This document shows positions 1 through 44,633 of a stretch of DNA of 44,633 nt, piece by piece. Each line of letters opens with the position of its first letter. Position 1 is the stretch's first letter. The notes below the pieces were generated by a model. The model saw only the letters and a program-made list of their open reading frames with translations, searched no databases and was not told where the DNA came from. This stretch comes from Desulfuromonadales bacterium (lineage in GTDB: Bacteria > Desulfobacterota > Desulfuromonadia > Geobacterales > Pseudopelobacteraceae), in NCBI GenBank assembly GCA_016650295.1, contig JAENWA010000027.1:1-44633 (forward strand). Direction: 5' to 3'. The position numbers were made by a program, and so were the translations under genes.

Positions 1-966
1 CTTCGCCATCTTGCCCTCGATGAAGCCGGCATAACCGAGAATCACCCCCAGGGGATTGTTGATCTCGTGGGCAACGCCCGAAGACAGCACACCCAGCGAG
101 GCCATCTTGCCCTGTTGCGCCAGGGAGGCCTCCATCTCCTTATTGTGACGGATGATGTCCGTCATACGGTTGAAGGCGCCCGCCATCTCGGCCAGTTCAT
201 CCTGTCCTTCGACAGCCATCTTCTCTGCGAGATTGCCGCGCTTGACCCGTCGGATGACCTCGATCATGTGGGTGATGGGGCGGGTAAAGAGTGCGGAGGC
301 CCTGAAAACCAGCACTATTGCTGCCGTTCCGACCACGAGAACCAGCAGTATCATGCTGAAGATGATATGTTCCTTGATCTTGTTGGCCTCGCGGTAGAAC
401 TCATCCTCGTAGGAGCCGACGGCAACGATCCAGCCCCAGGGTTGAAAATATTCATAGTGGACGATCTTCATGCGCGGCGTCGTGCTGCCGACGTTTTTCC
501 AGGGGTAGCGGATCCAGCCGTTTTTCTTCTCGCACATCTCCCGGATAAAGGGAAAGCCGCTGGAGTCGCGGGCATCGATGACGTTGATACCCTCTGCGTC
601 AGGATGAATGGTGAGGGTGCCCGAGCTGTCCATGCAGAAGATATAGCCGGTGTCGCCGACCTTCTTGGCCTTGATCTTTTTCTTCAGGGCTGCAAAGGCC
701 TCTGATTCCCGTTCATCGGTCGCGGAGCCTGTATTCCGGCGCAGGCCGTCACGATAGTGCTGATGGTGGGCGTCGAGCAGGTCAACCGTGAACGAGACCA
801 TATGCTGAAGGTCGTCCTTGCTGGTCTGGGTTACCCCCAGGTAGGCCTGGTGATTGGCTATATAGCCGATCATCGCGGCAACGATGAGGAGCGGTACGAG
901 GACCAGAGGCAGCACCAGCGACAGCAGTTTCCAGCTTACCTTGAGTTTGTTGAGTAATAGTGTCAC
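1..966 (-). CDS. Membrane sensor histidine kinase, N-terminal part (runs off the left edge)
   Basis: The reverse strand is open from a GTG at 966 to base 1. The protein starts with a membrane segment (LVLPLVLVPLLIVAAMIGYI, about residues 18-37), then a periplasmic Cache-type sensor with the typical GDTGYIFCMDSSG and WGWIVAVGSYEDEF strings. A second membrane segment, a HAMP linker (RPITHMIEVIRRVKRGNL) and the start of the kinase core with the H-box VAHEINNPLGVILGYAGF follow; the His in HEINNP is the expected phosphorylation site. The ATPase domain lies outside the window. An in-frame TGA lies upstream of the GTG, so no earlier ATG is available. It is divergent from the REC-GGDEF-EAL gene at 1162 and may signal with it; that link is inference. 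Confidence 0.9.
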   Translation of the reverse strand, partial: MTLLLNKLKVSWKLLSLVLPLVLVPLLIVAAMIGYIANHQAYLGVTQTSKDDLQHMVSFTVDLLDAHHQHYRDGLRRNTGSATDERESEAFAALKKKIKAKKVGDTGYIFCMDSSGTLTIHPDAEGINVIDARDSSGFPFIREMCEKKNGWIRYPWKNVGSTTPRMKIVHYEYFQPWGWIVAVGSYEDEFYREANKIKEHIIFSMILLVLVVGTAAIVLVFRASALFTRPITHMIEVIRRVKRGNLAEKMAVEGQDELAEMAGAFNRMTDIIRHNKEMEASLAQQGKMASLGVLSSGVAHEINNPLGVILGYAGFIEGKMAK

Positions 967-1095
967 CAGGCCCCCGTGCCGTATACATCCGTGTTTTCAA
1001 TGATATACTCGAACAGGCTGTGTAATGCAAGCAGGTATGGCTGGAGATAGATCAATGACTGTGGTATTACATTAAATAAACTATCCAAGACGAAA

Positions 1096-1146
1096 GGAGC
1101 CTGTCGGGCTTAGAATAAATGAGATTTCCTAAGTCCGACAGACTCC
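1096..1146. repeat. Inverted repeat in the leader of the GGDEF/EAL gene
   Basis: Arms of 18 bp (GGAGCCTGTCGGGCTTAG at 1096-1113 and its near reverse complement at 1129-1146, two mismatches) are separated by 15 bp. The hairpin ends about 15 bp before the start codon at 1162, so it would lie in the 5' leader. It looks like a dispersed palindromic repeat or a translation-control stem; there is no T-run, so it is not a typical terminator. Confidence 0.65.
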
Positions 1147-1161
1147 CAGGAGAAAAAATCG

Positions 1162-3606
1162 ATGCCTTCCCATGAGTCTGTCATTCTGATTGTTGATGAT
1201 TCCTCTTTGGCGCGCAACATCCTTGAATCATTACTCTCCAATGAAGGCTATCGCCTCGTTTTTGCCGAAAATGGTGCCGGGGCGATTCGAACCGCGCTGG
1301 AAGAATATCCCGACCTGATCCTGCTGGATGTGACGATGCCGGACATGGATGGTTTTGAGGTCTGTCGCAAGATTCGCAGCGACCATTTCCTGGCCGAGGT
1401 GCCGATCATCATGGCAACAGCCCTTGATGACAGCGCTTCACAGATTGAAGGACTGAAGGCCGGGGCTGACGACTTCATACTCAAGCCTTACAACAGTGGC
1501 GAACTCCGGACGAGAGTCCGAACCATCACCCGACTCAACCGCTATCGACGTATCAAGAGCAGCGAAACAAACTATCGCAATTTATTTGAGAATATGATGG
1601 TGGGTTTCGCATATTGCAGGATGCTGTTTGATGATAACTGCAATCCGGCGGATTTCATCTATCTCGATGTAAACCGTGCCTTTGGAGAGTTAACCGGACT
1701 GGAAGACGTAATCGACAAAAAAGTATCCGAGGTGATTCCGGGTCTCAGAGCATCAAATCCGGAATTACTCGAAACCTATGGCCGGGTATCGTTGACCGGT
1801 ATACCTGAAAAGTTTGACACTTTTATTGAACCGTTGAAGATGTGGTTTTCCGCCTCGGCGTACAGTTCGGAACGTGGATACTTCATAGCGGTTTTTGATA
1901 ATATCACCGAGCGCAAGAAGACTGAAGACGCGTTACGCCTCATGGCACAGGCGTTTGAGCACAGCGGTGAGGCGATTGTTATTACCGGACCGGACAACAC
2001 CATACTCACCACCAATAAATCATTTACCCGGATGACCGGCTACAGCCAGGAGGAAGCTCTTGGACAGAACCCGAGTATTCTTCAGTCAGGAAAAGAAACC
2101 AAAGAGTTTTATGCATCAATGTGGGCATCAATTCTGAATAATAACTATTGGCAAGGCGAGATCTGGGATAAACGTAAAAACGGGAGCTTCTATCCCAAGT
2201 ATCTGACCATTTCGGGAGTGCGGAATGATCAGGGGATCATCACCAACTTCATCGGCAATTTTACGGATATTACCGAACAGAAGAATGCTGCCGAGAAAAT
2301 TGAACACCTGGCGCATTATGATCCCCTTACCAACCTGCCCAACCGTTTCAGCCTTATGGAAAGGTTTTCCCAGGCTCTGCAACAGGCCAAGCGATCCTCC
2401 AGCCGCCTGGGGATCTTGTTTATAGATCTGGATCGGTTCAAGGACATTAACGATACACTCGGGCATCATGTCGGCGACCTGCTGCTTTCTCATGTAGCGC
2501 TGCGCTTGACGAATGCAGTCCGCGGCGCCGATATTGTTGCACGGCTCGGCGGTGACGAGTTCGTGGTCGTGCTGCCGCAGATCCAGACCGGAGTCGACGC
2601 GGCGCATCTGGCGCTGAAGATTCAGCAAGCCTTGTCCCACTCCTATCAACTCGTGAATCACTCGCTGAACATCACCTCCAGTATCGGTATCAGTATTTTT
2701 CCGGATGACGGTGAAACAATCGATGATTTGATGAAACATGCCGATCTTGCCATGTATTATGCCAAATCAATCGGCCGCAACAACTATCAATTCTTCAAAC
2801 CGGAGATGAACTCGTCCGTTCATGAAAGACTTCTGCTGGAGAATGACCTGCGAACGGCCATCATAAGGGAGGACTTCTTTCTGCACTATCAGCCTCAGAT
2901 CGAGGTGACCACCGGACGGATGGTCGGGGTTGAGGCCTTGGTCCGCTGGCAGCATCCCGAGCGCGGTCTCGTCCTGCCGGACATGTTTATACCGATTGCC
3001 GAGGAGACCGGGCTGATCCTGCAGATTGGCGATCTGGTGCTCAAGGCCGCCTGCCGGCAGCTGACCGACTGGAAGTCAGAGGGACTTACACCGGTACGAA
3101 TGGCCGTCAACCTGTCAGCCAGGCAATTCAAACAGGAAAATCTCACTCGTCTGGTAGCGGATATCATCACCGAAACCGGGGTCGATCCACATCTGCTTGA
3201 ACTGGAAATTACCGAGAGTGCCGCCATGGACGATCCCGAGGCGGCCATAATTCATCTGCGCAGATTCAGGAAGATGGGGGTTGAGCTTGCCATAGATGAC
3301 TTTGGCACCGGTTATTCCTCGCTCAGTTATTTGAGACTTTTTCCGGTTAATCGACTGAAGATCGATCGTTCATTTGTTCAGAACCTGGCAACGAACGCTG
3401 ATGATGGTGCGATTGCAGCAGCTATCATTACCTTGGCGCATACACTTGGCAAAGAGGTAATTGCCGAAGGAGTTGAGAACGAAGCCCAGTTGAATTATCT
3501 CAAGGATCATCGCTGTGATATTGTACAGGGTAACTTTTTCAGCCTGCCGTTGCCTGCCGATAAAATCACGGAACTGCTGCGCTCTGGCTTCAAAAAGAAA
3601 GAATAA
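1162..3606 (+). CDS. Response regulator with PAS, GGDEF and EAL domains (c-di-GMP turnover)
   Basis: An 814-residue cytoplasmic protein. Domains in order: receiver (about 7-125, phospho-acceptor Asp56 in LLDVTMPDMDGFE, Lys108 in LKPY), a first PAS-like region (about 133-255), a second PAS (about 262-390), GGDEF (motif RLGGDEF with GGDEF at 463-467) and EAL (EAL at 591-593 in VEALVRWQHP, DDFGTGYSS, EVIAEGVE). The GGDEF signature is intact and the main EAL motifs are present, so it could both make and hydrolyse cyclic di-GMP. The last EAL motif reads QGNFFSLPL rather than the usual QGY. AGGAG lies about 8 bp before the ATG. No output DNA-binding domain is present. It is divergent from the sensor kinase at 1-966, a possible partner. 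Confidence 0.95.
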   Translation: MPSHESVILIVDDSSLARNILESLLSNEGYRLVFAENGAGAIRTALEEYPDLILLDVTMPDMDGFEVCRKIRSDHFLAEVPIIMATALDDSASQIEGLKAGADDFILKPYNSGELRTRVRTITRLNRYRRIKSSETNYRNLFENMMVGFAYCRMLFDDNCNPADFIYLDVNRAFGELTGLEDVIDKKVSEVIPGLRASNPELLETYGRVSLTGIPEKFDTFIEPLKMWFSASAYSSERGYFIAVFDNITERKKTEDALRLMAQAFEHSGEAIVITGPDNTILTTNKSFTRMTGYSQEEALGQNPSILQSGKETKEFYASMWASILNNNYWQGEIWDKRKNGSFYPKYLTISGVRNDQGIITNFIGNFTDITEQKNAAEKIEHLAHYDPLTNLPNRFSLMERFSQALQQAKRSSSRLGILFIDLDRFKDINDTLGHHVGDLLLSHVALRLTNAVRGADIVARLGGDEFVVVLPQIQTGVDAAHLALKIQQALSHSYQLVNHSLNITSSIGISIFPDDGETIDDLMKHADLAMYYAKSIGRNNYQFFKPEMNSSVHERLLLENDLRTAIIREDFFLHYQPQIEVTTGRMVGVEALVRWQHPERGLVLPDMFIPIAEETGLILQIGDLVLKAACRQLTDWKSEGLTPVRMAVNLSARQFKQENLTRLVADIITETGVDPHLLELEITESAAMDDPEAAIIHLRRFRKMGVELAIDDFGTGYSSLSYLRLFPVNRLKIDRSFVQNLATNADDGAIAAAIITLAHTLGKEVIAEGVENEAQLNYLKDHRCDIVQGNFFSLPLPADKITELLRSGFKKKE

Positions 3607-3627
3607 ATACCAGAAAGGCTTTCAATC

Positions 3628-4566
3628 ATGATATCCCACCATAACCGCAGCATGACCGCCATGCTGGATGGACTTTCCCGCGAATACCTGCAGGGCAAGG
3701 AAGAAGTGCTGCGACTGTCGGTGGTTGCGCTCCTGACCGGAGGTCATATCCTGATCGAGGATCTGCCGGGCCTGGGCAAGACCACGGTCGCCTTGGCCCT
3801 GGCCGCCAGCACCGGGCTCAGCTTCGGCCGGGTTCAATGTACCAGCGACCTGCTCCCTTCCGATATTACCGGCCTCTCGGTGTTCAATCGAGAGGAGGGG
3901 CGCTTCGTGTTTACCCCCGGGCCGATCTTCAGCAATATCGTCCTTTTGGACGAGATCAACCGGGCCATGCCCCGCACCCAGAGCGCCATGCTGGAGGCCA
4001 TGGAGGAGAGCCGGGTAACGGTGGAGGGGGTCACCCACCATCTGCCGGACCCGTTTATGGTCTTTGCCACCCAGAATCCGTCCGACCAGAGCGGCACCTT
4101 CCTGCTGCCCGAGTCCCAGCTTGACCGGTTCCTGATCTGTACGAACATCGGCTATCCGTCGGAGCATCTGGAGAAGGGGATCATCGCCGGCGGCGGTATC
4201 CGTGAGCGGATTGCAGATATTTCGGCCGCCGTCGATGCCGAAGACATCCGTACCGCCCGGCGACAGGTGGCGGAGGTCTACCTGTCGGAGGCGCTGGTCG
4301 GATACATCTATGCGCTGGTGGCCGCCACCCGCACGCACCCCATGATCCAGACCGGCCTCTCCACGCGGGCGGCCATCAACCTGGCCCAGGCCGCCCGGGC
4401 GGCTGCCTTTCTGGAGGGTCGCGACTTTGTCGCACCCGAAGATGTCAAAGGGATTGCCGCAGCGGTCTGCAGCCACCGGCTGGTCATGCGGCCCGAACAC
4501 GAGACCGCCCACAAGGGAGAACTGCTACGCACACTCATCAGCGACATAGCACTGCCTTTGGTCTGA
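3628..4566 (+). CDS. MoxR-family AAA+ ATPase
   Basis: A 312-residue AAA_3-type ATPase. Walker A is GLGKTT (Gly48-Lys51), Walker B is NIVLLDEIN (Asp108, Glu109), and sensor motifs are in FATQNPSDQSGTF and PESQLDRFL. MoxR ATPases act as chaperones or regulators of co-encoded DUF58/VWA proteins. Here the DUF58 gene follows with overlapping ends and a TgpA-like transglutaminase comes next, the classic three-gene arrangement. The gene starts 21 bp after the GGDEF/EAL stop and has AGAAAGG upstream. The substrate is not evident from sequence. Confidence 0.93.
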   Translation: MISHHNRSMTAMLDGLSREYLQGKEEVLRLSVVALLTGGHILIEDLPGLGKTTVALALAASTGLSFGRVQCTSDLLPSDITGLSVFNREEGRFVFTPGPIFSNIVLLDEINRAMPRTQSAMLEAMEESRVTVEGVTHHLPDPFMVFATQNPSDQSGTFLLPESQLDRFLICTNIGYPSEHLEKGIIAGGGIRERIADISAAVDAEDIRTARRQVAEVYLSEALVGYIYALVAATRTHPMIQTGLSTRAAINLAQAARAAAFLEGRDFVAPEDVKGIAAAVCSHRLVMRPEHETAHKGELLRTLISDIALPLV

Positions 4567-5429
4567 GGATCAGCAAGGCCGGGGCGCTGTATATCGCCAT
4601 TACGCTCCTGCTGGGTTTCTCGGCCGTCAATACCGGCAATAACCTGCTGTTCCTGGTGGTGTCCGGGCTGCTGGCGTTCATGTCCGTCACCGGGCTGGCC
4701 GGAATGTACAATCTGAAGGGACTGACGCCCGACCTGTTGCCGTCGGCCGAGATATTTGCCGGCACAGCCACCCCCTTTCGACTCCGGCTCCATAATTCAA
4801 AACAGCGCCTGCCCTCGTTTCTGATTCGGGTCGAATGTGCCAACGGGCAGGGTGTCACGCTGCCTGTCACAGCCCCCGCCTCCACGGTTGAGACAACGAT
4901 CACGATGACCTTCCCCCGACGGGGCCATGCCGGCATCGGCACGGTCAGGGTCAGTTCGCCCTTTCCGGTCCATTTCTTCACCCGCTACTGGACCTTCAGC
5001 ATCGATGACCGGTTCATCGTATTTCCCCGTCTTATTCAGGGAGTATCAAGCGGTGACGGTCTGGCGGAGCAACAGGCCGGCACTGTTGTAAGGCGGGAGC
5101 GGGGGCAGGATGGCGAACTGGAACGGATTGCGGGATATTCGGGGCGCGAACCGCTGCGGGCGATTCACTGGAAACTCTCGGCCCGCGGGAACGACCTGCT
5201 GGTCAAGGAGTTCGGCCGCCAGTCGGTACCGCCGCTGGTGATCGAACTGGAAAAACTGGCCGGAAGCACCCTGGAGGAACGCATCTCCCGGGCCGCCTGG
5301 CTGGTGCGGCGCACGGTGCATGAACGGCCGGTCGGGCTCTGCCTCGGCGGCACTACGATTCCTCCCGCCACCGGCAGAGTTCATGGCGCTTTGCTGTTAA
5401 AGGAACTGGCTCTCTATGGCCTCGATTAG
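4563..5429 (+). CDS. DUF58 membrane protein, probably with a CTG start
   Basis: The conserved family start (LRISKAGALYIAITLLLGFS, then AVNTGNNLLFLVVSGLL) is readable from 4563, giving two N-terminal membrane segments, a beta-rich middle region and the DUF58 core (ELERIAGYSGREPLRAIHWKLSARG). The first ATG (4656) would delete the first membrane segment. In this frame no ATG, GTG or TTG lies between the end of MoxR and that segment; the only candidate is CTG at 4563, overlapping the MoxR stop as CTGA, the same geometry as an ATGA junction. I infer translational coupling with a rare CTG start. It overlaps the next gene by 14 bp. The role with MoxR and TgpA is probably in the cell envelope; substrate unknown. 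Confidence 0.8.
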   Translation: MRISKAGALYIAITLLLGFSAVNTGNNLLFLVVSGLLAFMSVTGLAGMYNLKGLTPDLLPSAEIFAGTATPFRLRLHNSKQRLPSFLIRVECANGQGVTLPVTAPASTVETTITMTFPRRGHAGIGTVRVSSPFPVHFFTRYWTFSIDDRFIVFPRLIQGVSSGDGLAEQQAGTVVRRERGQDGELERIAGYSGREPLRAIHWKLSARGNDLLVKEFGRQSVPPLVIELEKLAGSTLEERISRAAWLVRRTVHERPVGLCLGGTTIPPATGRVHGALLLKELALYGLD

Positions 5430-7428
5430 TTCTCTGCCCCGGATAACCGGGATAAGTGCGTTAAAGAAGTTGTCTTCTGCAAGAACCACACAGAACACAA
5501 CTCTTAACGCACTGATATCCATCCTGGCATACGCCATCGCCCTGTGCGGCATCATGCCGCTTTTTCCCTGGCTTGAGGCTGCGCCGCGGCTGATCCTGGC
5601 AGCCGGGCTGGCGGCCGGTGTCTGGCAGGCCTGGCGGGGCGCCTGGCCGATAAAAACCTGGCTGTTCAACGCGGCCATTGTCCCGGTCTTTCTCTACTAT
5701 GCGATGCAGTTCAGCCGCGCCAACCCGGTTCAGCCGGTGGTCAGCGTCCTGGCCGTCATGCTGGCGGTCCGGCTGGCCGGCCCCAAGAACGCCCGTCATT
5801 ATCTGCAGATCTCGGCCCTGTCCCTGTTCTGCCTGGCCTCATCCTCTTTGTTCGACCTCAGCCCGGCGTTTCTGGTGTACCTGATCCTGCTGTTGCTGAT
5901 GGTGGCCGTTTCGCTGGTGCTCCTGACCTTCTACAGTCAGGACGAGCGCATGCTGCTGCAGCGCGCTGACCTGCGCAAGGTGCTGCTGGCAGGGGTGGCC
6001 ATGCCGCTGGCCTCATTGCCGCTGCTGATCTTGTTCTTTCCGATTTTGCCGCGCACCCAGCTTCCGCTCTGGAATTTCATGGCCGCACCATCAGTGCGAC
6101 CATCGGGTTTCAGCGACAAGGTCGAGCCTGGCAGCAGTGCCACGGTCGGGGAATCGCGGGCACTGGCCTTCCGGGCCGAGGCGCCGCGTCTCCCCCAGCA
6201 GCAGCTGTACTGGCGCGGCACTGTTTTCAACCGGATTGAGGGAAACCGCTGGGTGCGTATTGAACCACCTTTTGAAAACATCATCTACAACGGCCGGCGT
6301 ATTGCCCAGATCATCTACCCCGAGCCGGGGCCTTCACGGGCATTGCTGGCGCTGGATGCTCCGGCTGCCGTAACTCTCCAGCGGCTACGACGCTCAAGTG
6401 ACGGTGTCTACGAATTTCAGGGGCGCTCGGGAAGACGGTTCACCTATGGCGCGGAGTCGGTTCTGACCGGGGCCCTGGCCACGACCGGCGCAATTAATCG
6501 TCTGTTTTACCAGACACTTCCCGACAGCCGCTCGCCTCGCATCACGCGTTTGTCGGCTGATATTCGAAAGTCCGCCACAACCGACGCCCGCAGGCTGGAG
6601 CAGCTGGAGACTTACTTCCGTAATGGCGGCTTCCGTTACAGTCTGACCGGATTGCCGACCGGTGAACAGGCCCTGGAACAGTTTCTGTTCGAGAAGAAAG
6701 CGGGGAATTGTGAATTCTTTGCCTCATCCTTTGCCCGGATTCTGCGGGGGGCCGGGGTGCCGGCCCGTTTGGTGGGCGGTTACCTGGGGGGAGAATACAA
6801 TGAGCTGGGCGGCTATTACCTGGTAAGTGAAGATATGGCCCATGTCTGGGTCGAGGCCTTTATCGAGGGGAGGGGCTGGCTGCGGGTTGACCCGAGCAGC
6901 TTTGCCCAAAACGCCGGCGCCGTGTGGGGAGGCGCTCCGAAGAGGGGGCTGTTGCGCACCCTCCGGATGACACTGGATGCGCTCAATCACAGTTGGGACA
7001 GCATGGTTATCAGCTATGATTTCGAGCGACAGGTGGAGGTCGTCCGGAGCGCGGGGCGGCACTTGCAGGGGTTTGAAGCGCGAACGGCACTCAGGTCTCT
7101 TCTGCCGTACCTGTATGTATCAGTCGCGGCGGCCGGGCTGTGTCTTGTTCTGGCATATCGGAGGCGTTTGTTTCCTGCCCGGGAGGAACGCCTGTTGCGG
7201 GCATTCTATCGTCGGGTCGAGCGCGATTGCGGGCTGAAGGTCGAGCGGGGCAGGGTGGGGCTGTTTGAGCTGGCTGATCTGACCGGAAACCGGGCTGTGC
7301 GGGGCTTTGTAGAAATCTACGCCGGGGCCGTGTATCGGGACCGGCACTTGACGGAGGAAGAATATATGCACCTGAAACAGTTGTTGCGGCTGGGTTTTGT
7401 AACGAGCGGAGAACAGCCATGCGGGTGA
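5416..7428 (+). CDS. TgpA-like transglutaminase/protease-like membrane protein
   Basis: A 670-residue protein: about five to six N-terminal membrane segments (DUF3488/TgpA N-terminal region, to about residue 215), a periplasmic transglutaminase-like domain with Cys432 (AGNCEFFASS), His476 (MAHVWVEAF) and Asp492 (RVDPSS) as the expected triad, then a C-terminal membrane segment (about 555-577) and a DUF4129-like tail. All three catalytic residues are present. It is the third gene of the MoxR-DUF58-TgpA operon, overlapping DUF58 by 14 bp. Residues about 12-34 (GISALKKLSSARTTQNTT and on) are encoded by the palindromic element at 5450-5516, an in-frame insertion just before the first membrane segment, without which the N-terminus would be a normal short leader. 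Confidence 0.9.
   Translation: MASISSLPRITGISALKKLSSARTTQNTTLNALISILAYAIALCGIMPLFPWLEAAPRLILAAGLAAGVWQAWRGAWPIKTWLFNAAIVPVFLYYAMQFSRANPVQPVVSVLAVMLAVRLAGPKNARHYLQISALSLFCLASSSLFDLSPAFLVYLILLLLMVAVSLVLLTFYSQDERMLLQRADLRKVLLAGVAMPLASLPLLILFFPILPRTQLPLWNFMAAPSVRPSGFSDKVEPGSSATVGESRALAFRAEAPRLPQQQLYWRGTVFNRIEGNRWVRIEPPFENIIYNGRRIAQIIYPEPGPSRALLALDAPAAVTLQRLRRSSDGVYEFQGRSGRRFTYGAESVLTGALATTGAINRLFYQTLPDSRSPRITRLSADIRKSATTDARRLEQLETYFRNGGFRYSLTGLPTGEQALEQFLFEKKAGNCEFFASSFARILRGAGVPARLVGGYLGGEYNELGGYYLVSEDMAHVWVEAFIEGRGWLRVDPSSFAQNAGAVWGGAPKRGLLRTLRMTLDALNHSWDSMVISYDFERQVEVVRSAGRHLQGFEARTALRSLLPYLYVSVAAAGLCLVLAYRRRLFPAREERLLRAFYRRVERDCGLKVERGRVGLFELADLTGNRAVRGFVEIYAGAVYRDRHLTEEEYMHLKQLLRLGFVTSGEQPCG
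5450..5516 (+). repeat. Palindromic element copy A, inside the TgpA-like gene
   Basis: This 67-bp stretch shares GGATAAGTGCGTTAA, GAAGTT, TTCTGC and AACT blocks with 35605-35671 and with the reverse complement of 12022-12085. It can fold on itself (GTGCGTTAA at 5456-5464 against TTAACGCAC at 5504-5512). It is translated as part of the host protein, in the same frame as copy C. Confidence 0.75.
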
Positions 7429-7658
7429 CGGTACTCCTGATCATGCTCATGTGTGCGGGCGTTCCCGCCCTGGCCGTGGACCGCTACCATGATCTGCTCA
7501 ATGGAAAGCACAGCCATCTCACGGCAGGGATATTCTCCCTGACCGGCAGCTACCGTTTACAGCCGCACTGGGCAATTCGAACCACTTGGAACCGCATCAT
7601 AACGAACTATAATATGGATACTGACGTGATTTTGGGAGGAATCGGATATCGCTTCTGA
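7419..7658 (+). CDS. Short secreted beta-barrel-like protein, possibly an internally deleted outer membrane protein
   Basis: 79 residues with a clear signal peptide (MRVTVLLIMLMCAGVPALA), then about 20 residues and two amphipathic beta-strand segments ending in DTDVILGGIGYRF. The terminal Phe with alternating hydrophobics is the usual last strand of an outer membrane beta-barrel. The final segment (SYRLQPHWAIRTTWNRI and the end) resembles C-terminal strands of PagL-like or opacity-type barrels, but the protein is much too short to form a barrel. It overlaps the transglutaminase stop by 10 bp and has GGAG upstream, so it is probably translated. It may be an internally deleted barrel gene or a strand-exchanging small protein. 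Confidence 0.6.
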   Translation: MRVTVLLIMLMCAGVPALAVDRYHDLLNGKHSHLTAGIFSLTGSYRLQPHWAIRTTWNRIITNYNMDTDVILGGIGYRF

Positions 7659-7893
7659 TACCGCTCCCTCAGTGACTGCGTTTGAGGGGGTGCAAGGGTG
7701 AAGAGTGGATAAATCGGGACAGATTTGCCTTTTGTGGCGGATTTTTCCAAGAACTAAAAATAGATCTGTACCGGATTTTCTTCTTAACGGCGGTGAGCAC
7801 AGCGGGTTCACCGCTGCTGAGCTTGGTTGAATATTCGGTTATTCTCTGCAATTAGAAGATGAGGCGGGTGTCAACTCTTCCAGCTTTAACCAA
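7659..7893. other. Intergenic region with no gene recognised
   Basis: About 235 bp between the small barrel-like gene and the PIN pseudogene. It holds only a weak inverted repeat (GCGGTGA near 7790 and TCACCGC near 7808) that could act as a poor terminator. Short open frames here show no initiation signals or family resemblance. Confidence 0.5.
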
Positions 7894-8299
7894 TCACCTG
7901 AAAAACATAATCTCAATGTCGGGAAAATGTTGTGATACCGCTTCAAGTTCGTGATGGTCAGAAGTGACAAAGGGGGACTTGAAATTTCGGGCAGTAACAA
8001 GCCCAAAACAATCCGCAAGAGAGATACGCTTGATCGAGGCTTTCAAATTACCAGCATCCTGCCAGAACGGTTCGGACATATCGTCTACCGGCAGAACACC
8101 AATATCCTTGAAATTCTGCATTGCGGCGCGAGCCGTAGTTTCTCCATACTCTCTCACAAGGTTAAAATAGACCTCACACAGATTGACCGCGTGTGCCATG
8201 CAACGATTATTATTGTCGAGAAGTAGCGACTCAATCTTATCCGCTCCCTTCTCCCCTCAAAAAGGCAAGCAAAGCACAGGCGTCGAGCACATAGTGCAT
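7894..8299 (-). pseudogene. PIN-domain (VapC-like) toxin broken by a frameshift
   Basis: An ATG at 8299 (overlapping the antitoxin stop as TGATG) begins MHYVLDACALLAFLRGE, a standard PIN N-terminus with the first acidic residue in VLDA. After GEG the frame hits TAA. In the next frame the protein continues as GADKIESLLLDNNNRCMAHAV and then through DCFGLVTARN and FVTSDHHELE to the end at 7894. One extra G in the GAAGGGAGCG run (near 8240) explains the break. The downstream ATG at 8199 would give only a 101-residue C-terminal piece lacking the first catalytic Asp. Either the toxin is inactivated or there is a homopolymer sequencing error. Confidence 0.8.
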
Positions 8300-8517
8300 C
8301 AGCGACCCTCCAATAAAGTTTCTGCCCGACGCTGTTTAATAAGATCTTCACTACTAAATTTCATGTCGCTGAATTTGCCTTTCAGGCTGTGTACCAATGA
8401 TTGCCTCTGACGCTCACGTTCGGCAAGATATACAGACAACTCCGTCACATTGTTTCGGCTTTTTTTAGGTGCTTTCAATGGTTTCGCATTTTTTTGTTGC
8501 GTGGATGCGGCTTTCAT
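8299..8517 (-). CDS. Antitoxin partner of the broken PIN toxin
   Basis: 72 residues, very basic N-terminal part (MKAASTQQKNAKPLKAPKKS) and a charged helical rest. It lies directly upstream of the PIN gene with a 1-bp TGATG overlap, the usual antitoxin-toxin order, and has AAGGAG before the ATG. I do not recognise a named DNA-binding fold; the role is assigned by position. With its toxin frameshifted it may persist as an orphan. Confidence 0.6.
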   Translation of the reverse strand: MKAASTQQKNAKPLKAPKKSRNNVTELSVYLAERERQRQSLVHSLKGKFSDMKFSSEDLIKQRRAETLLEGR

Positions 8518-8703
8518 ATAGTTGATCTCCTTTTAAGGATTATTACTTTGTTTTTAGGTGGTTGTCAAATCATGGCTGACTCCGCCAGAATCTCCTTAAA
8601 TTAATAATAGTCAGCGTTCCACGGCCAAACCTGCCGGCTAGAATAGTTTTCGGGTCAGGATTGCAAACTTGCAAAGTTTGGCTGAGGCCGTTCCACGTTT
8701 GAA

Positions 8704-9479
8704 TAATTACGGGGACTAATTACGGGGACAGTATATAAAACTATTCGGCTTTTTGTTTTGGTCCCGGTTTTTGTGGCCGGAGAGTTCTCTCAAGCAAGGC
8801 CTCAATATTATCAATAAATGCCTCTTGACCAAGTGGTCTGCCAGACCGCTCATGTTTGCGGAACGTGGTTATTTCTTCTTCGGATGACAAAGATAGTAAA
8901 TCTCTCCAATTGCCAACCATTGAAAGCAAAGGTTCAACCTTGACCAGCTTGTCGTCTTGAGCCATGAGGTGGGCCTGGGCACTGCTCCACGGATACTCCC
9001 CCGGGCGCACAACAATTCCGGCAGCTACAGGGTTCATTTCAACATAACGAGCTGCTGCTATCAGATAACTTTCGTCCATCGGAAACGATGCGAAGCGTTC
9101 CTGCCACAAGTGCCCACGCCACTTCTCACGAAAGTTGATTCTGCGGGTATAGCGGCGGTGTGCTTCGCCAATTGCGCGGGCAAGACCTTCTTCTGATTCA
9201 GGTACAGCAATCAAGTGCACGTGATTGGGCATCAGGCACCATGCCCAGATCTCTACTTTGTACTTACCACACCATTCAGCCATAAGGTCAATATAGGCTG
9301 TGTAGTCGTCGTCACAGAAAAACGTCTGCTGACGGCGGTTGCCACGCTGAGTGATGTGGTGGGGCATGCCGGGGGCTATAACTCGTGCAATTCGTGCCAT
9401 GTGTGGAGAATAGCAGAAACAAGATGCTTGTCAATTGTATATACTGTCCCCAGAACTTTTCCTGTCCCCAGAACTTTTC
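8704..9479. mobile_element. RAYT transposase unit with repeat-type flanks
   Basis: The transposase gene is bounded by a perfect 14-bp inverted repeat, GGGGACAGTATATA at 8724-8737 and its complement at 9438-9451. Outside it each side carries a tandem repeat: TAATTACGGGGAC twice at 8704-8729 and CTGTCCCCAGAACTTTTC twice at 9444-9479. This nested arrangement is what REP-associated tyrosine transposases usually sit in. A related solo repeat lies at 35356-35376. Confidence 0.7.
8741..9400 (-). CDS. REP-associated tyrosine transposase (RAYT, Y1 family)
   Basis: 219 residues. The N-terminus MARIARVIAPGMPHHITQRG, the histidine-hydrophobic-histidine motif in MPNHVHLIAVP and the helix with the catalytic Tyr (ARYVEMNPVAAGIV) followed by YPWSSAQAH are all characteristic of the Transposase_17/Y1 domain. 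These enzymes cut single-stranded REP-like hairpins and are usually single-copy domesticated elements. The gene looks complete. No strong ribosome site is seen before the ATG at 9400. It lies within an accessory island between two toxin-antitoxin loci. Confidence 0.92.
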   Translation of the reverse strand: MARIARVIAPGMPHHITQRGNRRQQTFFCDDDYTAYIDLMAEWCGKYKVEIWAWCLMPNHVHLIAVPESEEGLARAIGEAHRRYTRRINFREKWRGHLWQERFASFPMDESYLIAAARYVEMNPVAAGIVVRPGEYPWSSAQAHLMAQDDKLVKVEPLLSMVGNWRDLLSLSSEEEITTFRKHERSGRPLGQEAFIDNIEALLERTLRPQKPGPKQKAE

Positions 9480-9584
9480 AGGTGGACGTTACAGAAGACA
9501 CTACGGGCCGCACTAACGTTTTTCGTCCGGATGCGTTGTGTAAGCAGTTCCGGGGAAAGTTCCAATATGAGCGAAAGCATTGCC

Positions 9585-10167
9585 CTATTTAGCTTTCAAG
9601 CTCACCGGCGTATCGCCGGTAAGTTTTCTGGCGTGGTCATCAGACACCAGTCTGGCGCAGAAGATGTCCGCTTCGGGGAAGGCGGCGGAGGCCTTGGCTG
9701 GGTAGTGTGCGGCATCGGATGGGTTGATGTTCAGGTAAATCCACTTATTTTTGGTAGACGCGGTCTTGATCAGGTAGCTGTGCCATTCCTTGACCCTCAG
9801 CACGGATTGTATCTCCGGCATTCCTTTGAAAATCGCCTCACCCATGTTTGCGCGGGCATTGGACTGCTGCAGGGAGGCCAAGGCTGTTACAAGTTCATCG
9901 GCCGCCACGGACGGTCCTTTATCCCACTTCAGCCGGATCGCTCCCGGCTGCTTTTCCGCTCTGAAAGTCCCGAATTCTCCCCTGGAAATCCTGGGCATCG
10001 TCCCGCTTGGAATCGCTTGCACTCTGTCGGACTGTGATGTCGATGGTGGTTGGTGCGGCGGCGCTGAAAGCTGAGTCAGCCGGAACAGCCGGAACAGCCG
10101 TCGCCGGCAGGCAGAACGTTGCAATGAGTGTACATATCAGAAAAAGCCGGAAGAATCGGGTCAACAT
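9585..10167 (-). pseudogene. Secreted protein of unknown function, apparently frameshifted
   Basis: From the ATG at 10167 the frame encodes a clear signal peptide (MLTRFFRLFLICTLIATFCL then PATA) and about 50 more residues before TAA near 9919. The neighbouring frame is open from 10124 to 9585 and carries a folded-looking domain (GAIRLKWDKGPSVAADELV, then VLRVKEWHSYLIKTAST and IFCARLVSDDHARKL). The signal peptide and domain are in different frames, so a single-base indel somewhere around 9950-10030 is the simplest reading. Alternatively the domain frame starts on its own at 10124, but then it lacks a credible start region. I do not recognise the domain. Confidence 0.5.
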
Positions 10168-10227
10168 GCGGGCAGTATAGAAAAACAGACTGGCATTTGC
10201 AATACTGCATACGCAGGTTCTACGGCG

Positions 10228-10623
10228 CTACCAGATCGCATGCACATGGGCATAACTTCTCAGTTTATCGTCCTTTGTTATCAACTCTCCTCCGAGCGAC
10301 AGCGCGGTGGCCGTGATGATCCGGTCGGCGGGGTCGGCATGGGGGAAGTCCGGCAGCCGGACTGATTCGACGGCAATGGCGTTGCTTACCGGAACAAAGG
10401 TGAGAAACGGAAGCGCCTCGCAACGGCAGAGCCAGTCGCGGACATCCAGGGTCAATCGCAGGCGACCGCGTTCGACAAGCAGGGCGATCTCCCAGGAACT
10501 GATGCAGGATACATACACTGACCGTGAAATTATATTGGCATCAATCGCCTTCTTGGCCGGCTTGCTCAGGGTTGCAGGGTCATTAATCCACCAGAGCAGG
10601 GCGTGGGTATCGAGTACGATCAC
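10228..10623 (-). CDS. PIN-domain (VapC-family) toxin
   Basis: 131 residues with the PIN signature: VLDTHALLWW (first Asp), SSWEIALL (Glu), HADPADRIITATAL (Asp/Asp) and the end LITKDDKLRSY. The conserved acidic residues are all present, predicting an Mg-dependent RNase of the type II toxin class. Its start overlaps the antitoxin stop by 4 bp (ATGA type), so the two are co-translated. Confidence 0.93.
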   Translation of the reverse strand: MIVLDTHALLWWINDPATLSKPAKKAIDANIISRSVYVSCISSWEIALLVERGRLRLTLDVRDWLCRCEALPFLTFVPVSNAIAVESVRLPDFPHADPADRIITATALSLGGELITKDDKLRSYAHVHAIW

Positions 10624-10853
10624 TTAAGCACCCCCCACTCTTCCACTCCTACCGGCTCCAAAGGTTCATCGTATTTCAAGACGGTATTTCGCAGACCATG
10701 AAAACACTCCTCCGGATCTGCAACATACGGAACAATCCTGAGAACCGGTCGGCCATGGTCGGTTATCACCAACTCCTCACCGGTTTGTTCGATCTTTCGG
10801 AAGTACTCCAGAGAATGTGGCTTGAATTGCGATTTTGACACGGCCTGCGGCAT
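10620..10853 (-). CDS. Phd/YefM-family antitoxin
   Basis: 77 residues: N-terminal MPQAVSKSQFKPHSLEYFRK, then EELVITDHGRPVLRIVPY, the classic Phd/YefM strand motif, and an acidic C-terminal tail that would cover the toxin. GGAGG precedes the ATG. It is the first gene of the pair, with the palindromic operator at 10869-10900 directly upstream, so negative autoregulation is expected for this family. Confidence 0.9.
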   Translation of the reverse strand: MPQAVSKSQFKPHSLEYFRKIEQTGEELVITDHGRPVLRIVPYVADPEECFHGLRNTVLKYDEPLEPVGVEEWGVLK

Positions 10854-10868
10854 AGGTTACCTCCATGT

Positions 10869-10900
10869 TTATTATGACTATGATATCATGGTCATAATAA
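10869..10900. promoter_or_regulatory. Operator palindrome of the PIN/Phd toxin-antitoxin operon
   Basis: TTATTATGAC at 10869-10878 pairs exactly with GTCATAATAA at 10891-10900, around the self-complementary ATGATATCAT at 10880-10889. This 32-bp dyad with one mismatched position starts 16 bp upstream of the antitoxin ATG, where the antitoxin or complex would bind. Confidence 0.75.
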
Positions 10901-10920
10901 GTGTTCAAGCTCGATTACGT

Positions 10921-11493
10921 TTAGCCCGCTTTCCTGAACAGCACCCGCGCCGTCGGCATCTCTTCATCCGTCTTTTCTTCAACGAAGAGAATCTCACCGT
11001 CCAGCTCTTCGCAGATCTTCCGCAGCTCACCTTTACGCAGCAGGTAGGTCGGGTTGTGTGATGCCAGCAGTTCCGCTGATGCCATGATCGTGTCGATGAT
11101 CAGCACTCCGCCCGGCGCCAGGGCCTGCATCTCTTGCGGGATCAGTTCCCGCAGCAGGAAATTGAAGTTGATGATCAGGTCGAACTGTTCCGTGAAACAG
11201 TATTCGTCCAGGTCCACCTGCTGAAATTCAACCTCTACTCCCGCCTTTTCAGCCCTCCGGCATGCCTTGGCAAGGCCGACATCCGAAATGTCCAGCCCGG
11301 TCACCATGAAGCCGTGCTGCGCCAGAAAGACGCTGTTGCGTCCCTCGCCGCAGGCAATGTCCAGGGCACGTTTCCCCGGAGCAACTCTCTGGATCCTTTC
11401 GATCTCCCGCAGCAGAAAGGGTGACGGGCGCTCTCCCAGATAGGTGTCTTCGGATGCAAAACGTTGATTCCACTTGATCCGGTCTGCTTCCAT
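10921..11493 (-). CDS. Class I SAM-dependent methyltransferase
   Basis: 190 residues from the ATG at 11493, which is preceded by AAGGAG. The start (RIKWNQRFASEDTYLGERPS) and the SAM site ALDIACGEGRNSVFLAQHGF, then VTGLDIS, FDLIINFNFL and LAPGGVLIIDT are typical of the TehB/tellurite-resistance-like methyltransferase branch. A longer frame to 11559 exists but runs through the operator dyads. The substrate cannot be told from sequence; the twin palindromes upstream suggest regulated expression. Confidence 0.85.
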   Translation of the reverse strand: MEADRIKWNQRFASEDTYLGERPSPFLLREIERIQRVAPGKRALDIACGEGRNSVFLAQHGFMVTGLDISDVGLAKACRRAEKAGVEVEFQQVDLDEYCFTEQFDLIINFNFLLRELIPQEMQALAPGGVLIIDTIMASAELLASHNPTYLLRKGELRKICEELDGEILFVEEKTDEEMPTARVLFRKAG

Positions 11494-11511
11494 CCGGCTT
11501 CTCCTTCGGTT

Positions 11512-11560
11512 TTTGCAATTATGCAAAACAGCTTCCCAAGGCTGTTTGCATAATTGCAAA
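11512..11560. promoter_or_regulatory. Twin palindromic operator upstream of the methyltransferase
   Basis: Two 16-bp dyads, TTTGCAATTATGCAAA at 11512-11527 and TTTGCATAATTGCAAA at 11545-11560, are each perfect palindromes around 4 bp and are nearly inverted copies of one another. Their starts are 33 bp apart, about three helical turns. A weaker relative (TTGCAAATTTGCGA) is at 11683-11696. This looks like a cooperative repressor or activator site. Confidence 0.65.
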
Positions 11561-11783
11561 TGAGATCCACTCTAGGCAAATATAGTTCAAATATCTGATA
11601 TTACTAAAATAAGATAAAATAAGTCCTTGAGATAACGTATACACAATTCTTGCAACATGCATTCCAGGACATGGCCGATCTCTTGCAAATTTGCGAATAA
11701 TCGCCCGGCCGATGCGAAGGTTGTTGTAGGTATTATTTTATAACATGCTGATATTTAATATAAAAATTCTTATAAAATCAGGT

Positions 11784-11799
11784 TGGCACGCTCAATGCT
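11784..11799 (+). promoter_or_regulatory. Candidate sigma-54 promoter
   Basis: TGGCACG (11784-11790), four bases, then ATGCT (11795-11799) matches the sigma-54 consensus TGGCACRNNNNTTGCW with one mismatch and the GG/GC spacing required. It lies about 32 bp upstream of the ATG at 11831. The upstream 200 bp is AT-rich and could hold an enhancer-binding site. Confidence 0.6.
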
Positions 11800-11830
11800 G
11801 TATACAAAACAGAAGTTATGCGAGGGCACC

Positions 11831-12022
11831 ATGGCAAAATCCGACATCTGTCCATTTTACGGTAAAAACGATGATTATTGCGATGTGGGGTGCGGCTACA
11901 TTTCATCCCATGATGTGAACATGATCATCCGTTACTGCAGCGGACGCCACGCCGAGTGCGTCAAATACATGGAACTGGCCGACCGGTTTCCAAACGAGCT
12001 GTCCAACCTGGTTAATTGTTGA
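11831..12022 (+). CDS. Small cysteine-rich protein
   Basis: 63 residues: the Cys cluster CPFYGKNDDYCDVGCGYISS and, further on, CSGRHAEC and a terminal Cys. The spacing suggests a zinc or iron-sulfur binding module. Such proteins occur in Geobacter-like genomes without assigned function, as far as I recall. The ATG at 11831 is preferred over an upstream TTG at 11783 because the latter would lie inside the putative sigma-54 promoter. The stop codon abuts palindromic element copy B. Confidence 0.75.
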   Translation: MAKSDICPFYGKNDDYCDVGCGYISSHDVNMIIRYCSGRHAECVKYMELADRFPNELSNLVNC

Positions 12023-12085
12023 TTAGTAAGATAGAAGTTTTTTTTGCGTTTTTTTGCAAAAATAACTTCGTTAACGCACTTATCC
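12022..12085 (-). repeat. Palindromic element copy B (intergenic, reversed)
   Basis: Read on the reverse strand it carries GGATAAGTGCGTTAACGAAG near one end and AACTTCTATCTTACTAAT at the other, matching copies A and C. The centre is diverged into A/T runs (TTTTTTTGCG and TTTTTTTGC), which makes it resemble a terminator hairpin for the Cys-rich gene. It begins at the stop codon of that gene. Confidence 0.75.
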
Positions 12086-12134
12086 AGTTTAACTGAGCTA
12101 GTAAGATACCCCATCTGAAGGCAAGGAGGAAGCC

Positions 12135-12257
12135 ATGTTTTATAATCAGGCACTGAATTTCGACGGTTTTCACGCTGTTCTGGCACTTACCGTTACCATA
12201 CTGTTTATTGTGATCACACTAGCAAAGGAGAAAAGAGATGAGCGAAAGAGAACTTGA
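12135..12257 (+). CDS. Small single-span membrane protein
   Basis: A 40-residue frame begins MFYNQALNFDGFHAVLALTV, continues TILFIVITLAKEK, and ends in a basic tail. It has one membrane helix and a strong AAGGAGGA 5-7 bp ahead. It overlaps the next gene by 20 bp and heads the cluster of membrane genes that ends with the OFA transporter. Too short for standard gene calls. Function unknown; position suggests a small subunit of the same transport system. Confidence 0.65.
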   Translation: MFYNQALNFDGFHAVLALTVTILFIVITLAKEKRDERKRT

Positions 12258-12489
12258 GTTGTTACAGAGAATTGAGGATCTGGAACGTCATACCTGGCGC
12301 AACAGCGCAATCCTGCGCTCGGTGGCCATGGTGGCCTTCACGTCGATTATCGGTTTCATTATCGCCTCGGGGGTTGTCGGTGGCGGTCACGGCAGCCACT
12401 GGTCCGGCCCGGCCTGGAACACTATGTGGCTGTACGGCCTGTTTGCAGCAAATGCCGTGTCGATGTTCTGGACAACCCACAAAGAGTAG
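12238..12489 (+). CDS. Small membrane protein with two predicted spans
   Basis: 83 residues: a charged start (MSERELELLQRIEDLERHTW) and two membrane helices (about 26-47 and 59-77), with a Gly/His-rich loop GGGHGSHW between them. AAAGGAG precedes the ATG. It is the second gene of the 12.1-15.0 kb cluster. I recognise no family; the conserved gene order with the 349-residue membrane protein and the OFA transporter suggests a shared role. Confidence 0.75.
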   Translation: MSERELELLQRIEDLERHTWRNSAILRSVAMVAFTSIIGFIIASGVVGGGHGSHWSGPAWNTMWLYGLFAANAVSMFWTTHKE

Positions 12490-12582
12490 GAACAGGTAGA
12501 GGGTTTCGCTCACTTCACTCGCAGGAAGAGTAGTAACAGTCTCAACCTTTACATTTACCTGGAAATTACGGAGGAATACGTC

Positions 12583-13632
12583 ATGCCAATGAAAATATCC
12601 AACGCCATACTCCTGCTGGTGGTCTGTGTGATCTGCGCAGCCTTCAATATGCAGCTCTTTGCCGGTCTGGACGAGATGATGGGCGACCAGTACTGGATCA
12701 TCGACCAGACCCAGGGAGACCACGGCTGGTACGCCATGGGACTTTTGCCGCATGTCAAGAAAGTTCCCAAGGATGTGGTCAAAGCAGTCAACACCGACCC
12801 GCTTGCCAAGGAAAAATACATTATCTACGCCCAAAGCGGAGACTTTGCCGGTAAATCGGTCTACGGTATCTGCTTCGGCATCCCGTTGATCATGTACCTG
12901 ATCTGGTTTGCCTTCATCATCGGCTTCCCCGACAAGGTTGACCCCTACCTGCTGCCGCGCAAGATCTTTACCATCACCGTCATAATCTGCTGCTCCGTGA
13001 TCGTTAACCTGTTCCTGATGCGTATCGCCGGAGACTTTGCCCGTGATCCCATGTCCCGCATAGCCAACGTGGCCGGCAACCATGCCTCGCTGTTGTTCCA
13101 CAATGCCGGTATCTGGTTTGCCATCCTCTTTTCGGCGCTTGGAACCCACAGCCACTCCTTCAGTGAGGTACAGGCCCCGGATAGTCGCAACTGGCAGACC
13201 CAGGCCAATGAGAAGTTCAACTGGATGTTCACCCTTCTGGGCGTCGTCACTGTTCTGGAAGTTGCCCTGGTACAAAATAAACTGGCACTGCCGGACGCCG
13301 CCGTGGATTACTCGGTCTGGATTATCTGGGTGGTGATCTTCATGCGCATGTACGGTTTTTCTCCGAAATACTGGATCAAACGCCCGACCGGCATCGCCAT
13401 CATGGTAGTCGGCACACTGCTGACCCTGCCGGTGTTCTATATGCTGGAGAGGGTTACCGGTACGCTGGGCGCCGGTTTTGCCTCGCCGATATTGGCCAAG
13501 GCGCTGGGGGCTGAAAACCAGAACATCGGTCTGTCATTGATGGTATCCATCTATCTTGTGTTCTGGATGGAGTTTGCCACTGCCATCCGCATGAACGGCC
13601 CGACCAAGAAGATCGTTACCCATAAGTTTTAA
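12583..13632 (+). CDS. Polytopic membrane protein of unknown function
   Basis: 349 residues with about eight membrane helices. The first is an N-terminal signal-anchor (ISNAILLLVVCVICAAFNM), followed by a periplasmic-looking loop of about 75 residues rich in Trp, Tyr and Asp. Several helices carry His (HASLLFHNAGIWFAIL, THSHSF). GGAGG precedes the ATG. It sits 20 bp before the OFA transporter gene and is almost certainly co-transcribed. I do not recognise a named family. Confidence 0.8.
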   Translation: MPMKISNAILLLVVCVICAAFNMQLFAGLDEMMGDQYWIIDQTQGDHGWYAMGLLPHVKKVPKDVVKAVNTDPLAKEKYIIYAQSGDFAGKSVYGICFGIPLIMYLIWFAFIIGFPDKVDPYLLPRKIFTITVIICCSVIVNLFLMRIAGDFARDPMSRIANVAGNHASLLFHNAGIWFAILFSALGTHSHSFSEVQAPDSRNWQTQANEKFNWMFTLLGVVTVLEVALVQNKLALPDAAVDYSVWIIWVVIFMRMYGFSPKYWIKRPTGIAIMVVGTLLTLPVFYMLERVTGTLGAGFASPILAKALGAENQNIGLSLMVSIYLVFWMEFATAIRMNGPTKKIVTHKF

Positions 13633-13652
13633 TTACAAGGGGGAGACCTGTC

Positions 13653-15023
13653 ATGTCAGAAACTATCAAGAATAAAGGCTGGAGCGTTGTCAGCGCAGGC
13701 CTGGCTATAAATCTGGCCCTGGGCGTACTGTATGCCTGGAGTATCTTCAAGGGGGCTATCAAGGCCTCCATCGAAAAGGGGGGCGCAGGCGCCTTCCAGT
13801 GGGATATCGCCTCCATCAACGACCCCTACGCGGTCTGCTGCCTGGCCTTTGCGTTCTCCATGATCCTGGCCGGCAAGTGCCAGGACAAGATCGGTCCGGC
13901 CCGCACCGCCCTGATCGGCGGGGTGCTGGTGGGTTCCGGCTTTACGCTGATGGGTTTCTCCAACAGTTACATGGCCTGGGTTATCGGCTTCGGCATCCTG
14001 GCCGGCTCCGGCTTCGGCTTCGGCTATTCGGCCGCCACGCCGCCGGCACTCAAGTGGTTTTCACCCTCCAAGACCGGACTGATCGCCGGTATCGTCGTGG
14101 CCGGCTTCGGCATTGCCCCGGTCTACATCGCACCGCTGGCCTCCTACCTGATCGGTGTCTTCGGTATCCAGAAATCCATGCTGTTTCTGGGGATCGGCTT
14201 CACGATTGCTGTCTGCGGTCTGTCCTTTCTGCTGGTCAACCCGCCCAAGGGCTATGTTCCTGCCGAGCCGGCCGATCCCGGTCCCCTGGCCAAGCTGAAC
14301 GCAGCCAAGCCGGTGGTGAATGCCACGGTCAGCGAAATCCTGCGCAACTACAAGTTCTACGTCCTGTGGGTGGCCTTCTTTATCGGTTCCGGCGCCGGTC
14401 TGATGGTGATCGGCAGCGTGGCCGGGCTGGCCAAGAAGAGCATGGGGCCGATGGCCTTCGTGGCGGTTGCCATCATGGCGCTCGGCAATGCCGGCGGTCG
14501 TGTGGTGGCCGGGATCCTGTCCGACAAGATCGGCCGTCGCGCCACTTTGTTTATCATGCTGTCACTCCAGGCCCTGATGATGTTTGTCGCCATGGCAGTG
14601 GTCAACTCCGGCAGTGCGGTGCTGCTGGTGCTTCTGGCCACCTTCATCGGTTTCAACTACGGCTCCAACCTGTGTCTCTTCCCCTCTTTTGCCAAGGACT
14701 ACTGGGGCACCAAGAACTACGGCCTCAATTATGGCGCCCTGTTTACCGCCTGGGGTATGGGTGGATTCGTGATGGGCAAGGTTTCCGAGATGCTCAACGC
14801 CCAGCCGGGTGGGTTAAGTAAGTCCTTTATGCTGTCCGGCATACTCTTGCTCGGCGGAGCCGCCATGACTATCTTCCTGGCCGAACTCAAACCGGTAACA
14901 GCCGAACAGAAGGCTCCATCACAGTGGGACGAATTCTGGTCGGAATTCAAGCTGGGAATGCGAGTCTTTGTCGGGATTGATGAGGAGAGAATCCGCGTCA
15001 AGCCGGAGTTCAAATTGTCCTGA
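13653..15023 (+). CDS. OFA-family major facilitator transporter (organic acid)
   Basis: 456 residues, 12 membrane helices. The start WSVVSAGLAINLALGVLYAW is the OFA (oxalate/formate antiporter) family hallmark, with MFS loop motifs GKCQDKIGPARTALIGG and GRVVAGILSDKIGRR. Substrates in the family are small carboxylates such as formate, oxalate, lactate or pyruvate; which one applies here is not visible. GGGGGAG precedes the ATG. It is the last gene of the cluster, followed by a terminator hairpin. Confidence 0.92.
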   Translation: MSETIKNKGWSVVSAGLAINLALGVLYAWSIFKGAIKASIEKGGAGAFQWDIASINDPYAVCCLAFAFSMILAGKCQDKIGPARTALIGGVLVGSGFTLMGFSNSYMAWVIGFGILAGSGFGFGYSAATPPALKWFSPSKTGLIAGIVVAGFGIAPVYIAPLASYLIGVFGIQKSMLFLGIGFTIAVCGLSFLLVNPPKGYVPAEPADPGPLAKLNAAKPVVNATVSEILRNYKFYVLWVAFFIGSGAGLMVIGSVAGLAKKSMGPMAFVAVAIMALGNAGGRVVAGILSDKIGRRATLFIMLSLQALMMFVAMAVVNSGSAVLLVLLATFIGFNYGSNLCLFPSFAKDYWGTKNYGLNYGALFTAWGMGGFVMGKVSEMLNAQPGGLSKSFMLSGILLLGGAAMTIFLAELKPVTAEQKAPSQWDEFWSEFKLGMRVFVGIDEERIRVKPEFKLS

Positions 15024-15107
15024 CCAATCGGTGGGCTCCGCTGCCGCCGGGTTTTAAACCCAGCGGAATCATATCAGCCTTTCGGCACTGTTTACTGCCA
15101 TGAACAG

Positions 15108-15144
15108 GAGAGCCCTCGCTAATACAGGAGGGCTCTCGTATTTT
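15108..15144 (+). terminator. Terminator after the OFA transporter cluster
   Basis: GAGAGCCCTC (15108-15117) and GAGGGCTCTC (15128-15137) form a perfect 10-bp stem with a 10-base loop, followed by GTATTTTG. Confidence 0.8.
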
Positions 15145-15245
15145 GCGTCAGATAGAGTTGTCTGTTTACTTTGACGGGTAAATATTTTAAAGTCTGCGGA
15201 CGTTTTCAAAAATTGAATCCCCTTCGGGAAAGGAGAGCATTAGAT

Positions 15246-15620
15246 ATGGCAGAGATTTACTTCAGCAAGGAGCACGAGTGGGTCAAGGTCAAGGAAGGTA
15301 TCGGCGCCGTCGGCATCAGCGAGCATGCCGCCCACGAACTGGGGGACATCACCTTTGTAGAACTGCCCGCGATGGGTAAGACCGTCAAGCAGTTCGATAT
15401 CCTGGCTGCGATCGAGTCGGTCAAGGCTGCCAGCGACATCTACGCACCGGTTTCCGGCAAGGTGATCAAGGTCAACGAAGCGCTGGATACTGCTCCCGAG
15501 ATCGTCAATGAAAGCGCCGAGGATGCCGGCTGGATGGCCTGGATCGAGATCGCCGATGAGGCCGAGCTGAAAAACCTGATGACGAAAGAGCAGTACGATG
15601 CATACCTGAAAACACTTTGA
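15246..15620 (+). CDS. gcvH: Glycine cleavage system H protein
   Basis: 124 residues from the ATG at 15246, preceded by AAAGGAG. A longer frame to 15171 has no ribosome site. Start MAEIYFSKEHEWVKVKEG and the lipoyl-lysine site LAAIESVKAASDIYAPVSG are intact. H protein shuttles the aminomethyl group between P and T proteins. gcvPA and gcvPB follow; gcvT is not in the window, so it must be elsewhere. Confidence 0.96.
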   Translation: MAEIYFSKEHEWVKVKEGIGAVGISEHAAHELGDITFVELPAMGKTVKQFDILAAIESVKAASDIYAPVSGKVIKVNEALDTAPEIVNESAEDAGWMAWIEIADEAELKNLMTKEQYDAYLKTL

Positions 15621-15638
15621 TAGAATACGAAAATCCAG

Positions 15639-15678
15639 AGGTCAGGAGTCAACATTGCTTGGCTTCTGACTTCTGATT
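15639..15678. repeat. Short degenerate inverted/tandem repeat between gcvH and gcvPA
   Basis: AGAGGTCAGGAGTCAA at about 15637 and TTCTGACTTCTGA at 15664-15676 are related motifs in opposite orientation, giving a weak hairpin. It belongs with the other simple-sequence intergenic repeats of the window. Confidence 0.45.
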
Positions 15679-15690
15679 TTGGAGAGACAT

Positions 15691-17037
15691 ATGAACGATA
15701 GTCACTACTGTCCCCATACGCCGGAGGAGATCAGCGAGATGCTGGCTGCCATCGGCGTTTCAAGCGTCGAGGAACTCTTTGCGCCGATTCCGGCTGAATT
15801 GCGGGCCAAACCCTTGACAATCCCGGCCGGGATGTCTGAATTCGAGACCTTTGCCCGTATGCAGGCCATTGCCGGGGAAAATACCCAGGGCATGACCAAT
15901 TACATCGGCGGCGGTTTTTATGATCACATCATCCCTTCCGCGATTGACCACCTTTCCGGCCGTGCCGAGTTCTACACCGCCTATACCCCCTACCAGCCGG
16001 AATGCTCACAGGGTACGCTGCAGGCTCTCTTCGAGTACCAGACCGCCATCTGCCGCCTAACCGGGCTGGGTGTGTCGAATGCCTCGCTCTACGACGGCGG
16101 TACCGCCTGTGCCGAGGCCGCCATGATGGCCCTGCGGGTGACCGGCCGCAACAAAATCGTTGTGGACGCAAGCGTCAATCCCTTCTCGCGCCAGGTGCTC
16201 AAGACCTACCTCTTCAACCTGGATGTGGAGATCGTCGAGATTGCCCCGGTGAATGGCGCCCTGGACCGGGCCGGACTGGCCGCTGTGCTGGATGAAACTG
16301 TGGCCGCCCTGCTGGTGCAGAACCCAAACTTCTTCGGCACAATCGATGACTTTACCGACCTGGCGCAGCAGGTCCACACCCTGGGCGGCCTGCTGATCGC
16401 CTCGGTCTACCCGGTTTCCCTCGGCATCCTCAAGTCGCCGGGCGAGATGGGGGTCGATATCGCGGTCGGTGACGGCCAGAGCCTGGGCAATCCGCTCTCC
16501 TTCGGCGGACCTTCCTTCGGCTTCATCGCCGCCAAAAAGTCCCTTATCCGCAATATGCCGGGGCGTATCGTCGGCGAGACCGTTGACAGAAACGGCAAGC
16601 GCGGTTTCGTACTGACCCTGCAGGCCCGCGAGCAGCATATCAAGCGCCACAAGGCCACCTCCAACATCTGCAGTAACCAGGGGCTGTGCGCCCTGCGCGG
16701 TTTGATCTTCCTTTCGCTGGTCGGAAAGCAGGGGCTGGCCGACATGGCTGTCCTCAACCGTGACAAGGCCGAGTATGCCAAGGCCCGGCTGGCGGCCATT
16801 CCCGGAGTAAAGGTGCTGCAATCGGCACCAACCTTTAACGAGTTTACGATCTCTCTGCCGAAGCCCGCCGCAGCGCTGGTGGAAGGGATGCTGAAGGAGG
16901 GTATCACCGCCGGGGTGCCCCTGTGCGACTTCTATGAAGGCCTAGAAAACGCCCTGGTGGTGACCGTGACGGAGAAGCGAAGCAAAAAGGAAATCGACCA
17001 CTTTGCCACACTGCTGGAGGCGGCGTTATGCAACTGA
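15691..17037 (+). CDS. gcvPA: Glycine dehydrogenase (decarboxylating) subunit 1
   Basis: 448 residues from the ATG at 15691 with GGAGAG 4-9 bp upstream. Conserved GcvPA stretches include [18 protein letters not shown]-like [54 protein letters not shown] and [18 protein letters not shown]. With GcvPB it forms the two-subunit PLP-dependent P protein that decarboxylates glycine. The 3' end overlaps gcvPB by 10 bp. Confidence 0.95.
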
Positions 17038-18476
17038 TCTACGAAAAGTCCATCCCCGGCCGTCGCGGCGTCAAGCTGCCGGCTTCCGATGTCCCTTCTG
17101 CCGCCGCGCTCCCCGCACACCTGCTGCGGGCTGAAACCGCCGGACTGGCCGAGGTCTCCGAACTGGACCTGGTGCGGCACTTCACCAACCTTTCCCGCCG
17201 CAATTTTTCGGTGGATACCAACTTTTATCCGCTTGGTTCCTGCACCATGAAGTACAACGCCAAGGTGCTGGAGAACTCGGCCGCCCTGTTTGCCCCCTTC
17301 CACCCCATGACCGCGCTTCTGCCGGGGGGCGAGGAGTTCTGTCAGGGCACCCTGGGTATGCTGCATGACCTGGGGCTGCTGCTGGCCGACATCACCGGCA
17401 TGGATGAGGTTACCACCCAGCCGCTGGCCGGCGCCCACGGCGAGATGACCGGCATCCTGCTGGTGGCCGCCTACCACGCCGCCCGCGGCAACAAGGCCAA
17501 GAAGAAATACGTGGTGGTGCCCGATTCATCCCACGGCACCAATCCTGCCTCGGCCGCGATTGCCGGCTACGAGATCATCACCGTGCCGACCGCCCCCTAC
17601 GGCGACATGGATCTGGAACTGTTCAAAAAGGCCATGACCGACGAGGTGGCGGCGGTCATGATGACCTGCCCCAACACCCTGGGGCTGTTCAACCCGCACA
17701 TCAAGGAGATCAGCGACATTGCCCACTCTCACGACGCCCTGATGTACTACGACGGCGCCAACCTGAACGCCATCATGGGCAAGGTCAAGCCGGGCGATGT
17801 GGGCTTCGACGTCATCCATGTCAACCTGCACAAGACCTTCGGCACCCCCCACGGCGGCGGCGGTCCCGGTTCCGGCCCGGTCGGGGTCAAAAAGGCCCTG
17901 ATCCCGTTTCTGCCCCAGCCGCGCATCATCAAGGATGGTCAGGGTCTGTTCCAACTTGAGTCAAAACGTCCGGGTTCCATCGGTCGCACAGCCAACTTCT
18001 TCGGCAACTTCGGGGTCATGGCCAAGGCCTACGCCTACATCATCATGCTGGGTCGCGAGGGGCTGGTGCGGGCCTCGGAGCAGGCGGTGCTGAATGCCAA
18101 CTACATCAAGGAACGGCTGAAACCGTACTACGATTTGCCCTACGACATGACCTGCATGCACGAGTGCGTCTTTTCGGCCTCCAAACAGCTGGCCCACGGC
18201 GTCCATGCCATCGACATCGCCAAGTTCCTGATTGATCGGGGCTACCACCCCCCCACGGTCTACTTCCCGATGATCGTCAAGGAGGCCATCATGATCGAGC
18301 CGACCGAGACCGAGAGCAAGGGCACCATGGATGCCTTCATCGAGGTCATGATCGAGGCGGCGCAGATGGCTGAGACAAATCCCCAGGCCCTGCATGATGC
18401 ACCGCTGACCATGCCGATCTCCAGGCTGGATGAGACCAAGGCCGCCCGTGAGCAGAACGTGTGCTGTATGGCTTGA
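17028..18476 (+). CDS. gcvPB: Glycine dehydrogenase (decarboxylating) subunit 2
   Basis: 482 residues. The PLP-binding Lys lies in [44 protein letters not shown] and [11 protein letters not shown] are all family-typical. It completes the P protein with gcvPA, overlapping it by 10 bp. The gene ends just before the heptamer repeat array at 18490. Confidence 0.96.
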
Positions 18477-18489
18477 GAGGCAGGTGGTT

Positions 18490-18604
18490 AGGTTGAAGGT
18501 TGAAGGTTGAAGGTTGAAGGTTGAAGGTTGAAGGCTGAAGGCTGAAGGTTGAAGGTTGAAGGCTGAAGGCTGAAGGCTGAAGGCTGAAGGCTGAAGGCTG
18601 AAGG
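18490..18604 (+). repeat. Heptamer tandem array (GGTTGAA/GGCTGAA)
   Basis: About 16 head-to-tail heptamers, first of the TTGAAGG type, then mixed, then CTGAAGG, fill the space after gcvPB. A shorter inverted array lies at 18675-18699, so the two could pair in RNA or single-stranded DNA. Confidence 0.9.
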
Positions 18605-18674
18605 AATGCAAGGCGTAAACCGTGCTGCCCTTGCTCGCTAGAGGCGCAACCATCAAAAGAAGGCATGCTTTTAC

Positions 18675-18699
18675 TTCAACCTTCAACCTTCAACCTTCA
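18675..18699 (-). repeat. Inverted heptamer array, short
   Basis: TTCAACC repeated three times plus a partial unit, the reverse complement of the TTGAAGG units at 18490-18604. It lies about 27 bp upstream of the ccsA start. Confidence 0.85.
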
Positions 18700-18725
18700 T
18701 TCTATGCCTGAAAAGGTTCCTGTAA

Positions 18726-19445
18726 ATGTCGTGGCTGCTGGTCTTCTCGTTCGTCTGTTACTGTTTCGGTTCTGCATGGCGTTTGGTCTTTGCCGCCGGT
18801 TGTGCGGCCCAATCGGTTTATCTGCTTCAGCGCAGCCTGTCCCTCGGCAGGCTGCCGCTGCTGGGGCCTCATGATACACTGACCTTCTTTGCCCTTTCCA
18901 TTGCCGTACTGGCTCTGATCACATCCTTCTCGCCCACTGTCCGTAAGGCACGCTGGTTCACGGTCTCTTCCGGGATCAGCGCCGCCCTTTTTACACTGAT
19001 CGCCCTCGGATTCAAGCCTTTGAACATGCCGCTTCCGCAGATCCTCGATACGCTCTGGTTCGAGCTGCATGTGGTGCTGGCGTTCTTCAGCTACGCCCTC
19101 TTTGTCCTGGGAGGGCTGCTGTGTGCCGCGTTTCTGATACGGGATGAACGGGCCTGGCTGGACGTCCAGTTCAAGACCGCCATGGTGGGCTGGTCGTTCT
19201 TCTCGGCTTCGATGGTGGCGGGAGGCATCTGGGGCTATTACGCCTGGGGGACCTACTGGCTCTGGACACCAAAGGAGTTGTGGACCTCGATCCTGTGGCT
19301 GTTTTATGCGCTGCTGCTGCATCTGCGCCTGAAGGGTGCCCGCTGGGACAGGGCAACCGCCTGGCTGGGGATAGCAGGGATGTTCGTGATGCTGTTCACC
19401 TATCTGGGGGTCAGCATGCTGATGAAGAGTTCACACAGCTTTTGA
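18726..19445 (+). CDS. CcsA/ResC-type cytochrome c biogenesis membrane protein
   Basis: 239 residues, about eight membrane helices. The haem-handling motif reads WGYYAWGTYWLWTPKELWTS, matching the CcsA/CcmC tryptophan-rich WWD region, although the Asp of the usual WxWDPKE is Thr. A conserved His occurs in ELHVVLAFFSY and another near the C-terminus (SSHSF). System II cytochrome biogenesis fits the multihaem cytochrome at 42853; the TlpA-like and CcdA proteins at 22-23 kb would supply thiol reduction. Weak AAAAGG before the ATG. Confidence 0.88.
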   Translation: MSWLLVFSFVCYCFGSAWRLVFAAGCAAQSVYLLQRSLSLGRLPLLGPHDTLTFFALSIAVLALITSFSPTVRKARWFTVSSGISAALFTLIALGFKPLNMPLPQILDTLWFELHVVLAFFSYALFVLGGLLCAAFLIRDERAWLDVQFKTAMVGWSFFSASMVAGGIWGYYAWGTYWLWTPKELWTSILWLFYALLLHLRLKGARWDRATAWLGIAGMFVMLFTYLGVSMLMKSSHSF

Positions 19446-19479
19446 GGTAAAAATTGACCTTCGATTCACTGCACCTGTA

Positions 19480-19517
19480 AGAAAGCCCCCCGGAAGCTGT
19501 TCCGAGGGGCTTTCTTT
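19480..19517. terminator. Bidirectional terminator between ccsA and the helicase
   Basis: AAGAAAGCCCC and GGGGCTTTCTT, with inner CGGAA/TTCCG pairing, form a long stem followed by TTTTTA. The convergent genes both end here; the helicase stop codon begins at 19520. Confidence 0.85.
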
Positions 19518-20933
19518 TTATTCCGCGGCCGTCTGCGGAGCTGTGGTACCTTCTCCGGCCGGTTTCTTTCTTCTGCGCCTGCGTTTCTTGGCCGGCTCTC
19601 CGGTTTCAGGATTCACCTTTGCAGCAGCCGGTGTAACGGCCGGCGCCTTGGCCGGAGCTGATTTGGCGGCCGCCGGGGCGCTCTTGAACGGTGGTCTGGA
19701 GTTTTTGAGTGGCGGCCGGGCGCTGCCGCTTCCGCGCCCCGCGCCAGGGGCATCCTTCTTGTACTTCGGCCGTGCGACCCGCTTGAAATCATTCACAAAC
19801 AGCTCGTCTTCGGCCCATTCAACCGGTATCTTGCCCTTGATATATTCCTCGATGGCCTCCAGATACAGTACACCGTCCTCATCTGCCAGGGAAATGGCGA
19901 TGCCATCCGCTCCGGCCCGTGCGGTACGGCCGATACGATGGACGTAGTCCTCGCAATCCTGCGGCAGGTCGTAATTGATCACGTGAGAGACGCCGTCGAT
20001 GTGCAGGCCGCGCGAGGCGACATCGGTCGCAATCAGGATTGGCAGCGTCCCTTCCTTGAAATCCTCCAGGATGCGCATCCGTTTCTTCTGATCCACGTCG
20101 CCCGAGATTATGCGGCTGGGACAACCGTTAGCGTTCAGCCGGTCATTGAGGTATTCCCCTTCGCGTTTGGTATTGATGAAAATCATGGTGCGAACCATGC
20201 CGACGCGGCGCAAGAGACCCAGCAGCAGTGGGAACTTTTCCTTGCGCGAGGCGTGGTACAGAACCTGCTGGACATTTTCAGCGGTCATCTTCTCGGGGGT
20301 AACGGAAACCTTTTCCGGACTGTTCATGAACTCGTAGGCCAGTTCCATCACCCGCAGGTTGAGGGTAGCGGAAAACATCAGGTTCTGGCGCTGGTCAAAG
20401 GGGGGCAGACGGCGCAGAATAAAGCGCAGGTCGGCGATGAATCCCATGTCGAACATGCGGTCGGCCTCATCGATGATCAGCATCTCGATCTCTTTCAGGC
20501 TGTAGACCTTCTGTTTGAGATAATCGATCAGCCGCCCCGGTGTGCCGATGACCACATCCGCTCCGTCACGGAGCGCATCGCGCTGTTTCATGTAGTCAAC
20601 GCCGCCGTAAATGGCCTGGATCGTGAAGCCGCAATGCCGGCCGAGAATTTGGGCGTCCTGTTCGATCTGCACCACCAGTTCCCTGGTCGGCGCCAGGATC
20701 AGCGCTCGCGGGTGCTTGCCGGTTGTGGATGCCGGGGCCTTCATGAGCCGCGTGAAAAGTGTAATCAGGAAGGCCGCTGTCTTGCCGGTGCCTGTCTGGG
20801 CCTGTCCGGCCACATCCTTTCCGGTCAGGCTGATGGGCAGGGTCTGTTCCTGAATGGGAGTACAGGTGCTGAAACCTGCTTCGGCAATGCCCTCCATAAG
20901 TGCTTCCGGGAGAGAAAGTTCATTAAACAACAT
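19518..20933 (-). CDS. DEAD-box ATP-dependent RNA helicase (RhlE-like)
   Basis: 471 residues with all helicase motifs: TPIQEQTLPISL (Q motif), AQTGTGKT (I), PTRELVVQ (Ia), GTPGRL (Ib), DEAD (II), SAT (III), ATDVASRGLHID (V) and HRIGRTAR (VI). The C-terminal 80 residues are Pro/Ala/Lys-rich and end in a strongly basic stretch (KKRRRRRKK), a likely RNA-binding tail. Cytoplasmic; probable role in ribosome assembly or mRNA remodelling. Single gene, convergent with ccsA. Confidence 0.95.
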   Translation of the reverse strand: MLFNELSLPEALMEGIAEAGFSTCTPIQEQTLPISLTGKDVAGQAQTGTGKTAAFLITLFTRLMKAPASTTGKHPRALILAPTRELVVQIEQDAQILGRHCGFTIQAIYGGVDYMKQRDALRDGADVVIGTPGRLIDYLKQKVYSLKEIEMLIIDEADRMFDMGFIADLRFILRRLPPFDQRQNLMFSATLNLRVMELAYEFMNSPEKVSVTPEKMTAENVQQVLYHASRKEKFPLLLGLLRRVGMVRTMIFINTKREGEYLNDRLNANGCPSRIISGDVDQKKRMRILEDFKEGTLPILIATDVASRGLHIDGVSHVINYDLPQDCEDYVHRIGRTARAGADGIAISLADEDGVLYLEAIEEYIKGKIPVEWAEDELFVNDFKRVARPKYKKDAPGAGRGSGSARPPLKNSRPPFKSAPAAAKSAPAKAPAVTPAAAKVNPETGEPAKKRRRRRKKPAGEGTTAPQTAAE

Positions 20934-21115
20934 GGGAAACCCTCGTACTGTTTTCGTGTGTATGGTGCTGTCAAAGCTGACATACCATATACCGCTGCCG
21001 CCTGTCTGGCAATGGAAACCTTGTGCAAGCGGGCACCCAACAGCCAGAAATTCTTTGACAAACCTTTAAACGTTCCTTTACTATGACACAAATTCACCCC
21101 CTAAGGACCCTCCTG

Positions 21116-22084
21116 ATGCAGGCCGCACTCAATATCATTGGCGAAGATCTGATAAACGTAGAATTGCAGTTCCGTAAGGATCTGGAGTCCGATGTCCCCC
21201 TGATCCGCAAGGTCGGAGAATATGTCCTTTCCAGTGGCGGAAAGCGCGTGCGACCGGCGCTTTTGCTGCTGGCCGCACGTCTGTGCGGCTACCGGGGTGA
21301 CCAGGCTGTGCCTCTGGCCAGCGTGGTCGAGTTTATCCACACGGCGACACTCTTGCACGACGACGTAGTCGATAGTGCTACCCTTCGGCGTGGCCTGGCC
21401 TCGGCCAACACCCTGTGGGGCAACGAGGCCTCGGTACTGGTGGGTGATTTCCTCTTTTCCAAATCATTCTCGCTGATGGTGGGGGTCGGCAGCCTCGATA
21501 TCCTGCGGGTGCTCTCCAGCGCCACGACTGTCATTGCCGAAGGCGAGGTCATGCAGCTGCTCTGTACCGGTGAGATGAACCTGTTGGAAGAACGTTACGT
21601 AGAAGTGGTGCGCTCAAAGACCGCCATTCTCATGTCCGCGGCCTGTGAGGCCGGGGCCATTCTGGGCAATGCGACCCCCGGGCAGCAGAAGGCGATGGCT
21701 GATTTCGGCATGTCATTGGGAATCGCATTTCAATTGATGGACGATACGCTGGACTACATTGCCACTGAGGAGGATTTCGGCAAGAGCATCGGTCATGACC
21801 TGGAAGAGGGAAAAATCACGCTGCCACTGATCCATACCCTGCGCCACTGCAGTGCCGATGAGCGTTCCATCATAGAAGCGGTTGTCGAGAAGGATGAAAT
21901 GACACTGGAGGATTTCCGTCAGGTGTCCGGCCTGGTCCTGCAATATGGCGGCATAACCTATACCGTGGACGCGGCCCGACGTAATATACACGAGTGTCAA
22001 ACACACTTGGAACAGTTTGAGAATACCCCGGTCAGGGTAGCCCTGCACGAACTTGCGGAGTACGTTGTTACCCGCAACCGATAG
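21116..22084 (+). CDS. ispB: Polyprenyl diphosphate synthase (octaprenyl type)
   Basis: 322 residues from the ATG at 21116, which has AAGGA 9 bp upstream; the upstream ATG at 21083 has no such site. The first Asp-rich motif is HDDVVD (82-86) and the second QLMDDTLDY; GGKRVRPALLL and the VRSKTA region are also typical of trans-prenyltransferases. It supplies the side chain of menaquinone. A TlpA-like lipoprotein gene follows after 47 bp. Confidence 0.92.
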   Translation: MQAALNIIGEDLINVELQFRKDLESDVPLIRKVGEYVLSSGGKRVRPALLLLAARLCGYRGDQAVPLASVVEFIHTATLLHDDVVDSATLRRGLASANTLWGNEASVLVGDFLFSKSFSLMVGVGSLDILRVLSSATTVIAEGEVMQLLCTGEMNLLEERYVEVVRSKTAILMSAACEAGAILGNATPGQQKAMADFGMSLGIAFQLMDDTLDYIATEEDFGKSIGHDLEEGKITLPLIHTLRHCSADERSIIEAVVEKDEMTLEDFRQVSGLVLQYGGITYTVDAARRNIHECQTHLEQFENTPVRVALHELAEYVVTRNR

Positions 22085-22131
22085 ACTGCCCATACTTCGC
22101 ACTTTCCGATCAACGTTCTCCGGAGGAATTT

Positions 22132-22653
22132 ATGCAACGATTTGTCATATACTGCCTGATGGTTTCCGCGCTGCTGATGTCGGCAGGTTGTACAAAAAAG
22201 GAGCAGGCTCAGGGCCCGGCTGAAGTCAGGGAAAATAAACCGGTGCCTGAGATTACCGTTAATTCCCTCAAAAATGTTCCTCTCAAGCTTTCAGAACTGA
22301 AGGGCAAGGTCGTTCTGCTCAACTTTTGGGCCACCTGGTGTCCGCCCTGTCGTGGAGAGATTCCCGCCATGATGAAGCTGAACAGTGCCATGGCCGGCAA
22401 GCCGTTTCAGATGGTAGCTGTTTCCATTGATGAAGGCGGCGTTCCCGAGATTGAATCCTTTTTTAAAACAACCGGTTTTTCCCTGCCGACCTATACCGAT
22501 CCCGGCAATGCAGCGCAAAAAATATACGGCATAACCGGCGTACCCGAGACGTTTGTTATTGATAAAAACGGCATCCTGGTCAAAAAAGTTATCGGCCCCC
22601 TGGCCTGGGATTCGCCCGAGGCAGTTTCCTTTCTCGAAGGTTTGATGAAATAG
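22132..22653 (+). CDS. TlpA/ResA-like thioredoxin lipoprotein
   Basis: 173 residues. Lipobox LMSAGC (Cys at 20) anchors it to a membrane; the thioredoxin fold carries the active site WATWCPPCRGE and the cis-Pro region ITGVPETFVID. It should be a periplasmic thiol reductant for apocytochrome c. The CcdA gene follows 14 bp later and would deliver its electrons. GGAGG precedes the ATG. Confidence 0.93.
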   Translation: MQRFVIYCLMVSALLMSAGCTKKEQAQGPAEVRENKPVPEITVNSLKNVPLKLSELKGKVVLLNFWATWCPPCRGEIPAMMKLNSAMAGKPFQMVAVSIDEGGVPEIESFFKTTGFSLPTYTDPGNAAQKIYGITGVPETFVIDKNGILVKKVIGPLAWDSPEAVSFLEGLMK

Positions 22654-22667
22654 GAGAGTCTTTTGTA

Positions 22668-23396
22668 ATGCATACTCAAGATGTAACCTATTTTGGCGCG
22701 TTTATCGCGGGGCTGCTCTCGTTTCTTTCCCCCTGTGTCCTGCCGTTGATCCCGTCCTATATCACCTATATCACCGGTCTATCCTTTGTTGATCTGCAGG
22801 AGGAACACCCCAGTCACAAGGTGCGCCAGACGGCCATGCTGCATTCCCTGGCCTTTATCCTCGGTTTTACCGTGGTTTTTGTCTTGCTGGGTGCTTCCGC
22901 CACCTATCTCGGCTCCTTCCTGAATCAGCACGCCGGCATTCTCAGAAAAGCCGGCGGCATACTGCTCTTGCTGTTTGGTGTCCACGTCACCGGACTGCTC
23001 CCGCTCCGCATACTGATGGGTGAAAAGCGTGTGACGCTCCATCGCAAACCGGCTGGGTATGTCGGCACCTTTCTGGTTGGTCTTGCGTTTGCGGCCGGCT
23101 GGACCCCCTGCATCGGCCCGATTCTGGCCGCGATCCTGATGGTGGCCGCCACCGAAGAAAATGTATCTCACGGCATTATTCTGCTGCTGATCTATTCTCT
23201 GGGGCTCGGCATTCCGTTTTTTCTTTCCTCCCTGGCCATGCACCAGTTTATTGTCACGTTTCAGCGCTTCAAAAAATACATCCGGCTGTTTGAAATCTGT
23301 ACCGGTGTCTTTCTGGTGATCATCGGAGTCACGATCTATTTCAACTGGTTGTCGCGCTTTTCGGCTCTTGTTTCTGATTTGTTCGGTGGAGGCTAA
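22668..23396 (+). CDS. CcdA-type thiol-disulfide electron carrier
   Basis: 242 residues, six membrane helices. The two conserved Cys are in LSFLSPCVLPLIPSYITY and FAAGWTPCIGPILAAIL, the pair that passes electrons across the membrane. A close partner of the TlpA-like lipoprotein just upstream. Serves cytochrome c maturation together with the CcsA protein at 18.7 kb. Confidence 0.95.
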   Translation: MHTQDVTYFGAFIAGLLSFLSPCVLPLIPSYITYITGLSFVDLQEEHPSHKVRQTAMLHSLAFILGFTVVFVLLGASATYLGSFLNQHAGILRKAGGILLLLFGVHVTGLLPLRILMGEKRVTLHRKPAGYVGTFLVGLAFAAGWTPCIGPILAAILMVAATEENVSHGIILLLIYSLGLGIPFFLSSLAMHQFIVTFQRFKKYIRLFEICTGVFLVIIGVTIYFNWLSRFSALVSDLFGGG

Positions 23397-23828
23397 GTGA
23401 AGTCCCATCGCGCCCGGCACTCGGTTCAACTGGCCGTGACCAATCTGGCGGTGACCGAAGCCTTTTACGCCGGTATCCTGGAATTGCCGGTGCAGCGATC
23501 ACTTACCTCAATCGGGGCACCTGATCACCTTGTGCTGGATATGGACGGTATCGCGCTGGTTTTTGTGGATGAGGACGATGTTGTCAGGGCACATCCGGTG
23601 CTGAGAAACCGTTTCAGCATGTTTCCGCGCGGGATCGGGGTTACCCTGCATTTTGAGGTCAAGGATCTGGAAGGCATCAGTGATGCCATTAACGAGGAAG
23701 GTTTGGAGATACTCTATCCGCTTGAGATCAAGCCCTACGGTGTCAAGGAGATGTGGTGTTTCGATCCCGACGGTTATCTGGTGGTGCTGGATGAAGAACG
23801 GGAACCTGCAATAAAGGCCGGGGCGTAG
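23397..23828 (+). CDS. VOC (glyoxalase/dioxygenase fold) family protein
   Basis: 143 residues starting at a GTG directly after the ccdA stop (TAAGTG), with GGAGG upstream. Beta-alpha-beta-beta-beta pattern with HSVQLAVTNLAVTEAFYAGI at the start and WCFDPDGYLVVLDEE at the end is typical of the VOC superfamily. Possible metal ligands are His8 and Glu near the C-terminus. Substrate unknown. Its stop codon is inside the terminator stem. Confidence 0.85.
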   Translation: MKSHRARHSVQLAVTNLAVTEAFYAGILELPVQRSLTSIGAPDHLVLDMDGIALVFVDEDDVVRAHPVLRNRFSMFPRGIGVTLHFEVKDLEGISDAINEEGLEILYPLEIKPYGVKEMWCFDPDGYLVVLDEEREPAIKAGA

Positions 23829-23850
23829 CCAGGCCTTTATTGTTTTTTAT
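23810..23850 (+). terminator. Terminator at the end of the ccdA/VOC operon
   Basis: AATAAAGGCC (23810-23819) pairs with GGCCTTTATT (23832-23841), followed by GTTTTTTATTTT. The stem begins inside the VOC gene and also covers the end of the selenoprotein frame on the other strand. Confidence 0.85.
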
Positions 23851-23986
23851 TTTCTTTTTTCTCCTCCCGCGACGCGGGGGAACAGGTGTCGGACATTCAG
23901 GTCCGGACACCCAGTTTTGGAAGAATATAGCGGTTGAGTACAAACCAGATTACAAAAACAGCGACGATAATCAATATGTCTTTCAT
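23837..23986 (-). CDS. Candidate small membrane selenoprotein (in-frame TGA read as selenocysteine)
   Basis: The ATG at 23986 has a very strong AGGAGGGA ahead. The frame reads MKDILIIVAVFVIWFVLNRY, a single membrane helix, then ILPKLGVRT, then TGA at 23897-23899, then MSDTCSPASREEKKENKKQ and TAA at 23837. Reading TGA as Sec (U30) gives a 49-residue protein with a U-x4-C pair (UMSDTC), a redox-like motif just outside the membrane, and a charged tail. A SECIS-like hairpin follows at 23861-23882. If the TGA is a plain stop, the product is a 29-residue membrane peptide. I recall similar small Geobacter proteins ending in LGV-x-T but cannot name the family. It is divergent from a copper P-type ATPase. 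Confidence 0.65.
23861..23882 (-). promoter_or_regulatory. SECIS-like hairpin for selenocysteine insertion
   Basis: On the reverse strand TTCC-CCCGC, a GTC apical loop, and GCGGG-A-GGAG form a nine-pair stem with one bulged A. The loop is 24-26 bases after the TGA and begins with G, consistent with the bacterial SECIS rules (loop 16-37 bases downstream, G in the first two loop positions). Confidence 0.55.
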
Positions 23987-24135
23987 AGCTTCCCTCCTGA
24001 TTTGTTTCTAGCACATATTCAAAAAAACATATACAAATAGTTTATCGACCACGTGTATGGATAATTCACTCCCGGCTTCATCAGTGCACCACCTGAACAT
24101 CGGGATCTGGACGATGTTGTGGTGAATATCCAGGT

Positions 24136-26571
24136 ATGGCCATGACCAACAGAGCAGAACATTCCTGTCATCACTGCGGCATCAGCTTCGGCTGGAACCC
24201 GCTGGAGACCCGCACCGAAGACGACACGACACAGCTGTTCTGCTGCCGCGGCTGCCAGGGGGCATTCCGGTTGGTCTGCGCCGCTGGTCTGGGCGGCTTC
24301 TACAGCCGGGATGACCGGGCCTTGCCAACCGTTTCCGGGGCCACTTCGGCGCCCTATCGCGATGACGACCTGAACCGGCATGTTGCGGCCGATGGAGAGT
24401 ACTGCCGACTGGATATTCTTGTGTGCGGCATCAGCTGTCCCTCCTGCATCTGGCTTCTGGAACGGATGATTGCCCGCGTCAGCGGTGTGGCCGAGGTCAG
24501 CATCTCCTACGCCGGCGGTATTGCCTCGGTGCGCTTCGATCCGGCCCTGACGCTGCCGTCGGCAATCTTCGAATCCATCAGCGGTCTGGGATTCCTGCCG
24601 CGTCCCTATACACCCGCCTTATCCGACCGTGAAGCACGCCGCGAGCGCAATGACCTGCTGCTGCGTTTCGGCACGGCGCTGTTTCTGACCATGCAGCTGA
24701 TGGCCTATTCATACAGCCTCTACGCCGGGTACTTTCAGGGCATGAGCCCTGCCATCAAGTCTATCCTCCAGTATGCCTCGCTGCTGGTTGCCACGCCGGT
24801 TGTCTTTTACTGCGGGTGGCCATTTCTGGCAGGGGCCTGGCAATCGCTTCGAGCCCGGTCACCCGGAATGGACCTGCTGATCGCGGTCGGGGCCCTGGCG
24901 GCCTGGATCTACAGTGCCTGGGCGCTGGCTGTCGGCCGGGAAACCTACTTTGAGAGCGCGGCCATGATCGTGACCTTTGTCCTTGTGGGGCGCCTGCTTG
25001 AACTGTCGGTGCGCCGCACGGCCCTGTCCGGTATCGAGGCGCTCTACGCCGCCGCATCCCAGCGGGCCACCCTGCTGGAGCAGGGCGGTCATCGCGATGT
25101 CCCGGCGGCGGATGTCCGGCCGGGAGACCGGCTGCTGGTGCGGCAGGGGGAACGCTTCCCGGTGGACTGCCTTGTGCTGGAAGGGGAGACCGAGGTCGAT
25201 CAGTCGCTGGTGACCGGAGAAAGCGTCCCCGTGCTCGTCCAGCCGGACAGCGAGATTCGCGCCGGATGTGTCAACATCGCCGCACCGATCCAGGTCCAGG
25301 CCTTGCGGCCGGTCGGACACAGCTACCTGATGCGGGTGGCGGCCCTGGTACGGATGGCCCAGGCCGGAAAACCTGCCCTGCAGCGACTGGCCGACCGTAT
25401 CGCCGGCTGGTTCGTACCGGCGGTGATTCTTCTGGCGGTCCTGGTGTTTGCCGGTCAGTATGTTGCGGTGGGGCAGGGTTTCGGTCCGGCGCTGATGGTT
25501 TCACTGTCGGTGGTGCTGATCGCCTGTCCCTGCGCCATGGGGCTGGCGGTTCCGGCTGCGGTTCTGGCCGCCTGCAGCCGTTCGGCGGCACTGGGTATCA
25601 TCCTGCGCAGCGGAGAGGTCATTGAACGGCTGGCAGCGGTTCAAAGCGTCTTCTTCGATAAAACCGGCACCATTACCATGGGGCAGCCGCAGGTTATCAG
25701 TTTCTGCACCTTCAACGGACTGGATGAACTGGAGGTTCTGAGCGCAGCGGCCAGCGCGGAACAGCCCGCTGCCCACCCGCTTGCCCGTGCGATCGTCGCT
25801 TTTGCCGCCGAAATCGGCCTTTTGCCGGGAGAGTGCCGGGGTTTCGCCATCACGCCGGGAAAAGGGATTCGCGGCGAAACGGAGGGGTCGCGTCGGATAT
25901 TGTGCGGCAGCGCTGCCTTTCTTGAGGAACAGGGCGTCCCGCTGTCCGGTCGTGATGACCGCGAGATTGCCGGCGATACGGAGGTTCTGGTGGTGATTGA
26001 CGGCCGACTGGCGGGCCGCTTTCTGCTGTGTGACCAGCTCCGGCCGGGTGCTGAAGAGCTTGTTTCGTCCCTGATATCGCGCGGCCTGGATCTGATGTTG
26101 GTGAGCGGTGATGCGCAACCGGTGGTGGACCGGATTGCCGCCGCGATCGGTATGGGGAGGGCGCTGGGCAACATGACACCCGACCGGAAGCTGGAACTGG
26201 TGCAGAGTACCCAGGCTGAAGGACGGATAGTGCTCATGGCAGGCGACGGCGTCAACGACGCCCCGGCACTGGCCGCGGCAGATGTCAGCTGCTCCCTGAC
26301 TGGTTCCTGTGATATTGCCCTGGAAAATGCCGATATAATCATCACCGGTGATGACCTCAGGCGTCTGGCTACCGCGCACCGCATCGCCTGCACAACCATG
26401 TCCGTCATCAGGCAGAACCTTGCCTGGGCCTTTCTGTACAACATTATCGGCATCCCGCTGGCGATGTTCGGTGTCCTGACACCCGTGTATGCCGCCGTGG
26501 CCATGACCGCCAGCTCACTGCTGGTCTCGCTCAACTCGCTGCGTTTGATGAGGATCAAACATCATGGATGA
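24136..26571 (+). CDS. Heavy-metal (copper) P-type ATPase, CcoI/FixI-like
   Basis: 811 residues. N-terminal metal-binding module CHHCGISFGW with FCCRGCQGAFRLV, then a ferredoxin-like HMA domain with CPSC (CGISCPSCIWLLERM). Eight membrane helices follow with the CPC metal site (Cys464-Pro-Cys466), phosphorylation Asp508 in DKTGT, TGES, HP (AAHPLARAI) and GDGVNDAPAL. The N-terminal CCRGC domain and the ccoS gene directly behind (8-bp overlap) mark it as the CcoI type, delivering copper for cbb3-type cytochrome oxidase assembly. No oxidase subunit genes are in the window. The ribosome site before the ATG is weak. Confidence 0.93.
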   Translation: MAMTNRAEHSCHHCGISFGWNPLETRTEDDTTQLFCCRGCQGAFRLVCAAGLGGFYSRDDRALPTVSGATSAPYRDDDLNRHVAADGEYCRLDILVCGISCPSCIWLLERMIARVSGVAEVSISYAGGIASVRFDPALTLPSAIFESISGLGFLPRPYTPALSDREARRERNDLLLRFGTALFLTMQLMAYSYSLYAGYFQGMSPAIKSILQYASLLVATPVVFYCGWPFLAGAWQSLRARSPGMDLLIAVGALAAWIYSAWALAVGRETYFESAAMIVTFVLVGRLLELSVRRTALSGIEALYAAASQRATLLEQGGHRDVPAADVRPGDRLLVRQGERFPVDCLVLEGETEVDQSLVTGESVPVLVQPDSEIRAGCVNIAAPIQVQALRPVGHSYLMRVAALVRMAQAGKPALQRLADRIAGWFVPAVILLAVLVFAGQYVAVGQGFGPALMVSLSVVLIACPCAMGLAVPAAVLAACSRSAALGIILRSGEVIERLAAVQSVFFDKTGTITMGQPQVISFCTFNGLDELEVLSAAASAEQPAAHPLARAIVAFAAEIGLLPGECRGFAITPGKGIRGETEGSRRILCGSAAFLEEQGVPLSGRDDREIAGDTEVLVVIDGRLAGRFLLCDQLRPGAEELVSSLISRGLDLMLVSGDAQPVVDRIAAAIGMGRALGNMTPDRKLELVQSTQAEGRIVLMAGDGVNDAPALAAADVSCSLTGSCDIALENADIIITGDDLRRLATAHRIACTTMSVIRQNLAWAFLYNIIGIPLAMFGVLTPVYAAVAMTASSLLVSLNSLRLMRIKHHG

Positions 26572-26704
26572 AAGCATCATACTGCTGATTATTCTGTCCC
26601 TCTGTCTGGGAGCCGGCTGCTGGCTGATCTTTATCTGGGCGGTCAAAAAGGGCGAATTCGAGGATGTGGAGAAACCCAAGCATCGCATGATGGATGATGA
26701 GTGA
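26564..26704 (+). CDS. ccoS: CcoS-type cbb3 oxidase assembly protein
   Basis: 46 residues: MDESIILLIILSLCLGAGCW, then LIFIWAVKKGEFEDVEKPKH. One membrane helix, then the FxWAVKxGEFEDVExP motif that defines CcoS. It overlaps the ATPase by 8 bp. CcoS is needed for haem/copper incorporation in cbb3 oxidase. Confidence 0.92.
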   Translation: MDESIILLIILSLCLGAGCWLIFIWAVKKGEFEDVEKPKHRMMDDE

Positions 26705-26803
26705 TAGCGGCTGGGACCTCACTTGCTCAGTATCCCGGTAGAAATCTTGACTTTAATGTTAACTGAGCGTAACAAATAAATTTCGAGGCGGAACATTTTA
26801 TCT

Positions 26804-26918
26804 CGTTACGCAGCTCCAGCAGCTGCGTAACGCAATGGTTTGACAAGCTCCTGCTTGGCGTATGGGTAAGCTGGAATTACCGTGTCAGGGCGTTACCAAA
26901 AGCTGGAGCTTGGTAACG
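26804..26918. repeat. REP-like pair of hairpins
   Basis: Hairpin 1: CGTTACGCAGCT (26804-26815) with its exact complement at 26821-26832. Hairpin 2: CGTTACCAA (26891-26899) with TTGGTAACG at 26910-26918. Both share the CGTTAC...GTAACG ends and a CTCCAGC/GCTGGAG core, as in the CGTTACCAAGCTCCAGC-type repeats scattered in Geobacter-like genomes. They fill the gap after ccoS. Confidence 0.8.
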
Positions 26919-26943
26919 AGAAGTAAGAAGAGGAGGTAGAATC

Positions 26944-27150
26944 ATGGAAGCCGTTAGAAAAATATATCATCAACTTCCGGATGTTTTAAAAATGCCAAAA
27001 CGATTGCAGCAATATCGAGTGGAAGTCATTCTGCTTCCACTTGAGGAGGCGACGTCAGTAAGGCGTCCAACAAAAAACAAGATTTCTCCGTTAGCCCGTT
27101 TTGCGGGAGCCTGGACTGGTGAAATGCTGGTACGTGAAGAACACGCGTAA
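26944..27150 (+). CDS. Antitoxin-like protein, orphan
   Basis: 68 residues: MEAVRKIYHQLPDVLKMPKR, then VEVILLPLEE and SPLARFAGAWTGEMLVREE. The RFAGAW-x-GE-LVRE ending is familiar from antitoxins that precede PIN toxins, where a longer C-terminus usually follows; here the frame stops early and no toxin follows. GAGGAGG precedes the ATG. Probably a truncated relic at the edge of the toxin-antitoxin island. Confidence 0.65.
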   Translation: MEAVRKIYHQLPDVLKMPKRLQQYRVEVILLPLEEATSVRRPTKNKISPLARFAGAWTGEMLVREEHA

Positions 27151-27196
27151 TTGTCTATCGCAAAGCTACTATTCCTTCGGGAAAAAAGGAATCATT

Positions 27197-27415
27197 ATGA
27201 GAACATTTACCGCGTATATCGAATGGGACCCCGAATCAAAGTTGTATATCGGCATAGTTCCAGGTGTTACGGGTGCTCATACACAGGGAACGAGCCTTGA
27301 CGAACTTCATGCCAACCTCACTGAAGTATTGCAGTTGTGCCTGGAGGAAAATCAGTACCCGGATGAGTTGTTGCCGCATTTTGTAGGGCTTCAGCAAATT
27401 GAGCTTGCCGCATGA
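27197..27415 (+). CDS. hicB: HicB-family antitoxin
   Basis: 72 residues from the ATG at 27197: MRTFTAYIEWDPESKLYIG, IVPGVTGAHTQGTSLDELHA and NLTEVLQLCLEE. This is the short, partially degraded RNase H-like HicB fold. It overlaps hicA by 4 bp (ATGA). Antitoxin precedes toxin, so hicBA order rather than the E. coli hicAB order. Confidence 0.88.
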   Translation: MRTFTAYIEWDPESKLYIGIVPGVTGAHTQGTSLDELHANLTEVLQLCLEENQYPDELLPHFVGLQQIELAA

Positions 27416-27645
27416 CAAAGCTGGTTATGCTTGATTTCAAAACCGTAGATCGCCTGCTTAAGGTGCTGGGATTTGATGCGGTACGGCAAAAGGGAAGTCA
27501 TGTATTTTACCGCCACGCCGATGGAAGAACAACTACGGTGCCAAATCACACCGGTCGGGATATTTCCCGGCCTTTATTGCGGGAGATCTTGCGGGAAATC
27601 GAACTGTCACCAAGTCAATTTGAAGAATACTTGAAAAAGCTGTAG
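27412..27645 (+). CDS. hicA: HicA-family mRNA interferase toxin
   Basis: 77 residues with the HicA signature: FKTVDRLLKVLGFDAVRQKG, SHVFYRHADGRTTTVPNH (catalytic His) and GRDISRPLLREILREIEL. A dsRBD-like RNase that cuts mRNA; neutralised by the HicB just upstream. Confidence 0.93.
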   Translation: MTKLVMLDFKTVDRLLKVLGFDAVRQKGSHVFYRHADGRTTTVPNHTGRDISRPLLREILREIELSPSQFEEYLKKL

Positions 27646-27764
27646 GCATACACATCGAAACGACACAGCGCGGATAACCCCCATTTTGCAAAGGGATTAA
27701 AGGGGATTTGCATAAGGGAGGACGAAGTGATGGAGCGAGGCAGGGAATATACTGCATTTTCTCA

Positions 27765-28229
27765 CTATTTAATTAGCCTGAGATCGAAGCTGAATGGCAG
27801 TATGGAAACAACTTTTACTTCATTCTTTTGTGAGTGCCGCGGATTGATGAGTACAATGTTTTCGTGACCGCCAAGTGCTGCAGACGGAACAATGAGTATG
27901 AGCGACGAACCGCTCTCAGCCCATTTACGGCCGATTTCAGAAAGGAAGTCCGGAGCCGGAGTGTTTGGCCAGTTAGATGGTAAATCTGTTGCATGAATAA
28001 CTTCGGCAGGGACATCATCGGGTATCAAAATATCTACCCGTTGGAAATTGGACTGGCTCACAATTTCAGAAGGGGTGCTGACGAAGCATTCGATGGAAGC
28101 TAATGCCACTGATGAGGAAGTATATGTCATTGGAATGCCGGGAGGGTTCCAACGTCCACCATGATGGCGTGAACCTTCGCGGGTCAAGTCACTGGCATGT
28201 CGAGCAGGGGTTACACGGTAAACGATCAT
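27765..28229 (-). CDS. RES-domain toxin
   Basis: 154 residues. N-terminal YRVTPARHASDLTREGSRHH, GGRWNPPGIPMTYTSSSVALA and SIECFV carry the Arg, Glu and Ser positions after which RES domains are named. RES toxins degrade or ADP-ribosylate using NAD+. Overlaps the antitoxin gene by one base at 28229. Confidence 0.92.
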   Translation of the reverse strand: MIVYRVTPARHASDLTREGSRHHGGRWNPPGIPMTYTSSSVALASIECFVSTPSEIVSQSNFQRVDILIPDDVPAEVIHATDLPSNWPNTPAPDFLSEIGRKWAESGSSLILIVPSAALGGHENIVLINPRHSQKNEVKVVSILPFSFDLRLIK

Positions 28230-28642
28230 CAGGAGTAGACACCATATTCGATACGGCCAAGCAGGGTCATAATCATTTCGGCGCCGGCATTCGTGTCAAG
28301 GTAGTCGAGGGGACGGGCATTGCCCAAAGCGTAAACGGGACTCTTGAGCCAAGAGACGGAATTTTCTTCCGAACCAAAAACATCCACGCATTTTGAGTAA
28401 ACCAGGGCTACGGTAAGCAACCTGTCAGACATATTGATGTCGAGAACCTTACCTTTGTAGCGCTGCAGAGTTTTGAGAGAAACGTGGAGATATTTGCTCA
28501 GCTCGCCAGGTGAAATGCCAAGTTTATCGGATAGGGCAGTGACGCCTTCGCTTGGTAGTCCATGACGCACGATATCGATCAGGTCCACATTCGACTGTGG
28601 TTCTTCAATTCCAAGCACTTCAGCAACCGCATGGTAACTCAT
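28229..28642 (-). CDS. Xre/DUF2384 (MbcA/ParS-like) antitoxin
   Basis: 137 residues: helix-turn-helix region (LSDKLGISPGELSKYLHVSL, KTLQRYKG) followed by the DUF2384 segment with FGSEENSVSWLKSPVYALGN and RPLDYL. Directly upstream of the RES toxin. AAAGGAG precedes the ATG. Confidence 0.92.
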   Translation of the reverse strand: MSYHAVAEVLGIEEPQSNVDLIDIVRHGLPSEGVTALSDKLGISPGELSKYLHVSLKTLQRYKGKVLDINMSDRLLTVALVYSKCVDVFGSEENSVSWLKSPVYALGNARPLDYLDTNAGAEMIMTLLGRIEYGVYS

Positions 28643-28817
28643 AAGTTACTCCTTTAAATCCTGACTGAGACAAATGTCCCATGCAATTAGACAATTGTCA
28701 ATATGATTTTGCGGTCAAATTTACAAGCTCCTTTCTAATGTGAGTAGTCGTATTTACTCACCATCATTCAGCAACTCAAACAATACGCCAATCTGACCAC
28801 TTGATCGGCAGATGTTA

Positions 28818-28832
28818 GTCATGTAACATGAC
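28818..28832. promoter_or_regulatory. Operator palindrome upstream of the orphan Phd-like antitoxin
   Basis: GTCATGT-A-ACATGAC is a perfect 15-bp dyad 16 bp before the ATG at 28849. It overlaps the first possible ATG (28828), which supports the later start. Confidence 0.6.
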
Positions 28833-28848
28833 CATATCAGAGGGCGCC

Positions 28849-29088
28849 ATGCCTCAATTTAACATAGCTGATGCGAAATCCCATTTTTCAGAACTGGTTC
28901 AGAAGGCTTTGAATGGGGAAGATGTGGTTATCGCCAGAGACAACAAACCTATCCTCAGGCTTGTACCTGTGAAGAGTGCCGGTAAAGAGCGTCAACCCGG
29001 TTCAGCGAAGGGGAAAATCCTGTATATAACAGCTGACTTTAACGAACCGCTGGCTGATTTTGCAGAGTACCGTGTACCTTTGGCATAA
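28849..29088 (+). CDS. Phd/YefM-like antitoxin without toxin
   Basis: 79 residues: MPQFNIADAKSHFSELVQKA then GEDVVIARDNKPILRLVPV, the Phd/YefM or VapB signature, and a C-terminal toxin-binding tail. No toxin frame follows; gmk starts 36 bp later. It may be an orphan left after loss of a PIN toxin. Start chosen by the operator position. Confidence 0.82.
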   Translation: MPQFNIADAKSHFSELVQKALNGEDVVIARDNKPILRLVPVKSAGKERQPGSAKGKILYITADFNEPLADFAEYRVPLA

Positions 29089-29124
29089 ACGAGCCGGTCA
29101 AACGATAAGGGAGTTATAATAACC

Positions 29125-29733
29125 ATGAAACGCGAAGGCATCATACTTATCATTTCGGCACCTTCCGGCGCCGGCAAGACCACCCTCTGTAACGGGTTGC
29201 TGCAGCGCTTTCCGAACATGAAGGAATCCATCAGCTATACGACCCGCATCCCGCGTGCCGGTGAGGTGCATGGCCAGGATTATTTCTTTGTATCCCGCCC
29301 GGAGTTTCAGCGCATGGTGGATGAAGACGCCTTTGCCGAATGGGCCGAGGTGCACGGTAACCTGTACGGGACGGCGCTTGCCACCATTGAAGAGGCCCGC
29401 AAGAATGGCTTGGACCTGGTGCTTGATATCGATTGTCAGGGCGCGCGCCGGCTCAAGGAGCAGATCGAGCGGTGTGTCTACATCTTCATCCTGCCGCCCA
29501 GCATGGATGAATTGCGGCGTCGGCTGGAGAACCGTTCTTCGGATGCCCAGGATGTGATCGACCGCCGTATCGAACGGGCCGCCGCAGAGATCCGGGAAGC
29601 GCGCTGGTACGATTACATCATTATCAATGACAACCTTGAATCCGCTTTCGAAGAACTTTCCGCCATTGTTGTCGCCCACAGCCGCAAGACCTTCCGCATG
29701 CTGGGGCAGGTGGCGAAATTGTTTGATATTTGA
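29125..29733 (+). CDS. gmk: Guanylate kinase
   Basis: 202 residues: P-loop IISAPSGAGKTTL, GMP-binding SYTTRIPRAGEVHGQDYFF, and FAEWAEVHGNLYGT. Phosphorylates GMP to GDP. First gene of the gmk-rpoZ-RSH-ridA block. GGGAG precedes the ATG. Confidence 0.97.
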   Translation: MKREGIILIISAPSGAGKTTLCNGLLQRFPNMKESISYTTRIPRAGEVHGQDYFFVSRPEFQRMVDEDAFAEWAEVHGNLYGTALATIEEARKNGLDLVLDIDCQGARRLKEQIERCVYIFILPPSMDELRRRLENRSSDAQDVIDRRIERAAAEIREARWYDYIIINDNLESAFEELSAIVVAHSRKTFRMLGQVAKLFDI

Positions 29734-29791
29734 AGCAAAATAGAGTAATAACAACACTCCATTTATTTGTCGCAGGAAGGAGTACAAGATT

Positions 29792-30001
29792 ATGGCACGC
29801 GTAACCGTTGAAGATTGTCTGAAACATGTCGATAACCGATTCCTCCTGGTCATGCTGGCCTCCAAGAGGGTTAAACAGCTCTACAAGGGGAACAAACCGC
29901 TGATCGATCCCAAAAGCAACCGTCTGGTGGTAACTGCCCTGCGCGAGATTGCGGCCGGCAAGGTCAACTTCGAGATCAGCAAGAAGCAGCACGCCAATTA
30001 A
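29792..30001 (+). CDS. rpoZ: RNA polymerase omega subunit
   Basis: 69 residues: [42 protein letters not shown]. Normal length and sequence for omega. AAGGAG precedes the ATG. Standard neighbour of gmk and RSH genes. Confidence 0.97.
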
Positions 30002-30011
30002 GTCCGGTATC

Positions 30012-30050
30012 GGGGTGTGGCCGTGGTTATGCGGCCGCACCCTTTTTTTA
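30012..30050 (+). terminator. Terminator or attenuator between rpoZ and the RSH gene
   Basis: GGGTGTGGCCG (30013-30023) pairs with CGGCCGCACCC (30032-30042) with one G-T, followed by seven T. The RSH gene starts 50 bp later and may also have its own promoter. Confidence 0.85.
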
Positions 30051-30101
30051 TCCCCCCTCTGCGGTATTCTAATCCAATTCTCATCAGGCGACTGATAACC
30101 T

Positions 30102-32252
30102 ATGATCAGGCTCAACGACATCCTTGACAAGGTAACGGCGTACAACCCGACGGCTGATCTCAATATCATCCGCAAGGCGTACGTCTACTGTGCCAAGGTG
30201 CATCAGGGACAGACCAGGCTGTCGGGGGAGCCCTACATCATCCATCCGATGGAGGTGGCCGGTCTGCTGGCCGATCTTCGTCTGGACGTTCCCAGTATCG
30301 TCACCGGCTTTCTCCATGACACCATTGAGGACACACTGGCGACTTACGAGGAGCTGGTCGAGATGTTCGGCGAGGAGGTGGCCCTGCTGGTTGATGGTGT
30401 TACCAAGATCAGTAAAATCCACTTCAAGACCAAGGAAGAGAGTCAGGCCGAGAACTTCCGCAAGATGCTGCTGGCCATGGCCAATGACATCCGCGTGATC
30501 CTGGTGAAGCTGGCTGACCGCCTGCACAACATGCGCACCCTGGAGTTCCAGCCGGAAACCAAGCAGCGCAGCATTGCCCGTGAAACCATGGATATCTACG
30601 CCCCCATCGCCAACCGCCTGGGGATTTCGTGGGTCAAGGTCGAACTGGAAGACCTTTCGTTCCGCTATCTCAATCCCGAAACCTATTTTGAACTCGTCCG
30701 CAAGATATCCCTCAAGAAAAGTGAGCGGGAGGCGTTTGTCGATGAAGCCAAGACGATCATCCTGGATAAACTGGCGGAACACGAGATCAAAGGCGAGGTG
30801 TCCGGCCGCAGCAAACACCTGTTTTCCATCTATCGCAAGATGGAAAAGCGCAATGTGGAATTTGAAGAGATCTATGACCTGATAGCCATCCGCATCCTGG
30901 TCAATGACCTGGGTGAATGCTACGAGGTGCTGGGGGTAATCCACTCGTCCTGGAAACCGATTCCGGGGCGATTCAAGGATTATATCGCCATGCCCAAGGG
31001 CAATATGTACCAGTCGCTGCACACGACGGTTATCGGTCCGCACGGCGACCGGATGGAGGTGCAGATCCGCACCCACGAGATGCACAGCGTGGCGGATTCG
31101 GGGATTGCCGCTCACTGGAAATACAAGGAAGGCAAGGGCTATGACGAGAAGGATGTCAAGCGCTTTGCCTGGCTGCGGCAGCTTCTGGAATGGCAGAACG
31201 AACTTCAGGACTCCCGGGAATTCATGGATTCAGTCAAGGTGGAGCTGTTTCCCGAAGAAGTCTACGTGTTTACTCCCAAAGGAGATGTAAAGGGCTATCC
31301 CAAAGGGTCAACACCGATCGACTTTGCCTACAGTGTACATACCGATGTCGGTCATCGCTGCGTAGGCGCCAAGGTCAACGGCAAGCTGGTGCCGCTCAAA
31401 TATGAATTGAAAAACGGTGATATCGTCGAGGTCATCACATCACCGCACCATACCCCCAGCAAGGACTGGCTCAAGATTGTCAAAAGTTCACGGGCCCGCA
31501 ACAAGATCCGGACCTGGATCAAGACCGAGGAACGGAAACGCAGTGTTGTCCTGGGGCGCGAGATATGTGAAAAGGATTTTCGCAGATATTCGGTCAATCT
31601 CCAGAAGGTCCAGAAGAGTGGTGATTTCAAACGGATTGCCGGAGAATTCGGCTTTGCCGGTGACGATGATCTGCTGGCTGCGGTGGGGTACGGTAAAATA
31701 TCCGCTGGGCAGATCATCGGGAAGCTGCTTCCCGGTGAAAAGATCCAGGAGCGGGCCGAACACAAGGAATCACGACTTACGGCCGTTATCAACAAGCTCA
31801 AGGGCAAATCATCCAGTGCGGTTGAAATCAGCGGTATCGACGACGTGCTGGTGCGTTTCGGCAAATGCTGCAACCCGGTCCCCGGCGATGACATCATCGG
31901 ATTCATCACCCGCGGCAAGGGCGTAACAATCCACACCTCTGATTGCCAGCTGGCGCTGGAAAGTGACCCGGAGCGTCGTATCGACGTGGCCTGGAGCAAG
32001 GGGAAATCCTCCGTACTCCCGGTCAAAATCAGGGTTATCTGCCATGATGTCAAGGGTATACTGGCCAACATCACCATGGCCATCACCAACAGCGAGGCCA
32101 ATATCTCCAGCGCTCACATCCAGAGCACCATCGATCAGCGCGGCGAGAATACCTTCGAGGTGAATGTGGTTGACCTGTCCCACCTGAACAAGGTTATGAA
32201 TGCGATTATGAAAGTAAAAGGCGTGATCAAAGTAGAAAGGTTAAAACAATGA
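30102..32252 (+). CDS. spoT: Bifunctional (p)ppGpp synthetase/hydrolase (RSH)
   Basis: 716 residues: HD hydrolase domain with FLHDTIEDT (His72-Asp73), synthetase domain with [20 protein letters not shown] and EVQIRT, TGS ([19 protein letters not shown]), zinc-finger-like [13 protein letters not shown] and C-terminal ACT. The RFKD form of the RxKD motif goes with bifunctional enzymes, and the HD motif is complete. Produces and degrades the stringent-response alarmone. Overlaps ridA by 4 bp. Confidence 0.96.
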
Positions 32253-32632
32253 ACCTGAAAACAATAGCTACCACAAATGCACCGGCTGCTATCGGGCCTT
32301 ACTCACAGGCGATTCAGGCCGGAAATCTTCTGTTCTGCTCCGGACAGATCCCTCTGGACCCGGCCACGGGCGAGGTCGTTGCCGGAGATATCCGCAGGCA
32401 GGCCGGACAGGTGATGGAGAATATTGCAGCGGTGCTGACCGCGGCAGGGGCCGGTTTCAGCGATGTGATCAAGACGACCATCTATCTGGTGGATATGAAC
32501 GATTTCGGGGTGGTGAACGAGGTGTACGGCAGCTGTTTTCCGGAGCACAAACCGGCGCGTTCGACGGTGGCGGTCAAGGCTCTCCCGCGTGGTGTACTGC
32601 TGGAAATCGAAGTAATCGCCTGTTGTGAATAG
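32249..32632 (+). CDS. ridA: RidA family enamine/imine deaminase
   Basis: 127 residues: [38 protein letters not shown], and [20 protein letters not shown] with the conserved Arg. Clears reactive 2-aminoacrylate. ATGA overlap with the RSH gene. Thr-derived enamines may matter here because thrC is nearby; that is inference. Confidence 0.96.
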
Positions 32633-32673
32633 GCCTCTGTCTCCATGGCCGGGGGAGACTGTGCCCACAAGAA

Positions 32674-32703
32674 AAAGCCGCGTCACATGCGTGACGCGGC
32701 TTT
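32674..32703. terminator. Terminator for rpmB (and possibly ridA)
   Basis: A perfect 13-bp stem (AAAGCCGCGTCAC, loop ATGC). On the reverse strand it is followed by TTTTTC, so it ends rpmB; on the forward strand the T-run is weak. Confidence 0.8.
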
Positions 32704-32745
32704 GAAATTCGTTATGATCGGACTGCTGTTACAGTCGGACTGCTG

Positions 32746-32940
32746 TTACAGCGCCTTAGTGACGTGTCCGGAGCGGATGCAGCGGGTACAGGCCTTGACG
32801 GTCAAAATGCTGCCATTTTTATTAACTGCTCTGACCTTCTGCAGGTTGGGATACCATACGGTACGGGTCTTGTTGTTGGCGTGGCTCACATTGTTACCGA
32901 AGCTGGGCCCTTTTCCACAGACATCACATTTTCTTGACAT
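32746..32940 (-). CDS. rpmB: Ribosomal protein L28
   Basis: 64 residues: [35 protein letters not shown] and [11 protein letters not shown]. Both CxxC pairs are kept (zinc-binding form). GGAGG upstream of the ATG. A 17-bp tandem duplication (TCGGACTGCTGTTACAG twice, 32718-32751) runs across its stop codon. Confidence 0.97.
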
Positions 32941-33021
32941 ATAATGATTCCTCCAATTGGTTACTGAAAAAGATTTTATAGCAGATCAACCGCTAGGTTG
33001 CAAGAGGAAAATGAGCGGCAC

Positions 33022-33636
33022 ATGAATCTAATCAAAGCTTTTATAACTCTGGCGGTTATTCTGCTGGCAGCAATTGCTGTCCTGTTTGTCGATTTTACCT
33101 ACAAAACCTTTTCATACCGGCAAACTCCGGTCAAGGCCGACGCTATTGTCGTGCTGGCCGGCGGGAAGGGCAGGGTGGATGAGGGGGTTCGCCTGTATCG
33201 TGAACGCCGGGCGGCCTACCTTTTTCTGATCGGTGTTGGTCCTGCTGTCCGCAAGAGTGATCTCTACCGCCCACGCCCCGGTGACCCCTCGCCGGACGGG
33301 GTTATACTGGAGAATGCGTCCCGGAACACCCTGGAAAACGCCATTTACGGCCGCGAAGTAATTATGCGCAAGCAGGTTAACTCCATCGTTTTGATCACAT
33401 CGCGCTATCATATGAAGCGGGCCGCAATCCTTTTTCGCAATGCACTGCCGAAAGAACTGACCATTTATCCCTATCCGGTGGACACCCGCAATCTCAAGGA
33501 GGCCTGGTGGAATCACGGCGGCAGTTTTTTCCTGCTGTTCAGCGAATTTTACAAATACTGCATGTTCAGGTCCTTCTTCATGATGGCACCGGCGGAACTG
33601 CGTGCAATAGTTTTTCCGGTTGATTCCGGCAGGTGA
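33022..33636 (+). CDS. DUF218/YdcF-like envelope protein
   Basis: 204 residues from ATG 33022. One N-terminal membrane helix (AFITLAVILLAAIAVLFV) then the DUF218 domain: DAIVVLAGGKGRVDEGVRLY, ENASRNTLENAIYGREVI, and ITSRYHMKRAAILFRNALP. SanA/ElyC/YdcF proteins of this family act on the envelope or on lipid carriers. A TTG at 32998 would add eight residues. Divergent from rpmB. Confidence 0.87.
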   Translation: MNLIKAFITLAVILLAAIAVLFVDFTYKTFSYRQTPVKADAIVVLAGGKGRVDEGVRLYRERRAAYLFLIGVGPAVRKSDLYRPRPGDPSPDGVILENASRNTLENAIYGREVIMRKQVNSIVLITSRYHMKRAAILFRNALPKELTIYPYPVDTRNLKEAWWNHGGSFFLLFSEFYKYCMFRSFFMMAPAELRAIVFPVDSGR

Positions 33637-33687
33637 TGGTCTTTCAATAATTTCATTTATCTGCTACATTACGAAATTCAGGTTGAT

Positions 33688-33745
33688 AGGCTGAAGGCTG
33701 AAGTAAATGCACACCGATTTTCCTTCAGTCTTCAGCCTTCAGCCT
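33688..33745. repeat. Inverted heptamer repeats before thrC
   Basis: AGGCTGAAGGCTGAAG at 33688-33703 faces CCTTCAGTCTTCAGCCTTCA (from 33722) with about 18 bp between, forming a hairpin of CTGAAGG units. Confidence 0.8.
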
Positions 33746-33786
33746 CACTGCCGTAAAAACTACCTGTTTGAGAAAGGATTTACCTG

Positions 33787-35172
33787 ATGCGTTACATCAG
33801 TACCCGCGGCGGAATTCAGCCGATCCACTTCAAAGATGCCGTCATGATGGGACTTGCCACAGACGGCGGTCTGCTTCTGCCGGAGACATACCCGCACGTA
33901 TCACCCGACCAGCTCGAAAGCTGGCGCTCTCTCTCCTATCCGGAACTGGCCTTTCAGGTCATTGCACCCTTTGTGGATGATATTTCTGAAGACACACTGA
34001 AGGAGCTGATCAACCGTTCCTATGCCACCTTTACCCATCCGCAGGTGACACCGGTAGTGCATCGGGACGGCGTGTACATCCTGGAGCTGTTTCATGGCGT
34101 GACCCTGGCTTTCAAGGACGTGGCACTGCAGTTTCTCGGCAACCTATTTGAACATATTCTGGGAGAGCGCGGCGAACGGCTCAATATTGTCGGGGCGACC
34201 TCGGGTGATACCGGCAGCGCAGCCATCCATGGTGTGCGCGGAAAAAAAGGGATCACGATCTTCATCCTGCATCCGCATGGCAAAACCTCACCGGTTCAGG
34301 CCTTGCAGATGACTACCGTTACCGATGCCAATGTCCACAACATTGCCGTTCGCGGCACGTTTGACGACTGTCAGGATATGGTCAAGGCGCTTTTCAATGA
34401 CCTGGATTTCAAGGCAGAATACTCGCTGGGCGCTGTCAATTCGATCAACTGGGCACGGGTGCTGGCCCAGGTGACCTACTACTTCTGGGCCTGGCTGCGG
34501 GTCACGGATTCCGGAACTGCAACGGTCAGTTTCTCCGTCCCCACCGGGAATTTTGGCGACATCTTTGCCGGTTATGTTGCCAAGCGCATGGGCCTGCCGA
34601 TAGAAAAACTGCTGCTGGCAACCAACGAAAACAACATCCTGACCCGTTTCATCAACCAGGGCGACTATTCTCTGACCGGTGTCGTTTCCACGGTCTCGCC
34701 ATCCATGGACATCCAGGTGGCCTCAAACTTTGAGCGCTATCTGTACCACCTGTTCCAGGAACAGCCGGATAGGGTCCGGGCGGCCTTTGCGGAACTGCGC
34801 GAAAAAGGGAGCATCAGCTTCAGTGCCGACGAGATGCAGCAGGTGCGCGCCGAGTTCTGCTCGGCTTCGGTCAATCAGGTCGAAACCCTGGAAACTATTG
34901 ACAGCTTCTACCGCGAGACCGGTTATCTGCTTGATCCGCATACCGCCGTCGGTGTCAAGGCGGCCCAAGATCTGCTTCCGGCGGATAGTGCCCGCGTTTG
35001 TCTGGCCACGGCCCACCCCGCCAAATTCGGTGAAGCGGTGGAGAAAGCAACCGGGAATCCGCCGCCGGTACCTGCAGCGTTAGCAGCGCTGGAAGGGCTT
35101 CCATCCCGTTGCAGTTTGATGGATGCAGACCTGGCAGGCATCCGGGACTTCATTATACGCAACATAGGCTAG
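33787..35172 (+). CDS. thrC: Threonine synthase
   Basis: 461 residues: MRYISTRGGIQPIHFKDAVM at the start, PLP Lys in TLAFKDVALQFLGN, ATSGDTGSAAIHG, and SVPTGNFGDIFAGYVAKRMG. The longer bacterial/yeast form of ThrC. Converts O-phosphohomoserine to threonine. AAAGGA before the ATG. Other threonine genes are not nearby. Confidence 0.96.
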   Translation: MRYISTRGGIQPIHFKDAVMMGLATDGGLLLPETYPHVSPDQLESWRSLSYPELAFQVIAPFVDDISEDTLKELINRSYATFTHPQVTPVVHRDGVYILELFHGVTLAFKDVALQFLGNLFEHILGERGERLNIVGATSGDTGSAAIHGVRGKKGITIFILHPHGKTSPVQALQMTTVTDANVHNIAVRGTFDDCQDMVKALFNDLDFKAEYSLGAVNSINWARVLAQVTYYFWAWLRVTDSGTATVSFSVPTGNFGDIFAGYVAKRMGLPIEKLLLATNENNILTRFINQGDYSLTGVVSTVSPSMDIQVASNFERYLYHLFQEQPDRVRAAFAELREKGSISFSADEMQQVRAEFCSASVNQVETLETIDSFYRETGYLLDPHTAVGVKAAQDLLPADSARVCLATAHPAKFGEAVEKATGNPPPVPAALAALEGLPSRCSLMDADLAGIRDFIIRNIG

Positions 35173-35237
35173 ATACCCGTCAGACCGCATTTTACAGTTG
35201 ACAAATCAAGCTGCACTTGGCATTTTACACCTCCGTC

Positions 35238-35312
<75 letters not shown>

Positions 35313-35355
35313 ATAAAACATCGCCGGTTCGCTAAGTTATCTGAATCGGGTTCTG

Positions 35356-35376
35356 ACTGTCCCCGTAACTGTCCCC
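35356..35376 (-). repeat. Solo copy of the RAYT-associated repeat
   Basis: ACTGTCCCCGTAACTGTCCC is two units of the reverse complement of the GGGGACAGT/TACGGGGAC motifs flanking the transposase at 8704-8737. It follows the tRNA by 43 bp. Confidence 0.6.
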
Positions 35377-35567
35377 AAAGACCAGATACGGGGATTTCTT
35401 TTTATCGGGCTTGACCGGGAAAACCCGACGCCGATGCCGGTTTTAACATCGAAGCCGATCAACAAATGTCGAAGAATAATCAATATAGCTGCTATTCAAG
35501 GCTGGACAGGGTGAAAAATAATTGTATTATTAAAACAATTCCGATTAATTTGCAGAGGGTTCAATCC

Positions 35568-36692
35568 ATGAGATGGTTGACAATCTTACTAGCCCTGATA
35601 AACAGGATACGTGCGTTAACGAAGTTATTTTCTGCCAGAAATGCGCAGAAAATAACTTCTAACTTACTAATGGTCATTTTATGCTGTGCAGTGAGCGCAT
35701 CGGCTCCTGCGCTGGAGTCCGATCCGCTGGCTGGCCTGAAACAGTTCAGCGATTTTTCGAAAATCGATATCAAACGTTTACTGGAAGGCGCAATTCTTTC
35801 CGAGCGCGGACCGTTGATGGCTTTTCCCAACGGTATCTCGTCCCAACTCTGCTTTGCCGTGCCGTCGTCTCCGGCGGAAACTGTCAAGCACCTTCAAACG
35901 TGGGATCCGAAGCGCTGTGGGTCTCTGAAGGTGTACGCGTCTCACAGGCTGAACGACCCCTGCGAGCTTAAAGAATTCAGCAGTCTCTCCCTTGACCTCG
36001 ATCCAGCAAAACGTCCCATCAAGTGGTTTTTGGACAAAACCCTGGCCACGTCTGACAAAAGTTCGGAACTGAACCTCTCTCAGATAGAAGCACACGAACT
36101 TGCGGGATGTCTCAGTAAAGATGCCAGTCCGAAAAGCGTCGGCTCATGCTGGGCCAGTGTATTATTCGCCCGCGCCTCGAGCTTTCAACGCAACGGGTTC
36201 GCCAGCATGTTCCCCTACGAATTCGACGTTGAATCCATAACCCCGGTCTTACACCTTCGGTCGATGTTGAAGGAACAAGTCCGGGTCACCCCTGAATTCG
36301 CGATTCTCCTGCAGAGGTCGGGCTTGGTGAACGTCGCGTCTGGATTTGCTCCACTCAGGCCATCCCAGTACTACTGGCGTCTGTTCGATGCCGACCACCA
36401 CGCCACCTTAAGCCTCGGCGCGGTCTACGTACTGGAAGTCGGCGACCGCTACCAGGTGCTTGAAGTCGAATACTATGTCAGTGGCACGTATTATACGACC
36501 GCTACGCTCTATGAAGTCTGGCCGATCAACTATGGCGGGAAGACCGGTTCCCTCGTCTGGTCCAACGTCTTGTGCTCGGCCCCCGCACTTCGGTATGCAG
36601 CAGGGATTGAGCGCCTTGCCTCAGGCGTCATCCTGATCCTGGAATTCAAGAAAATGGTCAGTTGCTTTCAAAACAGTTTTAAAACTCCCTGA
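35568..36692 (+). CDS. Exported protein of unknown function with a split signal peptide
   Basis: 374 residues from the ATG at 35568 (AGAGGG upstream). The N-terminus is MRWLTILLALI, then about 22 residues from palindromic element C (NRIRALTKLFSARNAQKITS), then LMVILCCAVSASAPALES. If the insert is removed, the two hydrophobic parts join to an ordinary signal peptide cleaved near SAPA. The mature part has Cys pairs and Trp-rich segments (RPSQYYWRLFDADHH, TLYEVWPINYGGKTG) but no family I recognise. The neighbours are an outer membrane beta-barrel and a lipoprotein, so it probably works in the periplasm or envelope if it is still exported. Confidence 0.72.
   Translation: MRWLTILLALINRIRALTKLFSARNAQKITSNLLMVILCCAVSASAPALESDPLAGLKQFSDFSKIDIKRLLEGAILSERGPLMAFPNGISSQLCFAVPSSPAETVKHLQTWDPKRCGSLKVYASHRLNDPCELKEFSSLSLDLDPAKRPIKWFLDKTLATSDKSSELNLSQIEAHELAGCLSKDASPKSVGSCWASVLFARASSFQRNGFASMFPYEFDVESITPVLHLRSMLKEQVRVTPEFAILLQRSGLVNVASGFAPLRPSQYYWRLFDADHHATLSLGAVYVLEVGDRYQVLEVEYYVSGTYYTTATLYEVWPINYGGKTGSLVWSNVLCSAPALRYAAGIERLASGVILILEFKKMVSCFQNSFKTP
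35605..35671 (+). repeat. Palindromic element copy C, inside a signal peptide
   Basis: The cleanest copy: AAGTTATTTTCTGC (35623-35636) pairs exactly with GCAGAAAATAACTT at 35645-35658, within outer arms GTGCGTTAAC and AACTTACT. 67 bp, same length as copy A and translated in the same frame. Confidence 0.78.
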
Positions 36693-36724
36693 CAGGTTCC
36701 TGCTCCAACGCCAAAGGAATTGAT

Positions 36725-37621
36725 ATGAAAAACGTATTCACCCCGATAGTTGTTCTGGTTTCGCTGCTGGTGGCAGTTATGACAACGCCGGTCAAGGTAT
36801 CGGCTGCCGGCCCGAAGGTCGTCTCCCAGGAACTCGACGTCTCGTTGGGATACGTGGGAAGAGGGACAACTCTCGAGGACAACCTGCATGTCGGCCCCAT
36901 AAGCGAAATGAATACGGATGTAAAATACGCCGCATCGCTGCCGTTCAACAAAGACCTGCTCTTGCGGTTCGGCGCCGAATGGCAGCGGTTCTCGTTCGAG
37001 ACACCACGGGCCGTCGCGGTGCCCGACACGTTGCAGCAGGGCAATGCAATCCTGGGGTTCGATTATCAACTGGCCGAGCAATGGCTCATGCGCGCCGAAG
37101 TGCAGCCGGGCCTGTACGGAGATTTCAGCCGGCTCAGTTGGCGGAGCTTTGACGCACCGATCGTGATGGGATTTGTCTATCTGGTGGATGCCGATCTGCA
37201 GTGGGCCTTCGGTCTGCGCGTTGACGTCCGGAGCCAATATCCCGTGTTACCGGCGGCCGGTGTCCGCTGGAAGTTCACCGACGTCTGGACCCTGGATCTG
37301 ATGTTGCCGAATCCGCGTCTGGAATATGACGTGAACAATAAACTTCAGGCATATCTTGGCGGGGGCATCCTGGCTGGTACTTACGTGGTCGGCGATCATT
37401 TCGGCGATGTCCGCGGTCTTCCGCAGCTCAATAACGCCACGGTCGATTACAGCGAAGCGCGACTGGGCCCCGGTTTTTCATGGAAGGCTCTCCCCAATCT
37501 GACTCTGGAAGCCGAAGCGGGGTATGTGCTCTACCGAACCTGGGATTTTTTTGATCAGCACATCAATCTGAACAGCAAACCATTGCCCTTCCTGCAAATC
37601 ACCTGTCACGCCCGGTTTTGA
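36725..37621 (+). CDS. Outer membrane beta-barrel protein (DUF6268-like)
   Basis: 298 residues: signal peptide (about 1-27, VKVSAAG), then regular amphipathic strands (LDVSLGYVGRG, LLLRFGAEWQRFSFE, LMRAEVQPGLYGDFS, NLTLEAEAGYVLYRTWDF) and terminal Phe (CHARF). The string AILGFDYQLAEQWLMRAEV suggests the DUF6268 group; that assignment is from memory. AAAGGA before the ATG, 32 bp after the preceding gene, probably an operon. Confidence 0.82.
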   Translation: MKNVFTPIVVLVSLLVAVMTTPVKVSAAGPKVVSQELDVSLGYVGRGTTLEDNLHVGPISEMNTDVKYAASLPFNKDLLLRFGAEWQRFSFETPRAVAVPDTLQQGNAILGFDYQLAEQWLMRAEVQPGLYGDFSRLSWRSFDAPIVMGFVYLVDADLQWAFGLRVDVRSQYPVLPAAGVRWKFTDVWTLDLMLPNPRLEYDVNNKLQAYLGGGILAGTYVVGDHFGDVRGLPQLNNATVDYSEARLGPGFSWKALPNLTLEAEAGYVLYRTWDFFDQHINLNSKPLPFLQITCHARF

Positions 37622-37807
37622 ACGGCTTTCCCGGTCCGGCGCCGCTTATCCGTGGCGTTATTAAATGCTGCACGTCAGTATCCAGTATAGGTTCCCGGTT
37701 TTTTTGCACTAATGACCTCTTGAATATTTATTAAACATCATTGCACTCTGTTACATTGCTGGTAATCTATCTTATGAGGGAGTTACAGTTTTAAAAAGGA
37801 GGAGATT

Positions 37808-38362
37808 ATGAAACGGATTATTTTGATGATAGTTGTCATGATGCTTGCGGGGTGTGCTTCCACACTCCCACCGAAGGTTTCCATCGATCAGGATTACAAC
37901 ACGATGGGAGTTAAGACGGCATCCGTCAGGATGGATTGCACAGCTGTGAAATCCGAAGATGTTGATGTGGCATCAATACCGGATTTTTGCCAGATGATTC
38001 TTTCTGCTGCAAAATCATCCATCAGGAAAAAATCCGGATACAAAATAGAGGATGATTACGCTGATCTTGAAATCAACATCAAGCTTGAAGAAGTTTATGG
38101 GGGGAACGCTGCGGCCCGGTTCTGGATAGGTCTGGGTGCCGGAAAGTCGGCAATTGTCACGCTTGTTGACATTTCAAGGTCCGGCAGAGTTATGGCAGAG
38201 GGGCGCTTGATCGAAACCAGCACATTGCCAAATGTCATTAATAACGCTTGGGGTAATGAATCACTGATTCTTCAGGACGCCGGCATCATCGGCGGCAGGA
38301 TAGCTGACTTCGTAGCCAACCCGAGAGACTTTGACTTTAAACCGGATCAGCCGAAATATTAA
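37808..38362 (+). CDS. Lipoprotein, DUF4410-like
   Basis: 184 residues; lipobox MLAGCAS (Cys16). The middle AARFWIGLGAGKSAIVTLVD followed by VMAEGRLIETS is like DUF4410 lipoproteins. AAGGAGGAG before the ATG. Function unknown. Codon usage looks more A/T-rich than its neighbours. Confidence 0.78.
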   Translation: MKRIILMIVVMMLAGCASTLPPKVSIDQDYNTMGVKTASVRMDCTAVKSEDVDVASIPDFCQMILSAAKSSIRKKSGYKIEDDYADLEINIKLEEVYGGNAAARFWIGLGAGKSAIVTLVDISRSGRVMAEGRLIETSTLPNVINNAWGNESLILQDAGIIGGRIADFVANPRDFDFKPDQPKY

Positions 38363-38385
38363 CAGTTGGTTGCCACCACTATGCT

Positions 38386-38424
38386 AAAAAAATCGGGTTC
38401 CCAGTCATGGGTGCCCGGTTTTTT
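38386..38424 (+). terminator. Terminator after the DUF4410-like gene
   Basis: AAAAAATCGGGTTCCC and GGGTGCCCGGTTTTTTTT pair with G-T wobbles and one mismatch around AGTCAT. It also serves cysA on the other strand through the A-run. Confidence 0.8.
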
Positions 38425-38445
38425 TTGATCGTTATTTTATATTCT

Positions 38446-39483
38446 CTAGATCTGGTAATCTTCGACAAATACCCTCACCTGACGCGGTCTTACATACACC
38501 TCTTCCCCCTGCTGCAGTCCCAGATTATGGAACACATCCCTGGTCAATTCCGCTTCTACTAACTCTTGATTGCCTTCAATTGCCAGGGTGACCCGAACCG
38601 CCGGCCCCAGTTTCTGGATGTGCTTGATCTCGGCTTTCAGTGATGTTGAGTCCTGTTGGGTGCGGTCGATCTCGATATCGTGTGAGCGGACGTATGACAC
38701 GGCATTTTCATCGGTTTCATGAGGACCGGCGCCCGGCTGGTTGAGGCGGCCGTGGAACAGGTTGACGTTGCCGAGGAAGTTCAGCACGAAAGGGTTGGCC
38801 GGGTGTTCGTAGACCTGGTCGGGTGTGCCGGCCTGTTCGATCCTGCCCTTGTTCATGACCACGATGCGGTCGGCGACCTCCAGGGCCTCTTCCTGGTCGT
38901 GGGTGACAAAGACGCTGGTTACATGGATCTCGTCATGCAGCCTGCGCAGCCAGCGGCGCAATTCAGCGCGCACCTGGGCATCCAGGGCGCCGAAGGGTTC
39001 ATCCAGCAGCAGCACCTGCGGTTCGACCGCCAGGGCGCGGGCCAGGGCAATACGCTGGCGCTGGCCGCCGGAGAGTTGAGCGGGATAACGGTTGGCCATG
39101 CCTTCCAGCTGCACCAGCCGCAGCAGATCCGTAACCTTGTTCCTGATATCCCCCTTGGAGGGGCGGGTCTGCCGGGGACGGACATTCAGGCCGAAGGCCA
39201 CGTTGTCGAAGACGGTCATGTGCTTGAAGAGGGCATAATGCTGGAAGACGAAGCCGACCCGGCGCTCTCGCACATGGCTCCGGGTAGTGTCCTCGCCGTT
39301 GAACAGGATTCGACCATTGTCGGGGGTCTCCAGTCCGGCTATGATCCTCAGCAGGGTGGTTTTGCCGGAGCCGGATGGACCCAATAATGCCACCAGCTCA
39401 CCGGATGGTATGGTCAGGTTGACATCCTTCAGGGCCTGGAAGCTGCCGTACTGTTTGCTTATGTTTTCTATCTCGATGCTCAT
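38446..39483 (-). CDS. cysA: Sulfate/thiosulfate ABC transporter ATP-binding protein
   Basis: 345 residues: Walker [15 protein letters not shown], signature [15 protein letters not shown], Walker [13 protein letters not shown], then H-loop [15 protein letters not shown] and a C-terminal TOBE-like region. Closest to CysA. Last gene of the operon sbp-cysT-cysW-cysA. The spacer before it is the heptamer array 39501-39616. Confidence 0.95.
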
Positions 39484-39500
39484 ATTACCTCTCGTATACT

Positions 39501-39616
39501 AGGTTGAAGGTTGAAGGTTGAAGGTGGAAGCAAAGACCTTCAAGCTTTTGTCTTCAGTCTTTTGTCTTCAGTCTTCAATCATCCACCTTCAACCTTCAAC
39601 CTTCAACCTTCAACCT
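39501..39616. repeat. Heptamer arrays, inverted, between cysW and cysA
   Basis: TTGAAGG units (39502-39527), a middle of TTTTGTCTTCAGTC repeats, and then CCTTCAA units to 39616. The array forms a large hairpin and even supplies the last codons and the stop of cysW (QVEG then TGA). Confidence 0.88.
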
Positions 39617-40472
39617 GATTTCTTATTTTCCACTCTGCCACGGTCTTGACCATCAGGGTGATCAGGGCCAGAAATGCCAATAGCGAGGCCACGGCAAAGG
39701 CCGCGGTGTAGTTGTATTCGTTGTAGAGGATCTCCACGTGCAGCGGCACGGTGTTGGTCATGCCGCGGATATGTCCGGAGACGACCGATACGGCGCCGAA
39801 CTCCCCCATGGCACGGGCGTTACAGAGGATCACGCCGTAGATGATGCCCCACTTTATGTTGGGCAGGGTTACGCGAAAGAAGGTCTGCAGCCCGCTTGCG
39901 CCCAGCACCAGGGCGGCTTCCTCCTCTTCCTTGCCCTGGGCCTCCATCAGAGGAATCAATTCACGGGCCACGAAGGGGAAGGTGACGAAGATGGTGGCCA
40001 GGATGATGCCCGGTACGGCGAAGACGATCTTGATGTCGTGCTCCTGCAGCCAGGGTCCGATCCACCCCTGCAGCCCGAATATCAGGACATAGATCAGACC
40101 GGAGATGACCGGCGAGACCGAGAAGGGCAGGTCGATCAGTGTGATCAGCAGGTTCTTGCCCGGAAAACTGAACTTGGCGATGGCCCAGGCTGCTGTCACG
40201 CCGAAGAAGAGGTTGAGCGGTACGGTCACGGCGGCGGTTATCAGTGTCAGCTTGATGGATGACAGGGTATCCGGCTCCTTGAGCGCATCGAGGTAGACAG
40301 TCAGGCCTTTCTCAAAGGCCTGGCTGAATACGGCTGCCAGCGGCAGCAGCAGGAACAGCGCAAGAAAGACCAGTGCAGTTGCGATCAGCAGCCAGCGCAC
40401 AACAGCCGGTTCGGTCTGGGCACGGTCTTTCTGTTTTATTGGTTTATGAACTGATGATACCGGTGCCGACAT
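39603..40472 (-). CDS. cysW: Sulfate ABC transporter permease W
   Basis: 289 residues from the ATG at 40472 (AGGGAGA upstream), a longer frame to 40508 being less likely. Six membrane helices and the EAA loop [43 protein letters not shown] marks CysW. The C-terminus ends inside the heptamer array. Confidence 0.94.
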
Positions 40473-40483
40473 GGTGTTCTCCC

Positions 40484-41314
40484 TTATTCCGCGTACCTTC
40501 TGCTCCACTTCTGCAGAAGGTTGATGACCAGCAACATCAGAAAGGATGTCAGCAGCATCACGCAGGCGATGGCCGTGGCCCCTTGATAGTCGAACTGCTC
40601 CAGCTTGGTGATGATCAACAGCGGGGTGATTTCCGACACCATCGGCATGTTGCCGGCGATAAAGATGATCGAGCCGTATTCGCCGACAGCCCGGGCAAAT
40701 GACAGGGCGAAACCGGTCAGGATGGAGGGCGCCATGATCGGAAAGATCACCCGCTGCAGGGTCTGCCAGCGGTTGGCCCCCAGGCAGGAGGCGGCTTCTT
40801 CCAGCTCCACCTCGACCTCTTCAATCACCGGCTGGACGGTGCGCACAACAAAAGGCAGACCGATGAAGGTCATGGCCAGTACGATGCCCAGTGGAGTGAA
40901 GGCCACCTTGATGCCGAGCGGTTCCAGGTAGCGCCCCACCCAGCCGTTGGGCGAGTAGATTGTGGCCAGGGTAATACCGGCAACGGCGGTCGGCAGGGCA
41001 AAGGGCAGATCCACCAGGGCATCCACCATCCGCCGGCCGGGGAAACGGTAGCGGACCAGCACCCAGGCCACCAGTACGCCGAAGAACGAGTTGATCGTTG
41101 CCGCAATCATGGCCGCGCCAAAGGTGATCTTGTAGGAGGCCAGTACCCGTGGAGCGGTCACGGTGCTGATGAACTGGCCCCAGGTCAGGCCGGCGGTTCT
41201 GAAGACCAGCGCCGACAACGGGATCAGCACAATCACACTCAGGTAAAAGATTGTGAAGCCCAGGGTCATCCCGAAGCCGGGCAGTACGTTGTTATGCTGT
41301 TTGAATAGTTTCAT
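40484..41314 (-). CDS. cysT: Sulfate ABC transporter permease T
   Basis: 276 residues from the second ATG (41314), which is the better spaced from AAAGGGA. Six membrane helices and the EAA loop with [39 protein letters not shown] and the start [20 protein letters not shown] are CysT/CysU-like. 11 bp from cysW. Confidence 0.94.
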
Positions 41315-41378
41315 ATGCATGTCCCTTTATTCAAAATGCCCGGTTGAGCGGGGCAGCCTGAGCCGTCCCGCTTCCCGG

Positions 41379-42380
41379 TTATTTTGAAGGCGCATAGATT
41401 TGGTCGAAGGTACCGCCATCGGCAAAATGTGTTTTCTGGGCCTTCTGCCAGCCGCCAAAGGCCTTGTCGATCGTGTACAACTTTAACTTTGCAAGTTTGA
41501 TCGGGATTTTGGTGTTAATCGGGCGATAGTAGTGTTTTGCTGCAATCTTCTGCCCTTCATCCGTGTAGAGGAACTTCAGGTATTCTTCTGCAACCTGGCG
41601 TGTCCCTCGTTTATCAGCAACCTTGTCGATTACGGTAACCGGCGGCTCGGCCAGGATACTTTCCGAGGGAGTTACAACTTCAAATTTGTCCGGCCCCAGT
41701 TCGTTGATGGCCAGAAATGCTTCATTCTCCCAGGCCAGCAGTACATCACCCAAGCCACGCTGTACGAATGTGTTGGTGGAACCCCGGGCACCGGAATCCA
41801 GTACCGGCACGTTTTTGAACAATTTGGCTACAAAATCCCTGGCTTTGGCATCGTTGCCGCCCGGTTGGTGCAGGGCATAGGCCCAGGCCGCCAGATAGTT
41901 CCAGCGGGCCCCGCCGGAGGTCTTGGGATTGGGGGTGATGACCGATACGCCCGGCTTGACCAGGTCGTCCCAGTTCTTGATCTTCCTGGGATTCCCTTTG
42001 CGCACCAAAAAGACGATGGTGGATGTATAGGGAGAGCTGTTGTGAGGCAGTTCCTTCTGCCAGCCCGGCTTGATCAGCCCTTTTTCCGCAATGGCATCGA
42101 TGTCGTAGGCCAGGGCCAGGGTGACCACATCGGCTTCCAGGCCGTCGATGACTGCCCGGGCCTGTTTGCCGGAACCGCCGTGGGATTGTTTGATGGTGAC
42201 CTTGTTGCCGGTTTTCTTCTGCCACTGCTGCGCAAAGGCGTTGTTGATATCGACGTACAGTTCGCGGGTCGGGTCATAAGATACGTTCAACAGGGTGATG
42301 TCCGCGGCAATGGCGGCGGTTGTCGTGGATACGGCCAGTGCAAGTGTTACCAAGGTTGTTACGATTTTCTTGATGTTCAT
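41379..42380 (-). CDS. sbp: Periplasmic sulfate-binding protein
   Basis: 333 residues with a signal peptide ([17 protein letters not shown]). [20 protein letters not shown] and [20 protein letters not shown] are the sulfate-binding strings; later [20 protein letters not shown]. Captures sulfate for CysTWA. AAGGAG precedes the ATG. Confidence 0.96.
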
Positions 42381-42445
42381 TTCGGTCTCCTTGTTTTATC
42401 CATAGATTTACTAGACATATTGTCCAAAAAAAAGGCGAGGTCAAA

Positions 42446-42530
42446 TCATTCTTCAGCTTTTTCCAGGTCAGGTTTTTGCCTTAACAAAATTTGTAGGACA
42501 ACTTACACCACGCGGATCAATCATCTGCAT
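42446..42530 (-). pseudogene. TusA (SirA-like) fragment, frameshifted
   Basis: From the ATG at 42530 (AAAGGAG upstream) the frame reads MQMIDPRGVSCPTNFVKAK, which is the N-terminal TusA signature with its active Cys, then stops at 42468. In the next frame LEKAEE continues to 42446, as in the natural continuation of the helix. So it is a broken 5' end of a TusA-type sulfur-carrier gene, upstream of the sulfate uptake operon. A short leader peptide for sbp is the alternative. Confidence 0.6.
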
Positions 42531-42784
42531 GAGCATTCTCCTTTTATGAGCAAGTTGGAAATCATCCATGTCGGTTTAACATCGACATCGTTATAACGCC
42601 AAGTTAGTGTGGATTGGATAGTGCCAAAAAAAAGAATAGCTGTCAAGAACTATTTTTATAAAATCTACAGAATTACTATACTATTACGTTCATGTCATCA
42701 GATGTTAGTTTGTCCTTATAAAATGTGTTTGGAAACGGCCCATTATAGCAGCCTTCTTCGAGCTACGCTTCCCGCTCCATAATA
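42531..42784. other. Upstream region of the sulfate operon with no complete gene
   Basis: AT-rich 250 bp. It includes ATGTCGGTTTAACATCGACA (42568-42587), a partial dyad, and TTCCCGCTCCA at 42769-42779, identical to the end of the tRNA-Gly at 35302-35312. No promoter is convincingly placed. Confidence 0.4.
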
Positions 42785-42823
42785 AAAAAAGGGTTACAGT
42801 GACAGGCACTGTAACCCTTTTTT
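42785..42823. terminator. Bidirectional terminator
   Basis: AAAAAAGGGTTACAGTG (42785-42801) with its exact complement at 42807-42823, loop ACAGG. It ends the cytochrome gene on the reverse strand. Confidence 0.9.
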
Positions 42824-42852
42824 GGTGCAATCAAGTTGTTCGTATCCGGAAC

Positions 42853-43779
42853 TTATTTCTTTTTGGGTTGTTTTTTAACCGGTGCGGTTGTTGTTACCGC
42901 GGCGGCCGGTGATGCGGCGCTAGCGGGCGCTGCCCCATCTTTAAAGCCGTTCAGGTCATGCGCGATGCTGTGGCAGAACCCGCATTTCGGGAACTTGGAC
43001 AGCATTGCGGCCGGGTGCGGTGTGCCGTGACAGCTTTGGCACTGAGGTATCATCTTGTGTTTTGCCTGATGACAGGCTACGCACGTCAGTGTTTTGTGTT
43101 TGAAGGTGCTGGCCGTAAGCTGGTCATAGGCCTTCTTGTGACAGGCGGCGCAGTCCTTGGACGGTAATTTGTCGCTGTAAGTAACGTTCTTCGGCATGTG
43201 TGCCTGGTGACACTTTTTGCAGTCGGCAGTGGTCTGCTCCGCGAAGTGCGCTTTGTGACACTGGGTGCAGTTCGGAATCTTGCCGTGGACGTCATGGCAC
43301 GTGCTGCAGTAGAGCGCGGAGTGCTTGCTTTTGTTGTCGCGCAATTTATCAATCTGACCGGTGGCATGGCAGGTGATGCAGGCGTCGGTAACTTTATTCC
43401 CGAAGGTTATCTTCAGCGGTGTATGAGGATTCGAGTGGCAGCCCTGGCAGGCATCCAGTTTGTAATGCGGTTTGCCTTCGTGGCATTGACTGCAGAGCGG
43501 AATGATCTTGCGTGTTGTGGGGGGGTGCCCGTTGTGACAGTCCTGGCAGCTGATCTCCGTCTTGTGTTTGCTGCCGGCAGCCGCGATGTCGGCCGGTGCT
43601 TTGCTGTGACATTTGGCACAGTCAGCAGTCAGCAGTTTCGGAGCTGAAGCGGCAACCGGGGGATTCGGGGCGGGAGCAGCTGCGGGCCCGGCGGCGCCGG
43701 CCATGGTTTGTACGGAGAGAAGGGTGAGTCCAGCCAGCAAAGCAATCCATACTCTTTTCGACATGCTGCATTTTTTCAT
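42853..43779 (-). CDS. Twelve-haem c-type cytochrome
   Basis: 308 residues from the ATG at 43779 (AAGGAGG upstream). Signal peptide (LLAGLTLLSVQTMAGA), Pro/Ala-rich linker, then 12 CxxCH motifs: CAKCH, CQDCH, CSQCH, CQGCH, CITCH, CSTCH, CTQCH, CKKCH, CAACH, CVACH, CQSCH, CGFCH. Extra His residues are well placed as sixth ligands. The C-terminus is Lys/Pro-rich. Periplasmic or outer-membrane-associated electron carrier. Number of haems matches some Geobacter extracellular-respiration cytochromes, but I cannot assign a named one. Confidence 0.95.
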   Translation of the reverse strand: MKKCSMSKRVWIALLAGLTLLSVQTMAGAAGPAAAPAPNPPVAASAPKLLTADCAKCHSKAPADIAAAGSKHKTEISCQDCHNGHPPTTRKIIPLCSQCHEGKPHYKLDACQGCHSNPHTPLKITFGNKVTDACITCHATGQIDKLRDNKSKHSALYCSTCHDVHGKIPNCTQCHKAHFAEQTTADCKKCHQAHMPKNVTYSDKLPSKDCAACHKKAYDQLTASTFKHKTLTCVACHQAKHKMIPQCQSCHGTPHPAAMLSKFPKCGFCHSIAHDLNGFKDGAAPASAASPAAAVTTTAPVKKQPKKK

Positions 43780-43874
43780 TAGGTGTTGCCTCCTTGTATG
43801 GTGATATCTGGAAAAAATACTCAAATCTGCTTGAGCAAAAAACGGATGAATTATTACACGGATAACAGTGACAG

Positions 43875-44012
43875 TCAACATTTAGAGAAGACACAAATTA
43901 TTTCCTGATCATCCCATACGAAGCCGTGATTCAAGGTGTTGCCGAACACTGCCAAGAGAAGGACGGTGATAAACAGGAACCGGTATATAAGCGCTTTTTG
44001 TGAGTCAGTCAT
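43875..44012 (-). pseudogene. Truncated membrane glycosyltransferase/TPR-type protein, 5' remnant
   Basis: From ATG 44012, MTDSQKALIYRFLFITVLLL then AVFGNTLNHGFVWDDQEII before it degenerates and stops. The helix plus N-T-L-x-x-x-F-x-WDD motif is the start of PMT/TMTC-like membrane glycosyltransferases, and the gene at 44406 has the same motif (YSNTLHVPFYWDD). Only about 45 residues remain. Confidence 0.65.
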
Positions 44013-44060
44013 TCCATAAAACCTTTCCAAAATCTTCACCCTGACCTCAGAGATCAACAT

Positions 44061-44405
44061 GACACAACATTCATAGTATTATCATAGCTAAATTATGGCA
44101 TGGCTTTCCTGGTTCTGGCTGTGTGGGAAAGTTTTTTGCGTTTATTTTACGTTCAGCTTTCAGAAACTGATCAGGAATTCTTCGGTGGTATATCACTTTT
44201 TTATAAGAATTTCCCATTATTTTCAACAACTGTTGGTAATCATCCTCTGTTTTTATATTTGAACAAAATTGCATTGTCCGAAAAATTGGTGTCTGTTTAA
44301 AGGCGGACAGGCGGACTTTTCTTATTGCCCTCGTCGATCATTTCAGGGTACATTAATTCTGTTTTAGTCGTAGACGTTTCAACCATGCAATTGAGAGAAC
44401 CGGAC
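44061..44405. other. Intergenic region, nothing recognised
   Basis: About 345 bp, AT-rich. Short frames on both strands have no ribosome site or recognisable sequence. A GGCGGACAGGCGGAC direct repeat occurs near 44303. Confidence 0.4.
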
Positions 44406-44633
44406 ATGTTGCTGCTCAACAGAAAGATAGGCCACGTCGCCATCATCGTAGTACTCGGCATGCTAATATACAGCAATACTCTGCATGTGCCATTTTACTG
44501 GGATGATTACATCAGCATAGTAAGGATACCGCTGATTAAGGATTTATCCTATTTTACCAATATGGAGTCGGGCCAGGCATTCAGGGGTTATGGCGGTTTC
44601 GTTTCGAGATTCTTCGGCTACTTTACTTTTGCA
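44406..44633 (+). CDS. Membrane glycosyltransferase-like protein, N-terminal part (runs off the right edge)
   Basis: From the ATG at 44406 (GAGAGA upstream): MLLLNRKIGHVAIIVVLGML, IYSNTLHVPFYWDDYISIVR. One membrane helix then the WDD motif of PMT/TMTC-type transferases, usually followed by many helices and TPR repeats. The window ends after 76 codons, still open. An ATG at 44385 is possible but has no ribosome site. Confidence 0.75.
   Translation, partial: MLLLNRKIGHVAIIVVLGMLIYSNTLHVPFYWDDYISIVRIPLIKDLSYFTNMESGQAFRGYGGFVSRFFGYFTFA

Follow-up and report, generated by a model that had tools for sequence, protein, structure and literature searches.

Bacterial selenoproteins made with the help of SelB and a SECIS element, such as formate dehydrogenase and glycine reductase, are encoded by genes with an in-frame UGA, a hairpin shortly downstream of it and a G early in the hairpin loop. 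The genomes of such bacteria carry the machinery for selenocysteine (Sec), and a Cys is usually found near the Sec. All of these features recur in a short gene on the minus strand of a 44,633-nucleotide stretch of DNA from a Desulfuromonadales bacterium (the whole stretch is called the window below). Unlike the known bacterial selenoproteins, its predicted product has only 49 amino acids and one membrane helix, contains neither a thioredoxin-like nor a metal-cofactor domain, lacks convincing Cys homologues and falls outside the families with which we compared it. In eukaryotes, SelK and SelS consist of one membrane helix and a cytosolic tail, flexible and charged, that carries Sec. As these proteins are generally described, their architecture is alike; we claim no homology, Sec being located near the C terminus in SelK and SelS and near the end of the helix here, and eukaryotic Sec insertion differs as well. 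Respiratory complexes contain small subunits (CydX, CcoQ and CcoS, for example) that share the size and the single helix, whereas an operon link is missing for the selenoprotein gene; to our knowledge, Sec does not occur in CydX, CcoQ or CcoS. Taken as a whole, our observations are best explained by a membrane-tethered micro-selenoprotein, a reading that we consider likely (probability of about 0.7) and that is not backed by experiment.

The open reading frame comprises 49 codons with an in-frame TGA (23837-23986, minus strand). Read from the sequence, it begins with an ATG at 23986-23984, 6 nt downstream of the ribosome site AGGAGG (23998-23993), encodes 29 amino acids (MKDILIIVAVFVIWFVLNRYILPKLGVRT) before the TGA at 23899-23897, and continues for 19 codons (MSDTCSPASREEKKENKKQ) to the final TAA at 23839-23837; if the TGA specifies Sec, the product is MKDILIIVAVFVIWFVLNRYILPKLGVRT-U-MSDTCSPASREEKKENKKQ. 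Because of the stop codon inside its frame, the gene is hidden. Codons 2-24 (23915-23983) encode a single membrane helix, as predicted by AlphaFold2, hydrophobicity and the distribution of Lys and Arg. The predicted Sec codon is codon 30, and Cys35 (23882-23884), five residues further on, is its probable redox partner, Cys being usual at this place among members of the family. A SECIS-like hairpin with a seven-pair stem and the loop GUC (23873-23871) is located within codons 36-42 (23864-23880). A preceding reading of the window, made from sequence alone, had noticed the TGA-containing frame with its 29-residue first piece, 19 further codons and Cys five residues after the TGA, along with an excellent ribosome site, one membrane helix and a hairpin with a GTC loop 24-26 bases past the TGA. 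All of these claims held, the helix as a prediction and the hairpin by RNA folding; the strand, which that reading had not given, is minus. At the 3' end, a perfect inverted repeat (CAATAAAGGCC / GGCCTTTATTG, 23809-23842, without strand) spans the ends of two convergent genes, the selenoprotein gene and a glyoxalase-like gene, and could possibly be a terminator shared by both; a shorter form of the repeat was flagged on the plus strand.

Hundreds of related bacteria keep this gene with TGA at one and the same site. With the read-through protein as query, 37 of the 39 nearest genomes gave a match at E <= 0.1, and a profile of 25 rows matched 221 of 277 genomes of the class at E <= 0.001, numbers that set the family apart from chance. 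The same profile matched 168 of 395 sampled genomes of the phylum at E <= 0.01, and a profile of 34 rows, which included divergent members, matched 175 of the 395 (116 of 246 genera); the first of these phylum tallies includes one match not counted as a member (G404) and the second includes two (G362 and G583). The codon at the Sec site was TGA in every convincing match read, in the class as well as in the phylum sample. Further searches of genomes from either set gave the same codon in their convincing matches, and in five phylum rows without a visible stop the alignment had ended just short of the site, where the DNA has TGA. The 34-row profile contributed eight low-scoring additions, six of which carry TGA (G299, G315, G339, G484, G495 and G554), the other two (G362 and G583) being chance matches. 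Both the gene and the constancy of its Sec codon are supported by comparison. The 147 distinct members analysed below are no evidence for this constancy, since they were gathered by a rule that required TGA; the evidence comes from the profile searches.

Several further matches were set aside. With TAA in the place of the Sec codon, G404 (E = 0.008) probably does not belong to the family. The G362 match and a second match in G085 are located inside open reading frames of 297 and 295 amino acids, and a 15.7-bit match in G006 lies inside one of 364 amino acids and stops short of the Sec site; none of the three was counted as a member. Matches in G034, G522, G538 (two), G561 and G583 have the appearance of chance. 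A second match in G305 (C23; LLPHMGVST-TGA-VRQAC) has no helix in frame upstream and is perhaps a decayed copy, and a second stretch beside the main copy in G484 contains two stops and was not counted. A scan of the genome contigs with the single protein yielded three loci and was limited by its exact patterns, while a search of plasmids gave no match. As separate observations, G315 carries two divergent tandem copies, each with its own TGA (L198, 1318-1641, minus strand), of which the first keeps a Cys after the Sec (UGPKKQC) and the second does not, so that the two perhaps form a hetero-pair; and in G118 (L058) 179 codons come after the Sec before a stop is reached, which may reflect a fusion, a lost stop or a sequence error.

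The codons that flank the hairpin after the TGA evolve as protein, a conclusion supported by comparison of related sequences. Across 186 pairs that are 70-97% identical ahead of the TGA, codons 2-29 and codons 31-35 both had a pN/pS of 0.26, the hairpin codons 36-42 had 0.70 and codons 43-47 had 0.39. The hairpin codons also showed depressed pS (0.35 vs 0.57, 0.64 and 0.88 elsewhere), which is expected if RNA structure constrains them; the same codons serve both the hairpin and the reading of the protein. Given that the pairs share ancestry, these figures are descriptive and do not amount to a statistical test, and common descent likewise means that neither pairwise comparisons nor genome counts are independent here. 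These data bear on an alternative in which translation truly ends at the TGA, the product is a membrane peptide of 29 residues and the hairpin is regulatory or a terminator. In favour of this alternative, table 11 lists TGA as a stop, and the hairpin follows it. However, protein-like evolution continues beyond the TGA, neither TAA nor TAG occupies the site in any convincing match even though the final stops do vary (TAA in 77, TGA in 36 and TAG in 34 of the 147 members), the hairpin is followed by A-rich sequence rather than T, for which reason we rejected a terminator, and the gene co-occurs with SelB. We therefore regard a true stop as very unlikely.

The hairpin itself is supported by folding as well as by covariation. 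From six bases before the TGA, the 69 nt at 23905-23837 fold with a minimum free energy of -19.9 kcal/mol (z = -3.4), a stability matched by one of 200 shuffles; the stem of the window's copy has seven pairs and one C-A mismatch, and the three loop bases GUC are 24-26 nt away from the TGA on its 3' side. In an alignment of 35 sequences without gaps, the stem is formed by columns 20-26 and 30-36 around a loop at 27-29, in which G27 is invariant. Pairing was found in 91.4% of cells (76.1% when shuffled), six of the seven pairs change on both sides, and covariation reached 0.500, compared to 0.239 for shuffled sequences and at most 0.202 for a slid register; RNAalifold predicted the same stem. 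The number of further pair types in these 35 sequences was unexceptional, being reached by 75 of 500 shuffles. Since the 35 sequences had been selected from 43, the whole set was rerun in the same register, giving 87.7% pairing vs 73.0% shuffled (maximum 77.7), 60 compensated cells vs 26.3 shuffled (maximum 42) and G27 in 41 of 43. Forcing all 147 members into one register lowered pairing to 64.4% (51.1% shuffled, maximum 54.0), because the position of the loop varies between branches. When members were folded singly, the centre of the apical loop had a median of 27.5 nt and fell between 20 and 34 in 136 of 147, a G occupied one of the first two loop bases in 127, and the mean gain in folding energy over shuffles was 2.5 kcal/mol (0.4 at 289 ordinary TGA stops from the same regions); 22 of the 147 folded no better than their own shuffles. 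Covariation of the hairpin is supported by comparison, and its role in Sec insertion is inferred.

The source genome (4.07 Mb, 123 contigs, 99.1% complete) is equipped to make selenoproteins: selC, the gene for tRNA-Sec (77.9 bits), adjoins selB (359.4 bits) on one contig, and selA is present as well (615.8 bits). Across genomes, presence of the gene tracks SelB (scored as a match at E <= 1e-60), a strong association with exceptions among genomes that are not independent. Among the 277 genomes of the class, 210 have gene and SelB, 11 the gene only, 27 SelB only and 29 neither (Fisher p = 2.9e-15); for high-quality class genomes, the counts, derived from tallies, are 158, 3, 14 and 12 (p = 1.3e-9), and for the phylum sample (395 genomes) 160, 8, 193 and 34 (p = 9e-4). 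The number of SelB-positive phylum genomes without the gene (193 of 353) was counted with the narrower profile, and all p values are too small because the genomes are related. High-quality genomes with the gene and without a SelB match at E = 1e-60 are G053, G112 and G255 in the class, in all three of which the gene is intact, and G288, G314, G335 and G381 in the phylum sample. Assembly gaps are a likely explanation for the genomes with the gene only (11 in the class, 8 in the phylum), which has not been demonstrated directly.

Such genomes lend some support to another alternative, in which the UGA would encode a different residue or mostly cause termination, providing a selenium-dependent switch between forms of 29 and 49 residues; moreover, the parts encoded on either side of the TGA are separable. 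Against this stand the hairpin spacing, the loop G and the co-occurrence with SelB, all of which fit ordinary Sec insertion, and termination at the UGA under low selenium would not exclude that the Sec form is functional. We consider the switch very unlikely, and reading of the UGA at codon 30 as Sec very likely, Sec insertion being inferred without experiment.

Homologues with Cys aligned to Sec are a usual, though not essential, sign of a bacterial selenoprotein. In the profiles used here, C stood in for Sec, and a Cys homologue should therefore score well. Nevertheless, no convincing homologue with Cys at this site was found in the searches of the class and the sampled phylum. Moreover, of the 12 high-quality class genomes with neither SelB nor the gene, nine were searched with the broader profile of 34 rows at E <= 0.1 and yielded no member, which argues against replacement by a Cys version in these nine. 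In the absence of a convincing Cys homologue, the family looks Sec-only. Full-length matches without a stop were obtained only at insignificant scores, in G438 (E = 0.045) and G653 (E = 0.076). These are short one-helix proteins (MEKWLI...RRGGMGCCGGGH; L200 and L201) that resemble the selenoprotein in having a helix followed by a Cys pair (GMGCC) and a charged tail, and each of the two genomes carries a true member besides. Owing to their scores and the lack of both an LPxxG motif and a TGA, they were not counted as members; they may represent a small family of separate origin or else remote Cys analogues, and a distant Cys analogue somewhere cannot be excluded.

Of the checks that the sequence-only reading had named, two came out in its favour, selA, selB and selC being found in the genome and the hairpin showing compensatory changes; another, for homologues with a Cys codon in place of the TGA, gave none that convinces. 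Homologues ending at the TGA, which it had held would refute it, were not what we saw: the homologues instead continue as coding sequence. Its proposal of a selenoprotein is thus supported by the machinery, the coding continuation and the covarying hairpin, with Sec insertion still an inference.

As to the protein, 29 residues come before the Sec in 94 of 147 members, 28 in 44 and 26-31 in the other nine. W14, P23 and G26 are near-invariant, and T29 is present in most members. The AlphaFold2 prediction (mean pLDDT 72.8, pTM 0.42) has a helix at residues 2-24 as its only structure. In 141 of 147 members, Lys and Arg are commoner directly behind the helix than ahead of it, from which a cytosolic location of the Sec end is inferred by the positive-inside rule, and Sec is the sixth residue past the predicted end of the helix, behind the motif LP[KR]hG[VI]xT, a distance that would place it at the cytoplasmic face of the membrane. 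A conserved UMSxxC, as the sequence-only reading had suggested, held in part: the Sec codon is universal, and the first Cys follows at +5 in 121 of 147 members. In 17 others it is found elsewhere within 22 residues, and in nine there is none within that distance, so that a Sec-Cys pair is not general. In branch f10, where the flanks mostly read G[LMF]G-U-G[PA]xxC, Sec was present in all 12 sequences read and Cys at +5 in 11. Among the members read, Sec is the constant of the family and Cys its usual companion. As an observation on its own, family f101 (L148, L149, L154 and L160) has no Cys after the Sec and a tail of its own (U-GAP...KRP[IV]PT), and Sec there would work without the usual partner.

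We propose that SelB with Sec-tRNA would read the UGA at codon 30, aided by a downstream hairpin that is itself translated. The product would span the membrane once, with its N terminus predicted outside and its C terminus in the cytosol, so that Sec would be positioned at the cytoplasmic membrane face, with a flexible charged tail behind it. The Cys that most members have at +5 could form a selenenylsulfide with the Sec. Such a selenol device at the membrane surface may reduce an oxidised partner close to the membrane (a peroxide, radical, disulfide or persulfide) and would then be recycled by cytosolic thiols. Topology, redox role, partner and substrate are all inferred, and we favour the redox role in this form by a narrow margin only. 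The main functional rival, which we consider less likely, also assumes a selenoprotein and would make Sec a structural or metal-ligand residue, rather than a free redox agent, in a protein that serves a large membrane complex as a small subunit. Size, the single helix and the near-invariant W14, P23 and G26 fit this possibility (compare CydX and CcoQ in oxidases), as do the members without a nearby Cys and an NCBIfam match to a cytochrome oxidase small assembly protein that stayed below the cut-off and is insignificant (E = 0.035). Against it, there is no conserved operon partner in 41 regions, and members in which the rest of the flanks has changed still usually have Cys at +5. The comparative data do not decide between this possibility and the redox device.

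We found no description of the family. In NCBIfam release 20.0, the best match of the window protein scored 13.9 bits against a cut-off of 27.5, and 34 members gave best E values of 0.016-0.035 to unrelated models, none over the cut-off; Pfam-A, searched with the window protein only, gave a single match of 12.8 bits (gathering cut-off 25). The unannotated status that had been claimed for the gene holds as far as these two collections go. Solved structures gave no match at E <= 1, and Rfam chance matches only. An inventory of 119 selenoprotein families from 2026 (PMC13188914), whose Table 1 gives names, domains and motifs and no sequences, has no entry recognisable by any of these, and no description of the family was recognised in the open-access literature searched (including PMC1914089, PMC1242214, PMC9312934 and PMC8318568); the supplements of PMC8318568 name further candidate selenoproteins that are outside this comparison. 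A deep-Sep screen of Desulfuromonas soudanensis WTL (3,958,620 nt) reported 13 known and no new selenoproteins (PMC12013277). Genome G174, which we take to be this strain, carries the gene. By the statement of its own paper, deep-Sep may miss selenoproteins without Cys homologues (PMC12013277), a blind spot that matches what the family looks like.

Most likely, this is a new, widespread and apparently Sec-only family of one-helix micro-selenoproteins, its biochemical role being inferred; about four fifths of the class genomes have it, yet it is absent from NCBIfam and Pfam. A bolder reading would see a Sec-obligate membrane microprotein that belongs to the core equipment of much of the phylum and has a Sec for which Cys is no substitute: a bacterial counterpart of SelK and SelS in architecture, acting as a selenol device at the membrane surface, and the first visible part of a layer of very short selenoproteins. 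We think that this reading falls slightly short of being probable. If true, such selenoproteins are invisible to ordinary gene callers and to selenoprotein finders based on Cys homologues. Given that Sec has apparently never been swapped for Cys, the question of selenium versus sulfur becomes testable on a protein of 49 residues.

Upstream of the gene, no sigma-70 consensus promoter was found near it in the window. A conserved element, TATATG...GAATAT, is located at 24015-24034 (minus strand), its sole occurrence in the window. In a degenerate form (roughly GTATAT-N6to11-GAATAT), it was present in 21 of 143 upstream regions, compared to a mean of 0.32 and a maximum of 3 after shuffling, and in 18 of these 21 it lies 28-38 nt 5' of the start. 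The pattern was spotted by eye in the sequences and widened after a first try, and its count is therefore not a clean test. The element is possibly a promoter (own or special), an operator or the site of a regulator, and its placement before the start suggests that the gene has a promoter of its own.

The gene next door, divergent at 24136-26571, encodes a protein in which Pfam recognises PF12156, HMA and E1-E2_ATPase, the domains of a heavy-metal P-type ATPase. The sequence-only reading had identified this neighbour correctly and taken it to suggest a redox or metal role. Accordingly, the selenoprotein could be part of a copper ATPase and cytochrome oxidase assembly locus and serve in copper handling, for which the adjacent ATPase with its HMA and PF12156 domains is the evidence. 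We compared the window with 40 regions of 7-12 kb, in which open reading frames of at least 70 amino acids were called by a greedy rule and clustered. The ATPase cluster occurred near the gene in two of the 41 regions, CcdA-like proteins in seven and redoxin-like proteins in six, all within the window's order, and outside related genomes the gene has no recurrent neighbouring gene family. With two of 41 regions, the copper ATPase says little on function; the role drawn from it failed, and copper handling is very unlikely. In G438 and G653, an open reading frame starting MPIYEYRC, which we take to be FmdB-like, directly follows the selenoprotein gene (L187 and L192, respectively).
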